From assembly GCF_029714205.1 (NCBI RefSeq), contig NZ_CP121648.1:5954501-6018500 (forward strand): a DNA stretch of 64,000 bases, read 5' to 3'. This document shows, one piece after another, positions 1 through 64,000 of this stretch (position 1 is the first letter of the stretch; each line of letters opens with the position of its first letter). This stretch comes from Methylobacterium sp. CB376. Lineage in GTDB: Bacteria > Pseudomonadota > Alphaproteobacteria > Rhizobiales > Beijerinckiaceae. The position numbers were made by a program, and so were the translations under genes. The notes under the pieces were generated by a model. The model saw only the letters and a list, made by a program, of their open reading frames with translations. It was not told the DNA's origin and made no database searches.

Positions 1-777
1 GCGAGCCTCAAGGAGGCGGTCTCCCTGCTGACCCGGCAGGAGGACGCCAAGCTCGTGGCCGGCGGCCACACCCTGATCCCGACGATGAAGCAGCGGCTCG
101 CCGCGCCCGGCCACCTGATCGATCTCGGGGCCATCCCCGACCTCGCCGGGATCGAGCGCACGCCCCGCGCGGTCACGATCGGCGCCATGACGACCCACGG
201 CGCCGTCGCGGACTCGCCCGAGCTGCGGGAGGCGATCCCCGCGCTGGCCGAACTCGCCGGCCTGATCGGCGACCCGGCGGTGCGCCACCGCGGCACGATC
301 GGCGGCTCGATCGCCAACAACGATCCCTCGGCCGACTACCCGGCCGCCTGCCTCGCGCTCGGCGCCACGATCATCACCAACACGCGGCGCATCCCGGCCG
401 AGGAGTATTTCCGCGGACTGTTCGAGACCGCCCTGCAGGAGGGGGAGATCGTCACCGCGATCTCCTTCCCGATCCCCCACAAGGCGGCCTACGAGAAGTT
501 CCGCAACCCGGCCTCCCGCTACGCCCTGGTCGGCGTCTTCGTGGCCAAGCGCCCGAGCGACATCCGCGTCGCCGTCACCGGGGCGGGCGCGAACGGGGTC
601 TTCCGCTGGCGGGAGGCCGAGGAGGCCCTGGCCAAGCGCTTCTCGGCCAAGTCCCTCGACGGGCTCAAGGCCTCGCCGGACGACCTGATCGGCGACCTCC
701 ACGCGGATGCCGCGTACCGGGCGCACCTGATCGGCGTCATGGCGCGCCGGGCCGTGCAGGCCGCGACGGACCGGTGA
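1..777 (+). CDS. coxM: CO dehydrogenase FAD-binding medium subunit (CoxM), 5' end outside window
   Basis: This is the FAD-binding subunit of an aerobic carbon monoxide dehydrogenase-type molybdenum hydroxylase, which passes electrons from the [2Fe-2S] subunit to the quinone pool. The frame is open from base 1, so the start lies outside the window; 258 codons are visible against roughly 290 for the family. Both FAD-contact motifs are present: AGGHTL at visible codons 20-25 and GTIGGSIANNDPSADYP from codon 98. The cox accessory genes coxD and coxE follow on the same strand, which supports a CODH rather than a xanthine dehydrogenase assignment. The large subunit is not visible, so form I and form II cannot be told apart. 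Confidence 0.88.
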   Translation, partial: ASLKEAVSLLTRQEDAKLVAGGHTLIPTMKQRLAAPGHLIDLGAIPDLAGIERTPRAVTIGAMTTHGAVADSPELREAIPALAELAGLIGDPAVRHRGTIGGSIANNDPSADYPAACLALGATIITNTRRIPAEEYFRGLFETALQEGEIVTAISFPIPHKAAYEKFRNPASRYALVGVFVAKRPSDIRVAVTGAGANGVFRWREAEEALAKRFSAKSLDGLKASPDDLIGDLHADAAYRAHLIGVMARRAVQAATDR

Positions 778-857
778 GGGGACGCGCCCCGCCGGGCGGG
801 CCGCGTGAGCCCTGTCCGGCAGGACCGCGCATGGGCGGCGGATCGATCGGTTCGGGG

Positions 858-965
858 GTGAGTCGCGCCGGCACGCGGTCGGTCTCGGCATCCGGCACCT
901 GGCGCACCGCGTTCGACATGGGTGAGGGCGAGATCTACAACCTCGACCTGGAGGATGACCATCGA
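858..965 (+). pseudogene. HigB toxin remnant (C-terminal stub)
   Basis: The frame starting near 858 encodes the tail of a HigB/RelE-type host-inhibition toxin: SGTWRTAFD followed by YNLDLEDDH resembles the usual C-terminal pattern (GxWRITF ... VxLEDYH). Only about 35 codons remain and the N-terminal two thirds are absent. The expected TGA after the final His reads CGA, so the frame runs on into higA. In intact higBA loci the higB stop overlaps the higA start in the same way, which supports the reading. The toxin must be non-functional. The match is from memory of the family, not from a search. Confidence 0.55.
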
Positions 966-1290
966 TGGCCGAGCCGCCGATCCGGATCGGGATGAAACCC
1001 GCGCATCCCGGCGAGTTCATCCGCGCGGAGGTGATCGAGCCGCTCGACCTCTCGGTCGGCAAGGCGGCGGACATCCTCGATGTCCGCCGCGCGACGCTCT
1101 CCGACCTGCTCAACGGCAAGGCGAGCCTGTCGCCCGAAATGGCCTTGCGGGTGGAGAAGGCCTTCGGCGTCAGCATGGATACGCTGCTGCACATGCAGGC
1201 AGGGTTCGATGCGCATGCGATGCGCGAGCGGGCGGACAGCATCCTCGTGACGCGCTACGTCCCGGTCTCCGACCCGGAGACAGGGACCGC

Positions 1291-1294
<4 letters not shown>
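965..1294 (+). CDS. higA: HigA family antitoxin (XRE-type)
   Basis: Antitoxin of a type II HigBA module, 109 residues, which would repress its own promoter and neutralise HigB. An XRE helix-turn-helix occupies roughly residues 28-68 (LSVGKAADILDVRRATLSD, then a second helix containing SLSPEMALRVEKAF), with the typical PAHPGEFIR entry at 12-21. The toxin partner upstream survives only as a stub, so this is an orphan antitoxin. Its TGA overlaps the coxD start (ATGA at 1291-1294), so it now sits translationally coupled inside the cox operon, between coxM and coxD. Confidence 0.85.
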
Positions 1295-2189
<895 letters not shown>

Positions 2190-2193
<4 letters not shown>

Positions 2194-3373
2194 CGGGCCG
2201 GCTGCCGGACAACATCGCCCACTTCGCCCGCGCCCTGCGCAGGGCCGGGCTGCCGGTCGGGCCCGGGGACGTCATCGACGCGGTCGAGGCCGTGGTGGCG
2301 GCCCGGATTGGCAGCCGCGAGGACCTCTACTGGACGCTCCACGCCGTCCTGGTGCGCAAGCACGAGCATTCGGTGCTGTTCGAGGAGGCGTTCCGCCTGT
2401 TCTGGCGGCGGCGCGACCTCATCGAGGCGCTGATCGCCCAGATGGCGCCGGTCGCGCCGGCCCGGGGGCGCGAGCCGCCGAAGGCCGGGGCCCTGCGGGT
2501 GCGCGAGGCGCTCGCGCCCGACGCCCCCGGCCCCGGCCGAAGCAGGACGAGGCGGCCCTGCGCGCCACCCTCACGGTCTCCGAGCGCGAGGTGCTGAAGG
2601 CCAAGGACTTCGCCCAGATGTCGACCGAGGAGGTGGCGCAGGCCCGCCGCCTGATCGCCGCCCTGGCGCTGCCCGACGACGCCGCCCGCACCCGGCGCTT
2701 CGCCCCGACGGCGCGCGGGCGGATCGACCCGCGGCGCAGCTTCCAGCGCACCCTGCGCGCCCAGGGAAGCATCGACCTCGCGTTCCGGTCGCCGCGGGTG
2801 CGGCCGCCGCCGATCGTCGCCCTCGCCGACATCTCGGGATCGATGGCGGAGTACTCGCGCCTCTTCCTCCACTTCCTGCACGCCCTCGGCGAGCGGCGCC
2901 GGGTGCACAGCTTCGTCTTCGCGACGCGGCTCACCAACATCACCCGCGAACTCGCCCGGCGCGACCCGGACGAGGCGCTCGTCCGGGCGAGCGCCCGGGC
3001 CCGCGACTGGGAGGGGGGCACCCGCATCGCCGCGGCCCTGCACGCCTTCAACCGGCACTGGTCCCGCCGGGTGCTCGGCGGGGGCGCGGTGGTGCTGCTG
3101 TTCACGGACGGGCTGGAGCGCGAGGTGACGCCGGAACTGACCTTCGAGATGGACCGGCTGAAGCGCTCCTGCCGCCGCCTCGTCTGGCTGAACCCGCTCC
3201 TGCGCTTCGACCGCTTCGAGGCCCGGGCGGCCGGCATCCGGGCGATGCTGCCCCACGTCCACGATTTCCGGCCGATCCACAGCCTCGCGGCGATGGAGGA
3301 TCTCTGCCGCGCGCTCGGCGCAGGGCCGGTCCGCGCCGACGACCCGCGCGCTTGGTTGCGCCGGGCCGGCTGA
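2190..3373 (+). pseudogene. coxE: VWA-domain protein CoxE, split by an apparent -1 frameshift
   Basis: CoxE is the von Willebrand A partner of CoxD in CODH maturation. The N-terminal half is in one frame (2190 to about 2535: MTGRLPDNIAHFARALR and onward). The C-terminal half continues in another frame to 3373 and carries the MIDAS motif DISGS plus the family pattern ATLTVSEREVL. Reinserting one C or G in the run near 2523-2540 would join the reading to ...GPKQDEAALRATL. Without it the first frame stops at 2597. A GTG at 2591 could start a C-terminal fragment with an intact MIDAS. This may be a true mutation or a homopolymer sequencing error; identity as CoxE is secure. Confidence 0.8.
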
Positions 3374-3422
3374 TGCCTACCTTCTCGGCAGCGCGCCCGC
3401 GGCGGGGCGCCGGAGATCCCCG

Positions 3423-3746
3423 ATGCTCTCCACCGACACCGACATCCTCTCGGCCGCGCAGGCCTGGCGCGAGGCCGGGCGCGGCGTGGCGCTCGCCACC
3501 GTGATCGAGACCTGGGGCTCGGCGCCCCGCCCGGTCGGCAGCCACCTGGCGATCGACCAGGAGGGCAATTTCCTCGGCTCCGTCTCGGGGGGCTGCGTCG
3601 AGGGCGCGGTGATCACCGAGGCGCTGGAGGTGATCGAGGAGGGGCGCCCGCGCGTGCTGGAATTCGGCGTCGCCGACGAGACCGCGTGGCGGGTCGGGCT
3701 GTCCTGCGGCGGGCGGATCCGGGTGCTGGTGGAGCGGGTCGCGTGA
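3423..3746 (+). CDS. XdhC/CoxI family protein, N-terminal domain only
   Basis: A 107-residue protein consisting only of the XdhC_CoxI domain, the N-terminal half of XdhC-type maturation factors that handle and sulfurate the molybdenum cofactor. It contains ETWGSAPRPVG, the signature SVSGGCVEGAV with its conserved Cys, and a second GLSCGG motif near the C terminus. In many organisms this domain is fused to the Rossmann domain encoded by the next gene; here the two are separate genes 36 bp apart. Start ATG at 3423. The role in CODH cofactor insertion is inferred from the neighbours. Confidence 0.85.
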   Translation: MLSTDTDILSAAQAWREAGRGVALATVIETWGSAPRPVGSHLAIDQEGNFLGSVSGGCVEGAVITEALEVIEEGRPRVLEFGVADETAWRVGLSCGGRIRVLVERVA

Positions 3747-3782
3747 GGGGGAGCCCGGCGAGGGTCCGGCGCGGGGAACGCC

Positions 3783-4469
3783 ATGCAGCTTGATCTCCTG
3801 AAGGCCCTCAACGCCGAGCGCGCCGCGCGCCGCGCCGCGATCCTGGTGACCGCCCTCGACGGCTCCGCGCAGCGCCTCGTGCGCGAGGCCGAGGCCGCCG
3901 CCGACCCGCTCGCGGCCGAGCTCCTGCCCCGCTTCCGGACGGGCCGGAGCGGCCTCGCCGAGGCGGAGGGCGGGCCCGTCTTCCTGACCGTGCAGGTGCC
4001 GCCGCCGCGGCTGGTGATCGTCGGCGCGGTCCATATCAGCCAGGCGCTGGCGCCGATGGCCCGCCTCGTCGAGCTCGACGTCACGATCATCGACCCGCGC
4101 ACCGCCTTCGCGACGCCCGAGCGCTTCCCGGACGTGCCCCTCGTGGCGCTGTGGCCGGACGAGGCCCTGGCGGGGCTGCCGCCCCTCGACGCCTACACGG
4201 CCGTCGCGGCGCTGACCCACGACCCGAAGATCGACGATCCCGCGCTGGTCGCGGCGCTCGCGGCGGAGTGCTTCTACGTGGGGGCGCTCGGCTCGCGCAA
4301 GACCCACGCCCGGCGGGTCGAGCGGCTGCGCGAGGCGGGCCTGTCCGAGGAGCGGATCGGGCGGCTGCGCGCCCCGATCGGCCTCGCCATCGGCGCGGTG
4401 AGCCCGGCCGAGATCGCCGTCTCGATCCTCGCCGAGATCGTCGCGGCCCTGCGCCGCGCCGGCCCGTGA
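3783..4469 (+). CDS. XdhC Rossmann-domain protein
   Basis: A 228-residue protein matching the C-terminal (XdhC_C) Rossmann domain of XdhC/CoxF-type molybdenum-cofactor chaperones. Features: the nucleotide-binding strand RLVIVGAVHISQAL near 78-91, the block VAALTHDPKIDDPAL, and the family signature FYVGALGSRKTHARR followed by RAPIGLAIGAVSPAEIAVSI. It complements the preceding single-domain XdhC protein; together they equal one full-length XdhC. The next gene starts 9 bp downstream, which indicates one operon. Confidence 0.87.
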   Translation: MQLDLLKALNAERAARRAAILVTALDGSAQRLVREAEAAADPLAAELLPRFRTGRSGLAEAEGGPVFLTVQVPPPRLVIVGAVHISQALAPMARLVELDVTIIDPRTAFATPERFPDVPLVALWPDEALAGLPPLDAYTAVAALTHDPKIDDPALVAALAAECFYVGALGSRKTHARRVERLREAGLSEERIGRLRAPIGLAIGAVSPAEIAVSILAEIVAALRRAGP

Positions 4470-4478
4470 GGTGAGCCG

Positions 4479-5506
4479 ATGAGGTTCGGTCCCGTCCCGG
4501 TCGCGGATTCCGTCGGGCTGATCTCGGCCCACGCGGTGCGGGCGGGCGGCGCGGTGCTGCGCAAGGGCAGCCGGATCGGCGCCGAGGAGGTCCGCCGCCT
4601 CGCCGAGGCCGGCATCGCCGAGGTCGTCGTCGCGGCGCCGGAGCCGGGCGACGTCGGCGAGGACGAGGCCGCCCGGACGATCGCCGCGTCCGTGGCCGGG
4701 GAGGGGATCGAGCTCGCCCCTCCTTTCACCGGCCGCGCCAACCTCCACGCCGCCGCGGCGGGCGTGCTCGTGCTCGACGGCGGCGCGATCGCGGCCGTCA
4801 ACGGGGTCGACGAGGCCGTCACCCTGGCGACCCTCGCCCCGTTCAAGCCCGTCGTCGCCGGCGAGATGGTGGGCACGGTCAAGATCATCCCCTACGCGAT
4901 CCCGGGCGACGTCCTGCGCCGGGCGCGCGAGGCCGTCCCCCGCCCGGCCGTCGCGGTGGCGCCCTATCGCCTGCGGCGGGTCGCGGTGGTCTCCACCCTG
5001 CTGCCGGGCCTCAAGCCCAGCGTCGTCGACAAGACGCTGCGGGTCCTGGGGAGCGCCTCGCGCCGGCCGGCGCCGCACTCGCCGCCGAGACGCGGGTGCC
5101 GCACCGGGCCGAATCCGTCGCGGCCGCCCTGCGCGAGGCGGTGGCGGCGCCGGCCGACCTCGTCGTGGTGTTCGGCGCCTCGGCCATCGCGGACCGGCGG
5201 GACGTGATCCCGGCCGGGTTGTCGGCGGCGGGCGGGCGGGTCGAGCATCTCGGCATGCCGGTCGATCCCGGCAACCTCCTGCTGCTCGGGCGCCTCGGGG
5301 AGGTCCCGGTGATCGGGGCGCCGGGCTGCGCCCGCTCGCCGAAGGAGAACGGCTTCGACTGGGTGCTGCACCGGCTGCTCGCCGGCATCCCGGTCGGGCG
5401 CGCGGACCTCGTCGGCATGGGGGTCGGGGGGCTGCTGATGGAGATCGTCTCCCGGCCGCAGCCGCGGGAGGGCGGCGCCCCGGCGGAGGCGGAGGACGGG
5501 GCGTGA
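4479..5506 (+). pseudogene. Molybdopterin-binding domain protein, split by an apparent -1 frameshift
   Basis: MoeA/MogA-like molybdopterin-binding protein found in CODH and xanthine dehydrogenase clusters. The N-terminal part (4479 to about 5050) reads MRFGPVPVADSVGLISAHAV and includes the GTVKIIPYAIP block. The C-terminal part continues in another frame to 5506 and contains LVVVFGASAIADRRDV and GFDWVLHRLLAG. Adding one G to the GGGG run at 5048-5051 would give LRVLGERLAPAGAALAAETR and restore about 342 codons. As it stands the first frame ends at 5207. A true lesion and a homopolymer error are both possible. Confidence 0.75.
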
Positions 5507-6108
5507 GCCCGCCGGTCGGCCTCGTGCTGCTCGCGGCCGGCCGCGGCACCCGCTTCGGCCCGGCGCCCAAGCTGCTGGCGCCGCTCGACGGGGTGCCCCT
5601 GGTGCGCCACGCCGCCGAGGCGGCCCTGCGCGCCGGGATCGGGCCGGTCGTCGCGGTGTTCGGCCACGCCGAGGAGGCGGTGCGCGCGGCGCTCGCCGGC
5701 CTCGACCTCGTCCTCGTGCGCAATCCCGCCTACGCGCAGGGGCTGTCGACCTCCCTGCGGGCCGGGCTCGCGGCCCTGCCGGAGGCGGCGGAGGGCGCGA
5801 TCATCCTGCTCGGGGACATGCCGCGCGTGCCCCCGGCGCTGCTGGCCGGCCTCGCGGCGGCCTTCGCGGGGACCGACGCGGCCGTGGTGCCGGTCTGCGC
5901 CGGGCGGCGCGGCAACCCGGTGCTCCTCAACCGCCGCCGGCTCGCGGCGGAGCTCGCGGCGCTCGCCGGGGACCGGGGCGCGGGGCCGCTCCTCGCCGGG
6001 CGGAGGGACGTGCGGGAATGGCCGGTCGAGGAGGCCGGAATCCTCCTCGACGTCGACACGCCCGAGGCCCTCGCCGGCCTCGCGCGATCCCCGAACGATC
6101 CGCTCTGA
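5503..6108 (+). CDS. MobA-like nucleotidyltransferase (molybdenum cofactor cytidylyltransferase type)
   Basis: Nucleotidyltransferase of the MobA/MocA group, 201 residues, predicted to attach CMP to the molybdenum cofactor to give the MCD form used by CO dehydrogenase-type enzymes. The N-terminal signature LLAAGRGTRFGPAPKLLAPL carries the nucleotide-binding loop and Lys; ILLGDMPRVP holds the metal-binding Asp; DVDTPEAL is the C-terminal family motif. The GTG start at 5503 overlaps the end of the preceding gene. It closes the cox-associated operon. Cytidylyl rather than guanylyl specificity is inferred from context. Confidence 0.82.
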   Translation: MSPPVGLVLLAAGRGTRFGPAPKLLAPLDGVPLVRHAAEAALRAGIGPVVAVFGHAEEAVRAALAGLDLVLVRNPAYAQGLSTSLRAGLAALPEAAEGAIILLGDMPRVPPALLAGLAAAFAGTDAAVVPVCAGRRGNPVLLNRRRLAAELAALAGDRGAGPLLAGRRDVREWPVEEAGILLDVDTPEALAGLARSPNDPL

Positions 6109-6123
6109 GATGAATCATCCGCT

Positions 6124-6245
6124 GTCCGAACGATCACGTCCGAAAAGCGGATCCCGGATCACACGCCCGCGCGGCGCTTGGGCGACGCCGACATCCGCAT
6201 GGCCGAAATGGGAGATGGCGACGCGACCCGTCGGATGTCGGATCA
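6124..6245. repeat. Dispersed intergenic repeat family A, copy 1
   Basis: Between the convergent MobA-like gene and exoD. It contains AGCGGATCCCGGATCAC, then CGCCCGCGCGGCGC, then GACATCCGCATGGCCGAAAT, the same order and nearly the same bases as the copies at 11915-12045, 53637-53738 and 56039-56224. The final GGATCA supplies the TGA stop codon of exoD on the minus strand. Confidence 0.7.
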
Positions 6246-7022
6246 GGCGATCCCGAGGCTGAACAGGCCCACGACGGCGCTGAACACCGCGTAGACGAAG
6301 CCGAGATTCAGCAGCACGCCGAGCGCCCCGACCCCGAGCCCGGCCATCACCACGATCCCGTCGCGCTCGACGAGGCCGAGCCCGACCAGGGACACGGCGA
6401 GCCCGAGCGGGATCTGCCCGACGATCGGCGCGGCGACGATCAGGACCAGCGCGAGGGTGAGCAGCAGCAGGCCCATCGCCCGCATGCCGACCTCGTTCTC
6501 GAAGACGCGCATGCGCGGGCGCGACCAGCGCTCCAGGCGCCGCAGCAGCGGCACCGCCCGGGCCACCGCCCGCTGCAGGTCGGAGCGGGCAATCGAGCGG
6601 CCGAGCAGGGCGCGCGGCAGCCAGGGCGCCGACATCCCGGCCGCGATCTGGGCCGCCACCAGCGCCAGCAGCAGCCCGCAGATCAGCGGGATCGGCGGCG
6701 GCATCGGCAGGCAGTTCGGCAGGCCGAGCAGCACCACCAGCAGGGCGAAGGCCCGGTCGCGCAGCACCGCCACGATGTCCCCGACCGTGAGACGGTCGGC
6801 CTCCTGCGCGGCCAGCACCGTCAGGACGTCGGAGGTTCGCGTCGGTTTGGTCAAGGGGGTGCCGTCCGCTGCCTCGGTCGCGGCGCCCGCTCTAACCTGT
6901 TCTTTCCCCTCGGCCAACCCGACCGCCCGTCGTGCGGGCGATGCGTCGCATTCGTCGTCCCGGTCCAGGAGCCCGACCGGCTCCCGGGGCGCCGCCGCCA
7001 ACCGCGCGCGCGTGCTCGTCAT
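6243..7022 (-). CDS. exoD: ExoD-family exopolysaccharide synthesis protein
   Basis: Inner-membrane protein of the ExoD family (259 residues as called), named for a Rhizobium gene affecting exopolysaccharide production and alkaline tolerance; the biochemical role is unknown. The conserved core runs from about residue 64 (SDVLTVL, then DRLTVGDIVAVL) through GLPNCLPMPPPIPLICG, with several hydrophobic segments in the C-terminal two thirds. The first 60 residues are polar, poorly conserved and may not be translated; a later start near 6854 is possible, but no clear ribosome site decides it. The stop lies within repeat copy A1. Confidence 0.8.
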   Translation of the reverse strand: MTSTRARLAAAPREPVGLLDRDDECDASPARRAVGLAEGKEQVRAGAATEAADGTPLTKPTRTSDVLTVLAAQEADRLTVGDIVAVLRDRAFALLVVLLGLPNCLPMPPPIPLICGLLLALVAAQIAAGMSAPWLPRALLGRSIARSDLQRAVARAVPLLRRLERWSRPRMRVFENEVGMRAMGLLLLTLALVLIVAAPIVGQIPLGLAVSLVGLGLVERDGIVVMAGLGVGALGVLLNLGFVYAVFSAVVGLFSLGIA

Positions 7023-7108
7023 CCGCAGCCATCCTCGCGCCCCCGCGAGAGGGCAACCGGGCCGTCTTCAGCCGAGCAACCGGGCTTTCCTGAGGCAGGC
7101 CCCCCGGT

Positions 7109-7378
7109 TCAGTGCAGCGTGAGCACGCCGTTCACCGTCCGGAACTCGGCCGGCTTGATGAGTTGCGAATGGGACACACGCACCGAATGGAGCGGGCCTT
7201 CCAGCTCGCGCTCCCAGAACGCCAGGAAATCGTGCAGGACCGGGAATTTCGGGGCGAGATCGTAATCCTGCCAGACGTAGGTCTGCAGCACCCCGGGATG
7301 GTCGGGCATGCGGTACAGGATCTGCGCGGTGGTCAGACCATAGCCCTCGAGTTGACGCAGGAACTCCCTGGAAACCAT
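7109..7378 (-). CDS. usg: Usg family protein
   Basis: An 89-residue Usg-like protein, a small conserved alphaproteobacterial family originally noticed as an open frame upstream of trpF; function unknown. It reads MVSREFLRQLEGYGLTTAQI, then YRMPDHPGVLQTYVWQDYD and PKFPVLHDFLAFW, which fill the whole family length. A strong ribosome site (AAGGAGG about 5 bases before the ATG at 7378) fixes the start. No trp genes are next to it here. Confidence 0.85.
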   Translation of the reverse strand: MVSREFLRQLEGYGLTTAQILYRMPDHPGVLQTYVWQDYDLAPKFPVLHDFLAFWERELEGPLHSVRVSHSQLIKPAEFRTVNGVLTLH

Positions 7379-7668
7379 CGGACCTCCTTCCTCGGCCGAA
7401 CCGATCGCGGCCGCGCAACTTGCCGGCTAACGGTCCGATGATGGGGTGAAGGCACCGTTAAGCTCAAGACCAAAAATCGGCTTTCGCGTGCAAAAACAAG
7501 GCTTTGGCAGCATCCGCGAGGGATTGCTAGCAGCCCCGCGCCGGCCCTGCCGCGTGCCGGACTTCCTCAGAGGAAGGCGCGGCGATCCCGATTCGTTCCG
7601 ACATCTTGCGATTTTCCTAACGGAAGAGAGTTGACTCGAAAGACGATGGAAAAGACTTTTCCATCGGT
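7379..7668. other. Intergenic region with hairpin before bcsS
   Basis: 290 bp between the divergent usg and bcsS genes, noticeably AT-richer than its surroundings (for example AAGACCAAAAATCGG and CGATTTTCCTAACGG), so it probably holds promoters in both directions. A perfect 10-bp stem with a 3-base loop (CGATGGAAAA-GAC-TTTTCCATCG, 7644-7666) ends 2 bases before the TTG start of bcsS. No other gene is apparent. Confidence 0.5.
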
Positions 7669-8442
7669 TTGCACCGCACCGCACCGGATCGTCCCTTGCG
7701 CGGCCCGAATCAGCTTCGCGGATGGGGCGATCTCGCGGCGGCCTGCGGCGCGCTGCTCTGGGCGCAGGCGGCCGCGGCCGAGGGCCGGGACGAGGTCCGG
7801 GCGGTGCTGTTCGGCGGCCTCGATGCGGGCCGCTCCACCTTCGTCAACGCGGGCGTCAAGGCCGCGCCGGGCGGCCTCGTCAGCGACGGATTCGTCCTGC
7901 TCGGCGGGTTCGGCACCGGCCTGCGGAGCGAGCGCGACTGGTACGGGCGCCCGGCCCCGGACGGGCGGCGCCCGCCGCGGGTGTTCCGCCACACCGTCCT
8001 CGCCAACGCCCTGGGGGGCTGGCAGTGGCTGCGGGAATGGGGCGTCGTCGCGGTCCTCGTCGGTCCCGAGATGTCCTTCGAGACGCTGGGCACCGGCGGC
8101 GCGCCGCGGCGCGCCCTGCGCTTCGGCCTGCGCCTCCACGCCGAGGTCTGGGCCCGGCCGACGCCCGAGACCCTCCTCACCGTCACGGCGATCACCGGCA
8201 GCGCCCGCCGGGATGGCTGGGGCCGGGTCTCCTGGGGATGGCGGGCGGGCCCGGCCTATCTGGGCCCGGAGGCCGCCCTCTACGCCGACGCGACCGGCTA
8301 CCGGAAGTGGTCGCTCGGCCTCCACCTCACCGACTTCGCCCTCGGCGAGGCCAACGGGCGGGTCTCAGCCGGATGGCTCTACGAGGAAAAGGTCCGGCGT
8401 CCCGGCCTCTTCCTGGCGACCTGCCTGTGGCTGCCCCTCTGA
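7669..8442 (+). CDS. bcsS: Cellulose biosynthesis protein BcsS
   Basis: BcsS-family protein, about 257 residues, predicted outer-membrane or periplasmic. A hydrophobic export segment (LAAACGALLWAQAAAA) is followed by the family start RAVLFGGLDAGRSTFVNAGV and alternating aromatic and glycine beta-strand patterns to the C-terminal FLATCLWLPL. BcsS is named from cellulose loci of alphaproteobacteria; its function is not established and no bcsA or bcsB is visible here. The best start is TTG at 7669, with no strong ribosome site. The 3' end overlaps the convergent photolyase gene by 78 bp. Confidence 0.75.
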   Translation: MHRTAPDRPLRGPNQLRGWGDLAAACGALLWAQAAAAEGRDEVRAVLFGGLDAGRSTFVNAGVKAAPGGLVSDGFVLLGGFGTGLRSERDWYGRPAPDGRRPPRVFRHTVLANALGGWQWLREWGVVAVLVGPEMSFETLGTGGAPRRALRFGLRLHAEVWARPTPETLLTVTAITGSARRDGWGRVSWGWRAGPAYLGPEAALYADATGYRKWSLGLHLTDFALGEANGRVSAGWLYEEKVRRPGLFLATCLWLPL

Positions 8443-9966
8443 CCCGTCGAGCCCCGCGAGGAAGCGCGCGGCATCGGCCAGGATCTCCCGGCGGCGGGAG
8501 GCGGGCATCCGCGCGAGGGTGCGGTAGGGCATGGCGAGGCGCGGGTTGCCCGAGAGCCGCTCCGCGTGGGTGATCAGGAAGGCCCAGTAGAGGTAGTTGA
8601 AGGGGCAGGCCCGCGTCCCGCTCTTCAGCCGCACGTCGTACGCGCAGGCGCGGCAGTAATCCGACATGCGGTCGATGTAGGCGCCGGAGGCCGCGTAGGG
8701 CTTGGAGGCGAGCAGGCCCCCGTCCGCCCACAGCGCCATGCCGTGGACGTTCGGGAGTTCCACCCACTCGTAGGCATCCGCGTAGACGACCAGGAACCAC
8801 TCCTCCAGCGCGGCGGGCCGGATCCCGGCGAGGAGGGCGAAGTTGCCGAGCACCATCAGGCGCTGGATGTGGTGGGCGTGGGCGTGGGCCCGCGTCGCCG
8901 CGACGCTGTCGGCGAGGCAGCGCATCGCCGTCTCGCCCGACCAGTAGAACCAGGGCAGGTCGCGCGCCGCCCCGAGGGCGTTGGTGGCCGCGTAATCCGG
9001 CATCCTCGCCCAGTAGAGGCCGCGCACGTATTCCCGCCAGCCGAGGATCTGGCGGATGAAGCCCTCGACCGCGTTGAGGGGCGCGCGCCCCTCCGCGTGG
9101 GCGCGCTCCGCCGCCCGGCAGACCTCCTCGGCGTCGAGGAGGCCGAGATTGAGGGCGGGCGCGAGCAGCGCGTGGTAGAGGAAGGGGGCGCCCGCCCGCA
9201 TCGCGTCCTGGTAGTCGCCGAAGGCGGGCAGGCACTCGTCCAGGAAGTGGCGCAGGGCCGCCAGGGCCTGCTCCCGCGTCACCGGCCAGCCGAACCCGTC
9301 GAGATCGCCGAAATGCCCGGGGAAGCGCCGGGCCACGAGGGCGATCACCTCCCGGGTGACCGCGTCGGGCGGGAAGCGCAGGCGCGCGGGGAGGCGGTGA
9401 TCGGCCGGAAGCTTGCGGCGGTTCTCCTGGTCGAAGTTCCAGCGCCCGCCGACCGGGGCGCCGTCCCGCATCAGGAAGCCGGTCCGGCGGCGCATCGCCC
9501 GGTAGAAGGTCTCCATGCGCAGGCTCGCGCGCCCCTCCGCCCAGCGCGCGAAGGCCTCGCGCGGGCAGAGGAAGCGGATGTCGGCGCGGATCTCGACCGG
9601 AACGCCGAGCGTCTCCGACCAATCCCGCATCATCGCGAGCACCCGCCACTCGCCGGGCTCGGTCACCACCACCCGGTCGGGCCGGTGGCGGGCGACCGCG
9701 CGGGCGAGTTCCCCACCGAAGGAGCCGGTATTGCCCGCATCCTCCAGCGCCACGTAGTCGACCGCGACGCCGCGCGCCCTCAGCTCCGCCGCGAAGTGGC
9801 GCATGGCCGAGAGGACGAGCGCGATCTTCTGCTTGTGGTGACGGACATAGGTCGCCTCCTCGGCGACTTCGGCCATCAGCACCACGTCGCGGGCCGGGTC
9901 AAGGTCGGTCAGGCCGGCGAGGCGCGGGTGGAGCTGGTCGCCCAGCACGAAGCGCAGCGTCCGCAC
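8365..9966 (-). CDS. phrB: Cryptochrome/photolyase, FeS-BCP (PhrB) class
   Basis: Photolyase of the iron-sulfur bacterial cryptochrome/photolyase group (533 residues, typical about 510), whose characterised members repair (6-4) photoproducts using FAD, a lumazine antenna and a [4Fe-4S] cluster. The N-terminal alpha/beta domain starts LRFVLGDQLHPRL; the FAD domain holds FIRQILGWREYVRG and RAHAHHIQRLMVLGNF. Four Cys suited to the cluster occur in MRCLADS, YCRACAYD and TRACPFNYLYW. The GTG start at 9966 lies 6 bp after the SDR stop, so the two form an operon. The C-terminal 25 residues extend into the convergent bcsS gene. Confidence 0.88.
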   Translation of the reverse strand: MRTLRFVLGDQLHPRLAGLTDLDPARDVVLMAEVAEEATYVRHHKQKIALVLSAMRHFAAELRARGVAVDYVALEDAGNTGSFGGELARAVARHRPDRVVVTEPGEWRVLAMMRDWSETLGVPVEIRADIRFLCPREAFARWAEGRASLRMETFYRAMRRRTGFLMRDGAPVGGRWNFDQENRRKLPADHRLPARLRFPPDAVTREVIALVARRFPGHFGDLDGFGWPVTREQALAALRHFLDECLPAFGDYQDAMRAGAPFLYHALLAPALNLGLLDAEEVCRAAERAHAEGRAPLNAVEGFIRQILGWREYVRGLYWARMPDYAATNALGAARDLPWFYWSGETAMRCLADSVAATRAHAHAHHIQRLMVLGNFALLAGIRPAALEEWFLVVYADAYEWVELPNVHGMALWADGGLLASKPYAASGAYIDRMSDYCRACAYDVRLKSGTRACPFNYLYWAFLITHAERLSGNPRLAMPYRTLARMPASRRREILADAARFLAGLDGSEGQPQAGRQEEAGTPDLFLVEPSG

Positions 9967-9972
9967 GGCGCC

Positions 9973-10719
9973 TCAGCCCCTGGTGCGGACGCGCGAGCGC
10001 CCGCCATCGACGCCGATCACCTGGCCGGTGATCCAGCCGGCCTCCTCGCCGACCAGGAAGGCCGCGAGGCCGCCCGCATCCTCGGGCCGGCCGAGGCGCT
10101 GGAGCGCGTGCATGCCGGCGATGCCGTTCGCCACCGTCTCGTTGGCGGTGAGCGGCGCGGCGAGCGGCGTGCGGGTGAGGGAGGGGGCGACGACGTTCAC
10201 GCGCACGCTCGGGGCAAGTTCGGCCGCGAGCGCGCGGGCGAGTCCCTCGACGGCGCCCTTGGCCATCGCCACGCTGGCATGGGCGGAAAAGCCCTGGGCG
10301 ACCGCGACCGTGGAGAACAGCACGACCCCGCTCGTGCCCGTCCCGGCCCCCTCCCGCAGCGCGGGCGCGGCGGCCTGCACGGCCAGGAAGGCGCCGAGCG
10401 CGTTGAGGCGGAAATCGGCCTCGATCTCCTCCGCCCGCAGCCGCGCGACCGGCCGCAGGGTGATGCTGCCGACCGCGTAGACGAGGCCGCCGAGCGCGTC
10501 CCCGGCCTGCGCGGCGGCGCGCGCGGCGGTGGCCGGGTCGGTGACGTCGCCCGCCGTCACGGTCGTGTCGCCGAGTTCGGCGGCGGCCGCCGCGAGCCGG
10601 CCCGCGTCGCGGGCGACGAGGTGGAGGGGCCGGCCGCGCGCCCGCAGCGCCCGGGCCGCGGCGAGGCCGATCCCGCCCGTGCCGCCGAAGATCAGAACCC
10701 GTGCCGCCCCGCCCGTCAT
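9973..10719 (-). CDS. SDR-family oxidoreductase lacking the catalytic Tyr
   Basis: Short-chain dehydrogenase/reductase fold, 248 residues. The cofactor loop GGTGGIG lies near residues 12-18 and the C terminus has the usual GWITGQVIGVDGG. The active-site helix reads HASVAMAKGAVEGL: the Lys is present, but the position four residues before it, normally Tyr, is Val. Ordinary SDR catalysis is therefore doubtful. It is the first gene of an operon with the FeS photolyase 6 bp downstream, so a role linked to the photolyase is inferred from position only. The substrate is unknown. Confidence 0.8.
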   Translation of the reverse strand: MTGGAARVLIFGGTGGIGLAAARALRARGRPLHLVARDAGRLAAAAAELGDTTVTAGDVTDPATAARAAAQAGDALGGLVYAVGSITLRPVARLRAEEIEADFRLNALGAFLAVQAAAPALREGAGTGTSGVVLFSTVAVAQGFSAHASVAMAKGAVEGLARALAAELAPSVRVNVVAPSLTRTPLAAPLTANETVANGIAGMHALQRLGRPEDAGGLAAFLVGEEAGWITGQVIGVDGGRSRVRTRG

Positions 10720-10862
10720 GCCGCCCCCCTTTGCCGCGCGCCTCGCCGCTCGCCTTGCGGCTCCCCTTGGCCCGCGTCCGGCGCTAGGTATGGCGGGACG
10801 GGCTCGGGTCAGCCGAGCTGAACTGCCGCAGGGGCCGGCGGCGATCCGGGGGAGCCAGGGGC

Positions 10863-11729
10863 ATGAAGTTCGCCTTCGCGGGGATCGACTTTCTCGGCGG
10901 CGTCTTCGAGGCCCTGGCGGGGGCCGGCTGGCAGCCGATCAAGCTCTTCACCCGGCCCTGCGACGGCATCTACGACTTCAACGACAGCGTGGTGACGCTG
11001 GCGCGCCGCCACCGGGTGCCGATCCAGCTCTCGCGGGTGCGGCCGGCGGATCTCGACGCGCTGACCCAGGAGCACGGCCGCGACTGGGCGCTCGTCGTCG
11101 CGGGCTATCCCTGGCTGATCACCGGCTGGCCGGGCCGGGTGCGCTACGCGCTCAACTTCCACCCCTCGCCGCTGCCGACCGGCCGCGGCCCCTACCCGCT
11201 GTTCAAGGCGATCCTCGATTCCTACGAGACCTGGGGCGTCACCGCCCACGTCCTCGCCGAGGAGGGGTTCGACACCGGCGACATCCTCGCCCAGGAGCTC
11301 TTCCCGCTCTCGCCCGGCGAGACCCACGAGACGCTGCTCGCCCGCTGCCAGATCGCCGCGATGCGGCTGGCCGCCGGACCGATCGCCCGCGACCTGCCCG
11401 CCCGCTGGCGGGCCCCGGAGCCGCAGGGCGACGGCTCCTACTGGCCGCGGGTGACGGATGCGGACCGCACCCTCGATTTCCGCCAGCCCGTCGCCGCGGT
11501 GCTGCGCAAGGTGCGGGCCTTCGGGACGATCGAGACCGTGGCGCGGCTCAACGACGCCCGGGTCTTCGTGGCGGCGGCCGACGGCTGGGTCGAGCCGCAC
11601 CGCTACGCGCCGGGCGCGATCGTGCACCGCCACCGCCGCCACGTGCTGGTGGCCGCCCGGGACGGCTTCGTGCAGATCACCCGCTGGAGCACGCTGCCGC
11701 TGGCGGAGGCCGGCCAGACCGGCCGCTGA
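10863..11729 (+). CDS. Formyltransferase-family protein (methionyl-tRNA formyltransferase-like)
   Basis: A 288-residue protein of the formyltransferase superfamily, which transfers formyl from 10-formyl-tetrahydrofolate. The catalytic region NFHPSPLPTGRGPYP (about residues 98-112) keeps the superfamily Asn and HPS; GVTAHVLAEEGFDTGDIL supplies the second conserved block with the Asp. A C-terminal domain from about residue 205 resembles Fmt-C. It lacks the usual Fmt features and is not beside def, so it is probably not the housekeeping Fmt; sugar-amine or other formylation is possible. It is divergent from the SDR-photolyase operon; the DUF2256 gene follows by 12 bp. Confidence 0.75.
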   Translation: MKFAFAGIDFLGGVFEALAGAGWQPIKLFTRPCDGIYDFNDSVVTLARRHRVPIQLSRVRPADLDALTQEHGRDWALVVAGYPWLITGWPGRVRYALNFHPSPLPTGRGPYPLFKAILDSYETWGVTAHVLAEEGFDTGDILAQELFPLSPGETHETLLARCQIAAMRLAAGPIARDLPARWRAPEPQGDGSYWPRVTDADRTLDFRQPVAAVLRKVRAFGTIETVARLNDARVFVAAADGWVEPHRYAPGAIVHRHRRHVLVAARDGFVQITRWSTLPLAEAGQTGR

Positions 11730-11741
11730 GCCGTGCCGCCG

Positions 11742-11903
11742 ATGCGCCGCAAGGGCGACCTGCCCGAGAAGATCTGCGCCCAATGCGGCCGGCCCTTCGC
11801 GTGGCGGCGCAAGTGGGAGCGGGTCTGGGAGGAGGTGCGCTACTGCTCGGATCGCTGCCGCCGGGAGGCGAAGCGGGGCGGGGCGGGGCGGAGCCGGTCC
11901 TGA
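11742..11903 (+). CDS. DUF2256 zinc-ribbon protein
   Basis: A 53-residue protein of the DUF2256 family: [19 protein letters not shown], then [20 protein letters not shown]. The four Cys (CAQC and CSDRC) form a probable zinc ribbon. The family recurs next to cryptochrome/photolyase genes in proteobacteria and cyanobacteria, and here the photolyase-SDR operon lies just upstream and divergent. The function is unknown. An in-frame GTG at 11733 is an alternative start. It lies 12 bp after the formyltransferase stop, so it is probably co-transcribed. Confidence 0.85.
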
Positions 11904-11914
11904 GCCGTCATCCG

Positions 11915-12045
11915 CCATCCGGTTGATGGCTTCGCCATCTCCGATTTCGGCCATGCGGATGTCGGCGTCGCTCAGGCGCCGCGCTCAGGCGCCGCGCGGG
12001 CTCGTGATCCGGGACCCGCTTTGATCAAGCGGATCCCGTATCAGG
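11915..12045. repeat. Dispersed intergenic repeat family A, copy 2 (inverted)
   Basis: Between the convergent DUF2256 and GGDEF-EAL genes. Read on the minus strand it gives GGGATCCGCTTGATCAAAGC, then CCCGCGCGGCGCCTGAGCG (the GGCGCCTGAGCG part occurs twice), then GACGCCGACATCCGCATGG. The block GCCGACATCCGCATGGCCGA is shared with copy 1. An imperfect hairpin (GGGACCCGCTT / AAGCGGATCCC, 12011-12036) lies just before the GGDEF-EAL stop, and that stop (complement of TCA at 12041) is the end of the element. Confidence 0.75.
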
Positions 12046-14140
12046 CGGCGCGCGACCGCGGCAGGATCCCGCCGGGGCCGGGCGTCGGGCAGAGCTCGCG
12101 CAGGGGCGCCGGCTTGCCGAGCAGGTAGCCCTGGACCAGGCGGCAGCCGAAGCCCCGCAGGCGGTCGAGCTGCTCTTCCGTCTCCACGCCCTCGGCGACG
12201 CATTCCAGGCCGAGATACGTGCAGAGGTGCAGGATCGTCTTCACGATCGCCTCGCCGGTGGGCGTGTCGACGCTCGCCACGAAGCTGCGGTCGATCTTGA
12301 TCCGGTCGAGCCCCAGCCGGTGCACGTAGCCGAGGCTCGAATGGCCGGTGCCGAAATCGTCGAGGGCGATCCGGCTGCCCAGGGCACGGAGCTTGCCGAC
12401 CGAGCGGCCCGCCGCCTCCAGGTCGGCCATCAGCGCCGTCTCGGTCAGCTCGAAGGTCAGGCGGCTCGGCGCGACGCCGCTGCGCAGGATGAGCGCGACG
12501 ATCGCGTCGGTCGCCTCGGGCGAGCTGAGATCGTGCGAGGACAGGTTGAAGGACAGGCCGACCGCTTGCGGCAGGTGGTCGATCTCGCCGAGCGCCTTCT
12601 CCAGGAGCAGGAGCGTCAGCCGGTGAATCAGGCCGCAGCGCTCCGCGACCGGGATGAACCGGCTCGGCGGGACCGCGCCGAGGAGCGGGCTCCGCCAGCG
12701 CGCCAGCGCCTCCACCGTCCGAACCGACCCGGAGGCCAGGTCGTAGACCGGCTGGTAGTGCAGCTCCAGCTCGGCCTCCAGTCCCGCCGCCTGCAGCGCC
12801 GCCTCGACGGCGCGCTCGGCCTGGATCAGGTCGTCCTGCTCCTTCGAGTAGACCGTCACGGCGCCGCGGCGATGCTGCTTGGACTGGTAGAGGGCGTGGT
12901 CGGCGTGGTCGAACAGGGCGGCGCCGTCGCGGTCGGCGGCGCTGGCGAAGGCGACGCCGCAGGAGCAGCCGGGGGACAGGAGGATGTCGCCGGCGCGGAA
13001 CGGCTGCCTCAGCAGGTCCGAGACCTCCCGGCAGAAGGCGGCGACGTCGCGGCCGAGGGCCCGCGCGTCGATCAGGGCGCCGAACTCGTCGCCGCCGAGA
13101 CGGGCCACCCTGACGGCCTTCCCCGCGAGGCTCCCCAGGCGGCGGCCGGTCTCGGCGAGGACGCGGTCGCCGGCCGAATGCCCGTAGCTGTCGTTGATGG
13201 ACTTGAAGTGGTCGAGGTCGAAGATCGCCAGGGCCAGCTCCGCCCGGTCCGGCCCGTCGCGCAGGCCGTCGAGGGCCGCGAAGAAGTAGCGCCGGTTCGG
13301 CAGCCCCGTGAGGCTGTCGGTGTGGGCGAGGCGGAAATTCTCCTCGGCCAGGAGCCGCATCTCCTCCTGCTTGCGGATCAGGGCGGCCTGGGAATGGATC
13401 AGCTTCAGGAACGAGTCGTAGTTGGCGCGCAGCACGCGCACCATCACCATCACCACGAAAGCGAGGTTGAGCGAGATGGCGCCGAAGACCGCGTTGCCGG
13501 TCGTGAGGTAGTGCGCCAGGAAGACCGCGGTGACGATCGCGGTGACGAGGAGGGCGCATGCCGGCAGGTGCATCAGGCAGAAGATGCAGGCGATGACCGT
13601 GATGGCCACGAAGAGCGCGACGTGGCCGCGCTCGAAGGGGCCGCCGTAGCCGTCGAGCATGACGGCCCAGACCACGAAGGCGAGGGACAGGAAGGCGGTG
13701 AGAACGACCGTCCGGCGCATGCGGGCCGCCGCCTCGGCCGCGTCGACCCGCCCGGCGTCGAGCCGGTACCAGTGGATGCCGCGGCCGATGCAGATCGGGA
13801 CCAGGAGGGCGAGCACCCCGACCGTCAGCCAGGGCGGCGCCAGCCGCGCATGCGTGAAGGCGACGGCGACGGCGTTCGCCGTCAGGCAGGCGTAGAGCGC
13901 GGGGATCTGCTTCTTGATCTCGGCGAATTGCGCGACGCGGATGCGGTCCCGGAGCGGGTCGGCCGCCTCGGCGCCGAGCCCGCGCGCCCGCAGGGCGTCG
14001 CCGGCGCCCCGCGCGAGGGCCGACCATGCCGCGGCCAGAAGGGACCGCATCGGGCCCGGCCCCCGCGGGCCGGTCGGATGACCGGGGACGTCGTGCGGCG
14101 CCGATGCGTCCCCGGGTTCCGCGGACCTCAGATCGGGCAT
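12041..14140 (-). CDS. Membrane-bound GGDEF-EAL cyclic-di-GMP protein
   Basis: A 699-residue bifunctional c-di-GMP protein. Residues about 83-235 hold roughly six membrane helices (sensor domain not recognised). The diguanylate cyclase domain follows with DSLTGLPNRR at 275-284 and an intact GGDEF at 349-353; no RxxD inhibitory site is seen upstream. The phosphodiesterase domain has EAL at 477-479, LTFELTETALM, ALDDFGTGHSS, KIDRSFV and EGVET, so all metal and catalytic residues appear intact. Both activities are therefore possible. The ATG at 14140 is used; Met31 is an alternative start. The stop falls at the edge of repeat copy A2. Confidence 0.9.
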   Translation of the reverse strand: MPDLRSAEPGDASAPHDVPGHPTGPRGPGPMRSLLAAAWSALARGAGDALRARGLGAEAADPLRDRIRVAQFAEIKKQIPALYACLTANAVAVAFTHARLAPPWLTVGVLALLVPICIGRGIHWYRLDAGRVDAAEAAARMRRTVVLTAFLSLAFVVWAVMLDGYGGPFERGHVALFVAITVIACIFCLMHLPACALLVTAIVTAVFLAHYLTTGNAVFGAISLNLAFVVMVMVRVLRANYDSFLKLIHSQAALIRKQEEMRLLAEENFRLAHTDSLTGLPNRRYFFAALDGLRDGPDRAELALAIFDLDHFKSINDSYGHSAGDRVLAETGRRLGSLAGKAVRVARLGGDEFGALIDARALGRDVAAFCREVSDLLRQPFRAGDILLSPGCSCGVAFASAADRDGAALFDHADHALYQSKQHRRGAVTVYSKEQDDLIQAERAVEAALQAAGLEAELELHYQPVYDLASGSVRTVEALARWRSPLLGAVPPSRFIPVAERCGLIHRLTLLLLEKALGEIDHLPQAVGLSFNLSSHDLSSPEATDAIVALILRSGVAPSRLTFELTETALMADLEAAGRSVGKLRALGSRIALDDFGTGHSSLGYVHRLGLDRIKIDRSFVASVDTPTGEAIVKTILHLCTYLGLECVAEGVETEEQLDRLRGFGCRLVQGYLLGKPAPLRELCPTPGPGGILPRSRAA

Positions 14141-14203
14141 GCGCCATTCCCCAACGTCGAAGCACCCGGATCGCGATTCACGCCCCGGTGCCGCGAGTGC
14201 AGC

Positions 14204-14260
14204 CTAGAAACCGAAGATGCTCGTCGTCGAGCTTTGCCGATCAATTCCTAAGGCTTGCAT
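14204..14260 (-). CDS. Possible 18-residue leader peptide upstream of GGDEF-EAL gene
   Basis: An 18-codon frame reading MQALGIDRQSSTTSIFGF and ending 63 bp before the GGDEF-EAL start. It is preceded by CGGAGGATT directly before the ATG, a strong Shine-Dalgarno although closely spaced. It contains no run of one amino acid typical of attenuators. It may be a short upstream frame controlling the downstream gene, or chance. Confidence 0.3.
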   Translation of the reverse strand: MQALGIDRQSSTTSIFGF

Positions 14261-14358
14261 AATCCTCCGGCTCGGCACTGGGGCGAAGTCAGGACGGCCC
14301 AAGCAAAAGCCGCGGCGGCGGGCGACGGCTGCACGACCGGGATCGGGGCCGGCCCGCC

Positions 14359-15528
14359 TCAGCCCCGCCGGAGGGCCAGGGCCGCCAGGCTGGCCGCCGC
14401 GAGCAGGGTCACGGCGACCGGCGTCGCGGTGCCGTCGTGCCACGCCGCGACCGAGACCGTGAACGCGGCCCCGAGGGTCATCTGCAGGAAGCCGTAGAGG
14501 CTCGACGCGGCCCCGGCGGCGTGCGGGTCGACATTCATCAGCCCCGCCACGGCGTTCGGGCCGAGGAGCCCGATCCCGACCGCGTAGAGGACGAGGGGCA
14601 GGATCAGGGTCGCCACGCCGAGCGCGCCGCCGCGATCGACGGCGAGCAGCGCCAGCGCCCCGGCGAAGCACAGGCCGTTGCCGAGGCGCGCGGCGCGCCG
14701 GATCGGCATCCGCCCGGCGAGGCGGCCGGCGATCCACGCCCCCGCCACCATGCCGGCGACGACGAGCAGGCAGTCGAACCCGACCTGCTGCGGCGTCCGG
14801 CCCAGCCGCTCGCCGAGCAGGAAGGGCGCCACCGCCAGGAAGGCGTAGAGGCTCGTCCCCGCGCAGGCGCCCGCCACCACGTAGGCGCGGTAGACCGGCG
14901 CCCCGAGGAGGCGCAGGTAGGAGGCGGCGACGGCCGAGAGGCCCGGCAGGGCGACCGGGTGCCGGTTCGTCTCCGGCAGGCCGCGCAGCACGAGGGCGCC
15001 GAGGACGGCGACCAGGGCGGCGAGGAGCACGAACACCGCCCGCCAGCCGAGCGCCCCGCCCACGACGCCGCCGATCGCCGGCGCGAGGGCGGGCGTCAGG
15101 GTCATCGCCATGGTGAGGAGCGCGAGCTTGCGCGTGGCGTCCTCCGCGGTCGAGACGTCGCGCACCATGGCGCGGCCGAGCACGAGGGCGCCGCAGGCCC
15201 CGAGCGATTGCAGCACCCGCGCCGCCACCAGGACGCCGATGCTGCGCGCCGGGATCGCCAGGAGCAGCCCCGCGAGGTAGAGCGCCATCCCGGCGATCAG
15301 CACCGGGCGGCGGCCGTAGCGGTCGGAGAGGGGGCCGTAGACGAGTTGTCCGCAGGCGAGGCCGACGAGGTAGAGGGTGATCGTCAGCTGCGCCACGACC
15401 GGCGAGGTGCCGAGATCCGCCGCCGCGGCCGGGAGCACCGGCACGAAGATGTGCAGCGCCACGGTCCCGGTCATCGTCACGGCGACGAGCAGCGGCAGCG
15501 AGGCCCGGGCGGGCGCGTCCTTCGTCAC
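14359..15528 (-). CDS. MFS drug/solute exporter, Bcr/CflA type
   Basis: Major facilitator of the Bcr/CflA (DHA1) group, 389 residues with 12 predicted helices. The motif between helices 2 and 3 reads GPLSDRYGRRPVL, and helix 5 has the antiporter motif (LTPALAPAIGGVVGGALGWR). Members export drugs and small metabolites using the proton gradient; the substrate here is unknown. The start is GTG at 15528. It is on the same strand as the GGDEF-EAL gene but separated by 218 bp, so probably independent. Confidence 0.88.
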   Translation of the reverse strand: MTKDAPARASLPLLVAVTMTGTVALHIFVPVLPAAAADLGTSPVVAQLTITLYLVGLACGQLVYGPLSDRYGRRPVLIAGMALYLAGLLLAIPARSIGVLVAARVLQSLGACGALVLGRAMVRDVSTAEDATRKLALLTMAMTLTPALAPAIGGVVGGALGWRAVFVLLAALVAVLGALVLRGLPETNRHPVALPGLSAVAASYLRLLGAPVYRAYVVAGACAGTSLYAFLAVAPFLLGERLGRTPQQVGFDCLLVVAGMVAGAWIAGRLAGRMPIRRAARLGNGLCFAGALALLAVDRGGALGVATLILPLVLYAVGIGLLGPNAVAGLMNVDPHAAGAASSLYGFLQMTLGAAFTVSVAAWHDGTATPVAVTLLAAASLAALALRRG

Positions 15529-15719
15529 GGTCTCGTCGCATCCCCTGGCTGGACGCGAGAGACCCGCGCCGGCGCGCTGGCGCCTCCCTCCGCGGGGAGG
15601 GCCCCGCGCGCGGCGTCGCGCCGCGCCCGCGGCCTCGCCCCGCGGACCGCGAGCTTAAGTCGAGCCGCGCCGGGACTCCCATGCCGGATCGGCATGGCAG
15701 GGTTCCGCCCCGTCCTCCA

Positions 15720-15956
15720 TCAGTTGAGCTTGGGCTCGCCGCTGGCATCGTCCCGGCCGGACTCGCGAAACACCTCCCAGGCGGCGCGGATCAGCGCCTG
15801 GACGGCCGGCCGGCCGGCCACCGCCGGGTCGGGGAGGAACTGCAGGTCGATCGCCGCGGCGGCGGCGCGCAGGATCGCGAGTTCGGCCTGCACGTCGTCG
15901 GAGCGGCGCGCGCCCTCGGGCAGGAGCGGGCGCGCGGAGGGTGAATCGCGGTGCAT
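15720..15956 (-). CDS. Small protein downstream of luxI, unknown function
   Basis: A 78-residue protein, mostly helical in composition (DVQAELAILRAAAAAIDLQF), without membrane segments or a recognised domain. Start ATG at 15956 with AGGA about 7 bases upstream. It begins 39 bp after the luxI stop on the same strand, so it is probably the third gene of a luxR-luxI operon. Small genes next to luxI are known modulators in some proteobacteria, but no sequence similarity to those is claimed here. Confidence 0.55.
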   Translation of the reverse strand: MHRDSPSARPLLPEGARRSDDVQAELAILRAAAAAIDLQFLPDPAVAGRPAVQALIRAAWEVFRESGRDDASGEPKLN

Positions 15957-15995
15957 CGGGGGATTCCTGGCAGGGGCTGGACTGGGGCGAGGGGG

Positions 15996-16601
15996 TCAGG
16001 CGGCGGCCAGGACCGGCCGGTCGGCGCCGCGCACGGCCCAGAGCTGGCGCAGGGTGCGCTCGTCGAAGCCCGCCTCGACGGCGATGATCTCCTCGCCCTC
16101 GATCACCCGCGGCAGGCCGAGCGGGAAGGCGCGGAAGTGGAGCTGGATCAGGCGCAGGAGCCAGGAGGTCGGGTTCTGCGAGATGAAGCGGGAGACGCCC
16201 CGCGGCAGGCCCCACTCGACGATCCCGGTGGTCAGCGCGAGCGCGACCGGGTTCAGGCGCCGGCCGGAGATGCGAGCCCGGTCCGAGACGCAGATCCGGC
16301 CCCATTCCCAGATGTGCGGCGCCGACGGCGCGGGCCCGTCGCACAGCTCGGGCAGGACGGAGGAGAGCAGATAGGGCCGCGTGGTCGGCAGGAGGCGAGA
16401 GTATCCGACAAGATCATCCCCCTGAATGGCAAGAAGATGAACCGCGTGCTCGTCATCGAACTGATCAACCTCCCGTTGATCCGGCCTCCTCAGATCGCTC
16501 CAGCCTTTGTCCTTGACGAAGATGTCGTGGCGGAGCCGGTAGGCCTGCTCCATCTCGGCCGCGTAGAGGTGGATGTTGGTGGCATCGACAACGTGAATCA
16601 T
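15996..16601 (-). CDS. Acyl-homoserine-lactone synthase (LuxI family)
   Basis: LuxI-type synthase, 201 residues, making an N-acyl-homoserine lactone from S-adenosylmethionine and an acyl donor. The invariant residues are present: R24, F28, W34, D46, D49, R69, E99 and R102 (YRLRHDIFVKDKGW, VDQFDDEHA, GYSRLLPT, EWGRICV). The start is placed at the ATG at 16601, where the LuxI N terminus (MIHVVDA) begins; a longer upstream frame lacks family similarity. It lies 79 bp after the luxR gene on the same strand. Acyl chain length cannot be told from sequence. Confidence 0.92.
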   Translation of the reverse strand: MIHVVDATNIHLYAAEMEQAYRLRHDIFVKDKGWSDLRRPDQREVDQFDDEHAVHLLAIQGDDLVGYSRLLPTTRPYLLSSVLPELCDGPAPSAPHIWEWGRICVSDRARISGRRLNPVALALTTGIVEWGLPRGVSRFISQNPTSWLLRLIQLHFRAFPLGLPRVIEGEEIIAVEAGFDERTLRQLWAVRGADRPVLAAA

Positions 16602-16680
16602 CGGGAGGCTCCGGTGGTGCGGAGTCCCTTCTACGCATGGCAGCGGGCCGCCATAGTCCAAGAACTTGTACTTTGGGAAT

Positions 16681-17418
16681 TCAACTGATGATACCGAGTC
16701 GCAATCCCAATGCAACCGCATGGGCGCGGCTCGTGGTGCCGAGCTTGCGGCGCACGGCGCGCAGGTGGCGGATCGCGCCGTGCGCGGAGATGCCCATGGC
16801 GTCGGCGATCTCCTGGTCGGACTTGCCGTCCGCGGCCCATTGCAGGCTCTCGCGCTCGCGCGGGGAGAGCGGCTCGGCGAGGGGGCCCGTCTCGCCCTTG
16901 GCGAGCAGCAGCACCTGACCGAGCGCGTAGGTCCCCACGAGGGTGAGCATGCCGCGCACGGCGGGGCTGAGGTCGAGCTTCTCGCCGACGAAGCTGACGC
17001 CCGCCGTGTCGCCCTCCAGGGTCAGGAGCGGCAGGGTGAAGCCCTCGCGCAGGCCGAACTCGCCCGCCTCGTCGAGGACGCGGCGGGCGGCGCGGTCGTC
17101 GGGGGCGCAGAGGCCCGGATCGGACCACGCGAAGCCGCTGCCGCGCTCGCCGACGCCGCGCACCACCGGGTCGTGGAGTATGTAGTCCCGGGCATAGTAG
17201 CGCCGCGCCCACTCGTCCGGGTAGGTGCCGGCGAACACGGTCGGGCGGCGATCGCAGGGCACCGCGTCGCAGATCCGCAGGGTGGCGAGCAGCACGTGCT
17301 CGACGCCCACCCCCGCCAGGGTCCTGAGGAGCTGGTCGCGGACATTCTCGGGCGTCGCCGTGCGGTGGATGGCCTGGAGAACCTCGCGAGCGAGATCGAG
17401 CGATCGCTTGGACATCAT
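16681..17418 (-). CDS. LuxR-family quorum-sensing transcriptional regulator
   Basis: Autoinducer-responsive regulator, 245 residues. The ligand-binding domain has the conserved W70, Y74 and D83-P84 (EWARRYYARDYILHDPV). The C-terminal GerE-type helix-turn-helix covers about 180-238 (LSPRERESLQWAADGKSDQE, then IADAMGISAHGAIRHLRAVR). The start is ATG at 17418, the first of two Met codons, with GAAGGGG upstream. The cognate synthase gene follows, so it presumably senses that signal. A lux box was not identified with confidence. Confidence 0.9.
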   Translation of the reverse strand: MMSKRSLDLAREVLQAIHRTATPENVRDQLLRTLAGVGVEHVLLATLRICDAVPCDRRPTVFAGTYPDEWARRYYARDYILHDPVVRGVGERGSGFAWSDPGLCAPDDRAARRVLDEAGEFGLREGFTLPLLTLEGDTAGVSFVGEKLDLSPAVRGMLTLVGTYALGQVLLLAKGETGPLAEPLSPRERESLQWAADGKSDQEIADAMGISAHGAIRHLRAVRRKLGTTSRAHAVALGLRLGIIS

Positions 17419-17732
17419 CGTCCCCTTCCGGCGCCGGGCCGCGCGGGCAGGCCGGAGCCGGGGCGCGGGCCGCCGCCATCCCCCGCCATCCCCCGCCTGC
17501 CGCAAGATTTCGATGCAAATTCCGTGACAAACGCCGAGCAGAACGCCCAGAGCTGCCCGATCCTGCCTCAACCCGGGCACTGCGAAAAGCCCCGAGAACT
17601 TGGACGCCTGGGGACATGGAGGGCACGGAAACCGAAGAGAAAGATTTTCTTGTCCAGGAAAACCACCATAAGCTGCAGCGGTCCGAACCATGGTTAATGA
17701 TGGTTGTCAACCGCCGGCGGGCCGGAACGCAG
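17419..17732. promoter_or_regulatory. luxR upstream region with two short palindromes
   Basis: About 310 bp without a gene between groEL and luxR. The part at 17640-17715 is AT-rich compared with its surroundings and carries two perfect palindromes: AACCATGGTT (17686-17695) and GGTTG-T-CAACC (17702-17712). It is the likely luxR promoter region. Neither palindrome has the 18-20 bp length of a classical lux box, so their role is open. Confidence 0.35.
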
Positions 17733-17756
17733 AAGGGCCGCCTCGCGGCGGCCCTT
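17733..17756 (-). terminator. groEL terminator hairpin
   Basis: Perfect 10-bp stem AAGGGCCGCC / GGCGGCCCTT with a 4-base loop (TCGC), 26 bp beyond the groEL stop on its strand. A clear T run is lacking, so it is called on stem strength and position. Confidence 0.6.
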
Positions 17757-17781
17757 CGCTCCGAGTCGGTGGTGGGACGGC

Positions 17782-19795
<2,014 letters not shown>

Positions 19796-19913
19796 CGAGT
19801 GTCTCCAGCGCTTCTCAACCATGTCGTACAGGGCCGGGCTCTCGCCTGAGCCGCCCGGCCGCCGCCAAGCTGGGAGCGCGGACACCGCCGTTCAAGGGGG
19901 CGCCGAAAAAATT

Positions 19914-19940
19914 TTGGCACTCCCTGTTCGGGAGTGCCAG
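19914..19940 (-). promoter_or_regulatory. CIRCE element (HrcA operator)
   Basis: TTGGCACTC, 9 bases, GAGTGCCAG: a close match to the CIRCE consensus (TTAGCACTC-N9-GAGTGCTAA), with the central GCACTC/GAGTGC perfect. It lies upstream of groES and would bind the heat-shock repressor HrcA. hrcA itself is not in the window. Confidence 0.93.
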
Positions 19941-19966
19941 GCAGGGCCGCCCGGCGCGGGGGTGGG

Positions 19967-20216
19967 TCAGGCCGGGGGCGCGAGCCCGGCGCGCCGCTCG
20001 CGCAGCTGGCGGCGGGCCCGCGGGCGCGGGGCGCGGCCCTCCGGGCGGGGCGCGCGGGGGCGCGCGCCCGTTCGGCGGCGGGGGCGGCGGGGCGGCGAAG
20101 AGGGGCGTGGGCGCGCAGGCGCTGCAGCGGTCCCGGGCGCCGGCGCCGAGGATCTCGCGCAGGAGGGCGGCGCCGTCCGGGTCGCCCTCCAGGAGGTCGG
20201 CGCTGAAATGGGGCAT
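19967..20216 (-). pseudogene. Hypothetical gene, probably frameshifted
   Basis: A frame starting ATG at 20216 reads MPHFSADLLEGDPDGAALLR and then a CSAC motif, looks protein-like for about 40 codons, and then becomes Pro/Ala/Arg-rich in an extreme GC tract. In another frame the tract ends plausibly (QLRERRAGLAPPA, stop complementing 19967-19969). One indel would join them into an 83-codon gene. If not shifted, the frame runs to 19815 and covers the CIRCE element, which is unlikely. It starts 5 bp after the stop of the next upstream gene. No family recognised. Confidence 0.35.
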
Positions 20217-20221
20217 CGGCG

Positions 20222-20461
20222 TCAGCGCTCGGCGAGGCGCAGGGGCGCGGCGCCGATCACCCGCACGGCGGGCCGCGGCGCGGTCCCGGTGCAGGCCGCC
20301 GGACGGTAGGGCCAGGCGGCGCCCGCGCAGGCGTCCGGCGCCGCCGGGGCCGGCGCCGCATGGCTGAGGGCGGCCGGGCGCGGCCCGTGCCCGTTCGCCA
20401 TCACGACGATGCCGGCCGCCAGCATCGCGCCCAACAGGATCAGTCTCGCCACGCCCATCAT
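20222..20461 (-). CDS. Small secreted or membrane-anchored protein, unknown
   Basis: A 79-residue protein beginning MMGVARLILLGAMLAAGIVV, a clear signal peptide or single membrane anchor, followed by an Ala/Pro-rich tail with two Cys (DACAGAAWPYRPAACTG) that could pair in the periplasm. No domain recognised. It lies immediately upstream of the frameshifted small gene at 19967-20216 and downstream of the 38-bp palindrome. Confidence 0.5.
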   Translation of the reverse strand: MMGVARLILLGAMLAAGIVVMANGHGPRPAALSHAAPAPAAPDACAGAAWPYRPAACTGTAPRPAVRVIGAAPLRLAER

Positions 20462-20557
20462 GACCGCCCCCGCCCCGTTCCGTCCCTGATTTCAAGCTGA
20501 GCTGCGTATAGGGGGCGGCCATGTCCGGGATTTTGCGTCGGACGCGGCGGTTCGGGG

Positions 20558-20595
20558 CGAAATATTGCGTCGCGCCGGCGCGACGCAATATTTCG
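20558..20595. repeat. Perfect 38-bp palindrome
   Basis: CGAAATATTGCGTCGCGCC followed directly by its exact reverse complement, with no spacer. It lies 18 bp beyond the ssuA stop (ssuA is on the minus strand) and 97 bp before the start of the small gene at 20461. As RNA it would fold into a very stable hairpin, so an ssuA terminator is the plain reading, but its AT-containing outer arms differ from the GC-only terminators nearby. Confidence 0.8.
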
Positions 20596-20613
20596 TTAAC
20601 CGGCCGGCGCGGA

Positions 20614-21558
20614 TCAGGCCTTGGGGATCCAGGCCCAGGCGATGTCGCGGACCCGGATCGCGCGCGGGATCAGGCCGAGGCGGTGGAAGCGGTCGGCGGT
20701 GGCCTGCTGGCCGTCCAGGACCGCCTCGTCGATCGGCTTGATCCGGAAGCGGGTGCGGGCGACGATCGCCGCCTCGACCTCGAGTTGGATGCCCTGCGCC
20801 TCGTGCAACGTCCGCGCGTAGGCGTCGCGGTTGGCCTCGGCCCAGGCGGCTTCCCGCGCCAGCACGTCCGCGATCTGACCGACCACCTCCGGGTAGGTCT
20901 CGGCGAAGGCCCGGTTGGCGAGGTAGAAGCTGTGCGGGTTCGCCACCTCGTGGTTGTGGGCGAGGACGCGGGCCCCCTTGCCCTCCGCGATCGCCAGGTA
21001 GGGATCCCAGATCGACCACGCGTCGATCGCGCCGCGGGCGAAGGCCGCGACGCCGTCCGCGGGGGCGAGGTAGACCGGGTTGATGTCGCCCCAGCCGAGG
21101 CCGCCCTTCTCGACCGCCGCCACCAGGGTGGCGTGGGCGCTCGATCCCTTGGGCACCCCGACCGTGCGGCCCCTGAGGTCGGCGAGGCTGCGCAGCCCCG
21201 AGCCCTCGGGCACGATCACGGCCTCGCCGCCCGCCTCCTGGGCGGCCACGTACAGGAGGTTGCCGGAGGCGGCCTGGGCGAAGATCGGCGGGGCGTTGCC
21301 CACCGTGGCGAAGTCGATGGCGCCGAGGTTCAGCGCCTCCAGCATGGGCGGGCCGAACTGGAACTCGACCCAGCGCACCGGGACGCCGAGCGGCCGGAAA
21401 TGCGCCTCGTAGACGCCGCGCTGGCGGGCCGAGACGAACAGGCCGGATTTCTGGAAGCCGAGGCGCAGTTCCCTGGGCAGGGCCGCGGCCGCGCGGGCGG
21501 GAAGGCCGCCGGCGGCGAGGAGCGCCGAGGCGCCGGCGAGGAGGTCTCTGCGTCGCAT
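20614..21558 (-). CDS. ssuA: Aliphatic sulfonate ABC transporter substrate-binding protein (SsuA type)
   Basis: Periplasmic binding protein of the SsuA/TauA family, 314 residues, for uptake of sulfonates as a sulfur source. The N terminus MRRRDLLAGASALLAAGG looks like a Tat-type signal. The mature part has LRLGFQKSGLFVSARQRG, FATVGNAPPIFAQAASG, VGVPKGSSAHATLV and AWSIWDPYLAIAE. The start is ATG at 21558, where the signal peptide begins. No permease or ATPase gene is adjacent. A GTTC-N8-GAAC dyad shared with the cys promoters lies 42-57 bp upstream of the start. Confidence 0.85.
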   Translation of the reverse strand: MRRRDLLAGASALLAAGGLPARAAAALPRELRLGFQKSGLFVSARQRGVYEAHFRPLGVPVRWVEFQFGPPMLEALNLGAIDFATVGNAPPIFAQAASGNLLYVAAQEAGGEAVIVPEGSGLRSLADLRGRTVGVPKGSSAHATLVAAVEKGGLGWGDINPVYLAPADGVAAFARGAIDAWSIWDPYLAIAEGKGARVLAHNHEVANPHSFYLANRAFAETYPEVVGQIADVLAREAAWAEANRDAYARTLHEAQGIQLEVEAAIVARTRFRIKPIDEAVLDGQQATADRFHRLGLIPRAIRVRDIAWAWIPKA

Positions 21559-21932
21559 GGGGCAGGTCCTTCGAGGGTGTCCGGGATCGCGGATCCCGTG
21601 TTCGGAGACCCGAACACAGCCCTCTCGCTTAAGGCGACCGCAGGGGGAATCAAGACTTCGCGCGATATCTAGACGGCGCAGCACGGGAATGTGCGACGGT
21701 CCGCGGCGAGTAGACCTGACGATATCGCCAATTTTGTTCTTCCGAAGCGGATCCGTCCGGAAGAAAGCTCGCGCTCCGGGGGCGGGAGGCGAAAACACCG
21801 TCCCACGATTGCGGCATTCGCGCCCAGGTGCGGGCGGGGAGGGAGCCGGCGAGCGGGCGCGGTCGGCCGGGGGCCGATCACCCCGTCGCGGGCGTCCCGC
21901 AACGGCGCCCCGCCCGACCGCCCCCGCGCAGC
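21559..21932. promoter_or_regulatory. ssuA upstream region with sulfur-type dyad (21598-21617)
   Basis: Gene-free stretch between ssuA and the Bax-inhibitor gene. At 21598-21617 is GTGTTCGG-AGAC-CCGAACAC, an 8-bp perfect dyad. Its core GTGTTCG-N6-CGAACA is identical to that before cysH (36768-36786), and cysJ has a related one. It probably serves as an operator near the ssuA promoter. The part at 21660-21760 is AT-richer. No coding frame convinces. Confidence 0.55.
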
Positions 21933-21963
21933 AAAAACCCCGGCCGCCGGGGGCGGCCGGGGT
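21933..21963 (-). terminator. Rho-independent terminator of the Bax-inhibitor-1 gene
   Basis: Perfect 12-bp stem ACCCCGGCCGCC / GGCGGCCGGGGT with a 3-base loop (GGG), followed on the minus strand by TTTTT (AAAAA at 21933-21937). It lies 27 bp beyond the stop of the gene at 21991-22815. Confidence 0.85.
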
Positions 21964-21990
21964 CCGCGAGGCCCCGCAGAGATGCGAGCG

Positions 21991-22815
21991 TTACTCGTTC
22001 CGGTTGCCCATCAGGGCGAGCAGGAACTGGAACATGTTGATGAAGTCCAGGTACAGCGTCAGCGCGCCGAACACCGAGACCTTGGCGGCAGCCTCCTGGT
22101 CGAAGTTGCCGTACAGGTACATTTCCTTCAGCTTCTGCGTGTCGTAGGCGGTCAGGCCGGCGAAGATGAGCAGGCCGATCACCGAGATGGCGAATTGCAG
22201 CGCGCTCGAGGCCAGGAAGATGTTGACCAGGCTCGCGATCACGAGGCCGATCAGGCCCATGACCAGGAACGAGCCGATCCCCGACAGGCTGCGCGCGGTG
22301 GTGTAGCCGTAGAGGCTGAGACCGCCGAACGCCGCCGCGGTGATGAAGAAGACCTGCACCACGCTGGCCCCGGTGTAGCGGAGCAGCAGCGTGGAGAGCG
22401 AGGCGCCCATCACCGCCGCGAAGGCCAGGAAGGTCGTGCGGGCGCTCGCCGCCGACATCCGGTCCATGCGGAAGGAGAAGAAGAAGATGAAGGCGAGCGG
22501 CGCCAGCGCCACCACCCACATCAGGGGCGTGGTGTAGAGGGTGATGCCGAACTGCGTCAGGTACTGGCCGCCGATCCGCACCATCTGGCCGGCGCCGTTG
22601 CGGGCCGCCTCCGCCGGAACGGCGGTGGTGGCGAGCTTGTTGACGCCGAGCGCGACCAGCGCCGAGACGGCGAGGCCGAGCACCATGTTGTTGTAGACGC
22701 CGAGCATGAACGCGCGCAGGCCCTGGTCGACCTCGACTTGGCCGCGGGCGTAGCCCGAGGGGGCTCCGTACCCGGTCGCGCCGCCCTGCCGGAACGGGCT
22801 GTTCTCGAATGCCAT
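21991..22815 (-). CDS. Bax inhibitor-1/YccA family membrane protein
   Basis: A 274-residue integral inner-membrane protein of the BI-1/YccA family with about seven hydrophobic helices, beginning near residue 33 (RAFMLGVYNNMVLGLAVSAL). Family signatures include GLSLYGYTTARSLS and GLTAYDTQKLKEMY. Bacterial members include YccA, which modulates FtsH proteolysis, and BsYetJ-type calcium-leak proteins; which role applies is not determined. Start ATG at 22815 (MAFENSPFRQ). A strong terminator follows. Confidence 0.92.
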   Translation of the reverse strand: MAFENSPFRQGGATGYGAPSGYARGQVEVDQGLRAFMLGVYNNMVLGLAVSALVALGVNKLATTAVPAEAARNGAGQMVRIGGQYLTQFGITLYTTPLMWVVALAPLAFIFFFSFRMDRMSAASARTTFLAFAAVMGASLSTLLLRYTGASVVQVFFITAAAFGGLSLYGYTTARSLSGIGSFLVMGLIGLVIASLVNIFLASSALQFAISVIGLLIFAGLTAYDTQKLKEMYLYGNFDQEAAAKVSVFGALTLYLDFINMFQFLLALMGNRNE

Positions 22816-23006
22816 GGGAGATTCCTTCGGAAGCTCTCTAGCGTGGGAGTTCGTGATCGAGGCTCACGCGATCCTCGGACGCCGAAACCGGGCGTCGTGC
22901 GCCGAATATGAGAGGCCGGGCTTGTCCGCACAAGGGTCGGTGCCGGCCCCGCACCCCAGAGAAGGGGGCCGTCAATCGGCCGCAGCCGGTTCGAGGGATT
23001 AAACGC

Positions 23007-25595
23007 TCACAGATTTCGTAAGTAAGGCGCCGGCTTCTGACCGAGGATCCTGAAGGTCCCGGCGAGCCCGAGACCGACCGCCACCACCACCGCGAGGGCG
23101 CAGGCGAGGAGCGCCCCGGAGAGATCGAGCCGGAAATCGATCCGCATCACCTGGGTGACGATGACGAAGGCGGCGAGCGTGCCGGCGGCGAGGCCGAACA
23201 GGGCGGTGGCGAGGCCGAGCACCCCGTATTCGAGGGCGTAGGCGCCGAGCAGCCGCATCCGCGTCGCCCCGAGCACCTTGAGCACGACCGCGTCGTAGAG
23301 GCGCGCCCGGTGGCCCGCCGCCAGCGCGCCCGCGAGCACGAACAGGCTCGCCACGAGGGCGACGCCGCTCGCGCCGCGGATCGCGAAGACGAGCTTTCCG
23401 ACGATGTCGTTCACCGCGTCGAGGGCGTCCTTCACCCGCACGCTGGTCACCGACGGGAAGCGCAGGGCGGCCTCCCGCAGGATCCTCGCCTCCAGGGCCG
23501 GGTCCGGGCCCTCCGGCAGGGTCAGGGTCGCGAGGTCGGCGTGCGGCGCCCCCCGGAAGGTGCCGGGCGAGAACACCATCACGAAGTTGATGCCGAGGGT
23601 GCGCCATTCCACGTGGCGCAGATTGGCGATCTTCACGGTGAGGTTGCGGCCGAGCACGTTGACCGTGACGCTGTCGCCGACCTTGAGGCCGAGGGCCCGG
23701 CCGAGCTGGTCGTCGAAGGAGACCAGCGGCGTCGCGGCCTGCTCGGGATTCCACCACGCCCCCTCGGTCACCCGCGAGCCGTCGGGGAGGTCCTGCGCGT
23801 AGGTGATGCCCCGGTCGCCGTCGAGCACCCAGGCGGCGTCCTCCGGCGCCTTGATCTCGCTCGCCGGCCGCCCGTTGAGGGCGACGATGCGCCCGCGCAT
23901 CATCGGCGCCCGCTCGATCTTGCCCCGCGGCGCCTCGCCGCCGAGGAACTGGTCGAAGGCCGCGGCGTCCCGGCCCGGAATGTCGAGGAAGAACAGGCTC
24001 GGCGCCCGGGAGGGCAGCGAGCGGGTCAGGGTGCGGGTGATGCTGGCGTCGATCAGGCTCAGCGCCACCAGGAGCGTGATGCCGAGCCCGAGCGAGAGCA
24101 CGATCGAGGGCGTGAGCGCGCCCGGGCGGTGGAGATTGGCGAGGGCGAGCCGCGGCGCGGCGCCGCGCGGGCGCGGCAGCCGGCGGGCCAGCGCCATCAG
24201 GGCGAGGGCGACGCCCCGCAGCAGGCCGAAGGCGAGGCCCGCCGCCACGATGAAGATCAGGGCGACCCGGCGGTCGAAGGCGGTGAGGAGGGCGAGCGCC
24301 ACCAGCCCCGCGAGGGCGAGGCCGAGCACGACGAGGTAGCGCGGGCGCGGCCAGCGCCGCTCGGGATCGACCGTGTCGCGGAACAGCCCCGACACCGCGA
24401 CGTCGTGGGCGCGCCCGAGGGGTCCGATCGCGAAGGCCAGGGCGGTGAGGAACCCGTAGAGGGACGCCACCGCCAGCTCGCCGGGGGCGAGCGTGGGCGT
24501 GAGCGGCACCGGCAGCAGGTCCGCGAAGGCGAGGACGAGCCCGTAGGGCAGGGCGGTGCCGACCGCGAGCCCGATCGCGATGCCGATCGCGGCGATCAGC
24601 ATGACCTGCGTCAGGTAGAGGGCGACGACCTGCCCGCCGGGGGCGCCGAGGCTCTTCAGGGTGGCGATCGAGGCGCGCTTGCGCTCGACGAAGCCGCGCA
24701 CCGCGTTGGCGACGCCGACGCCGCCCACCATCAGGGCCGTGAGCCCGACCAGGGTGAGGAACTGGGTGAAGCGCTCGACGCTGCGGGCGAAGCGCGGATC
24801 GGCGTTGAGCCGCGAGCGGATCTCCCAGCCCGCCTCCGGCAGGGCGGCGCGCACCGCGTCCGCGGCCCGCTCGACCTCCGCGTCGGAGGGATCGGCGAGC
24901 CGGACCCGGTAGACCCAGCGGTTGAGGCTGCCGGGCTGGAGCAGGCCCGAGGCCCGCAGGGCCGCCTCGCTGGTCAGCAGGCGCGGCCCGAAGCCGATCC
25001 CGTTGGCGATCTTGTCCGGCTCGGCCTGCAGCACGGCCCTGAGCGCGATCGTGGCGCTCCCGACCGTGACCCGGTCGCCGATCTTGAGGTCGAGGCGGGC
25101 GAGGAGGGCGGGATCGACCGCCGCCCCGAAGGCGCCGTCGCGCTCCGCCAGTAGGGTCTCGCGCGGGAGGGCCGGCGCGGTGACGAGGTCGCCGGAGGAA
25201 GGGTAATCCGGCCCGACGGCCTTCAGCTCGACGAGCGCCGCGCCCTTCTCCCCCGCCACCGCCATGGCGCGGGTGAAGGCCACCACGGAGACGCGGCCCT
25301 TCGCCTCCAGGACGGCCCGCTCCGCCGGGCTCGCCTCCCGGTGGATCAACCCGAAGGCGAGGTCGCCGCCCAGGATGGTCCGGCCCTGCTCGGCGAGGCC
25401 CCGGGTGAGGGAGCGCGACACCGAGGCGACGCCGGAGATCGCCGCGACCCCGATGGCCAGGCAGGCGAGGAAGACCGCGAAGCCGCCGAGCCCCCCGCGC
25501 AGCTCGCGCAGGGCGAGGCGCAGGATCAGCGGGAGCCGCGACGGGACCGCCGGGCGGCGCCCGGGGGCGCTCAGGGGAGGCAGGCTGCCGTGCAT
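23007..25595 (-). CDS. ABC transporter permease, FtsX/YbbP type
   Basis: An 862-residue permease of the YbbP (DUF214) group. A first helix lies near residues 38-58 (GFAVFLACLAIGVAAISGVA). Two FtsX domains follow, one with GLTALMVGGVGVANAVRGFV and RKRASIATLKSLGAP, the other near the C terminus (VLKVLGATRMRLLGAYALEY), with large periplasmic segments between. It pairs with the ATPase encoded 189 bp upstream and lies in the classical ybbA-ybbP/tesA divergent arrangement. Such exporters are suspected to act on lipids or lipoproteins; the substrate is unknown. Confidence 0.88.
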   Translation of the reverse strand: MHGSLPPLSAPGRRPAVPSRLPLILRLALRELRGGLGGFAVFLACLAIGVAAISGVASVSRSLTRGLAEQGRTILGGDLAFGLIHREASPAERAVLEAKGRVSVVAFTRAMAVAGEKGAALVELKAVGPDYPSSGDLVTAPALPRETLLAERDGAFGAAVDPALLARLDLKIGDRVTVGSATIALRAVLQAEPDKIANGIGFGPRLLTSEAALRASGLLQPGSLNRWVYRVRLADPSDAEVERAADAVRAALPEAGWEIRSRLNADPRFARSVERFTQFLTLVGLTALMVGGVGVANAVRGFVERKRASIATLKSLGAPGGQVVALYLTQVMLIAAIGIAIGLAVGTALPYGLVLAFADLLPVPLTPTLAPGELAVASLYGFLTALAFAIGPLGRAHDVAVSGLFRDTVDPERRWPRPRYLVVLGLALAGLVALALLTAFDRRVALIFIVAAGLAFGLLRGVALALMALARRLPRPRGAAPRLALANLHRPGALTPSIVLSLGLGITLLVALSLIDASITRTLTRSLPSRAPSLFFLDIPGRDAAAFDQFLGGEAPRGKIERAPMMRGRIVALNGRPASEIKAPEDAAWVLDGDRGITYAQDLPDGSRVTEGAWWNPEQAATPLVSFDDQLGRALGLKVGDSVTVNVLGRNLTVKIANLRHVEWRTLGINFVMVFSPGTFRGAPHADLATLTLPEGPDPALEARILREAALRFPSVTSVRVKDALDAVNDIVGKLVFAIRGASGVALVASLFVLAGALAAGHRARLYDAVVLKVLGATRMRLLGAYALEYGVLGLATALFGLAAGTLAAFVIVTQVMRIDFRLDLSGALLACALAVVVAVGLGLAGTFRILGQKPAPYLRNL

Positions 25596-25784
25596 GGGGG
25601 TGTCCTGCGGGAGGCTGGGGATGCCCTGCGGGGGCGAGGGGCGCGGGCGGCAAGGGCGCGGGCAGCAAGCGGCCCGGGCGGGATCACGCCCCGCCGCCCG
25701 GGCCGGCCTCGCGGCGACGGCCGGGCGATGGTCCCTCCCCGCGCGGGGGAGGACGGCGCGGTCGCGGGGAAGGCCGACACGCGG

Positions 25785-26480
25785 TCACGCCGCCGCCGCG
25801 GCCTCGATCCGCCCGGAGCGCAGGCGCACCGTGCGGTCGCAGAGCCGGGCGAGGCCGGGATCGTGGGTCACCAGCACCAGGGTGGCGCCGCGGTCGCGCT
25901 TGAGGGCGAAGAGCAGTTCGACGATCGCGGCGCCCGTCGCCTCGTCGAGGTTGCCGGTCGGCTCGTCGGCCACCAGGATCGCCGGGTCCGGCGCCACCGC
26001 CCGCGCGATGGCGACCCGCTGCTGCTCGCCGCCCGAGAGCTGGGCCGGGTAATGGTGCAGGCGGTGGGCGAGGCCGACCGCCGCGAGGTCCCGCTCGGCC
26101 CGCGCCTGCGCGTCCGGCAGGTCGGCGAGTTCGAGGGGGAGCGCCACGTTCTCCAGCGCCGTCATCGTCGGCACGAGGTGGAAGGACTGGAACACGATGC
26201 CGATCCGCCGTCCGCGGAACCGGGCGAGGGCGTCCTCGTCGAGCCGCGACAGGTCCGTGCCCTCGACGAGGACGCGCCCGGAATCCGGCCGCTCCAGGCC
26301 CGCCATGGTCATCAGCAGGGTCGACTTGCCCGAGCCCGAGGGTCCGACCAGGCCCACCGCCTCGCCGGACGCCACCGCGAGGGAGATGCCCCGCAGGATG
26401 TGGACCCGCGCCGCGCCCCGCCCGAGGCTGAGCTCGACGCCGTCGAGGGCGATGGCCGGTGCGCTGGCCTTGTCGGTCAT
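25785..26480 (-). CDS. ABC transporter ATPase, YbbA/LolD type
   Basis: A 231-residue ATPase: Walker A GPSGSGKST at 46-54, Q-loop IVFQSFHLVPTM, signature LSGGEQQRVAIARA, Walker B ILVADEPTGNLD and the switch His in VLVTHDP. The sequence type (FQSFHLVPTMTALENVALPL) is that of the MacB/LolD/YbbA group, which works with FtsX-like permeases. Its partner is the permease encoded next on the same strand. It is divergent from tesA, 108 bp away. Confidence 0.9.
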   Translation of the reverse strand: MTDKASAPAIALDGVELSLGRGAARVHILRGISLAVASGEAVGLVGPSGSGKSTLLMTMAGLERPDSGRVLVEGTDLSRLDEDALARFRGRRIGIVFQSFHLVPTMTALENVALPLELADLPDAQARAERDLAAVGLAHRLHHYPAQLSGGEQQRVAIARAVAPDPAILVADEPTGNLDEATGAAIVELLFALKRDRGATLVLVTHDPGLARLCDRTVRLRSGRIEAAAAA

Positions 26481-26588
26481 GGATCCGTCGCCGATCTGTG
26501 GGGGGCGTCGCGGAGAACGCCGGAGGGATGAGAGTTGAGCCGCATTGACGACCGCGCGGACGACCGCGCGGGCGGGCGCCCGACCGAT

Positions 26589-27308
26589 ATGGTCGGTCGC
26601 CGCCGCCTCCGCCAGCGCCTAGGCCGCGACCATGGCGGTCTCGCGACATTCCCGGTCCCCCGCCCGCTCCTGCGCCCGCTCCTCTGCCTGCTCCTCTGCG
26701 CCGCGATGACGCTCCCCGCCGCCCCCGCCCGCGCCGCGGAGCGCGCGCTGCACCTCGTCGCGCTCGGCGACAGCCTCACGGCCGGCTACGGCCTGCCGGC
26801 CGAGGCGGCCTTCCCGACCGTTCTGGAGCGCGCCCTGAAGGCGAAGGGACTCGCCGTCACGGTCGAGAATGCGGGCGTGTCGGGCGACACCACCACGGGC
26901 GGGCTCGACCGGCTCGACTGGTCGGTGCCGGAGGGCACCGACGGCGTCATCCTCGAACTCGGCGCCAACGACATGCTGCGCGGCACCGACCCGGCGGTCG
27001 CCGAGAGGAACCTCGACGCCATCGTGGCGCGGCTGAGGGGGCGGGGCATCCCCGTGCTGCTCGCCGGCATGAAGGCGGGGCGCAATCTCGGCCCGGACTA
27101 CGTGGCGCGGTTCGACGCGATCTATCCGCGCCTCGCGGAGCGCTACGGGCTCGTCCTCTACCCGTTCTTCCTCGACGGGGTCGCGGGTAATCGCGGCCTG
27201 ACCCTGGCGGACGGGCTGCACCCGACCGCCCGGGGCGTCGAGCGCATCGTCGCCGGCATCCTGCCCACCGTCGAGACCTTCGCGGCGCGCCTCGGCAAGG
27301 CGCCCTGA
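26589..27308 (+). CDS. tesA: Arylesterase / lysophospholipase L1-like (TesA), SGNH hydrolase
   Basis: Periplasmic GDSL/SGNH esterase of the TesA group. An export segment (PLLCLLLCAAMTLPAAPARA) precedes block I ALGDSLTAGYG (Ser nucleophile); block II Gly is in NAGVSGDTTTGG; block III ELGANDML (Asn); block V DGLHPTARG (Asp and His). All four catalytic blocks are intact. It is divergent from the ybbA-like ATPase, an arrangement conserved in proteobacteria. ATG at 26589 is chosen as the start; an in-frame TTG at 26535 and an ATG at 26706 are alternatives. Confidence 0.87.
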   Translation: MVGRRRLRQRLGRDHGGLATFPVPRPLLRPLLCLLLCAAMTLPAAPARAAERALHLVALGDSLTAGYGLPAEAAFPTVLERALKAKGLAVTVENAGVSGDTTTGGLDRLDWSVPEGTDGVILELGANDMLRGTDPAVAERNLDAIVARLRGRGIPVLLAGMKAGRNLGPDYVARFDAIYPRLAERYGLVLYPFFLDGVAGNRGLTLADGLHPTARGVERIVAGILPTVETFAARLGKAP

Positions 27309-27363
27309 CCGCGCCCGGCGACGCGCCCCGGCGGCGCCCCGCACCGAGAGGACGGAGAGTTCC

Positions 27364-27906
27364 ATGCCGCGCCTGTTCACCGGCCTCGAGATCCCGCCCG
27401 AGACGGGCGCGGCGCTCAGCCGCCACCGCTTCGGCCTGCCGGGCGCCCGCTGGGTCGAGCCCGCCGACTACCACATCACCCTGCGCTTCATCGGCGACGT
27501 GGACGGGGGGCTCGCCGAGGAGATCGCCGAGGGCTTGGGCGAGACCCGCCCGCGCGGGGCGCTCCCCGTCGTCCTCGACGGGCTCGCGAGCTTCGGGGGC
27601 GACCGGCCGCATTCCGTCCACGCCCGGGTCGCGCCCTCGCCGGCCCTCGACGAGGTCCGGGCCGAGCAGGAGCGGCTGATGCGCCGCCTCGGCCTCAAGC
27701 CCGAGACGCGGCGCTTCACGCCCCACGTCACCCTGGCGCGGCTGCGCCGGCAGGCGACCCGCGAGGGGGTGGCGCAGTACCTCGCCGAGCAGGGCGTCTT
27801 CGCGCCGCTCGCCTTCACGGCGGAGCGGGTCGTGCTCTACTCGTCGCGGGACTCGGTGGGGGGTGGGCCCTACGTGGTCGAGGCCGCCTATCCGCTGGAG
27901 GCGTGA
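27364..27906 (+). CDS. thpR: RNA 2',3'-cyclic phosphodiesterase (ThpR, 2H family)
   Basis: 2H phosphoesterase, 180 residues. The two catalytic HxTx motifs are HITLRFIG (about residue 38) and HVTLARLR (about residue 121), with the start MPRLFTGLEIPPE typical of the 2'-5' RNA ligase/ThpR family. The enzyme hydrolyses 2',3'-cyclic phosphate RNA ends in the cytoplasm. ATG at 27364 with a purine-rich site (GGACGGAGAG) upstream. It lies 55 bp after tesA on the same strand and converges on the TetR gene with an 11-bp gap. Confidence 0.9.
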   Translation: MPRLFTGLEIPPETGAALSRHRFGLPGARWVEPADYHITLRFIGDVDGGLAEEIAEGLGETRPRGALPVVLDGLASFGGDRPHSVHARVAPSPALDEVRAEQERLMRRLGLKPETRRFTPHVTLARLRRQATREGVAQYLAEQGVFAPLAFTAERVVLYSSRDSVGGGPYVVEAAYPLEA

Positions 27907-27917
27907 GCCGCCGCGGC

Positions 27918-28523
27918 TCACGCCGCCCGCAGGCCCGCCAGCAGGAAGTCGATCATCCCGTCGAGGGGCGGGGCGACGTCGCCGGGGCAGCGCTGGATCA
28001 GGACCGGGTGGCAGTAGCGCAGGATCGCCGTCTGCACGTAGCGGGCCGCCTGGGCCGGATCGCCCACCCGGAACTCGCCCGCGGCGACCCCCTCGGTGAT
28101 CACCCGCTCCAGCACGGCGGTGATGCGGTCGACGTGGTGGTGGCAGACGCCCCAGCTCTCGGTCATCGCCGCCTCCACCATCTCGTGCATGCGCGGATTG
28201 GCGGTGATGCGCTCGGCGCTGTCGCGGTGGAGGGTGTGGATGATCGCGCGCAGGCGCTCGGAGGCGGGGCCGGGCCGGTCGGCCACGGCGGCGATCATCG
28301 CCTCGACCTCGCCGGTCAGGCGCTCGACCACGGCCTCGTTGATCGCCTTCTTCGAGTCGAAGAAGCGGTAGACGTTGGCCGGGCTCATGCCGAGGGTCTT
28401 GGCGATGTCGGCCACCGTGGTCTTCTGGTAGCCGATCTCCTGAAAGAAGCGGGCGGCCGTCGCCAGGATGCGGCAGCGGGTGGTGGGCGCGGTGGACTCG
28501 TCCGGCGGCTCGGCAGCGATCAT
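27918..28523 (-). CDS. TetR-family transcriptional regulator
   Basis: A 201-residue TetR regulator. The N-terminal helix-turn-helix covers about residues 19-64 (RILATAARFFQEIGYQKTTV, ADIAKTLGMSPANVYRFF, DSKKAI), matching the family signature closely. The C-terminal ligand domain has no recognisable subfamily. The neighbours (thpR, a small unknown protein) do not reveal a target. Such proteins commonly repress an adjacent exporter or their own gene; no exporter is adjacent. Confidence 0.88.
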   Translation of the reverse strand: MIAAEPPDESTAPTTRCRILATAARFFQEIGYQKTTVADIAKTLGMSPANVYRFFDSKKAINEAVVERLTGEVEAMIAAVADRPGPASERLRAIIHTLHRDSAERITANPRMHEMVEAAMTESWGVCHHHVDRITAVLERVITEGVAAGEFRVGDPAQAARYVQTAILRYCHPVLIQRCPGDVAPPLDGMIDFLLAGLRAA

Positions 28524-28646
28524 CGGACGAGCCTATACGACGACCTTGGACCGGTTCAAAAGTGCATCGCCCCGCCCCCGGGCGGTTTGCCCGGGCTGTC
28601 GCGCATTTGCGTCACCCCGGCCGGCTCAAGAGCCGGATCGGCCGGC

Positions 28647-28844
28647 TCACGAGCCGAATTGCGAGCCCAGCTGCTCCAGGTATTCCGCCAGATCAACGCC
28701 GCCGACGCGCATGCCGTACGCGAAGCGCATGCCGGGACGGATCGGGATGCTCTCGCGCCGCGTGGTCAAGGTGAAGGGCCGGGTGCAGACCCATCCCCCG
28801 TCGCGCCGGTGCTCGAAATAGTCCAGGATCTCGTGCCGGTCCAT
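28647..28844 (-). CDS. Small conserved-looking protein, unknown
   Basis: A 65-residue acidic/basic mixed protein, MDRHEILDYFEHRRDGGWVC, then TRPFTLTTRRESIPI and a C-terminal DLAEYLEQLGSQFGS, with no membrane segment. The composition is like a genuine protein rather than a shadow frame, and nothing else codes here. Two 21-bp near-repeats with GAGCCGG hairpins (28621-28660) overlap its last codons and may terminate it. Function not known. Confidence 0.55.
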   Translation of the reverse strand: MDRHEILDYFEHRRDGGWVCTRPFTLTTRRESIPIRPGMRFAYGMRVGGVDLAEYLEQLGSQFGS

Positions 28845-29051
28845 GATCGTCTCCGCGAGCGTCGCTCTCGCACCAACGTGGCCGGGAACGGAAAGTTCAT
28901 CGTGCGGCGTGCTGCGCCGCGCTACGGCTCAGCTTGGCCGGTCTTGCCGGACGGGCGCGGTCAACATTCTCGTGAGCGCGGCGCCGACGCCTTGCCGGCG
29001 CGGCCGCCCCGGCCGATCTTGCGCGGGTCATCCGATGCGGAGACCCCAACC

Positions 29052-29621
29052 ATGTCGATCGCCCGCCGCGAGGCGCTCGCCCTGCTCGGCGGCCTGCTGG
29101 CGCTGCCGGCCCGGGCCGCCCCTTCCCCGACCGGCCTGACGGCCGCCTCGTTCTCGTTCGAGACGGTGGACGGCACCGTCCTCGCCCTGGCGGAGATGGA
29201 AGGCAAGCCGATCCTCGTCGTCAACACGGCCACGGCCTGCGGGTTCGCGCCGCAGCTCGCCGGGCTGCAGCAGCTCTGGACGCGCTTCGGCCCGCGCGGG
29301 CTGACGGTGATCGGCGTGCCCTCGGGGGATTTCGGGCGCCAGGAGCCCCTGGACGGCGCCGCGATCCGGGAGGCGATGCGGCGCTCCCACGGCGTGACCT
29401 TCCCGGTCGTGGCCAAGACCTCGGTGACGGGACCGGGGGCGCACCCGTTCTACCGCTGGGCCGCGGGCGAGCGGCCCGGCGAGACGCCGCACTGGAACTT
29501 CCACAAGTACCTGGTGGGGCGGGACGGCCACGTGGCGGCGGCCTTCGCGACCGCGGTCGAGCCGACGGACCCGCGGGTCATCACGGCGATCGCGCGGGAA
29601 CTGGAGCCGCAGGCCGGGTGA
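29052..29621 (+). CDS. Glutathione peroxidase family protein
   Basis: GPx/BtuE-type thiol peroxidase, 189 residues, reducing peroxides. The peroxidatic Cys is C63 in NTATACGFAPQL, the catalytic Gln is Q97 in DFGRQEP, and the Trp-Asn pair is in HWNFHKYLVG. The N terminus MSIARREALALLGGLLALPARA looks like a Tat or Sec signal, so a periplasmic location is inferred. Start ATG at 29052. It is convergent with cysA and shares the hairpin at 29673-29692 as a terminator. Confidence 0.9.
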   Translation: MSIARREALALLGGLLALPARAAPSPTGLTAASFSFETVDGTVLALAEMEGKPILVVNTATACGFAPQLAGLQQLWTRFGPRGLTVIGVPSGDFGRQEPLDGAAIREAMRRSHGVTFPVVAKTSVTGPGAHPFYRWAAGERPGETPHWNFHKYLVGRDGHVAAAFATAVEPTDPRVITAIARELEPQAG

Positions 29622-29672
29622 GGGGAGGCGGGCGCCCCGTCACCCCGCCCGCCGCGAGGGGCCTCGCGCCGG

Positions 29673-29692
29673 TCGGTTCGGCAGCGAACCGG
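29673..29692. terminator. Hairpin between GPx gene and cysA
   Basis: CGGTTCG-GCAG-CGAACCG, a perfect 7-bp stem plus one wobble pair, directly abutting the cysA stop. It could end transcripts from both convergent genes. No T run. Confidence 0.5.
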
Positions 29693-29693
29693 A

Positions 29694-30824
29694 TCAGCCC
29701 CGCGGGAACACCCGGGCCTCGCTCGCCGTGAGCGCCACCCGGTCGCCCTTGCGGTAGACCTCCGTCACCTTGACCTCGACCGCCCCGTCGGCGCCGTCGA
29801 GCTGGATCTCCGCCACCGTCCCGCGGGCGGTGCGGCGCCACTCGCGCACGGTGCCGAACAGGGCCGCCTCGCCCTGGCCCACGCTCATGTGCCAGGGGCG
29901 CAGGCAGAGATCGACCGGCCCCTCCGGCCAGTCGGGCGAGGCCGCCAGGGTCGGCCGCCCCTCGACATGGACGCGGCCCGCCCGGATCTCGGCGTCGAGC
30001 CGCGCCGTCTCCCCGACGAAGGACATCACGAAGCGCGAGGCCGGGTCGTCCTGGACCTCGTGCGGCGCGCCGACCTGCTCGATGCGGCCCAGGTTGAGGA
30101 TCGCGATCCGGTCGGCGAGTTCGAGCGCCTCGTCCTGGTCGTGGGTGACGAAGACCGTGGTCTGGCCGGTCTCGCGGTGGATCTCCCGCAGCCAGCGCCG
30201 CAGGTCCTTGCGCACCTGCGCGTCGAGGGCCCCGAAGGGCTCGTCGAGGAGCAGCACCGAAGGCTCGACCGCCAGCGCCCGGGCGAGCGCCACGCGCTGG
30301 CGCTGGCCGCCCGAGAGCTGGGCCGGGTAGCGCCCCGCCAGGGTCGGCAGCTGCACGAGGTCGAGCAGGTGGCCGACCCGGCGCTTGATCTCGGCCTCGG
30401 AGGGCCGCCGCGCGCGCTCGCGCGCCCGCAGGCCGTAGGCGATGTTCTCGAACACCGTCAGGTGCCGGAACAGCGCGTAGTGCTGGAACACGAAGCCGAC
30501 GCCGCGCCGCTGCACCGGCACGTCGGTCGTGTCGCGCGGCCCGAAGAACACCCGGCCCGCATCCGGGATCTCCAGCCCCGCGATCACCCGCAGCAGCGTG
30601 GTCTTGCCCGAGCCCGAGGGGCCGAGCAGCGCCAGGAGCTCGCCCGGCGCGATGGTCAGGCTCACCCCTTCGAGGGCCGCCGGGCCGTCGCCGCTGTAGC
30701 TCTTGACGATGCCCTCGACCCGCACCTCGGTGCCGGTGCTGCTCATGGTGCGCGCGGCCGCGGCCTCCCCGCCGCGGGCCTGCACGCGGGGCGCGGCGAG
30801 GGCGTCGGCGTAGCCCGCCACCAT
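29694..30824 (-). CDS. cysA: Sulfate/thiosulfate ABC transporter ATPase (CysA)
   Basis: ATPase of the sulfate importer, 376 residues from the start used. Walker [11 protein letters not shown]-loop [20 protein letters not shown], signature [15 protein letters not shown], Walker [12 protein letters not shown] and H-loop [10 protein letters not shown] are all present, followed by a C-terminal regulatory domain (about residues 265-376). ATG at 30824 is preferred because GGGGAG stands 8 bases before it and it directly follows cysW; the ATG at 30746 ([10 protein letters not shown]), closer to the family N terminus, is the alternative. Last gene of the six-gene cys operon. Confidence 0.92.
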
Positions 30825-30825
30825 C

Positions 30826-31683
30826 TCAGTGCGCTCCCCGGCCCGCAAGGGCGTCGGCGTGGCGCCATTCCAGGAAAGTCTTCCCCGCCAGAGTGATGAG
30901 GGCGAGGAGAGCCAGGAGCGAGGCGATCCCGAAAGCCGCGACGTAGTTGTACTCATTGTAGAGGATCTCGACGTGGAGCGGCATGGTGTTGGTGAGGCCA
31001 CGGATCCGTCCCGAGACCACCGAGACGGCACCGAACTCGCCCATCGCACGGGCGTTGCAGAGCAGGACGCCGTAGAGCAGCGCCCAGCGGATGTTGGGCA
31101 GCGTGACCGTCCGGAAGACCCGCCAGGGGCTCGCCCCGAGGGTCAACGCAGCCTCCTCGTCGGTGGTGCCCTGGTCCTGCATCAGCGGGATCAGCTCGCG
31201 CGCCACGAACGGGAACGTGACGAAGACCGTCGCCAGCACGATCCCCGGCACCGCGAAGATCACCTCGATGCCGTGGCGCTGCAGGAAGGGCCCGAACAGG
31301 CCCTGGGAGCCGAAGATCAGCACGTAGATCAGCCCGGCGACGACCGGCGAGACCGAGAAGGGCAGGTCGATCAGGGTGATCAGGAGGTTGCGGCCGCGAA
31401 AGTCGAACTTCGCGACGGCCCAGGAGGCGGCGATCCCGAACGCCACGTTGAGCGGCACCGCGATCACCGCGACGAGCAGCGTCAGGCGGATCGCCGCCTG
31501 CGCGTCCGGCTCCGCGAAGGTCGCCAGGTAGGTGGCGAGGCCGCGGCTCAGCGCCTCCGTGAACACCACGACGAGGGGCAGCAGCAGGAACAGGGCGAGG
31601 AAGGCCAGGGCCGCCAGGACGAGCGCGAGGCGCACGCCGCGCGGCTCGGTCAGGTAGGCCGGGCGGGAGACCGGCTCAGACAT
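30826..31683 (-). CDS. cysW: Sulfate ABC transporter permease CysW
   Basis: Inner-membrane permease, 285 residues with about six helices. The binding-protein-dependent transport motif reads [20 protein letters not shown] (the EAA loop that contacts CysA). [20 protein letters not shown] and [12 protein letters not shown] are typical of CysW. It overlaps the cysT end by 8 bp and ends 1 bp before the cysA start used here. Together with CysT it forms the transmembrane channel. Confidence 0.93.
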
Positions 31684-32572
31684 GGCCGAACCTCCGCCGG
31701 CTGTGATCCTGGATCAGGTTGATGGTGAGCAGCGCCCCGAACGACATCAGCAGCATCACGGCGGCGATCGCGGTCGCGCCAGTGTAGTTGAACTCTTCCA
31801 GCTTGATCACGATCAGGAGCGGCGCGATCTCGGACACGTAGGGCAGGTTGCCGGCGACGAAGATCACCGAGCCGTACTCCCCCACCGCCCGCGCGAAGGC
31901 GAGGGCGAAGCCGGTGAGCACGGCCGGCAGGAGCGGCGGCAGGATCACGGTGGCGAGGGCGCGCGGGCGCGACGCGCCCAGGATCGCGGCGGCCTCCTCG
32001 CTCGACTTGTCGATCTCGGCGACCAGGGGCTGCACCGTGCGCACGCAGAAGGGCAGGCCGACGAAGACGAGTGCCACCAGGATGCCAAGCGGCGTGTAGG
32101 CGACCTTGAGGCCGAGCGCCTCCAGGGGCGCGCCGAGCCAGCCGTTGCCGGAATAGAGCGTCGCGAGGCAGATGCCGGCGACCGCGGTCGGCAGCGCGAA
32201 GGGCAGGTCGACGAGCGCGTCGATCACCCGGCGGCCGGGGAAGCGGTAGCGGGTCAGCACCCAGGCGATGAGCAGCCCGAACACCGCGTCGATCGCCGCC
32301 GCCGCCAGCGACAGGCCGAAGGAGGTGCGCAGGGCCGCGAGGTTGCGCGCGTCGGTGAGGAGGGCCCACAGGCCGGCCGGGCCGATCGCCGAGGCGCGCA
32401 GCAGCAGCACCGCGAGCGGGATCAGCACCAGCAGGCTCAGGTAGGCGACGGCGAAGCCGAAGGTCAGGCGGAAGCCCGGCAGGGCGCTCGGCCGCCGGAA
32501 CGTCCGCCGGGCGGCCCGCGCCGCCGGCGCCGGCCCGGCGCCGGGCGATCCCAGGGCCGAGGCCGTGCTCAC
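31676..32572 (-). CDS. cysT: Sulfate ABC transporter permease CysT (CysU)
   Basis: Inner-membrane permease, 298 residues with about six helices; the N-terminal 30 residues are Ala/Pro/Arg-rich and cytoplasmic. The EAA loop is [39 protein letters not shown] and [14 protein letters not shown] mark CysT. The ATG at 32572 overlaps the stop of the cysN-sbp fusion (ATGA), so translation is coupled to the gene encoding the binding protein of the same transporter. Confidence 0.93.
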
Positions 32573-34965
32573 TGCCGCGCCTTCAGGATTGCGTCGAAGA
32601 CGCCGCCATCGTCGAAATGGGTCTTCTGCGCCTTGCCCCAGCCGCCGAAGGTGTCGTCGATGGTGACGAGCTTCAGCTTCGGGAAGCGGGCGAGGTCCTC
32701 CTTGGCGGCGGCGGATTCGTCGCGCGGGCGGTAGAAGTTCTTGGCGATGAGGGCCTGGGCCTGTTTGCCGTACAGGAATTGCAGGTAGGCCTCGGCCTGG
32801 CGGCGGGTGCCCTTCTGGTCGACGTTGCCGTCGACGAGCGCCACCGGCGGCTCGGCCAGGATCGAGAGCGAGGGGACGACGATGTCGAACTTGCCCTTCC
32901 CGAACTCCTCGTCCGCCAGGAAGGCCTCGTTCTCCCAGGCGATCAGGACGTCGCCGAGGCCGCGCTGCACGAAGGTCGTCGTGGCGCCGCGCGCGCCGGT
33001 ATCGAGGACCGGCACGTTCTTGAACAGGGCCGCCACGAAGGCCTTGGCCCTAGCGTCGTCGTTGCCGTTCTGGGCGAGCCCGTAGGCGTAGGCCGCGAGG
33101 TAGTTCCAGCGCGCGCCGCCCGAGGTCTTCGGGTTCGGGGTGATCACCTGGATCCCCGGCCTCACCAGGTCGTTCCAGTCCTTGATGGCTTTCGGGTTGC
33201 CCTTGCGCACCAGGAACACGATGGTCGACGTATAGGGCGTCGCGTTGTGGGGCAGGCGCTTCTGCCAGTCCGCCGGGATCTTCCCGGTGCGGGCCGCGAT
33301 CGCGTCGATGTCGCTGGCGAGGGCCAGCGTCACGACGTCGGCGGGGAGCCCGTCGATCACCGCCCGGGCCTGCGCGCCCGAGCCGCCGTGGGAGGCGCGC
33401 ACGGTCACGCTCTCGCCGGTCTTCTGCTTCCACTCGGCCGCGAAGGCGGCGTCGATCGCCCGGTAGAGCTCCCGGGTCGGATCGTACGAGACGTTGAGCA
33501 GCACCGCCTGCGCCTCGACCCGCGCGGGCGCGGCGAGGCCGAGGAGGGCCGCCCCGGCGAGGAGCGCGAGCCCCTTCGCCCCGAACAGCCGGCGCAGGCC
33601 GGAGAGGAACCCGCCGCGGCGGGCGGCGACCGGGTCTCGCGCCGGGCCTTGGGCTGAAACTTGGGCCGGGACTTGGACGAGGCCGAGGGCGGCCGTGTCG
33701 GTGGAGTCGCGGTCGATCAGGATCAGGCTGCCGGTGTCGCGGTTCTCCCGGTAGGCGTCCACCGCCACCGGCCGGTCGAGGCTGAGCACCACGTCGCCGA
33801 TGTCGTTCACGGCGAGCCGCTCGGCGGGCTCCGACAGGCCGGTCTCGGGATCGATGCGCGAGACGATGCGCTCGACGGTCGCGTTCGCCGTCGCGGTGCC
33901 GATCTTGGCGATGAGGGTCGCGCCCGCCGCGACCTCGCTCTCCCGCGCCCAGAACAGGCGCACGTCGAGCCGGTCGGCGACCCGCGGCGGGGCGCCCGCC
34001 GCCGCGATCACGCTGCCGCGCGAGGCGTCGCGCTCGTCGGCGAGGACCAGCGTCACCGACTGGCCGGCCACGGCCTCGTCGAGGTCGCCGTCCGCCGTGA
34101 AGATCCGCGCGATGGTCGAGGCTTGGCCCGAGGGCAGCAGCGCGACGGCGTCGCCCGGCGCCACCCGGCCCGAGGCGATCATTCCGGAGAAGCCGCGGAA
34201 ATCGGGGTTCGGCCGGTTCACCCACTGCACCGCCATGCGGAAGGGGGCGGCCTCCTCCTCCGCGTGGGCCGGCACCTCCTCCAGGTGCTGCAGCAGCGGC
34301 GGGCCGGCATACCAGGGCGCGGCGGCGCCCGGCAGCACGACGTTGTCGCCGTTCGCGGCCGAGAGCGGGATCGCCGTCACGTCGGCGAAGCCGAGCGGGG
34401 CCGCGAAGGCGCGGAACTCGCCCGCGATCGCCTCGAAGCGGGTCTCCGACCAGCCGATCAGGTCCATCTTGTTGACGGCGAGCACGACGCGCCGGATGCC
34501 CAGCATCGAGACCAGGAGCGCGTGGCGCCGCGTCTGCCGGCTCAGGCCCTTGCGGGCATCGACGAGCAGCACCGCGACGTCGGCCGTCGAGGCGCCGGTC
34601 GCCATGTTGCGGGTGTACTGCTCGTGGCCGGGCGTGTCGGCGACGATGAAGGAGCGCCGCTCGGTCGAGAAGAACCGGTAGGCGACGTCGATGGTGATGC
34701 CCTGCTCGCGCTCCGCCTGCAGGCCGTCGACCAAGAGCGCGAGGTCGATCTCGCCGCCGCGCGTGCCGTGGCGGCGGGAATCGCGCTCCAGCGCGGTCAC
34801 CTGGTCGTCGAAGATCTGCTTGGTGTCGTGCAGCAGGCGCCCGATCAGGGTCGACTTGCCGTCGTCGACGGAGCCGCAGGCGATGAAGCGCAGCACCTCC
34901 TTGCGCTGGTGGGCGGCGAGGAAGGCCTCGTAGCCGAAGGCGCGGGTGGACTGGTGCACCGTCAT
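32569..34965 (-). CDS. cysN: CysN-sulfate-binding protein fusion (ATP-sulfurylase GTPase subunit joined to periplasmic Sbp)
   Basis: One uninterrupted 798-residue frame holds two proteins normally encoded apart. Residues 1 to about 425 are CysN, the GTPase subunit of sulfate adenylyltransferase: P-loop GSVDDGKS 31-38, DTPGH 110-114, NKMD 165-168 and the beta-barrel domains. Residues about 430-460 are a Pro/Arg linker; 464-481 are hydrophobic ([15 protein letters not shown]) after RR and K residues, with a possible signal-peptidase site at RVEA-QA. Residues 487-798 are a complete sulfate-binding protein ([45 protein letters not shown]). No ATG, GTG or TTG lies in frame in the linker, so Sbp has no obvious start of its own. 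It overlaps cysD and cysT by ATGA. Confidence 0.9.
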
Positions 34966-35900
34966 CAGAAGTAGCCTTCCTGCTTCTTGCGCTCCATCGC
35001 GCCCGCCCCGTCCTTGTCGATCACCCGGCCCTGGCGCTCGGAGGTGCGGGCGGCCAGCGTCTCGCCGATGATCTCCGGCAGGGTCGCGGCCTCGCTCTCC
35101 ACCGCCCCGGTGAGCGGGTAGCAGCCCAGCGTGCGGAAGCGGACCTTGCGCAGTTCGGGCGTCTCGCCCGGCTCCAGCGGCAGGCGCGCGTCGTCGACCA
35201 TGATCAGCTGACCCTCGCGGCGCACCACCGGCCGCTCGGCCGCGTAGTAGAGCGGCACGATCGGGATGTTCTCCCGCTCGATGTAGAGCCAGATGTCGAG
35301 CTCGGTCCAGTTCGAGAGCGGGAAGACGCGCAGGGATTCGCCGCGCCTCTTCTTGAGGTTGTAGAGGTGCCAGGGCTCGGCGCGCTGGCGCTTCGGGTCC
35401 CAGCGGTGCTGGGCGGTGCGCAGCGAGACGACGCGCTCCTTGGCGCGCGAGGCCTCCTCGTCGCGCCGCGCGCCGCCGAAGGCCGCGTCGAACCTGTGCT
35501 TGTCCAGCGCCTGGCGCAGGGCCTGGGTCTTCATCACGTCGGTGTGGACCTCGGAGCCGTGGCTCACCGGGCCGATGCCGCGGGCGAGCCCGTCCGGATT
35601 CGTGTAGACCAGGAGGTCGAGGCCGAGCTCCTTCGCGCGCCGGTCGCGGAAGGCGATCATCTCGCGGAACTTCCAGGTCGTGTCGATGTGCAGCAGCGGG
35701 AAGGGCAGCCGGCCCGGCGCGAAGGCCTTCAGCGCGAGGTGCAGCAGGACCGACGAGTCCTTCCCGATCGAGTAGAGCATCACCGGGTTCTCGGTCTCGG
35801 CGACCGTCTCCCGCATGATGTGGATGCTCTCCGCCTCCAGGCGCTGCAGGTGGGTGAGGCGCGGAGAGGTCTCCGCGAAGGATCTGAGCGCGACGCTCAT
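34965..35900 (-). CDS. cysD: Sulfate adenylyltransferase subunit 2 (CysD)
   Basis: Catalytic ATP-sulfurylase subunit, 311 residues, forming APS from ATP and sulfate in complex with CysN. The PP-loop motif is [42 protein letters not shown] and [20 protein letters not shown] are family blocks, and the C terminus [12 protein letters not shown] is typical. The start ATG at 35900 overlaps the cysH stop, and its own stop overlaps the start of the cysN fusion (ATGA both times). Second gene of the operon. Confidence 0.96.
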
Positions 35901-36688
35901 GCGGCCAACTCCGGCTTCGACGAGGGCAGGCTGACGGACGATTGCGCCGGCGCGGTGGCACCGCGGTCCGGGACGCCGGCGACGTGCAGCCCGCACTCCT
36001 TCTTGGATTCCTGCTCCCACCACCAGCGCCCGGCCCGCTCGGGCTCGCCGACCTTCACGGCGCGCGTGCAGGGCGCGCAGCCGATCGACGGGAAGCCCCG
36101 GTCGTGCAGGACGTTGTAGGGGACGTAATTCTCGTGGACGACGCGGGCCACGTCCTCCCGCGACCAGTCGGCGAGCGGGTTGATCTTGATGAGACCCCGC
36201 GCCGCGTCGGCCTCCGCGAGCGGGGTCTCGGCGCGGTTCGCCGACTGGCCGGCGCGCAGCCCGGTGATCCAGGCCGCGGCACCCGCGAGGGCGCGGCCGA
36301 GCGGCACCACCTTGCGCAGGCCGCAGCAGGCCTGCCTTGCCTCCACCGAGTGCCGGAAGCCGTTGATCCCCTGCTGCGCCACGAAGCGCTCCTCGGCCTC
36401 GCGGTCGGGCACGTAGGCGCGGATGCGGACATCGTAGGCGGCCTCGGTCTCGGCCCAGACGTCGTAGGTCTCGGGGAAGAGCCGGCCGGTGTCGAGGGTG
36501 ACGATCTCGGCCCGCGACCGCGCCATGCGCAGGTGATGCGTCAGCGCCTGGTCCTCGAGCCCGAAGCTCGTGGTGAAGACCAGGCGGCCCTCGACGCGCC
36601 GGTCGATCAGCGCGAGCCGGGCGGCGATGTCGAGGGGGGCGAGCGCGAGGCTGAGCTCCTGCGCCGCGCGGTCGAGGGCGTCTGTCAT
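35897..36688 (-). CDS. cysH: Assimilatory APS/PAPS reductase (CysH), [4Fe-4S] type
   Basis: Thioredoxin-dependent reductase, 263 residues, giving sulfite from activated sulfate. The cluster-binding Cys pairs are in QACCGLRK and GCAPCTRAV, the mark of bacterial APS reductases; the catalytic Cys is in the C-terminal [21 protein letters not shown] is the nucleotide-site block. Because no APS kinase (CysC) domain is visible, APS is the likely substrate. The start is ATG at 36688 (MTDALDRA). First gene of the operon; a GTGTTCG-N6-CGAACA dyad lies 82-97 bp upstream. Confidence 0.93.
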
Positions 36689-36767
36689 GGGCACTCGTTT
36701 CGGGCACTCGTTGCGGGGACCCGCTGCGGGGGACACGCAGCGGAACGCGCCTTGTCGGACCCGCTAA

Positions 36768-36787
36768 GTGTTCGCTATACCGAACAG
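36768..36787. promoter_or_regulatory. Candidate sulfur-regulon operator upstream of cysH
   Basis: GTGTTCG-CTATAC-CGAACAG in the divergent cysH/lrp region. The 13 non-spacer bases GTGTTCG...CGAACA are identical to the dyad before ssuA, and GTTC-N8-GAAC also occurs before cysJ (37501-37516). AT-rich surroundings (GCTATACCG) suggest promoter overlap. Binding by the adjacent Lrp-type protein is an inference. Confidence 0.55.
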
Positions 36788-36953
36788 TGTCAAGGCTTGG
36801 GGGCCCCGCGTACACGGGGTTTCGCTGCGCCGCGGCGCGGCCGAGGCGCGTCAGGCGGCCCGCGCGGGCCCTGGACGGTGGCAGAGCGAGAATGTTCTTC
36901 TCCGAAGCCCGGCGGCCGGCCACACATCCTTCCAAGAAACCGGAGCTTCCCGC

Positions 36954-37451
36954 GTGGATGCCATCGACCTGAAGATCCTGGCCCTGCTCCAGCAGGACGC
37001 GACGCTCTCGATCGCCCAGATCGGCGAGCGCGTCGGCTTGTCGCAGACGCCCTGCTGGAAGCGCATCCAGCGCCTGGAGGCGGACGGGGTGATCGATCGC
37101 CGCGTGGCGGTGCTCGACCCGGTCAAGCTCGGCCTCGGCCTCACGGTCTTCGTCTCGGTGGAGACGAGCGACCATTCCCGCGAGTGGCTCGACCGCTTCG
37201 CCTCGGCGGTGGCCGCCATGCCGGAGGTGCTCGAATTCTACCGGATGGCCGGGGACGTCGACTACATGCTGCGGGTCGTGGTGTCGGACATGCAGGCCTA
37301 CGACGCCTTCTACAAGCGGCTGATCGGCTCGCTGCCGCTCAAGAACGTCACCTCGCGCTTCGCCATGGAGAAGGTGAAGAGCACGACGGCGCTGCCGCTC
37401 CCGACCGCGCCCTTCACGCCCGCGCTGGTCGCCGCGACCGGGGGGAAATAA
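36954..37451 (+). CDS. Lrp/AsnC-family transcriptional regulator
   Basis: A 165-residue Lrp/AsnC protein. The N-terminal helix-turn-helix ([14 protein letters not shown] start, then [20 protein letters not shown]) covers about residues 4-50, and the RAM ligand domain follows ([29 protein letters not shown]). The start is GTG at 36954 (MDAIDLKIL) with GGAG about 10 bases upstream; the longer frame before it has no family similarity. It sits divergently between cysH and cysJ, so it is the best candidate for local control of sulfur assimilation. GAATGTTCTT at 36890-36899 is another half-site-like element before it. Confidence 0.9.
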
Positions 37452-37499
37452 TTTTCTCCCGCGGTGCGGCGCGGCAGTGAGGTTGATCTCCGGCCGGCC

Positions 37500-37517
37500 C
37501 GTTCTCTAAAAAGAACA
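37500..37517. promoter_or_regulatory. Candidate sulfur-regulon operator upstream of cysJ
   Basis: CGTTCT-CTAAAA-AGAACA, 45-60 bp before the cysJ start. It fits GTTC-N8-GAAC, the pattern also found before cysH and ssuA. The half AAGAACATTC (37511-37520) is the reverse complement of GAATGTTCTT at 36890-36899. Confidence 0.5.
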
Positions 37518-37560
37518 TTCCCATTGACTCGGGGCCGCCCTGGCCACACATGGTGCGGGC

Positions 37561-39330
37561 ATGTCTCGATCCGCCCTTCTCCCCCGCACGGCCCCGTTCG
37601 GCGATGCCGAGCGGGCCCATCTCGACGCCGCCCTGGGGGCGGCGACGCCGCTCCAGCGCGCGTGGCTCACCGGCTTCCTGGCCGGGCTCGACGCCGCCGC
37701 GGGCGCCCCCGCCGAGGCCCCGCAGCCCGCCGCGCCCCCGCGGGCGGCCGAGCCGCTGACGATCCTGTTCGCGAGCGAGTCGGGGAACTCGGAGAAGCTG
37801 GCGGGCGACGTCGCCAAGCTCGCCCGCAAGGCCGGCTTCAAGCCGAAGGTGGTCGATTTCGCCGATCTCGACGTCGCCGCCCTGCCGCGGGAGAAGCGGG
37901 TCGTCCTGATCGCCGCGACCTGGGGCGAGGGCGAGCCGCCCGCGCGCGCCGTGCGGGCCTACAACGAGATCATGGCGGAGGGCGCGCCGCGCCTCGACGG
38001 GGTCGAGTTCGGGGTCCTGGCGCTCGGCGACACCTCCTACGCGGAGTTCTGCGCGGTCGGGAAGCGCCTCGACGCGCGCTTCGAGGCGCTGGGCGGCCGG
38101 CGGGTGCTTCCGCGGGTCGATTGCGACCTCGACTTCGACAAGCCCGCCGCCGGCTGGATCAAGGACGCGCTCAGGGCCCTGGCCCCGGCCGAGCCCGCCG
38201 GCAACGTCGTGGCGGTGGATTTCGCCCGCGCGGCGCCCGGGGAGGCGCCGGAGGTCAGCCGCGAGCCGGTCACCGCCGAGGTGATCGAGCACGTCAACCT
38301 GAACTCCTCGCGCTCCGACAAGGAGACGGTCCACCTCGCGCTGGCCTTCGAGGACGGCGCGCCGGCCTACGAGCCGGGCGATTCCCTCGAACTCTACCCC
38401 GAGAACGACCCGGCCCTCGTCGAGGAGATCCTGAGGGCGGCGGGCCTGGAGGGCGACGACGCGCTGCGCCGGGCCCTGCTCGCGGAGCGCGACATCACCA
38501 CGCTCTCGGCCGCCACGGTGGAGCGCTTCGTCAAGGCGACGGGCCACGCGGAGGCGCGCCGCCTCCTCGAGGCGAACGAGGTGCGGGCCTGGATCGAGGG
38601 CCGCCACCTGATCGACCTGCTCGAGACCTACCCGGCCAAGCTCTCGGCCGAGGGCCTCGCCGAGATCACCCGGCCGCTGCCGCCGCGGGCCTACTCGATC
38701 GCCTCCTCGCGCAAGGAGGTGGGGGACGAGGCCCACCTGACGATCGCGGCGGTGCGCTACACCAGCCACGGCCGCGCCCGGACGGGCGTCGCCTCGGTGC
38801 ACGTCGCCGACCGCATCCGCACCGGCGCCAAGCTGAAGGTGCGCGTGAAGCCCAACAGGCATTTCCGCCTGCCGGCCGACCCGGCGACGGACATCATCAT
38901 GGTGGGGCCGGGCACGGGCGTCGCGCCGTTCCGGGCCTTCGTCCAGGAGCGCCGCGCCACCGCGGCGCCGGGCCGCAACTGGCTGTTCTTCGGCGACCGC
39001 CGCTTCACCCACGACTTCCTGTACCAGCTCGAATGGCAGGACGCCCTGGAGGACGGCTCGCTCCACCGCATCGACGTCGCCTTCTCGCGCGACCAGCCCG
39101 AGAAGATCTACGTGCAGGACCGGCTCTACGCCCAGCGCCGCGAGGTGGTGGAGTGGCTGGAGAACGGCGCCCACTTCTACGTCTGCGGCGACGCCAAGGC
39201 GATGGCCAAGGACGTGCGGGCCGCCCTGGTGCGGGCCTACGCGGAGGTGAGGGCCCTGTCGCCCGAGGCGGCGGAGGCGGCCGTGGCCGCCCTGGAGAAG
39301 GCCAAGCGCTACCAGCAGGACGTTTACTGA
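37561..39330 (+). CDS. cysJ: Sulfite reductase flavoprotein subunit (CysJ type)
   Basis: Diflavin reductase, 589 residues, passing electrons from NADPH through FAD and FMN to the hemoprotein subunit. The flavodoxin domain begins at about 68 (LTILFASESGNSEKLAGDVA); the FAD domain has RAYSIASSRKE; the NADPH domain has GPGTGVAPFRAFVQERR, NWLFFGDRRF and the C-terminal YVCGDAKAMAKDVRA and RYQQDVY. An Ala/Pro-rich linker at 45-65 separates an N-terminal helical tail. Start ATG at 37561. It is followed by cysI 216 bp downstream on the same strand. Confidence 0.93.
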   Translation: MSRSALLPRTAPFGDAERAHLDAALGAATPLQRAWLTGFLAGLDAAAGAPAEAPQPAAPPRAAEPLTILFASESGNSEKLAGDVAKLARKAGFKPKVVDFADLDVAALPREKRVVLIAATWGEGEPPARAVRAYNEIMAEGAPRLDGVEFGVLALGDTSYAEFCAVGKRLDARFEALGGRRVLPRVDCDLDFDKPAAGWIKDALRALAPAEPAGNVVAVDFARAAPGEAPEVSREPVTAEVIEHVNLNSSRSDKETVHLALAFEDGAPAYEPGDSLELYPENDPALVEEILRAAGLEGDDALRRALLAERDITTLSAATVERFVKATGHAEARRLLEANEVRAWIEGRHLIDLLETYPAKLSAEGLAEITRPLPPRAYSIASSRKEVGDEAHLTIAAVRYTSHGRARTGVASVHVADRIRTGAKLKVRVKPNRHFRLPADPATDIIMVGPGTGVAPFRAFVQERRATAAPGRNWLFFGDRRFTHDFLYQLEWQDALEDGSLHRIDVAFSRDQPEKIYVQDRLYAQRREVVEWLENGAHFYVCGDAKAMAKDVRAALVRAYAEVRALSPEAAEAAVAALEKAKRYQQDVY

Positions 39331-39418
39331 TGCGGACGGCCCGGGATGCCGCCGCATCGGGCCGTTGAGCCTCTCGAAGGGTCGACACGAGCCGGCCGCT
39401 CGACGACAAATGGCTCGG

Positions 39419-39460
39419 CGACCATTCGAGAACGGACCCGGCGGTCATGAGACGTGACCG
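39419..39460. repeat. Partial inverted copy of repeat family B
   Basis: CCATTCGAGAACGG followed by CCCGGCGGTCATGAGAC is nearly the reverse complement of the start of the element at 47278 (29 of about 32 bases by eye). The overlapping ATGAGACGTGACCGCTGG matches the start of the element at 56238 (17 of 18). It lies between cysJ and cysI; the CCAAGC units are missing here. Confidence 0.55.
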
Positions 39461-39546
39461 CTGGCACGACACCCTGTTTCCCACGACGATCGCGGCATCC
39501 CCTCTCCCGCCCGAGAGGGGTTTCGCGTCTGGCACGGATCGCCGCC

Positions 39547-41355
39547 ATGGACGACACCAAGACCGCCTCCCCCGCCCCCGCGCGGGCCTACGAGACGCCG
39601 CCGGCCGAGCGGCCGATCACCGACGCGGAGGCGGCCCGCGCCGCCGCCCTGTCGGCGAACGAGCACATCAAGATCGCGAGCGGCTACCTCCGCGGCACCC
39701 TGGCGGACGGGCTCCTCAAGCACGCGACCGGCGCCATCTCGGAGGATGACGGTCAGCTCGTGAAGTTCCACGGCATGTACCTGCAGGACGACCGCGACCT
39801 GCGGCCCGAGCGGACCAGGAAGAAGCTGGAGAAGGCCTATTCCTTCATGATCCGCCTGCGCATCGCGGGCGGGGTGGTGTCGCCCAGGCAGTGGCTCGCC
39901 CTCGACGACATTGCCCGCACCTACGCCAACGGCACCCTGCGGGCGACGACGCGCCAGACCTTCCAGTACCACGGCGTGATCAAGTCGAACCTGAAGCGCA
40001 CCCTGCAGGCGATCGACGCGGTGCTGCTCGACACGATCGCGGCCTGCGGCGACGTCAACCGCAACGTGATGGCGGCCACGAACCCGGCCCAGACCGGCGC
40101 CCACGCGGCCGCCTACCGGCTCGCCAAGGACATCTCCGACTCGCTCCTGCCCAAGACCAACGCCTGGCGCGAGATCTGGCTCGACGGCGAGCGCGTGGCG
40201 GGCGGCGAGGACGAGGCGGCGGAGCCGGTCTACGGCCGGACCTACCTGCCGCGGAAGTTCAAGACCGTGGTGGCGGTGCCGCCCTCCAACGAGGTCGACG
40301 TGTTCGCCCACGACCTCGGCTTCATCGCCATCCTGGACAAGAAGAACGCGCTCAAGGGCTGGAACGTGACGGTGGGCGGCGGCATGGGCATGACCCACGG
40401 CGAGCCCGACACCTTCCCGCGCACCGCCGACCTGCTGGGCTTCTGCGAGCCCGCCGACGCCCTCAAGGTGGCCGAGGCGGTCATGACCGTCCAGCGCGAC
40501 TGGGGCAACCGCAAGTCCCGCAAGAACGCCCGCCTCAAGTACACGATCGAGCGCTACGGCCTCGCGGCCTTCCGGGCCGAGGTCGAGCGGCGGGTCGGCA
40601 AGCCCCTGCGGGAGCCGAAGCCGTTCCAGTTCACCGGCAACGGCGACCGCTACGGCTGGGTCGAGGGCGAGGACGGGCGCCACCACCTCACCCTCTACGT
40701 GCCGTCCGGCCGCATCAGGGACGTCGAGGGCGGGCCGCGCTACCTCTCGGGCCTGCGCCGCATCGCGGAGATCCACGAGGGCGATTTCCGGCTCACCGGC
40801 AACCAGAACGTCATCGTGGCGAACGTGCCGGCGGGGGCGCGCGCCGAGATCGACCGGCTGGTCGCGGAATACGGCCTCACCATCGGGGCGGGCGCCCTGC
40901 GCCGCAACAGCCTCGCCTGCGTGGCGCTGCCGACCTGCGGGCTCGCCCTCGCCGAGAGCGAGCGCTTCATGCCGGACCTGCTCACCCGCCTGGAGGAGCG
41001 CCTCGCGGCGCACGGCCTCCGGGACGAGGACATCACCGTCCGGATGACCGGCTGCCCGAACGGCTGCGCGCGGCCCTTCATCGCCGAGATCGGCTTCGTC
41101 GGCCGCGGCCCCGAGCGCTACAACGTCTATCTCGGGGCGGCCTTCGACGGCTCGCGCCTGTCCAAGCTCTACGCCGACGACGTGGCGGCGGCGGACATCC
41201 CGGCCCTGCTCGACCCGCTCTTCGCGGCCTACGCGCGGGAGCGCATCCCGGGCGAGCGCTTCGGCGACTTCGTGATCCGCGCCGGCTACGTCGCGAGGAC
41301 GGTCAACGGCCCGGATTTCCACGACCGGACCGGGCCGCTCCGGGCGGTGGCCTGA
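39547..41355 (+). CDS. cysI: Sulfite reductase hemoprotein subunit (CysI type)
   Basis: Siroheme/[4Fe-4S] sulfite reductase, 602 residues, reducing sulfite to sulfide with six electrons. The cluster and siroheme ligands are in ACVALPTCGLALAESER (C-x5-C) and TGCPNGCARPF (C-x3-C). Other blocks are RATTRQTFQYHGVIK and FRLTGNQNVIVANVP. The start is ATG at 39547, where the family N terminus begins; an upstream in-frame extension to 39454 crosses repeat sequence. It partners with CysJ. A nitrite reductase is the near alternative, but the cysJ/cysH context favours sulfite. Confidence 0.94.
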   Translation: MDDTKTASPAPARAYETPPAERPITDAEAARAAALSANEHIKIASGYLRGTLADGLLKHATGAISEDDGQLVKFHGMYLQDDRDLRPERTRKKLEKAYSFMIRLRIAGGVVSPRQWLALDDIARTYANGTLRATTRQTFQYHGVIKSNLKRTLQAIDAVLLDTIAACGDVNRNVMAATNPAQTGAHAAAYRLAKDISDSLLPKTNAWREIWLDGERVAGGEDEAAEPVYGRTYLPRKFKTVVAVPPSNEVDVFAHDLGFIAILDKKNALKGWNVTVGGGMGMTHGEPDTFPRTADLLGFCEPADALKVAEAVMTVQRDWGNRKSRKNARLKYTIERYGLAAFRAEVERRVGKPLREPKPFQFTGNGDRYGWVEGEDGRHHLTLYVPSGRIRDVEGGPRYLSGLRRIAEIHEGDFRLTGNQNVIVANVPAGARAEIDRLVAEYGLTIGAGALRRNSLACVALPTCGLALAESERFMPDLLTRLEERLAAHGLRDEDITVRMTGCPNGCARPFIAEIGFVGRGPERYNVYLGAAFDGSRLSKLYADDVAAADIPALLDPLFAAYARERIPGERFGDFVIRAGYVARTVNGPDFHDRTGPLRAVA

Positions 41356-41460
41356 GCCGCGCTCGCCGAGGCCGTCACCGGCGCGCTGGGCGAGGCTGCG
41401 GAACCGCGAATCCGAGGGGAATGGTCCTGGGCCATTCCGCCTCGGAAGGCGCTCCGCGGC

Positions 41461-42327
41461 CTATCCGCCGTGGGCGTAGGCCCAGTAGAGGTCCCGCGCC
41501 CGCTGGTAGATCGGGCCGGGCTCCAATTCCCGCCCGTCGATCCCCGTCACCGGCATCACCTTCGAGAAGTTGCCGGTCGAGAAGATCTCGTCCGCCGCGG
41601 CGAAATCCGCGTGCGTGAGGGTGGTCTCGGCCACCGTCACGCCGGCCTCGCGCAGCAGGCCGATGACGCGGTTGCGGGTGACGCCCGCCAGGTAGGTGCC
41701 GTTCGCCGCCGGCGTGGCGACGACGCCGTCCCGCACCAGGAAGGCGTTGGCATTGGCGAATTCCGCGATGTTGCCGAGCGCGTCGCGCACCAGGCAATTG
41801 CCGAAGCCGCGGCTCTGGGCCTCCGCCAGCGCCCGCGCGCCGTTCGGGTAGAGGCAGCCGGCCTTGGCCTCGACCGGCGCCGTCTCGGCGGTCGGCCGGC
41901 GGAAGGGCGAGAGCGTCACCGACAGCCGCCCCGGCACCGGCATCGGCGCCTCGTAGAGGCACAGACACCAGTTGGTGGATTCCGGATCGAAGCGCACGCC
42001 GCCCGCGAAGCCGCTCTCCGCCCAGTACATCGGCCGGATGTAGAGGGGCGTGCGCGCGTCGAACCGGGCCAAGCCCTCGCGCACCAGGTCGCGCCAGGTC
42101 TCGACGGCGACGACCGGCTTCAGGCCCATGGCGGTCGCGGAGCGGTTGACCCGGGCGAGGTGCAGGTCGAGGTCGGGGGTCACCCCCTCGAAGGAGCGGG
42201 CGCCGTCGAACACGGTGGAGCCGAGCCACGCGCCGTGCGTGCGCGGGCCCATCATCCGGACATTGCCCGGATGCCACTGATCCTCGAAGAAGGTCCAGGT
42301 TGTCTCGGACACAGTCGTCTCCGTCAT
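41461..42327 (-). CDS. Class IV aminotransferase (branched-chain amino acid aminotransferase-like)
   Basis: PLP-dependent fold-type IV aminotransferase, 288 residues. The Schiff-base Lys is in EAKAGCLYPNGARAL; the phosphate-binding region is STGNFSKVMPVTGIDGREL; the N-terminal block GSTVFDGARSFEG and PLYIRPMYWAES fit branched-chain aminotransferases. IlvE and D-amino-acid transaminase are hard to separate by eye. The gene next upstream on this strand encodes a cupin; the 99-bp gap leaves operon membership open. Confidence 0.85.
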   Translation of the reverse strand: MTETTVSETTWTFFEDQWHPGNVRMMGPRTHGAWLGSTVFDGARSFEGVTPDLDLHLARVNRSATAMGLKPVVAVETWRDLVREGLARFDARTPLYIRPMYWAESGFAGGVRFDPESTNWCLCLYEAPMPVPGRLSVTLSPFRRPTAETAPVEAKAGCLYPNGARALAEAQSRGFGNCLVRDALGNIAEFANANAFLVRDGVVATPAANGTYLAGVTRNRVIGLLREAGVTVAETTLTHADFAAADEIFSTGNFSKVMPVTGIDGRELEPGPIYQRARDLYWAYAHGG

Positions 42328-42426
42328 CGGCGCCCCGCGGCGCGTGGTGCGAGCCCGCCATCAGACCCGCGCAGGACGGGGCGGTCCAGACCGGCCCGCG
42401 CGCCGCCGCGGCATGGCTCCGTTGCG

Positions 42427-42876
42427 TCAGGCGCCGATCGAGACCGGGGCCGGGATCCCGCCGCCGGTGAGCTTGCGCTTCAGGAAGGCCGCCCCCCTGA
42501 TCGCGACCCCGACCAGCTTCGGCTGCACCCGGCGGCAGAAGGCCACCTTCTTGACGTAGGAATCCACCTGCCAGTGCGCGATCGCCCCCTTGGGCAGGAA
42601 CAGCACGTCGCCCGCGACGTAGCGCCGGGGCGGGTTGTCGGCGTCGCCGATGATGGCGGAGCCTTCGAGGAAGTAGAGCGTCTCGTCGATATCGTAGTGC
42701 CAGACGAACTCGCCCGCCGTGCAGTCCCAGAGCAGGGTGCTCGCCATGCCGTCCGCGCTGCGCGACAGGAGGGCGTTGCGGGCTTCCGGCGTTCCCGACC
42801 GGACCCAGTGGGGATTGATCGGGGCGGACTTGAGCGCGACGTCGGTGGGGCAGTAGACGATCGGCGGCAGCGACAT
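42427..42876 (-). CDS. Cupin-domain protein
   Basis: A 149-residue single-domain cupin. WHYDIDETLYFLEGSAIIGD holds the first cupin motif (His and Glu metal ligands) and VAGDVLFLPKGAIAHWQV the second (His). The domain type resembles the EutQ/DUF861 small cupins; the substrate is unknown. A consensus ribosome site AGGAGG stands 8 bases before the ATG at 42876 and fixes the start. A 7-bp dyad GTTCGGT-N9-ACCGAAC lies 92-114 bp upstream. Confidence 0.82.
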   Translation of the reverse strand: MSLPPIVYCPTDVALKSAPINPHWVRSGTPEARNALLSRSADGMASTLLWDCTAGEFVWHYDIDETLYFLEGSAIIGDADNPPRRYVAGDVLFLPKGAIAHWQVDSYVKKVAFCRRVQPKLVGVAIRGAAFLKRKLTGGGIPAPVSIGA

Positions 42877-42967
42877 GATCTTGAACCTCCTCTGCGGTTC
42901 CGGGCGCTTTCCGGCGTTGCGCGCAGGGCGGGCGCTCTCCGGGGAAGAGGCCGGCCCGCGATGCACC

Positions 42968-42990
42968 GTTCGGTTCCTTCGACACCGAAC
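42968..42990. promoter_or_regulatory. 7-bp dyad upstream of the cupin gene
   Basis: GTTCGGT, 9 bases, ACCGAAC, perfect arms, followed by AGTGACATGA. The right arm with its flank (ACCGAACAGTG) also occurs at the cysH operator (36780-36789), but the half-site spacing differs, so membership of the same regulon is doubtful. Confidence 0.35.
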
Positions 42991-43143
42991 AGTGACATGA
43001 CGCCGTTGAAGAACCCTGAATCCGATCCGCGGAAAATGCCGGATCGCCGCCATTGTTTCTAAGGAATGTCTGGCCGCAATCTCGCCCTCCACTTTCTCCG
43101 AGGACAATGAGGAGGTGGGCGACACTTCGGAGGATTAAGATTA

Positions 43144-44085
43144 ATGGCGCTCGATCCGCGGCTTCGCCGCTATCTCGAGGTGATCGCCTTCGTGGGGGGG
43201 CGGGCGACGACGCTCGAAGGCCGGCGCGCGAGCCTGGAGGGGCTCGGCCGGCTGGCCGGGGCGCCGGTCCCGGTCGCCGCGGTCGAGGATCTCGACCTCG
43301 CCGGCCCGGCCGGGTCCCTGGCCGCCCGGCTCTATCGGCCCGTGGAGGCGACCGGGGCGGTCCTGCTCTACTTCCACGGCGGCGGCTTCGTCGGCGGCAG
43401 CCTCGATGCCCATGACGGGATCGCCCGGCGCCTCGCGGCGGCGAGCGGCTGCGCCCTCCTCGCCACCACCTACCGGCTCGCGCCCGAGCATCCGTTCCCG
43501 GCGGCCTGCGAGGATGCGCTCGCGGCGCTCGCGGCGCTGCCCGGCCTCGCGGCGGCCCGCGGCCTCGACGCGACGCGCCTCGCGGTCGGGGGGGATTCGG
43601 CCGGGGCCAACCTCGCGGCGGGCCTGTGCCAGGCGGCGCGCGCGGGCGGGCCCGCCATCGCCCTGCAACTCCTGCTCTGCCCCGTCCTGGACGCGGCCGG
43701 GGAGGGGGAATCCTACCGCCTCTACGGGGAGGGCCACGGTCTCGACCGGGCGACGCTGGCGCACGACATCGCCGCCTACGCGGCGGGCGCCGATCCGGCC
43801 GATCCGCGCCTCTCGCCCCTGCGGGCCCCGTCCCTGGCCGGGCTGCCGCCGGCGCACATCCACACGGCGGAATGCGACATGGTCCGGGACGACGGCGCCG
43901 CCTACGCGGCCCGCCTCGCGCGGGCGGGCATCCCCGTGCGGCACACCTGCCACCCCGGCATGATCCACCACTTCTACGGGATGGCCGGCATCCTGCCGGA
44001 GGCGGGCCGCGCCCTCGACGCGATCGGCGCCGCCCTGCGCGCGGCCCTCGCCGAGGGCGGACCGGCGCGGGCGCCGGCTCCCTGA
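43144..44085 (+). CDS. Alpha/beta hydrolase, hormone-sensitive-lipase family
   Basis: A 313-residue esterase/lipase of the HSL family. The oxyanion-hole motif HGGGFVGG follows VLLYF, the nucleophile elbow is GGDSAGANLA, the acid is in the TAECDMVRDDG block and the His in PGMIHHFYGM. No signal peptide, so cytoplasmic. Start ATG at 43144. It is divergent from the cupin gene. The substrate cannot be predicted beyond short-chain esters. Confidence 0.87.
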   Translation: MALDPRLRRYLEVIAFVGGRATTLEGRRASLEGLGRLAGAPVPVAAVEDLDLAGPAGSLAARLYRPVEATGAVLLYFHGGGFVGGSLDAHDGIARRLAAASGCALLATTYRLAPEHPFPAACEDALAALAALPGLAAARGLDATRLAVGGDSAGANLAAGLCQAARAGGPAIALQLLLCPVLDAAGEGESYRLYGEGHGLDRATLAHDIAAYAAGADPADPRLSPLRAPSLAGLPPAHIHTAECDMVRDDGAAYAARLARAGIPVRHTCHPGMIHHFYGMAGILPEAGRALDAIGAALRAALAEGGPARAPAP

Positions 44086-44128
44086 GCCCATCGGCGCCCC
44101 GGCCCGGTCGATCGGTCCCGGATCGCTG

Positions 44129-44152
44129 GCGCCGAGCCTTGAGGCTCGGCGC
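44129..44152. terminator. Bidirectional terminator hairpin between hydrolase and mucR
   Basis: GCGCCGAGCC-TTGA-GGCTCGGCGC, a perfect 10-bp stem with a 4-base loop, between two convergent genes, 44 bp after the hydrolase stop. Confidence 0.7.
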
Positions 44153-44233
44153 ACGCGGCATCGTCCGCCGATCCGCCGCGAATCCCGGCCGCTCCGGGCC
44201 GGAACCGGACGGGGCCGGCCGCGACGGCCGGGT

Positions 44234-44710
44234 TCAGGCCTTCCGGCGGCGGCGCGACGCCGAGGTCACGACCGAGTCCGGCGCGGCGCGCAGGGCGGCC
44301 GCCGGGCGGCGCTTGAGGCCGAGGCCGATGCTCTTGGCCAGTTCGGAGCGCTGCGCCGCGTAGTTCGCCGCCACCATCGGGTAGTCCGGCGGCAGGTTCC
44401 ACTTGCGGCGGTACTGCTCGGGCGTCAGGCCGCGCGTCGCGAGGTGACGCTTCAGCGACTTGTACTGCCGGCCGTCCTCCAGGCTGATGATGTAGTCCGG
44501 CGTGACCGACTTGCGGATGGAGACGGGCGGCACGAGCTTCTCGGGCTCGGCGGCCACGCCGTGGCGCAGACCGCGCAGGGCCGCGTGCACGGAACTCAGG
44601 AGTTCCGGCAGCGCCGTGGGCGGCACCGCGTTGCGCGTCACGTAGGCCGAGACGATGTCGCTCGCGAGCGCGACGTCGTTCCCGCCATCTCCAGTCTTCT
44701 CCGCCGTCAT
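44234..44710 (-). CDS. MucR/Ros-family regulator lacking zinc ligands
   Basis: A 158-residue MucR-type DNA-binding protein, a global regulator family of exopolysaccharide, motility and virulence genes in Rhizobiales. The domain SIRKSVTPDYIISLEDGRQY, SLKRHL and RRKWNLPPDYPMVAANYA is unmistakable. In zinc-binding members the Ser of IISLEDG is Cys and a second His follows RHL; here these positions are Ser and Arg (RHLATRG), and the loop is one residue shorter. It is therefore a zinc-less variant, a class known from Mesorhizobium. DNA binding can survive this change. The tail is strongly basic (SRRRRKA). Confidence 0.9.
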   Translation of the reverse strand: MTAEKTGDGGNDVALASDIVSAYVTRNAVPPTALPELLSSVHAALRGLRHGVAAEPEKLVPPVSIRKSVTPDYIISLEDGRQYKSLKRHLATRGLTPEQYRRKWNLPPDYPMVAANYAAQRSELAKSIGLGLKRRPAAALRAAPDSVVTSASRRRRKA

Positions 44711-44885
44711 CAGGCTGTCCTCTGCTCGTTCGTCCCGGCGCCGACCCGCGGCGCCTCATACCTTCGACCTAGTCCGACCCGCGAAGGCCCGGCTGCGGCC
44801 GAAGCCGATCGGATTAGTTCAAGGTCAGTCACCCAAATGGGTGATGACGGAGACATGTCAATCGCCTCTGCTGGCAACGTGGTGA

Positions 44886-45125
44886 ATGGAGGCAGATTTG
44901 AGCGATTTCGGTCCCGTGCCGCCCTGGGCCCGTCGGCGGATGCAGCGCGTTCACGAGCGCAATCCCAAGGGCAAGATCGCCCGCTGGATCGCATTCGCGG
45001 GGCCCCAGCGGACGCAACATCTGTCGGAGGGGCGCGAATCCGGCGGTTCGGCCCTTCAGGCGAGCAACGTCATCGCGTTCGCGACCCGCGTGACCGATGC
45101 CGGCACCAGCAACGCTGCGGCATGA
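44886..45125 (+). CDS. Small protein divergent from mucR, unknown
   Basis: A 79-residue protein starting MEADLSDFGPVPPWARRRMQ, then RVHERNPKGKIARWIAF, with a low-complexity C terminus. ATG at 44886; the preceding sequence GGTGA is a weak ribosome site. No domain recognised. A 15-bp-stem terminator follows 40 bp after the stop, which supports transcription on this strand. Confidence 0.45.
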   Translation: MEADLSDFGPVPPWARRRMQRVHERNPKGKIARWIAFAGPQRTQHLSEGRESGGSALQASNVIAFATRVTDAGTSNAAA

Positions 45126-45165
45126 GCCCGCGCCGCGCGGGGCAGGAAGGTCCGCTTCACGCGAA

Positions 45166-45198
45166 GAGGCGGGCCGGCGCCCCGCGCCGGCCCGCCTC
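45166..45198. terminator. Strong terminator hairpin between convergent small genes
   Basis: Perfect 15-bp stem GAGGCGGGCCGGCGC / GCGCCGGCCCGCCTC with loop CCC. It lies between the plus-strand gene ending at 45125 and the minus-strand gene ending at 45270. Confidence 0.75.
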
Positions 45199-45220
45199 GG
45201 GCATGATCCGGGTCCTCGTG

Positions 45221-45265
45221 GGAGGAGTCTCTCGGGGAGGAGTCTCTTGGGGAGGAGTCTCTTGG
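45221..45265. repeat. Three tandem copies of a 15-bp unit
   Basis: GGAGGAGTCTCTYGG repeated three times in succession (45221-45235, 45236-45250, 45251-45265), differing only at C/T in position 13. It ends 4 bp before the stop of the minus-strand gene at 45270. Role unknown. Confidence 0.85.
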
Positions 45266-45269
45266 AAGG

Positions 45270-45497
45270 TCAGTGCGCCTCGCGCAGGGCCACGGCGTTC
45301 GGCGTCAGGCCGAAGCGCTCCGCGAGGTGCCAGCGCAGCTCGCGCGACGAGTGGTAGCCGTAGCTCCTGTCGATGAGGTGACTCACGTCGACCGGTCCGT
45401 TGCCGTCATGGACGCGGCTGATCTGGTCGACATGGAACGTGACGCCGTCGTTAAAGACGGTGGGGGCGCCGCAGCGCCGCGTATACTCGAATATCAT
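45270..45497 (-). CDS. Small protein, unknown function
   Basis: A 75-residue protein: MIFEYTRRCGAPTVFNDGVT, then FHVDQISRVHDGNG and ELRWHLAERFGLTPNAVAL. Balanced composition, no membrane segment, no recognised domain. The start codon at 45497 lies in an AT-rich stretch (AATATCATGATG) that could hold a promoter. The 15-bp tandem repeat abuts the 3' end. Confidence 0.55.
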   Translation of the reverse strand: MIFEYTRRCGAPTVFNDGVTFHVDQISRVHDGNGPVDVSHLIDRSYGYHSSRELRWHLAERFGLTPNAVALREAH

Positions 45498-45608
45498 GAT
45501 GTCTTTTCTTGTCTCATTGCAGCGCTCGTGAGCGAGCGCCTGTGACGTCCTGGTGGGCGCCGGAACTGTTCGACGCCGGGGCGGCGCACCGCCCGCGGAC
45601 GGGCCGGG

Positions 45609-45634
45609 CGGCCCGCCGCTTGGGAGGCGGGCCG
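45609..45634 (-). terminator. Possible cspA terminator hairpin
   Basis: CGGCCCGCC / GGCGGGCCG, a perfect 9-bp stem with an 8-base loop, 27-53 bp beyond the cspA stop on its strand. No T run. Confidence 0.45.
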
Positions 45635-45661
45635 TCGAGCGGCCCGCCGGGAACGCGTCCC

Positions 45662-45871
45662 TCAGGCGGCCTGAAGGTTGGCGGCGGCGACCTTCCCGCT
45701 GCGCTTGTCGGTCTGCAGCTCGTAGGAGACTTTCTGCCCCTCGGCGAGTCCGCGCAGGCCGGCCCGCTCCACGGCGGAGATGTGGACGAACACGTCCTTG
45801 CCCCCGTCATCCGGCTGGATGAAGCCGTAGCCCTTCTGGTCGTTGAACCACTTGACAGTTCCGGTATTCAC
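45662..45871 (-). CDS. cspA: Cold-shock domain protein (CspA family)
   Basis: A 69-residue cold-shock protein binding single-stranded nucleic acid. RNP1 is KGYGFIQ and RNP2 is VFVHISAV, after the family start [11 protein letters not shown]. The start is GTG at 45871, with GAGGA about 9 bases upstream; the longer upstream frame has no similarity. The 5' flank (45872-46020) could form a long leader, common in csp genes, but no specific cold-box was recognised. Confidence 0.92.
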
Positions 45872-46082
45872 TAACGTCGTCCTCGTCTCGTGCAGGAATC
45901 CCCGACCGAAGCGGCCTGACGGGCTGTTCGGCGCGACGGCGTCTGCGGTGGGGAGAGCGATGGGCCGACCGGCCCGGCTTGCATCAGGCGCAAGTCGTCG
46001 GCCCGATTCGCTGAACCCCATGTAGGGAGCGTATGGGGCCGGAACAAGGCCGCGCGGCGCGGCGCGGGACGCGCCGAGCGGC

Positions 46083-46289
46083 TCACGGATTGGTGCGCCC
46101 GCGCTGGTTGGGGTCGATGCCGCCCTGGGGCGTGACGTCGTTGGCGACGTCGCCCTCGAAGGTGTTGTCGCCTTCGAGCTCCTCCGGATCGGCGCCGGCC
46201 CGGGTCATGCCCTTGCTGGTGCCGATGCCGGGATTGCCCTTGAGGTCCGCATCGGTGGGGGTGGTGGTCTTCGGCTGCTTCGAACTCAT
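46083..46289 (-). CDS. Small hydrophilic protein, unknown
   Basis: A 68-residue, probably disordered protein: [20 protein letters not shown], then [20 protein letters not shown] and a C terminus [10 protein letters not shown]. Rich in Gly, Asp, Pro and Thr with no hydrophobic core. Such short hydrophilic proteins resemble stress-related small proteins, but no family is claimed. It may share an operon with the DUF6496 gene 72 bp upstream. Confidence 0.6.
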
Positions 46290-46361
46290 GCGCCTGCCTT
46301 CGTGAGGCCCCGCGGGGCGTGGGCCCCTCGCGGAGGGGGCCCTCGCGGGGCGGATCCTGGC

Positions 46362-46682
46362 TCAACGATCGAGGGCCTGCTCCAGTTCGCCCCGGCTCAT
46401 GCGGGACCGGCCCGGGATGTTGCGGCGCTTCGCCTCCGCGTAGAGCTCGGCGCGGCTCGCCCGCGCCCGGGCCGCCCGCTCCTCGCGGCGGGTGCGGCGG
46501 AAGCTGGCGCGGTTCGCCTCCGGGCTCTGCTGGTTGGAGGCGCCGGCCTCGCGCAGCGCGATCGCGATGGCCTGCTTCGGGTCGGTCACGGGCCGGCCGC
46601 CGTTCTGGGCGAGGTCGCCCTCCTTGAACGCGTGCATCACCCGTTCGATCGTCTGCTTCTGCGCGGGCGTGGTGCGGGCCAT
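46362..46682 (-). CDS. DUF6496 domain protein
   Basis: A 106-residue basic protein. The N-terminal half matches the DUF6496 pattern: ARTTPAQKQTIERVMHAFKE, then DPKQAIAIALREAGAS. The C-terminal half (about 75-106: SRAELYAEAKRRNIPGRSRM, SRGELEQAL) resembles a short Rho-N/SAP-like helical motif, suggesting nucleic acid binding. The start is ATG at 46682 where the family similarity begins. Function unknown. Confidence 0.72.
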   Translation of the reverse strand: MARTTPAQKQTIERVMHAFKEGDLAQNGGRPVTDPKQAIAIALREAGASNQQSPEANRASFRRTRREERAARARASRAELYAEAKRRNIPGRSRMSRGELEQALDR

Positions 46683-46872
46683 GGGGGCCTCCCTCTGCGG
46701 CGGCGGGCGGAGCCCGCGCGGGCCTCTCCGGCGGGGGCTCCGCCCCGACAACGCGGGGAGGCGGCCCGCCGTTTCGCCCGTGCGCGCGGTTCAGGCCAGC
46801 TCCGCGACCTTGCCTGTCGCTTCCGTGCCGCACTCCCCATATAGAACGGGTGCGCTGACACTCGGATCGTTC

Positions 46873-47262
46873 ATGGCGGGTATCTCGGTTTCCCTCGAAG
46901 GCTCCAACATCCAGCTCTCGTTCCAGAAGGACGATCAGGCCACCGCGGTGATCATGGATGCGCGGGCGGCCCGCGCGCTGGTGCGCGCGGTCGGTCAGCT
47001 CCTGACCGCGATCGACGAGGGCGAGGAGGGGGATGCGGCCAGCGAGATGAGCGAGGAGGACGTCGCGATGCTGGACGTCACCTCGCCGGTGATCGAGGTG
47101 GGGACGGACGAGAGCGGCCAGGCGGTGGTGGCCCTGCAGGCCGGCGCGCTGCCGCCCTTCCAGCTGCGCCTCACGGACGAGGAGGCCCGCCACGTGGCGA
47201 CGAGCCTCACCGAGATCCTGAACGCGCCGCGCGACGTACGCACGTCGCATGGCGGCCACTGA
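46873..47262 (+). CDS. Acidic protein of unknown function
   Basis: A 129-residue soluble acidic protein: MAGISVSLEGSNIQLSFQKD, a central Glu-rich stretch (DEGEEGDAASEMSEED, about residues 56-71) and RLTDEEARHVATSLTEILN near the C terminus. The pattern of beta strands then helix is protein-like, and the gene is followed by a hairpin, but no family is recognised. Start ATG at 46873; the stretch before it (CCATATAGAACGG) may hold its promoter. Confidence 0.55.
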   Translation: MAGISVSLEGSNIQLSFQKDDQATAVIMDARAARALVRAVGQLLTAIDEGEEGDAASEMSEEDVAMLDVTSPVIEVGTDESGQAVVALQAGALPPFQLRLTDEEARHVATSLTEILNAPRDVRTSHGGH

Positions 47263-47277
47263 TCCCGGCGCTCATGT

Positions 47278-47410
47278 CTGATGACCGCCGGTTCGGTTCT
47301 CGAATTGGCGCCAAGCTAGCTCTCGCGCCAAGCTATCTTTCGCGCCAAGCTAGCTCCCGCACCAAGCCATCTTTCGCGCCAAGCCATAGGCTTGGTGTCG
47401 ACAATCCGGG
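47278..47410. repeat. Intergenic repeat family B with five 17-bp tandem units
   Basis: The element begins with a TGATGACCGCCGGTTC-type block, then five tandem units of GCGCCAAGCTAGCTCTC type (47308-47324, 47325-47341, 47342-47358, 47359-47375, 47376-47392). It ends in a small hairpin CCAAGCC-ATA-GGCTTGG (47379-47395) and GTCGACAATCCGGG. The same order recurs at 56238-56340. It lies between convergent genes. Confidence 0.75.
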
Positions 47411-47416
47411 AGGGCC

Positions 47417-47448
47417 AACGGCCCGATGCGTCTGCATCCCGGGCCGTT
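47417..47448. terminator. Hairpin between convergent genes at 47262 and 47460
   Basis: AACGGCCCG, 14 bases, CGGGCCGTT: perfect 9-bp arms, directly after repeat family B and 11 bp before the stop of the minus-strand gene. Confidence 0.5.
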
Positions 47449-47459
47449 GACCTGAGGCG

Positions 47460-47666
47460 TCAGAAGCGCGTCCCGGGATCGGTCGGGGCGCCCGGCAGGT
47501 AGTCGGGCTCGGAGCCGGGTCCCCTGGGGTCGCTCACGCCGGGATCGTTGACCGGGTACGGGCTGCGCGGCCCGGTCGGGCCGGTATCGGGCAGCTCGTC
47601 CGGGGGACGCGGCGGCACGTCGGTCGGCGGCGTTCCGCCGGGATTGGGCAGACCGGGATTGGCCAT
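47460..47666 (-). CDS. Proline-rich small protein, unknown
   Basis: A 68-residue Pro/Gly/Asp-rich protein: MANPGLPNPGGTPPTDVPPR, then DELPDTGPTGPRSPYPV. No hydrophobic core, likely disordered. Start ATG at 47666; an upstream GGAGG-like stretch (ACAGGAGGCCCGCC) gives a ribosome site. Divergent from the DJ-1/PfpI gene. Function unknown. Confidence 0.5.
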   Translation of the reverse strand: MANPGLPNPGGTPPTDVPPRPPDELPDTGPTGPRSPYPVNDPGVSDPRGPGSEPDYLPGAPTDPGTRF

Positions 47667-47841
47667 GGGCGGGCCTCCTGTCTCGCGTGTCGGGGAACAA
47701 CCGAGGGCTGTCCGGGCGGTTCCGGCGCGGTGTCGGGTGCGGCGGTCGGGAACCGGGGTGGGGGCCAAACGGCCGCAGGCCGGAACTGCCTGCCCCTGCG
47801 TCGGTTGCCCCGCCGAACCCCTCAACCCGCGGAGACGCAGC

Positions 47842-48414
47842 ATGCCCGATATCCGGCAGGCGAAGATCCTCATCATGGCGACGGACGGTTTCGAGCAGTC
47901 CGAACTGGAAGTGCCGAAGGCCAAGCTGAGCGAGGCCGGCGCGCAGGTCACCGTGGCGGCGCCGAAGTCGCGCCAGACCCCCGAGGCGATCCGGGGCTGG
48001 GACATGAAGGATTGGGGCCGCCCGGTGAAGGTCGACGCCGACATCGAGAGCGTGGACCCGGCCGGATTCGACGCCCTGGTCCTGCCCGGCGGACAGATCA
48101 ACCCCGACAAGCTCCGGCTCGAGCCGAAGGCGCTGGAGATCCTGCGCGCCTTCCTGGCGAGCGGGAAGGTGGTGGCCGCGATCTGCCACGCGCCCTGGCT
48201 CCTCGTGGAGGTCGGCGCCGCCAAGGGCCGCCGGATGACCTCCTACGCGTCGATCAAGACCGACGTCGTCAATGCCGGGGCCGAGTGGCTCGACCAGGCG
48301 GTGGTGACCGACAAGGGCATCATCACCAGCCGCAATCCCGGCGACCTCGGCGCCTTCTCGGCGAAGATCATCGAGGAGGTCAAGGAGGGCCGCCACGACC
48401 GCGCGGCCGCCTGA
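47842..48414 (+). CDS. DJ-1/PfpI family protein (YhbO-like)
   Basis: A 190-residue DJ-1/PfpI superfamily protein of the YhbO type, suggested to act as protease-like or deglycase/stress protein. KILIMATDGFEQSELEVPKA gives the N-terminal strand and conserved Glu; the nucleophile elbow is AAICHAPWLLVE with Cys-His; TSRNPGDLGAFSAKII is the C-terminal family block. Start ATG at 47842. It stands alone on its strand, divergent from the Pro-rich small gene. Confidence 0.9.
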   Translation: MPDIRQAKILIMATDGFEQSELEVPKAKLSEAGAQVTVAAPKSRQTPEAIRGWDMKDWGRPVKVDADIESVDPAGFDALVLPGGQINPDKLRLEPKALEILRAFLASGKVVAAICHAPWLLVEVGAAKGRRMTSYASIKTDVVNAGAEWLDQAVVTDKGIITSRNPGDLGAFSAKIIEEVKEGRHDRAAA

Positions 48415-48577
48415 GCGCGGGAGCCCGCAGCCCCCGGCGGGATCCGGAGGCTCCCGAGGCCGGCGGTCGTCGCGGATCACCGCCGGTCCATGCCGGACCG
48501 CCCCGCGCGGTCCCGTCCCGGCGCAGGAGGCCGGGATCCGCGGGCGCGGGCGGTCGCCGCGCGCCCGCCGCCCGGGT

Positions 48578-51115
48578 TCAGGCGTCGCAATCCTCGGCCT
48601 CGACCAGGATCTCGCGCTTGCCGGCGTGGTTGGCGGGGCCGACGATGCCCTCCTTCTCCATCCGCTCCATCAGCGAGGCCGCCCGGTTGTAGCCGATCTG
48701 CAGCCGACGCTGGATGTAGCTCGTCGACGCCTTCTTGTCCCGCAGCACCACCGCCACCGCCTGCTCGTAGACGTCGCCGCCCGGCTCCCCGAAGGAGCCC
48801 TGATCGAAGACGGCGCCGTCGCCCTCGGAACCGCCCTCCTCGCCCTCCTCCGCGGTGATCGCGTCGAGGTAGGCGGGGCGGCCCTGGCGCTTGAGGTGAG
48901 CGACCACCGCTTCGACCTCGTCGTCCGACACGAACGGGCCGTGCACCCGCGTCGTGCGCCCGCCCCCGGCCATGAACAGCATGTCGCCCTGGCCCAGCAG
49001 CTGCTCGGCCCCCATCTCGCCCAGGATCGTGCGCGAGTCGATCTTGCTCGTCACCTGGAAGCTGATCCGGGTCGGGAAGTTCGCCTTGATCGTCCCCGTG
49101 ATCACGTCCACCGACGGGCGCTGCGTGGCCATGATCAGGTGGATCCCCGCCGCCCGCGCCATCTGCGCCAGCCGCTGGATCGCCCCCTCGATGTCCTTGC
49201 CGGCCACCATCATCAGGTCGGCCATCTCGTCCACGATCACCACGATGTAGGGAAGCGCCCCGAGGTCCATCACCTCGTCCTCGTACACCGCCTCCCCGGT
49301 CTCCCGGTCGAAGCCGGTCTGCACCGTCCGGGTGATCACCTCGCCCCGCTCGCGCGCCTCCGCCACCCGCGCGTTGAACCCGTCGATGTTGCGCACACCG
49401 AGCTTCGACATCTTCTTGTAGCGCTCCTCCATCTCGCGCACCGCCCATTTCAGGGCGATCACCGCCTTCTTGGGGTCGGTCACCACGGGCGAGAGCAGGT
49501 GGGGGATGCCGTCGTAGACGGAGAGTTCGAGCATCTTGGGATCGACCATGATCAGGCGGCACTCCTCGGGCTTCATGCGGTAGAGGAGGGAGAGGATCAT
49601 GGTGTTGATGGCCACCGACTTGCCCGAGCCGGTGGTGCCGGCGACGAGCAGGTGGGGCATGCGGGCGAGGTCGGCGATGATCGCCTCGCCGCCGATGTTC
49701 TTGCCCAGGCAGAGGGCGAGCTTCTGCTTGGTCTCGGCGAAGGCGGGGCTGCTGAGGATCTCGCGCAGGTAGACGGTCTCGCGCTTGGCGTTGGGGAGCT
49801 CGATGCCGATGGCGTTGCGGCCCTGGACGACGGCGACGCGGGCGGAGACCGCCGACATCGAGCGGGCGATGTCGTCGGCGAGCGAGATCACCCGCGACGA
49901 CTTGGTGCCCGGCGCCGGTTCGAGCTCGTAGAGGGTGACGACGGGGCCGGGCCGCACGGCCAGGATCTCGCCGCGCACCCCGAAATCCTCCAGCGTCGAT
50001 TCGAGCAGGGTGGCGTTCTGCTCCAGCGCGTCCGTCGAGACCGCGGCGCTCGGGGCGGGGCTGCGCGGCTCGGCGAGGAGCGCCATGGCCGGCATCTCGT
50101 AGCTGCCCGGCTCCGCCTGGGGCGGGGGCGGCGCCCGGCGGCCGGCGAGGGGCGCCGGGGGCGGGGCGACGCGGGTGCGGGGCGCCGCCTCGGGCGCCGG
50201 CGCGCGCGGCGGGGCGGGCGCCGGCCGGGGGTCGTCGAAGGTGGGCTCGCGCCGGCCGGGCGCCGCCGGGGACTCGTCCCACAGGGCCTCGTCGCCCTCC
50301 GCGAAGGCGCGCCGGGCCGCGAGGGCCGGGGAGGCCTCGTCCGCCTCGTCCACCACCGCGCCCGAGCGCGCCGCGCGCCACGTGCCGACCTGCCGGGCCA
50401 CGTGATCGCGGGCGCCCAGGACCAGCTGCGCCAGCGCGTCGAGGCTGGCGACCCCGAAGCCCACGCCCTCCTCCTCGGCCGGGCGCCGCCCGGCCGGGCG
50501 GCGGCCCGCGACCCGCGTGGGTGGGGGCAGGTCGAGGTCGAGATCCTCCTCGGCATCGCCCTCGGAGAGGTTGCAGGCGGCCGTGACGCAGATCACCGCC
50601 GCCGCCGCGAAGCCGAAGCCCGCGACCGCCCCGAGCGGGCCCAGCACCGCCTTGGCGGCGACCAGCAGCCCGTCCCCGGCGACGCCGCCGAGGCCGCTCG
50701 GCAGCGGCCAGCGGGCGGTCGGCGGCAGGGCGCTCGCCACCGCGCTCGCCGCGCCCGCCCCGGCCAGCCAGAGGCCGAGCCGGGCCCGCAGGCGGCCGAG
50801 CCGGTGCGTGCGCAGCAAGTGCACGCCCCACACCGCCAGCGGCAGCGCGAGGGCGAGGGAGCCGAACCCGATCAGCTGCATGCCGAGGTCGGAGACGATG
50901 GCGCCGACCAAACCCAGGAGGTTGCGGGCCGGGCGGCTCGTGGCGTGGTTGAGGCTCGGGTCGTCGATCGACCAGGTTGCCAGGGCGAGCACGAAGGCGA
51001 CCGCGCCGAGCAGGAGCGAGAGCCCCGCCAGCTCGGTCACGCGCCGCTTCAGGAAGGAGCGGAGCGTGTCGACGAGTGCATCGTAGGGCGATGCCGAGCG
51101 GCGAAGCGAACGCAT
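48578..51115 (-). CDS. ftsK: DNA translocase FtsK
   Basis: FtsK/SpoIIIE translocase, 845 residues, coupling chromosome segregation to septation. Four N-terminal membrane helices lie within about 27-185. A Pro/Ala/Arg-rich linker spans about 190-350. The motor domain carries Walker [15 protein letters not shown], Walker [12 protein letters not shown] and [13 protein letters not shown]. The winged-helix gamma domain at the C terminus ([20 protein letters not shown]) would read KOPS sites. The gene is complete. Start ATG at 51115. Confidence 0.96.
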
Positions 51116-51406
51116 GCGGGAGCGATACCGGGTACGCGGGACCTGCCCGATCCTAGGTTCGCGGGCCTTAATGCGCGTTTAAGGCTAATGGATCGCCGAC
51201 AATGCCCGTATCGGCCGCGCATCGCCGCGGGGGCGAGGGCCGAACATCGGTCCAGCCGCCCGACCGATCGCGACAGATCGGGGTCCGCGCGCGGCGATTC
51301 CATGACAACATTGCGGCGACCCGCAACCGGGTCGCGGGCGAGCCGCAGCCGGGCCGCGGGCGAGCGACGGCGGGCCGCCGCCGATCCGGGGCGGCCCCTC
51401 AACGAG
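51116..51406. other. Gene-free region upstream of ftsK
   Basis: About 290 bp before ftsK. The section at 51150-51200 (TTAATGCGCGTTTAAGGCTAATGG) is AT-richer and may hold the ftsK promoter. No convincing coding frame, repeat or RNA gene was seen in the rest. Confidence 0.4.
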
Positions 51407-51469
51407 GCGAGCCCCGGCCCGTGAGGACCGGGGCTCGCGCCGCCGTGAGGGACCGCCCGTTCCGGGCGG
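51407..51469 (-). terminator. Two hairpins beyond amtB
   Basis: GCGAGCCCCGG / CCGGGGCTCGC (51407-51438, 11-bp stem, 10-base loop) and CCGCCCG-TTC-CGGGCGG (51453-51469, 7-bp stem, 9 bp beyond the amtB stop). Either could terminate the glnK-amtB operon. Confidence 0.6.
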
Positions 51470-51478
51470 CGCCCGATC

Positions 51479-52981
51479 TCAGTAATTGTAGGCGCGCTCG
51501 CCGTGATCGGCGAGATCGAGGCCCTCGCGCTCCTCCTCCTGGGTGACGCGCAGGCCGACGATCAGGTCCACGACCTTGTAGAGGATCGCCGAGCCGATGC
51601 CCGACCACAGGATGGTGAAGCCGACCGCCTTGGCCTGGGACAGGAAGGCGGGACCGAACTCGTAGGCCGCCGCGACCATCTCGCCGGGCTTGGTGGCGTA
51701 GTCGGGCGCCCCGGTGCCGCCGAGGGCCGGGTTGACCAGGATGCCGGTCGCGAGGGCGCCGATGATCCCGCCGATGCAGTGCACGCCGAACACGTCGAGG
51801 CTGTCGTCGTAGCCGATGGCGTTCTTCACCGCCGAGCACATCACGAAGCAGGCGGCGCCCGCCACGAGGCCGAGGACGATCGAGCCCATCGGGCCGGCGA
51901 AGCCGCAGGCCGGGGTGACGGCGACGAGGCCGGCCACCGCGCCCGACAGCATGCCGAGCAGCGAGGGCTTGCCCTTGGCCGCCCACTCGACGAAGAGCCA
52001 GGACAGGCCCGCCGCGCAGGTGGCCACGAAGGTGTTGAGCATCGCGAGCGCCGCGCTGCCGTTGGCCTCCAGGTTCGAGCCGGCGTTGAAGCCGAACCAG
52101 CCCACCCACAGGAGCGAGGCGCCGATCATGGTCATGGTCAGCGAGTGCGGGGCGAGGAGGTCGCGGCCGTAGCCGATGCGCTTGCCGATCAGCAGGCAGC
52201 CGACGAGGCCCGCGATGCCGGCATTGATGTGCACCACGGTGCCGCCCGCGAAGTCGAGGGCGCCCCACTTGAAGAGCATGCCCGCATCGGCGTTGGCGGC
52301 GTCGAGGGCGTCCTGCGCGGCCTTCTTGGCGGTCTCGTCGGTCGCCGCGGCGAGCGCCTTGGCGGCGTTGCCGACCGCGTCCGGGCCCGCCCAGTACCAG
52401 ACCATATGCGCCATCGGGAAGTAGATGAAGGTCACCCACAGCGTAATGAACAGCATCAGGGCCGAGAACTTCATCCGCTCCGCGAAGGCGCCGACGATCA
52501 GCGCCGGGGTGATCATCGCGAACGTCATCTGGAAGCAGATGTAGACGTATTCGGGGATGTAGACCCCGTTCGAGAAGGTGGCCGCGGTGGCGTTCGCGTC
52601 GACACCCTTCAGGAACGCCTTGGAGAAGCCGCCCACGAAGTCGTTGAGGCCGCCGCCGTTGGTGAAGGACAGGCTGTAGCCGTAGAACACCCAGAGGATG
52701 CCGACGAGGCTGACGATGGCGAAGACCTGGGTGAGCAGCGACAGCATGTTCTTGGTGCGGACGAGGCCGCCGTAGAACAGGGCGAGGCCCGGCACCGACA
52801 TCAGCAGCACCATGGCGGAGGACACGAGCATCCAGGCGGTGTCGCCCTTGTTGGGCACCGGCGCGGCGGCCGCGGCCGGCGCGGCCTCGGGGGCCGGCGT
52901 CTGCGCCAGCGACGGCTCCACCAGGAGAAGCGCCAGGGCGGCGCCTCCCAGGCCGAGAGCCAAGAGGTTGCGAAGCTTCAT
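51479..52981 (-). CDS. amtB: Ammonium transporter (AmtB)
   Basis: Ammonium channel, 500 residues, with a cleaved signal segment (LLALGLGGAALALLLVEPSLAQ), an Ala/Pro spacer and 11 membrane helices. DTAWMLVSSAMVLLMSVPGL, ALFYGGLVRTKNML, GTVVHINAGIAGLVG and DVFGVHCIGGIIG carry the conserved pore residues, including the twin His. An unusual Ala/Lys-rich periplasmic insertion (AAKALAAATDETAKKAAQDA) follows about helix 5. The start is ATG at 52981 (MKLRNLL). Coupled with glnK 37 bp upstream; GlnK blocks the channel at high nitrogen. Confidence 0.95.
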   Translation of the reverse strand: MKLRNLLALGLGGAALALLLVEPSLAQTPAPEAAPAAAAAPVPNKGDTAWMLVSSAMVLLMSVPGLALFYGGLVRTKNMLSLLTQVFAIVSLVGILWVFYGYSLSFTNGGGLNDFVGGFSKAFLKGVDANATAATFSNGVYIPEYVYICFQMTFAMITPALIVGAFAERMKFSALMLFITLWVTFIYFPMAHMVWYWAGPDAVGNAAKALAAATDETAKKAAQDALDAANADAGMLFKWGALDFAGGTVVHINAGIAGLVGCLLIGKRIGYGRDLLAPHSLTMTMIGASLLWVGWFGFNAGSNLEANGSAALAMLNTFVATCAAGLSWLFVEWAAKGKPSLLGMLSGAVAGLVAVTPACGFAGPMGSIVLGLVAGAACFVMCSAVKNAIGYDDSLDVFGVHCIGGIIGALATGILVNPALGGTGAPDYATKPGEMVAAAYEFGPAFLSQAKAVGFTILWSGIGSAILYKVVDLIVGLRVTQEEEREGLDLADHGERAYNY

Positions 52982-53018
52982 GGAAACGGAACTCCCGATC
53001 GGTCTCGTCACAAGCGGG

Positions 53019-53636
<618 letters not shown>

Positions 53637-53738
53637 GACATCCGATTGCTTGCTTCGCCATGCGGATGTCGGCCTCGCTCAGGCGCCGCGCGGGCTTGGC
53701 ATCCGTTTTCCGGAAGTGATCTTCCGGAAAACGGATCA
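53637..53738. repeat. Dispersed intergenic repeat family A, copy 3 (inverted)
   Basis: On the minus strand: ATCCGTTTTCCGGAAG-ATCA-CTTCCGGAAAACGGAT, a perfect 16-bp hairpin (53701-53736), then AAGCCCGCGCGGCGCCTGAG and GACATCCGCATGGCGAAGC, the family A core. It runs from the tesB end towards glnK. The tesB stop (complement of TCA at 53736-53738) is part of the element. The hairpin sequence differs from the other copies while its position is the same. Confidence 0.78.
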
Positions 53739-54605
53739 GGCCTCCTCGCGGACCGGGCGGATCATGCCCTCCTGGGCCACGGAGGCGACCAGGGTGCCGT
53801 CGCGGGTGAAGATCAGCCCGCGGGCGAAGCCGCAGGCGCCCGAGGCGCTCGGGCTGTCCTGGGCGTAGAGCAGCCACTCGTCGGCGCGGAACGGCCGGTG
53901 GAACCACAGCGCGTGGTCGAGGCTCGCGGGCTGGATCGTGCGCTCGAAGACGGTCCGCCCGTGGGCGACGAGCGAGGTGTCGAGCAGCGTCATGTCGGAG
54001 GCGTAGGCGAGCACGCTCTGGTGCACGGCCGGGTCGTCGGGCAGCGGGCCGGTGGCGCGGATCCAGACGTGGAAGCGCGGCGCGCGCGGGGCGGGCGCGG
54101 CGTAGCGCTCGAACTCGACGGGCCGCAGCTCGATCGGGCGCTCGCGCTCGAAATAGGCCCGGACCGGATCGGGCATGCCCGGCATGATCGTGGCCTTCAG
54201 GCTGCTCTCGTCGCCGAGGGCCTCGGGCATGGGCACGTCCGGCATCGGCAGCTGGTGGTCGAAGCCCGGCTCCTCCAGGTGGAAGGAGGCCGACATCGAG
54301 AAGATCGGGCGGCCGTGCTGGATCGCGTTGACGCGCCGCGTGGTGAAGCTGCGCCCGTCGCGGATGCGGTCGACCTCGTAGATGATCGGCACGCGCGGGT
54401 CGCCGCCGAGCAGGAAATAGGCGTGGAGCGAGTGGGGCCGGCGCTCGGCCGGCACCGTGCGGGTCGCCGCCACGAGGGCCTGCCCGATCACCTGACCGCC
54501 GAAGACGCGCTGCCAGCGGTCCTTGGGCGAGCGGCCGCGAAACAGGTTCTGCTCCAGCTGCTCCAGATCGAGGAGGGCGAGGAGGTCGTCGACCGCACGC
54601 GTCAT
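53736..54605 (-). CDS. tesB: Acyl-CoA thioesterase II (TesB)
   Basis: Double-hotdog thioesterase, 289 residues, hydrolysing medium and long acyl-CoA in the cytoplasm. RVFGGQVIGQALVAATRTV, HSLHAYFLLGGD, RDGRSFTTRRVNAIQHGRPI and DHALWFHRPFRADEWLLYAQ are family blocks; the catalytic Asp, Thr and Gln fit YASDMTLLDTS and the C-terminal VASVAQEGMIR. Start ATG at 54605 (MTRAVDDLL). Its stop is within repeat copy A3. Confidence 0.94.
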   Translation of the reverse strand: MTRAVDDLLALLDLEQLEQNLFRGRSPKDRWQRVFGGQVIGQALVAATRTVPAERRPHSLHAYFLLGGDPRVPIIYEVDRIRDGRSFTTRRVNAIQHGRPIFSMSASFHLEEPGFDHQLPMPDVPMPEALGDESSLKATIMPGMPDPVRAYFERERPIELRPVEFERYAAPAPRAPRFHVWIRATGPLPDDPAVHQSVLAYASDMTLLDTSLVAHGRTVFERTIQPASLDHALWFHRPFRADEWLLYAQDSPSASGACGFARGLIFTRDGTLVASVAQEGMIRPVREEA

Positions 54606-54738
54606 CGGCTTGTCCGCTCGGGCTCGTCCGTTCGGCCGCCCGGGGGCGGGGAGGGGCGATCTGGCGCGGGGTCGCGCGGCCCGTCAAGCGGCGGCGCCGC
54701 GCCCGGCATGCTATGGGGGGCGGCGCAGGGAGGGCGGC

Positions 54739-55998
54739 ATGGCGGAACGGGCTCGGCCTCATCGGGAGATCGTCGTCGCGGGGGGCGGGCTGCCCGGCCT
54801 GTCCCTGGCGCTCGGCCTGCGGCGCGCCCTCGGCGAGGCGGTGCGGATCACGGTCTGCGACCCGGCCTTCGCGCGGGCCGCCGATCCGCGCGCCAAGCCG
54901 GACCTGCGCGCCTACGCGGTGGCGGCGGGCGGGCGGCGGATGCTGGCCCGGCTCGGCGTCTGGGAGGCGGTGGCGGCGGGCGCGCAGCCGATCCGCGAGA
55001 TGGTCATCACCGACAGCCGCCTGTCCGACCCGGTGCGGCCGGCCTTCCTGACCTTCGCGGGCGAGGTGGAGGAGGGCGAGCCCTTCGCGCACATGGTGGA
55101 GGGCGCCGCCCTCCTGGAAGCCCTGCGGCGGGCCACGGAGGCGGCCGGCGCGGTGCTCGACCCGAACCCGGTCGCGGCGGCCGTGCCGGAGCGCGACGCG
55201 ATCACGGCCCGCCTCGCGGACGGGCGCGCCCTGCGCGCGAGCCTCGTCGTGGCGGCGGACGGGGCGCGCTCGCGCCTGCGGGAGGCGGCGGGGATCAGCT
55301 GGATCGGCTGGTCCTACCCGCAATCGGGCATCGTCGCGACGGTCTCGCACGAGCGCGACCACGAGGGCCGGGCGATCGAGCACTTCCTGCCCTCCGGCCC
55401 CTTCGCGGTGCTGCCGCTGTCGCCGGGCGGGTCCCTCGGCCACCGCTCCTCGATCGTCTGGACCGAGCGGCAGGCCGACGTGCCGGCGCTGCTCGGCGGC
55501 GGGCCCGAGGAGGCCCTGGCGGAGGTCGAGCGCCGCTTCGGCCTGACCCTGGGCCGGATCGCCCTCGAGACCGGCCTGCGCGCCTACCCGCTCGCCTTCG
55601 GGATGGCCCGGCGCTTCCACGCCCCGCGCCTCGCGCTCCTGGGCGACGCCGCCCACCTGATCCACCCGATCGCCGGCCAGGGCCTCAATCTCGGCCTCAA
55701 GAGCGCGGCGGCGCTGGCCGAGGTGCTCGCCGACGCGATGCGGCTCGGCCTCGATCCGGGCGGGCCCGAGGTGCTGGATTCCTACGAGCGCAGCCGCCGG
55801 GCCGACACGCTCGCCATGGGGGCGGCGACGGACGGGCTTAACCGCCTGTTCTCGAACGACGCCCTGCCGGTCCGCCTCGCGCGGGACCTCGGCCTCGGGC
55901 TGGTGGACCGGCTGCCCGCGCTCAAGCGCCTGTTCATCCGGGAGGCGGCGGGCCTGCGCGGCGCACAGCCGCGGCTGATGCGCGGCGAGGCGCTCTGA
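54739..55998 (+). CDS. ubiH: UbiH/UbiF/COQ6-family ubiquinone biosynthesis hydroxylase
   Basis: FAD monooxygenase, 419 residues, hydroxylating the ring of a ubiquinone precursor. The dinucleotide fold VVAGGGLPGLSLALGLR is at the N terminus, LVVAADGARSRLR is the DG motif, and LLGDAAHLIHPIAGQGLNLG is the second FAD motif typical of UbiH/UbiF/Coq6. Which ring position is modified cannot be assigned. The start is ATG at 54739 with GGGAGGGCGG upstream. It is divergent from tesB and followed by a long hairpin and the repeat block. Confidence 0.9.
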   Translation: MAERARPHREIVVAGGGLPGLSLALGLRRALGEAVRITVCDPAFARAADPRAKPDLRAYAVAAGGRRMLARLGVWEAVAAGAQPIREMVITDSRLSDPVRPAFLTFAGEVEEGEPFAHMVEGAALLEALRRATEAAGAVLDPNPVAAAVPERDAITARLADGRALRASLVVAADGARSRLREAAGISWIGWSYPQSGIVATVSHERDHEGRAIEHFLPSGPFAVLPLSPGGSLGHRSSIVWTERQADVPALLGGGPEEALAEVERRFGLTLGRIALETGLRAYPLAFGMARRFHAPRLALLGDAAHLIHPIAGQGLNLGLKSAAALAEVLADAMRLGLDPGGPEVLDSYERSRRADTLAMGAATDGLNRLFSNDALPVRLARDLGLGLVDRLPALKRLFIREAAGLRGAQPRLMRGEAL

Positions 55999-56009
55999 AA
56001 TCAGCGGTC

Positions 56010-56044
56010 ATCCGGGATCCGCTTGATCGAAGCGGATCCCGGAT
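56010..56044. terminator. 15-bp-stem hairpin after ubiH, part of repeat A
   Basis: ATCCGGGATCCGCTT-GATCG-AAGCGGATCCCGGAT, a perfect 15-bp stem with a 5-base loop, 11 bp beyond the ubiH stop. It is the same hairpin type as in copy A2. Terminator function is inferred from position and stability. Confidence 0.65.
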
Positions 56045-56224
56045 CACACGCCTGCGCGGCGCCTGAGCGAAGCCCAAATCCGCCATCCCGCAGGGATCAA
56101 GCGGATCACCAGCCCGCGCGGCGCCTGAGCGAAGCCCACATCCGCCATCCCGAAGGGATCAAGCGGATCACCAGCCCGCGCGGCGCCTGAGCGAAGCCCA
56201 CATCCGCCATCCCGAAGGGATCAA
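56039..56224. repeat. Repeat family A as three tandem 62-bp units
   Basis: Three head-to-tail 62-bp units: 56039-56100, 56101-56162 and 56163-56224. The last two are identical base for base; the first differs at a few positions. Each contains CCCGCGCGGCGCCTGAGCG (CCTG in unit 1), AAGCCCACATCCGCCATCCC and AGGGATCAAGCGGATC. Single diverged copies lie at 6124, 11915 and 53637. The identity of two units points to recent duplication. Confidence 0.9.
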
Positions 56225-56237
56225 GCGGATTTGGTAT

Positions 56238-56340
56238 CATGAGACATGACCGCTGGTTCCGTTCTCGGATCGTCGCCAAGCCTCTGAGTGGCCAAGCCTC
56301 TGAGTCGCCAAGCCTTTGATGTCGACAATCCGGGATGGCC
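56238..56340. repeat. Intergenic repeat family B, copy with three 16-bp units
   Basis: ATGAGACATGACCGCTGGTT, CCGTTCTCGGA, then three tandem units GTCGCCAAGCCTCTGA (56272-56287, 56288-56303, 56304-56319), then GTCGACAATCCGGGATGGCC. The order matches the element at 47278-47410. It directly follows the family A tandem block, so the two elements are nested in one 430-bp convergent intergenic region that holds no gene. Confidence 0.78.
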
Positions 56341-56427
56341 GGGCCGCCGTCCCGACGGGATCGGGCGGATCCGGCAGCGGGCGGGGCGCGCCGGGTCGCT
56401 TCCGGGCTCCCGCCGCGATCCCGCGCC

Positions 56428-58563
56428 CTAGCGCGGCAGCTCCGCCAGCCGCGCCACCAGCGCGGGCGCGTGCAGGGCCGCCATCCGCTCCTTCGGGGTG
56501 AGCCAGGACGCCGCCTCGCCGACGCTCACGGCCTCGCCGAGCTTCGCCTCGGCCAGCACCCGCTCGGCCTCGATCGCGCCGCGGCGCCGCGATGCCGGGG
56601 GCGGCAGCATGGCGAGGTGGGCCTCCCGCAGGGCCGGCTCGGCGTGGAGTGCCCAGAGCGCGTCGGCCTCGTCGAAGCCGCGGGCGGCGTTCTCGGCCTC
56701 GATCGCCCGGGCCCGCACGGCGATCGGCGGCGGCGCGCGCTCCTCGGGCGTCATCAGCAGGCCGCGCCGCTTGAGGGCGAGGCCCCAGGCCAGCTGGCCG
56801 CTCGCCCAGGAGAGCGGGATCGCCAGCACGAGGCCGAGGATCGTCGGCGACATCCACAGGAACAGCGAGGTCGCGATCGCGAAGGCGGCCGCCCCCGAGA
56901 CGAGGCCCAGCAGCGTGTGCCAGCGGTGGCGCCGGACGATGTCGCGCAGCGGGATCGAGCCATCGTCGCGGCGCTGCGGGTTCCAGCCGGTGTCGCGCCC
57001 GAGCAGGATCTGCAGCACCGAGCCCGACTGGATCAGCATCGCGATCGGCGCGATCAGGGCCGAGAGCAGGGTCTCGATCAGCGCCGACAGAATGAGGCGC
57101 GGCGCCCCCCCGCAGGCCCGCCGCACCGTCGCGTCGAGGAGCGCCAGGATCAGGCCGAACAGCTTCGGCGCCAGCAGGATGCCCATGGTCAGCCCGAAGA
57201 GCTGGAGCGCGCGCACCGGGTCGAAGCGCGGCCAGACCGGGTAGAGCCGGAACTCGCTCGGGAAATATTCCGGGCGGATATAGGCGGTCTGCAGGGCGAG
57301 CGCGATGCCGACCACGAGCTGCGCCGCCCAGAGCGGCGAGGCGACGTAGCCCGCGATGCCGGTCGCGAAGTGCTGGCGGGAGGCGAGCTTCAGCCCCGCC
57401 GCCGCGATGATGCGGGAATGCTGCAGGTTCCCCTGCGCCCAGCGCCGGTCGCGGACGGCGATGTCGATCAGCGAGGGCGGGCTCTCCTCGTAGGAGCCGG
57501 CGAGGTCGGGGAGCATGGACACGCTCCAGCCGCCGCGCCGGATCAGCGCCGCCTCGACGAAGTCGTGGCTGAGCACGTGGCCGCCGAAGGGCGGCCGGCC
57601 CGGCAGGTCCGGCAGCCCGCACTGCTCCGCGAAGGCCCGGGTGCGGATGATGGCGTTGTGGCCCCAGTAATTGCCGTCCCGCCCCGACCACAGGGCGAGG
57701 CCCGTGGCGATGACCGGCCCGTAGATCCGGGCCGCGAATTGCTGCACGCGGGCGAACAGGGTGTTGCGGTTGATGATGAGCGGCAGCGACTGGACGATGC
57801 CGGCATCCGGATCCGCCTCCATGGCGGCGGCGAGCCGCACCACGCATTCGCCGCTCATCAGGCTGTCGGCGTCGAGCACCAGCATGTGGTCGTAGTGCCC
57901 GCCCCAGCGGGTGACGAAGTCGGCGATGTTGCCGGCCTTGCGGTGGTGGTTCTTCGGCCGGTGGCGGTAGTACAGGCGCGCCCCGGCCCCGAGCCGCTCG
58001 CGCAGGGCGAGGAAGGCCCGCTCCTCGGCGATCCAGGCATCGGCCTGGGTCGAATCCGACAGGATCCAGTAGTCGAAGCGCGCGCCCTCGCCGGTGGCCT
58101 CGATCGACTCGCGCATCGCCTCGATCGCCGCGAAGGTGCGGGCGGTGGCCTCGTTGTAGACCGGCATCACGACGGCGGTGCGGCGCGTCAGGGGCCCGCG
58201 CGGCGCGGCCGCGGGGCGGCGGCGCAGCAGCGCCCCGAAGCCGAGCAGCGCCGAGGTGAAGGCGAGGGCGATCCAGGAGAAGTTGAGCGTGAACAGCAGC
58301 AGCAGGAGCAGCTGCAGGACGGTGGCGCTGCCCGCCACCGTCACGACCTCGTACATCTCGTAGGCGCCGTAGGCGGTGAGCAGGGCCGCCGCCCCGAACA
58401 CGAACAGCCGCGCGGCCCTCGGGCTCGGATGCGCCGCGCCGCGATGGGCCGCGAGGGGGGACCAGCGGCGCAGGTCCTGCACCGGCATGGCGAGGGGCGC
58501 CTCGGGCGGCACCGCCGGTGCGCCGGAGGCGCGCGGCATCACGGGGTCCAACGAAACAGCCAT
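56428..58563 (-). CDS. opgH: Glucans biosynthesis glucosyltransferase H (OpgH/MdoH)
   Basis: Inner-membrane glycosyltransferase, 711 residues, polymerising the beta-glucan backbone of osmoregulated periplasmic glucans from UDP-glucose. Two helices lie near 50-110 and several after about 390. The GT2 catalytic region has VVMPVYNEATARTF, MLVLDADSLMSGECVVRLAA (DxD), LSHDFVEAALIRRGGW and the R-W motif DRRWAQGNLQHSRII. The gene begins inside the last 25 bp of opgG, so the two are translationally linked. Confidence 0.94.
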   Translation of the reverse strand: MAVSLDPVMPRASGAPAVPPEAPLAMPVQDLRRWSPLAAHRGAAHPSPRAARLFVFGAAALLTAYGAYEMYEVVTVAGSATVLQLLLLLLFTLNFSWIALAFTSALLGFGALLRRRPAAAPRGPLTRRTAVVMPVYNEATARTFAAIEAMRESIEATGEGARFDYWILSDSTQADAWIAEERAFLALRERLGAGARLYYRHRPKNHHRKAGNIADFVTRWGGHYDHMLVLDADSLMSGECVVRLAAAMEADPDAGIVQSLPLIINRNTLFARVQQFAARIYGPVIATGLALWSGRDGNYWGHNAIIRTRAFAEQCGLPDLPGRPPFGGHVLSHDFVEAALIRRGGWSVSMLPDLAGSYEESPPSLIDIAVRDRRWAQGNLQHSRIIAAAGLKLASRQHFATGIAGYVASPLWAAQLVVGIALALQTAYIRPEYFPSEFRLYPVWPRFDPVRALQLFGLTMGILLAPKLFGLILALLDATVRRACGGAPRLILSALIETLLSALIAPIAMLIQSGSVLQILLGRDTGWNPQRRDDGSIPLRDIVRRHRWHTLLGLVSGAAAFAIATSLFLWMSPTILGLVLAIPLSWASGQLAWGLALKRRGLLMTPEERAPPPIAVRARAIEAENAARGFDEADALWALHAEPALREAHLAMLPPPASRRRGAIEAERVLAEAKLGEAVSVGEAASWLTPKERMAALHAPALVARLAELPR

Positions 58564-60227
58564 GTCTCACTGACGGGTTGGTCGCCGTTCTTGACGACGA
58601 GGCGCATCTCGCAGGCGGTCTCGCCGCCCGGGTCCAGTTCGAAGACGGCGCGCACCGTCTTGCGCTCGGGATAGAGGTAGAGGAGGGGGCGGAATTGCGG
58701 GTCGCGCTTCACCGGCGGCGCGTCGGGCTTGGGCTGCACGATCGTCCCCGGCGAGGCCGTGACCGCGAGCTTCAGGGATTCGGGCCTCACCTCCGGGGCG
58801 AAGAGCGCGTCGCCCGCGAAGTCGACGAGGAAGAGGCGGCGCTTGCCCGAACTGCCCTTGCCGATCCGCGTGCCGGTGCAGCGCGCCAGGGGCGGCGCCC
58901 CCGGCACGTCCCAGCACCAGTATTGCCGGAAGGTGAAAGCGGTCTCCCTGGCGATCGGCTCCTTGGGCCGCCAATAGGCCAGGATGTTCTCGTTGACCTC
59001 GGACTCGCTCGGGATCTCGATGAGCTGGACCGCGCCCGGGCCCCAGCCGCGCTGCTCCTGGCCGGGCTGCCAGGTGCCGAAGGGCTCGATCCACAGGCTC
59101 GGGCGGCGCTCCCAGTGCTGCACGTCGTCCTGGTAATCCGCGTAGTCGCGGTGGCGCTGCACGAGGCCGAAGCCCTTCGGGTCCTGGTCGAGGAAGGAGG
59201 AGATCTGCAGCGTCTCGGGGTTCTGCACGGGCCGCCAGAGCGCCTCGCCCCCGCCGTTGCGGATCTGCAGGCCGCCGATCTCGTGGGCGGCGGGGCGGGC
59301 GTCGTCGGTGTTGCGGTGGTCGGCCGGGCCGAACAGGTAGGCGCCCGTCATGCCGCCGAGCCCGACATGGTCGAGGCTGGTGCGCGGGCACAGGGTCGCC
59401 TCGATGTCCACGATGGTGGCGTCGCCCGGGCGCAGCGTCATGCGCAGGGCCGCGGCGGCGGAGTCGGAATCGATCAGCGCGTGCATCACGATCTGGGTGC
59501 TGGCCGGGCCCGGCCGCTCCAGCCAGAAGGCCCGGAAGAGCGGGAATTCCTCGCCCCGCGCCTCGGCCGGGCGCAGGGTGAGGGCGCGCGCGGTGATGCC
59601 GTAGCTCTGGCCCGCGGCGAGGGCCCGGAAGAACGAGGCGCCCTGGAAGATCGCGCAATCGGCGGGCGGCCCGCCCCCGAAGCTCCCGTAGAGGCGGAAG
59701 CCCGAGAAGCCGAGGTCGCGGCCGGCCTCGGGCGGGGCGGTCTTGCGGAACTCGAACAGGTCGCGGTCGTAGGGGATGCGCCGGACGATCCCGTCCTCGA
59801 CCGTGTGCAGGCTGACCGGGTTCGTGAACAGGTAGCCCCGGTGCAGGGGCTCGACCACGAAGCCGCGGCCCTCCCCGCGCCAGATCAGGAGTTCGGGCTT
59901 CGGCCGGATCGCGATGTACTGCTCGTAGGTGAGCTTGCCGAAGGCGTCCGGCAGGGCGGAGGGCGGGGCCGCGTAGGGCTTGGCCGCCAGCGCCCGGGCC
60001 AGGGCCACCACCGCGGCCGGGTCGAAGCGCTCGCCGTCCCCGAGCGCCGGCGGCGCGGGCGGATCCTCCGCGCGGGCGCCCGTCGGCGCGAGGGCGCCGC
60101 CCGCCGCGAAGGCACCGGCGAGCGCCAGCACGGCGCGGCGGTCGAGGCCGGCCGCCGCGTCGCGGGCGGGGGCCTGGATCTCTCGCGCGTGGGTCGGCCG
60201 GGGCGAGGCGGGGCGTCGTCGCGTCAT
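58539..60227 (-). CDS. opgG: Periplasmic glucan biosynthesis protein G (OpgG/MdoG)
   Basis: Periplasmic glucan-branching/assembly protein, 562 residues. The signal is Tat-like ([20 protein letters not shown], about residues 28-47). The family start is [20 protein letters not shown], then [45 protein letters not shown] and SRTSLD-type blocks follow, and the C-terminal Ig-like domain ends [10 protein letters not shown]. Start ATG at 60227. Divergent from glmU. It supplies the periplasmic partner of OpgH. Confidence 0.93.
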
Positions 60228-60379
60228 GCATCCGTTCCGGGGGTGGGCTCCCGCGCCGTTTACCACGACGGAGGCTGAACTGGACGTTAAGATTGTGCCG
60301 GGGCCGCTCCCGCCGGGCCCGGGCCTCGGCTTTGCCCGGGCGCGGGATCCGGCTAGATCGGGCGGAGCGCCACTCGACG

Positions 60380-61744
60380 ATGAGCCCGATGACCTCGACC
60401 CCGACACCCGCGGGCGCCCGCTCGCTCCTCTGCGTCGTCCTCGCGGCCGGGAAGGGCACGCGCATGCGCTCCGACCTGCCGAAGGTGCTGCACCCGCTGG
60501 CCGGCCGGCCGATGCTCGCCCACGTGCTCGCCGCGGTGCGCGAGGCGGGGGCGACCGGCCTCGCGGTGGTGGCCGAGCCCGGCCGGGCGGACGTGGCGGC
60601 GGCGGTGGCGGCGGCGGCGCCGGGCGCGGAAGTCTTCCCTCAGGCCGAGCGCCTCGGCACCGCGCACGCGGTGCTGGCGGCCCGGGCCGCCCTGGAGGCG
60701 GGCCACGATGACGTGCTGGTGGCCTTCGGCGACACGCCGCTGATCCGGCCCGAGACCTACGCGCGCCTGCGCGCGCCCCTCGCCGAGGGGGCCGCCCTCG
60801 CCGTGCTGGCCTTCGAGGCCGCCGACCCGACCGGCTACGGGCGGGTGCTCACCGAGGGCGACCGGGTGGTGGCGATCCGCGAGGAGAAGGATGCGAGCCC
60901 CGAGGAGCGCCGGGTCCGCCTGAGCAATGCCGGGCTGATGGCGCTGTCGGGGCGGCTCGCCCTCGACCTCCTCGACCGGATCGGCAACGCCAACGCGGCC
61001 GGCGAGTACTACCTGCCGGACGCGGTGGCCCTCGCCGTGCGGGCGGGCGGGCGGGTCGCGGTCGTGCCGGTCGAGGAGGCCGAGGCGCAGGGCGTCAACG
61101 ATCGGGTCCAGCTCGCCGCCGCCGAGGCGACCCTGCAGCAGCGGCTGCGGCGGGCCGCGATGCTGGGCGGCGCGACCCTGATCGCCCCCGAGACCGTCTT
61201 CCTCAGCCACGACACGCGGCTCGGCCGCGACGTGGTGGTGGAGCCGCACGTGGTGTTCGGGCCGGGCGTGAGCGTGGGCGACGGCTGCGTCATCCACGCC
61301 TTCTCGCACCTGGAGCAGGCGGTGTTGGAGCCGGGGGTGGTCATCGGCCCCTACGCCCGCCTGCGGCCCGGCGCCGTGCTGGCGACGGGGGCGCGCATCG
61401 GCAACTTCGTCGAGGTCAAGAACGCCGCGATCGGCGCGGGCGCCAAGGTCAACCACCTCTCCTACGTGGGCGATGCCGAGGTGGGGCCGCGGGCGAATCT
61501 CGGGGCCGGCACCATCACGTGCAACTACGACGGCCTGCGCAAGCACCGCACCGTGATCGGCGCGGGGGCCTTCGTCGGCTCGAACTCGGCGCTGGTGGCG
61601 CCGGTGGCGATCGGGGAGGGGGCCTATGTCGGGTCGGGCTCGGTGATCACCGACGACGTCCCGCCCGAGGCGCTGGCCCTCGGCCGCGGCCGGCAGGTGG
61701 TGAAGCCCGGCTGGGCCAAGGCCAAGGACAAGGACAGGGGCTGA
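60380..61744 (+). CDS. glmU: Bifunctional UDP-GlcNAc pyrophosphorylase / GlcN-1-P acetyltransferase (GlmU)
   Basis: GlmU, about 454 residues, making UDP-N-acetylglucosamine for peptidoglycan and lipid A. The uridylyltransferase domain begins [20 protein letters not shown] and has [10 protein letters not shown]. The left-handed beta-helix acetyltransferase domain starts near residue 255 and has [28 protein letters not shown] and [11 protein letters not shown] with the catalytic His. ATG at 60380 is used; ATG at 60389 is equally possible. glmS lies 2 kb downstream on the same strand. Confidence 0.95.
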
Positions 61745-61865
61745 GACGGCCGGGCCCGGGAGGGCCGCGGCCCGTCCGGGCCGGCCCACCGGGTCGGCGC
61801 GCCCGGTGGCGGAACCTGCCCGATGCCTGTACTCTCCTCGTCGCGGCAGGGAGGGGAGAAGGGCC

Positions 61866-62381
61866 ATGATCGGACGCCCTGACACCGGCAGAGTCCCCGA
61901 CTTCTCCGGGTATCCGGATCTCGTCGTCATGTATCTCGGGATGCATGTCCGCGCACTCTTCGGATTGAAGACTCTGCTCGGCCTCGGCCCGGCGATCGAG
62001 AAGGCCGGACTCGGCCGACCGGACGGATTGCTGCACTACGAGAACAACATCATCTACGGATTCTTTCCGCTTCATGTCGGCATGCGCTGGTACTGGCGCG
62101 ACATGGAAAGCCTGGAGCGCTTCGCCAAATCGGAGCCGCACCGGACCTGGTGGATGAACTTCCTCAAGGATAGCGGCGGCACCGCGATCTGGCACGAGAC
62201 CTATCACATGCGCGGGGGCATGGAGGCGATCTACAGCGACCCGCGGGCGACGGGCTTCTCGGCCTTCCTGCCGCTGCAGCAGGCCCGCGGCTCGCTGCGG
62301 AGCCGGCACCAGGCCTATGGGCAGGCGGATCTCGGTCACCTTCCCGCCGAGAACCCGCCGGACGTCCAGCCGGCCACGTAG
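61866..62381 (+). CDS. DUF4188 (monooxygenase-like) family protein
   Basis: A 171-residue protein matching the DUF4188 family, distantly related to heme-dependent aldoxime dehydratase-like or monooxygenase proteins of the dimeric alpha/beta barrel type. Typical pieces are DLVVMYLGMHVRALFGLKTL, MRWYWRDMESLERFAKS and AIWHETYHMRGGMEAIYSDP, with the His of WHETY conserved. The biochemical function is not established. The gene is clearly AT-richer than its neighbours (for example GAGAACAACATCATCTACGG), which hints at transfer. Start ATG at 61866 with GGGGAGAAGG upstream. Confidence 0.75.
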   Translation: MIGRPDTGRVPDFSGYPDLVVMYLGMHVRALFGLKTLLGLGPAIEKAGLGRPDGLLHYENNIIYGFFPLHVGMRWYWRDMESLERFAKSEPHRTWWMNFLKDSGGTAIWHETYHMRGGMEAIYSDPRATGFSAFLPLQQARGSLRSRHQAYGQADLGHLPAENPPDVQPAT

Positions 62382-62485
62382 GCCGGGCGAGGATGGGACC
62401 GTGGCGGCGGGTCGGCCCGGAGCATCGGCCGCGGGCCGCGCCCGGGCGCGCGGGGCGGGGCGCGGGGCGGGAAACGTCGGCCTGA

Positions 62486-62964
62486 CGCCGGGGAGGGCCG
62501 CGCCGGGGCGCCCGCCGGGACGAGGCGGCGCTGAGGGCGCTCTCCGGCCTCACCGCATCGAAACTTCTCGGCGTCATCCTGCATATCTGGCAGGGCGCGG
62601 CGACCTCCGTGCCGGAGACCGGGAACCCGATGGCGCGGCTCAGCGCGGTCGCGCGCCATCGCGCCATCGACGTCGTCCGCCGCAGGACGGAGGCCCCATG
62701 CCGGAGGGTGAGGACGGAGAGGATTGGCAGGCCCGCATCGCCGCTCCGCGCGACGGCGAGGCGGAGATCCTCGACCGCGAGGCCCTCCTGCACGGCCTGC
62801 GCATCCTGGAGCCGGCGCGGCGCGACCGCATCCTGCGCGCCTGTTGCGAGCGCCTGTCGCGGGAGGAGCCCGACGCCCGCCACGCGCGGCCGGTCACCAC
62901 CGCGAGGACGCGGCTGCATCGCGGGCGCGCCTCCCTGCGCGGCGGCCTGGAGCGGGCCGGATGA
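62486..62964 (+). pseudogene. Decayed ECF sigma factor gene
   Basis: Remains of an ECF sigma factor. One frame gives RDEAALRALSGLTASKLLGV, then IWQGAATSVPETGNPMARLS and ARHRAIDVVRRRT (region 2). About 15-20 residues normally found between LLGV and IWQ are absent, and an in-frame stop at 62483-62485 removes the N terminus. After a -1 shift in the CCCC run near 62696 the second frame gives region 4-like sequence (GEAEILDREALLHGLRIL, LSREEPDARHARPVTT). It ends in an ATGA overlap with the intact anti-sigma gene. Not expected to be functional. Confidence 0.7.
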
Positions 62965-63650
62965 GCGACGATCCCGACCTGCGCGCCGCCGAATACGTGC
63001 TGGGCACCCTCGACGCCGCGCAGCGCGCCGCCTTCGAGCGCGACCGCGATTCCGACCCGAAGCTCGCCGCGGCCCAGGCCTTCTGGGAGGCGCGGCTCGG
63101 GCCCCTGGCCGGGGCGGTGCCGCCCGTGGTGCCGAGCGCCGGCCTGTGGGCGGCGATCCGCGACGCCCTGCCGGAGCGCCGGCCCGCCGCCGCGCCCGCG
63201 ACCGACCCGATGCCGGCCCTGCGGCGCTGGCGCCGGATCGCGCTCGCGGCGGGCGCGCTCGCGGCGGGCCTCGCCCTGGTCATCGCCCTCGACGGCCTGC
63301 ATCCGGACCCGCCCGAGGCCCGCTACCTGGCGGTGATCGACCGCGGCGGCGACCTGCCGGCCCTCGTCGTCGGCCTCGACGCGCGGACCGGGATCGTGCA
63401 GGTGCGCGCCCTCGCCGCCGAGGCGCCGCGCGAGCGCAGCCTCGAACTCTGGTTCGTCGCGCAGGGAGCCTCGCCCCGCTCCCTCGGCCTCGTCGCCGAC
63501 GCGCCGCGCACCCGGCTCGTCCTGCCCGCCGCCGACCGGGCCGCCCTCGACGGCGCGACGCTCGCCGTCACGGTCGAGCCGCCCGGCGGCTCGCCCTCCG
63601 GCAACCCGACCGGGCCGGTCGTCTACAGCGGGCGGTTCGTGCGCGAGTGA
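62961..63650 (+). CDS. Anti-sigma factor, RskA-like
   Basis: A 229-residue membrane anti-sigma factor. The N-terminal zinc-less anti-sigma domain (DDPDLRAAEYVLGTLDAAQR, then QAFWEARLGPLAG) is cytoplasmic; one membrane helix lies at about 93-110 (RRIALAAGALAAGLALVIAL). The periplasmic RskA domain follows, with RSLELWFVAQGASPRSLGL and a C terminus VVYSGRFVRE. It would normally hold its ECF sigma partner at the membrane, but the upstream sigma gene is broken, so it is an orphan unless another sigma factor is its target. Confidence 0.87.
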   Translation: MSDDPDLRAAEYVLGTLDAAQRAAFERDRDSDPKLAAAQAFWEARLGPLAGAVPPVVPSAGLWAAIRDALPERRPAAAPATDPMPALRRWRRIALAAGALAAGLALVIALDGLHPDPPEARYLAVIDRGGDLPALVVGLDARTGIVQVRALAAEAPRERSLELWFVAQGASPRSLGLVADAPRTRLVLPAADRAALDGATLAVTVEPPGGSPSGNPTGPVVYSGRFVRE

Positions 63651-63810
63651 GGCGCCCGCCCGGATGGGCTGGCGGGCGGGCGGCCGCTGCGGCTAGACTG
63701 GCCCGCCTGAGGGCCCGCGCGCGGGCGGTCCGGCGCTTGCGGCGGGCGGGTGCACAGGCGGCCGGCCGTCCCGGATCGGGGCGCCGCCGACCAGGAACGA
63801 GGCGATCAGC

Positions 63811-64000
63811 ATGTGCGGCATCGTGGGTATCGTGGGCCGTGAGGCCGTGGCGGGACAGGTGATCGACGCCCTGCGGCGGCTCGAGTACCGCGGCTACGAC
63901 TCGGCAGGAATCGCGACTCTCGAGCAGGGCCGCCTGGAGCGCCGCCGCGCCGAGGGCAAGCTCACCAACCTGCAGCTCAAGCTCCTCCAGAACCCCCTCT
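63811..64000 (+). CDS. glmS: Glucosamine-fructose-6-phosphate aminotransferase (GlmS), 3' end outside window
   Basis: First 63 codons of GlmS, which makes glucosamine-6-phosphate from fructose-6-phosphate and glutamine. MCGIVGIVGREAVAGQVID shows the N-terminal nucleophile Cys2 (after Met removal) of the class II glutaminase domain, followed by LRRLEYRGYDSAGIA. The GlmU reaction lies later in the same pathway. No glmS ribozyme-like element was recognised upstream (63651-63810). Confidence 0.95.
   Translation, partial: MCGIVGIVGREAVAGQVIDALRRLEYRGYDSAGIATLEQGRLERRRAEGKLTNLQLKLLQNPL

What the first reader, a model, noticed from the sequence alone, without database searches (positions are those of the whole stretch)
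32569..34965. CysN fused in frame to a periplasmic sulfate-binding protein
A cytoplasmic GTPase (ATP-sulfurylase regulatory subunit) and the extracytoplasmic receptor of the sulfate importer form one 798-residue frame. The join carries positive residues, a hydrophobic stretch (464-481) and a possible signal-peptidase site, so an N-in/C-out topology is sensible. The linker contains no in-frame ATG, GTG or TTG from which Sbp could start, and the operon is otherwise tightly overlapping, so a lost stop codon by sequencing error is less likely than a true fusion. It could tether sulfate activation to the transporter, or be cut to release both parts. I do not know of this fusion being described.
Basis: partly seen in the sequence, partly recalled or inferred. 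Interest (0 to 1): 0.88.

Follow-up and report, generated by a model that had tools for sequence, protein, structure and literature searches.

The report
Sulfate enzyme fused to sulfate receptor
In one branch of Methylobacterium, the enzyme subunit that activates sulfate inside the cell and the receptor that catches sulfate outside it are encoded as one protein, joined by what looks like a built-in export signal.

Summary
On the minus strand (34965..32569) one stop-free 798-codon gene encodes a complete CysN followed by a complete sulfate-binding protein, Sbp. It is not a sequencing error: 20 of 111 genomes of the genus carry the fusion (linkers of 59-82 codons, none with a stop), as do 2 of 48 of a second genus (probably Microvirga), and 15 more distant full-length homologues exist at 61-70% identity. 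In the 20 genomes it is the only CysN and only Sbp found. The linker is under purifying selection. Its basic stretch ([12 protein letters not shown]) is the native C-terminal tail of unfused Methylobacterium CysN. It runs straight into a hydrophobic core and a signal-peptidase-like site before mature Sbp, so Sbp has lost its own start codon and signal n-region.
Best reading: every CysN is born attached to Sbp, the internal signal threads Sbp through Sec, and signal peptidase I probably frees it, leaving CysN tail-anchored at the membrane. The fusion as primary product is close to certain; export is likely; cleavage and tethering are inferred. An additional internal CTG/TTG start for free Sbp is the main rival. 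I found no description in the papers searched, though a database product name reflects the fusion.

The parts
33676..34965 (-). CysN part (residues 1-430): GTPase subunit of ATP sulfurylase with [14 protein letters not shown] and NKMD motifs
33616..33675 (-). spacer (residues 431-450), variable in length and sequence between species
   Evidence: dN/dS 0.52 for residues 430-451
33580..33615 (-). native CysN C-terminal tail [12 protein letters not shown] (residues 451-462), now also the basic n-region of the signal
   Evidence: same kind of tail ends 17 of 17 unfused Methylobacterium CysN examined; dN/dS 0.34 for residues 452-463
33526..33570 (-). hydrophobic core of the internal signal (residues 466-480)
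   Evidence: max Kyte-Doolittle over 15 residues 2.16
33508..33519 (-). predicted signal peptidase I site VEA|Q (483-486), cut after Ala485
32572..33510 (-). mature Sbp part (residues 486-798), sulfate-binding residues kept; stop codon at 32571-32569
34965..35900 (-). cysD, catalytic partner of CysN; overlaps the fusion gene by 1 base
35897..36688 (-). cysH, APS/PAPS reductase (start not certain)
31676..32572 (-). cysT, permease of the sulfate importer; GTG start overlaps the fusion gene's stop by 4 bases
30826..31683 (-). cysW, permease
29694..30746 (-). cysA, importer ATPase (start not certain)
37561..39330 (+). divergent cysJ, sulfite reductase flavoprotein
39454..41355 (+). divergent cysI, sulfite reductase haemoprotein (start not certain)

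Best explanation
cysN and sbp form one gene, so a ribosome that finishes CysN goes on into Sbp (shown by the sequence: no stop). CysN folds in the cytoplasm and pairs with CysD. Its basic C-terminal tail plus the Sbp hydrophobic core act together as an internal Sec signal that threads the Sbp domain into the periplasm, N-in/C-out (inferred, supported by conservation). Signal peptidase I most likely cuts after Ala485, releasing ordinary periplasmic Sbp for CysTWA and leaving the spent signal on CysN as a C-terminal membrane anchor (inferred). The consequences would be 1:1 synthesis of receptor and activating enzyme, and ATP sulfurylase held at the inner membrane, possibly near the sulfate importer encoded just downstream.
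For: Same open frame in 20 of 111 genomes of the genus and 2 of 48 of the second genus; 24 full-length fused proteins, the window's own included, among the 120 listed of 8000 hits, 15 of them at 61-70% identity. No second match over 65 bits in the own genome and none over the Sbp half; none in the other 19 fused genomes at E<=1e-30; no Sat-type ATP sulfurylase in the own genome. Linker under purifying selection with coding-like GC3 (19 loci). All 17 unfused Methylobacterium CysN examined end in a tail like GG[FL]LSG[LI][KR]RLFGG, which in the fusions continues into the h-region. Signal-peptidase-like site: loose rule (-1 A/G/S, -3 A/V/S/T/G/I/L, before Q or D) 24 of 24, strict (A or V at -3, A at -1) 19 of 24, against shuffle means 2.7 (max 11) and 0.9 (max 6) of 24. 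Core hydrophobicity mean 1.99 (22 fused rows) against 2.15 (17 unfused Sbp leaders). Order cysH-D-N::sbp-T-W-A with divergent cysJI in 5 of 5 Methylobacterium fused loci with large flanks (L045, L136-L139) and in L135 of the second genus. Both halves map to solved folds with ligand residues kept.
Against: No experiment: protein size, cleavage and place in the cell are unknown, and no SignalP or TMHMM was available. The linker is rich in small residues, so the bare -3/-1 letters recur at 40% of nearby positions. The codon before RRLF is NTG in 19 of 20 loci, so an extra start is not excluded; its predicted ribosome-site energy in the window (-5.5) is close to those of cysD (-6.1) and cysN (-6.5) and better than cysT (-3.5). 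Two second-genus fusions keep an internal ATG (-11.7 and -7.4 kcal/mol). The window's own tail is not significantly amphipathic (shuffle p 0.079). Two SulP-type transporters exist, so Sbp need not be essential. In AlphaFold residues 436-494 are below pLDDT 50, so no model supports a membrane helix.
Confidence: 0.55

Rival explanations
1. The full 798-residue fusion stays uncut: one polypeptide spans the inner membrane with CysN inside and Sbp tethered outside, next to CysTWA.
For: Same topology features; CysN carries a DUF2061 predicted membrane domain in related Microvirga, so membrane attachment of CysN may recur.
Against: A signal-peptidase-like site is kept in 24 of 24 fusions by the loose rule although the spacer drifts; mature Sbp starts in the usual place.
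Confidence: 0.2
2. Sbp is also made independently from an internal non-canonical start (Leu457, CTG in the window, TTG/GTG in some species), giving a normal leader (M)[14 protein letters not shown]...; the long fusion is a by-product or only the CysN form.
For: NTG at that place in 19 of 20 loci (16 CTG, 2 TTG, 1 GTG), where 57% of Leu codons in these genes are NTG; ribosome-site energy comparable to cysD and cysN; the NCBI-sourced Sbp-only entries of M. nodulans (P0123) and M. terrae (P0125) start exactly there; the second-genus fusions keep an internal ATG with a Shine-Dalgarno-like stretch.
Against: One of 20 has CTC; the next Leu is CTG in 18 of 20, so NTG is not special to that place; unfused CysN has CTG there in 9 of 17. 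14 of 20 lack any ATG/GTG/TTG before the h-region and the six that have one have it at differing places. It would not stop CysN from carrying Sbp, as there is no stop.
Confidence: 0.2
3. The Sbp domain stays in the cytoplasm and passes or buffers sulfate for CysDN.
For: Both halves lie in one chain; the linker is poorly modelled.
Against: Hydrophobic core and cleavage-like site are conserved and the region is under purifying selection; cysTWA follows in the same operon and no other Sbp was found in the genome.
Confidence: 0.03
4. Sequencing error or a decaying gene.
For: 91 of 111 genomes of the genus have separate matches for the two halves.
Against: 20 genomes share the open frame; dN/dS 0.14-0.20 in the two domains; it is the only copy found of both.
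Confidence: 0.02

Closest known systems
CysN, GTPase subunit of CysD-CysN ATP sulfurylase (1zun)
   Same: whole CysN with all GTPase motifs, next to cysD
   Different: does not end: native tail runs into an export-like signal and Sbp
CysNC / NodQ bifunctional CysN-APS kinase
   Same: fusion at the CysN C-terminus
   Different: partner is a periplasmic receptor, not a cytoplasmic kinase; NF004035 below its cut-off (633 < 715 bits), no APS kinase domain among the Pfam matches
Sbp (sulfate-binding protein, 1sbp, 5um2) of the CysTWA importer
   Same: complete mature Sbp, ligand residues kept, followed by cysT-cysW-cysA
   Different: no ATG/GTG/TTG start or n-region of its own in the linker; leader supplied by CysN
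CysN-DUF2061 of Microvirga
   Same: CysN extended by a predicted membrane domain in the same bacterial family
   Different: no Sbp attached; sbp lies about 4 kb downstream
Type II single-pass proteins (for example RodZ, anti-sigma factors, PBP1b; recalled)
   Same: cytoplasmic N-terminal part, one internal signal/anchor, periplasmic C-terminal domain
   Different: here the two ends are a metabolic enzyme subunit and a soluble transport receptor, with a signal-peptidase-like site

Membership tests
CysN (TIGR02034, NF003478) | profile score above curated cut-off over the whole domain | tested here: met
   588 bits against 336 and 602 against 590
CysN (TIGR02034, NF003478) | cysD partner gene beside it | tested here: met
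   cysD 35900-34965, overlapping
CysN (TIGR02034, NF003478) | GTP-dependent sulfate adenylation with CysD | not testable with these tools
   needs enzyme assay
CysNC / NodQ | C-terminal APS kinase domain | tested here: not met
   no such domain among the Pfam matches; NF004035 633 bits, below cut-off 715
Sbp (NF008022, TIGR00971) | profile score above curated cut-off | tested here: met
   496 against 288 and 468 against 155.5; the CysP (thiosulfate) model NF008106 is also passed, 353 against 308
Sbp (NF008022, TIGR00971) | sulfate-ligand residues Ser45, Ser130, Gly131, Gly132, Ala173, Trp192 of 1sbp (positions recalled) | tested here: met
   identical in the alignment to 1sbp, residues counted by hand
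Sbp (NF008022, TIGR00971) | own start and N-terminal signal peptide | tested here: not met
   no ATG/GTG/TTG in codons 430-487; leader n-region is the CysN tail; a CTG start is not excluded
Sbp (NF008022, TIGR00971) | export and signal peptidase I cleavage | tested here: inconclusive
   site present in 24 of 24 (loose) and 19 of 24 (strict) fusions; no experiment

The most novel reading that the evidence does not exclude
In this clade the sulfate receptor and the sulfate-activating enzyme are obligatorily born as one trans-membrane polypeptide. A cytoplasmic enzyme's own C-terminal tail has become the n-region of an internal signal peptide, so that ATP sulfurylase is physically anchored at the membrane beside the CysTWA importer and imported sulfate is activated where it enters. 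The related CysN-DUF2061 proteins suggest that membrane-bound CysN evolved more than once in this bacterial family.
Probability: 0.4. Interest if true: 0.8.

Novelty: new variant of a known kind. Interest (0 to 1): 0.62.

Why it matters
It would be a natural one-chain link between a periplasmic nutrient receptor and the first cytoplasmic enzyme acting on that nutrient, crossing the membrane through an internal signal sequence. It makes the question whether sulfate-assimilation enzymes are organised at the importer directly testable by fractionation. It also shows that database entries can hide such a fusion: the Sbp entries of M. nodulans and M. terrae hold only the C-terminal part although the DNA is fused.

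Tried and rejected
Sequencing error or pseudogene: rejected by 20 fused genomes and low dN/dS. CysN-APS kinase misreading: rejected by Pfam/NCBIfam. Chance open frame in GC-rich DNA: unlikely, as all 20 linkers are stop-free in frame 0 while the +1 frame has a stop between codons 440 and 490 in 11 of 20 (the +2 frame in only 1 of 20). Programmed frameshift giving free CysN: stop positions in the other frames differ between loci, so not pursued. Ribosome-site energies do not decide the internal-start question: CTG457 -5.5, cysD -6.1, cysN -6.5, cysT -3.5, cysW -10.2.

Number of origins: the CysN tree rejects all fused rows as one clade (29 fused of 63 rows, lnL difference 395, AU p 3.5e-43), but the Sbp tree of 47 rows does not (29 fused, p 0.088). 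Gain twice, one gain with losses, or recombination of the sbp half were not separated. The trees held part of the data: 11 fused Methylobacterium loci (10 of the 20 genomes, plus L045, whose protein is identical to that of L012), L038 and L163, and 19 of the 23 other fused proteins (P0005, P0007, P0008, P0009 left out). Rows dropped: from CysN U_P0088 (in fact a truncated fusion), U_P0091, O_L107, F_P0017, F_P0003, F_P0004; from Sbp all 18 unfused protein-only rows (their label is doubtful, because entries can be split fusions), F_P0003, F_P0004, F_L009, U_L168. With the doubtful rows in, the trees need 6 (CysN) and 9 (Sbp) changes of label.

Wider searches: order 397 genomes, 2 full-length fusions, both in the window's genus, at E<=1e-200; class 385 genomes queried with P0018, only the own genome at E<=1e-190; family 298 genomes, 5 fused at E<=1e-236, while G105 was drawn but missed at that cut-off because its match is in two pieces. 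The taxa of the 15 distant fusions are not known from these calls. Helical-moment test of the CysN tail: shuffle p below 0.05 in 10 of 17 unfused and 3 of 6 fused tails tested, 0.079 in the window: only suggestive. Promoter/terminator scan of 32000-35500 empty. Structure search re-found the two parent folds.

Errors of mine corrected: searches (script failed; minus-strand loci read in the wrong orientation; stopped at the locus L038), redone; the CysA and CysI queries were out of frame, redone correctly.

Full report
What is there. The interval 32569-34965 is one gene on the minus strand, 798 codons and a stop. Residues 1-430 are a complete CysN (TIGR02034 588 bits, cut-off 336; NF003478 602 bits, cut-off 590) and residues 478-798 a complete sulfate-binding protein (NF008022 496 bits, cut-off 288; TIGR00971 468 bits, cut-off 155.5; the thiosulfate model NF008106 is passed too, 353 against 308). 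By sequence they match solved CysN (1zun_B, 13-430) and Sbp (1sbp, 488-795); the sulfate ligands of 1sbp (positions recalled, counted by hand) are identical. AlphaFold gives two folded domains (mean pLDDT 71) with 436-494 below 50, and Foldseek re-finds the same two parents.

Gene order. The operon reads cysH-cysD-[cysN-sbp]-cysT-cysW-cysA with overlapping ends at cysD/cysN, sbp/cysT and cysT/cysW, and cysJ-cysI diverge from it. In 5 of 5 fused Methylobacterium loci examined with large flanks (L045, L136-L139) the order is the same; of the two second-genus fusions, L135 has it all and L163 has cysH to cysA but no cysJI in the 17 kb held. In the 10 unfused Methylobacterium sbp loci examined with flanks (L125-L134), sbp is followed by cysT and, in all but L126, by cysW and cysA, with no cysN match in the stretch. 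One search lists separate sbp matches for 38 of the 91 unfused genomes; none of these 38 lies within 10 kb of its cysN on the same contig.

Is it real? In 111 genomes of the genus, 19 have one full-length match over residues 1-798 and a twentieth (G105) has both halves in one open frame; the other 91 have two or three separate matches. Two of the 20 (G000, G050) are one species. The linkers of the 20 are 59-82 codons long with no stop. In 19 of these loci (L009 left out as a near-copy) dN/dS is 0.20 for CysN, 0.52 for the spacer, 0.34 for the tail, 0.36 for the hydrophobic and cleavage region and 0.14 for Sbp, with GC3 0.88-0.97 through the linker. In the own genome the eight further matches have at most 65 bits and 28-36% identity, lie in the CysN half (one runs to residue 480), are probably translation factors (not checked), and none covers the Sbp half. 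There is no Sat-type ATP sulfurylase, but there are two SulP-type transporters, so sulfate could enter another way.

How it was joined. All 17 unfused Methylobacterium CysN examined end in a tail such as SGGLLSGIKRLFGG* or GGGFLSKLRWVFGGI*; the fusions carry the same kind of tail ([12 protein letters not shown] in the window) and then go straight into a hydrophobic core and a signal-peptidase-like site before LLNVSYDP, the conserved start of mature Sbp. So the CysN tail has taken over as the basic n-region and Sbp has lost its own. In the 24 full-length fusions of alignment A1 a site by the loose -3/-1 rule stands just before mature Sbp in 24 of 24, by a strict AxA/VxA rule in 19 of 24; shuffling the last 24 residues gives means of 2.7 (max 11) and 0.9 (max 6), although the bare -3/-1 letters occur at 40% of nearby positions. 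The linkers are otherwise poorly conserved. The core is about as hydrophobic as that of unfused Sbp leaders (mean 1.99, n=22 rows with one duplicate, against 2.15, n=17).

Internal starts. In the window no ATG, GTG or TTG lies in codons 430-487. Of the 20 Methylobacterium fusions 14 have none before the hydrophobic core and six have one or two at differing places (in L017 a GTG at the first residue of the core window was not counted). The Leu codon before RRLF is CTG in 16, TTG in 2, GTG (Val) in 1 and CTC in 1 of 20; the next Leu is CTG in 18 of 20, and NTG makes up 57% of Leu codons in these genes. Predicted ribosome-site energy at that codon is -5.5 in the window, similar to cysD (-6.1) and cysN (-6.5), so it is a possible but unproven extra start. 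The Sbp-only entries of M. nodulans (P0123) and M. terrae (P0125) begin there; their contig lengths equal G030:C7 and G105:C1, which are fused in the DNA. Two fusions of the second genus (probably Microvirga, from the contig length 1,387,944 shared by P0109 and G777) keep an internal ATG with Shine-Dalgarno-like stretches (-11.7 and -7.4 kcal/mol) and may represent an earlier stage. Whatever an internal start does, there is no stop, so ordinary translation of CysN must run on into Sbp.

Distribution and origin. Among the 120 proteins listed of 8000 hits, one search has 24 full-length fusions, nine close (81-100%) and fifteen at 61-70%. Genome surveys: family 5 of 298 at E<=1e-236, second genus 2 of 48, order 2 of 397, both in the window's genus, class only the own genome of 385. 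The CysN tree places the Methylobacterium fusions as one supported group (SH-aLRT 99) inside unfused Methylobacterium, with the distant fusions elsewhere; one clade of all fused CysN is rejected (p 3.5e-43). In the Sbp tree the fused Methylobacterium Sbp are not with the genus's ordinary Sbp (support 100), but one clade of all fused Sbp is not rejected (p 0.088). Repeated gain, loss, or import of a foreign sbp-cysTWA block are therefore all open.

Mechanism. Shown: one open frame, only copies found, selection on the linker, a leader built from CysN tail plus hydrophobic core, a conserved cleavage-like site. Inferred: Sec export of the Sbp half, cutting after Ala485, and CysN left anchored by the spent signal. 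The related CysN-DUF2061 proteins (three of three tested by Pfam; five loci read as DNA) suggest that putting CysN on the membrane is a recurrent theme in the family; this is inference.

Literature. Nine searches of the held open-access library (20 asked about DUF2061, 62 about internal signal peptides, 70 about CysNC) found no account of the fusion. Two papers were seen only as listing entries (PMC8609655, PMC7478625) and PMC5770160 only as found passages, which treat CysN as an EF-Tu relative. Subscription journals are mostly absent from that library. A JGI product name, 'sulfate adenylyltransferase subunit 1/sulfate transport system substrate-binding protein', carried by the Sbp-length proteins P0147 and P0149, suggests that automatic annotation has registered the fusion.

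Noticed in passing
L047:5466-7082; L164-L167; proteins P0091, P0109, P0116: In Microvirga-type genomes CysN is extended at its C-terminus by a DUF2061 (PF09834) predicted membrane domain, with sbp-cysTWA about 4 kb downstream: a second way of attaching CysN to the membrane. No paper found with both terms.
   Followed up: partly
L135:7380-7620 (G297) and L163 (G768): Fusions of the second genus keep an internal ATG with a Shine-Dalgarno-like stretch inside the open frame, so they may make both the fusion and free Sbp: a possible intermediate stage.
   Followed up: partly
P0123 (M. nodulans), P0125 (M. terrae); also P0121, P0122, P0124, P0127: Database Sbp entries of M. nodulans and M. terrae start at internal CTG/TTG codons of the fused frame. 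P0121, P0122, P0124 and P0127, from other Methylobacterium, have similarly short leaders, but their DNA was not checked.
   Followed up: partly
C-termini of unfused Methylobacterium CysN, e.g. L029, L037, L046: A conserved short tail (GGLLSGIKRLFGG or like) of unknown role ends ordinary CysN in the genus; its helical moment beats shuffles at p<0.05 in 10 of 17, so it may touch the membrane.
   Followed up: partly
Sbp tree: The Sbp of fused Methylobacterium belongs to a different Sbp lineage than the Sbp of the rest of the genus, hinting that the sbp-cysTWA block was replaced or imported.
   Followed up: partly
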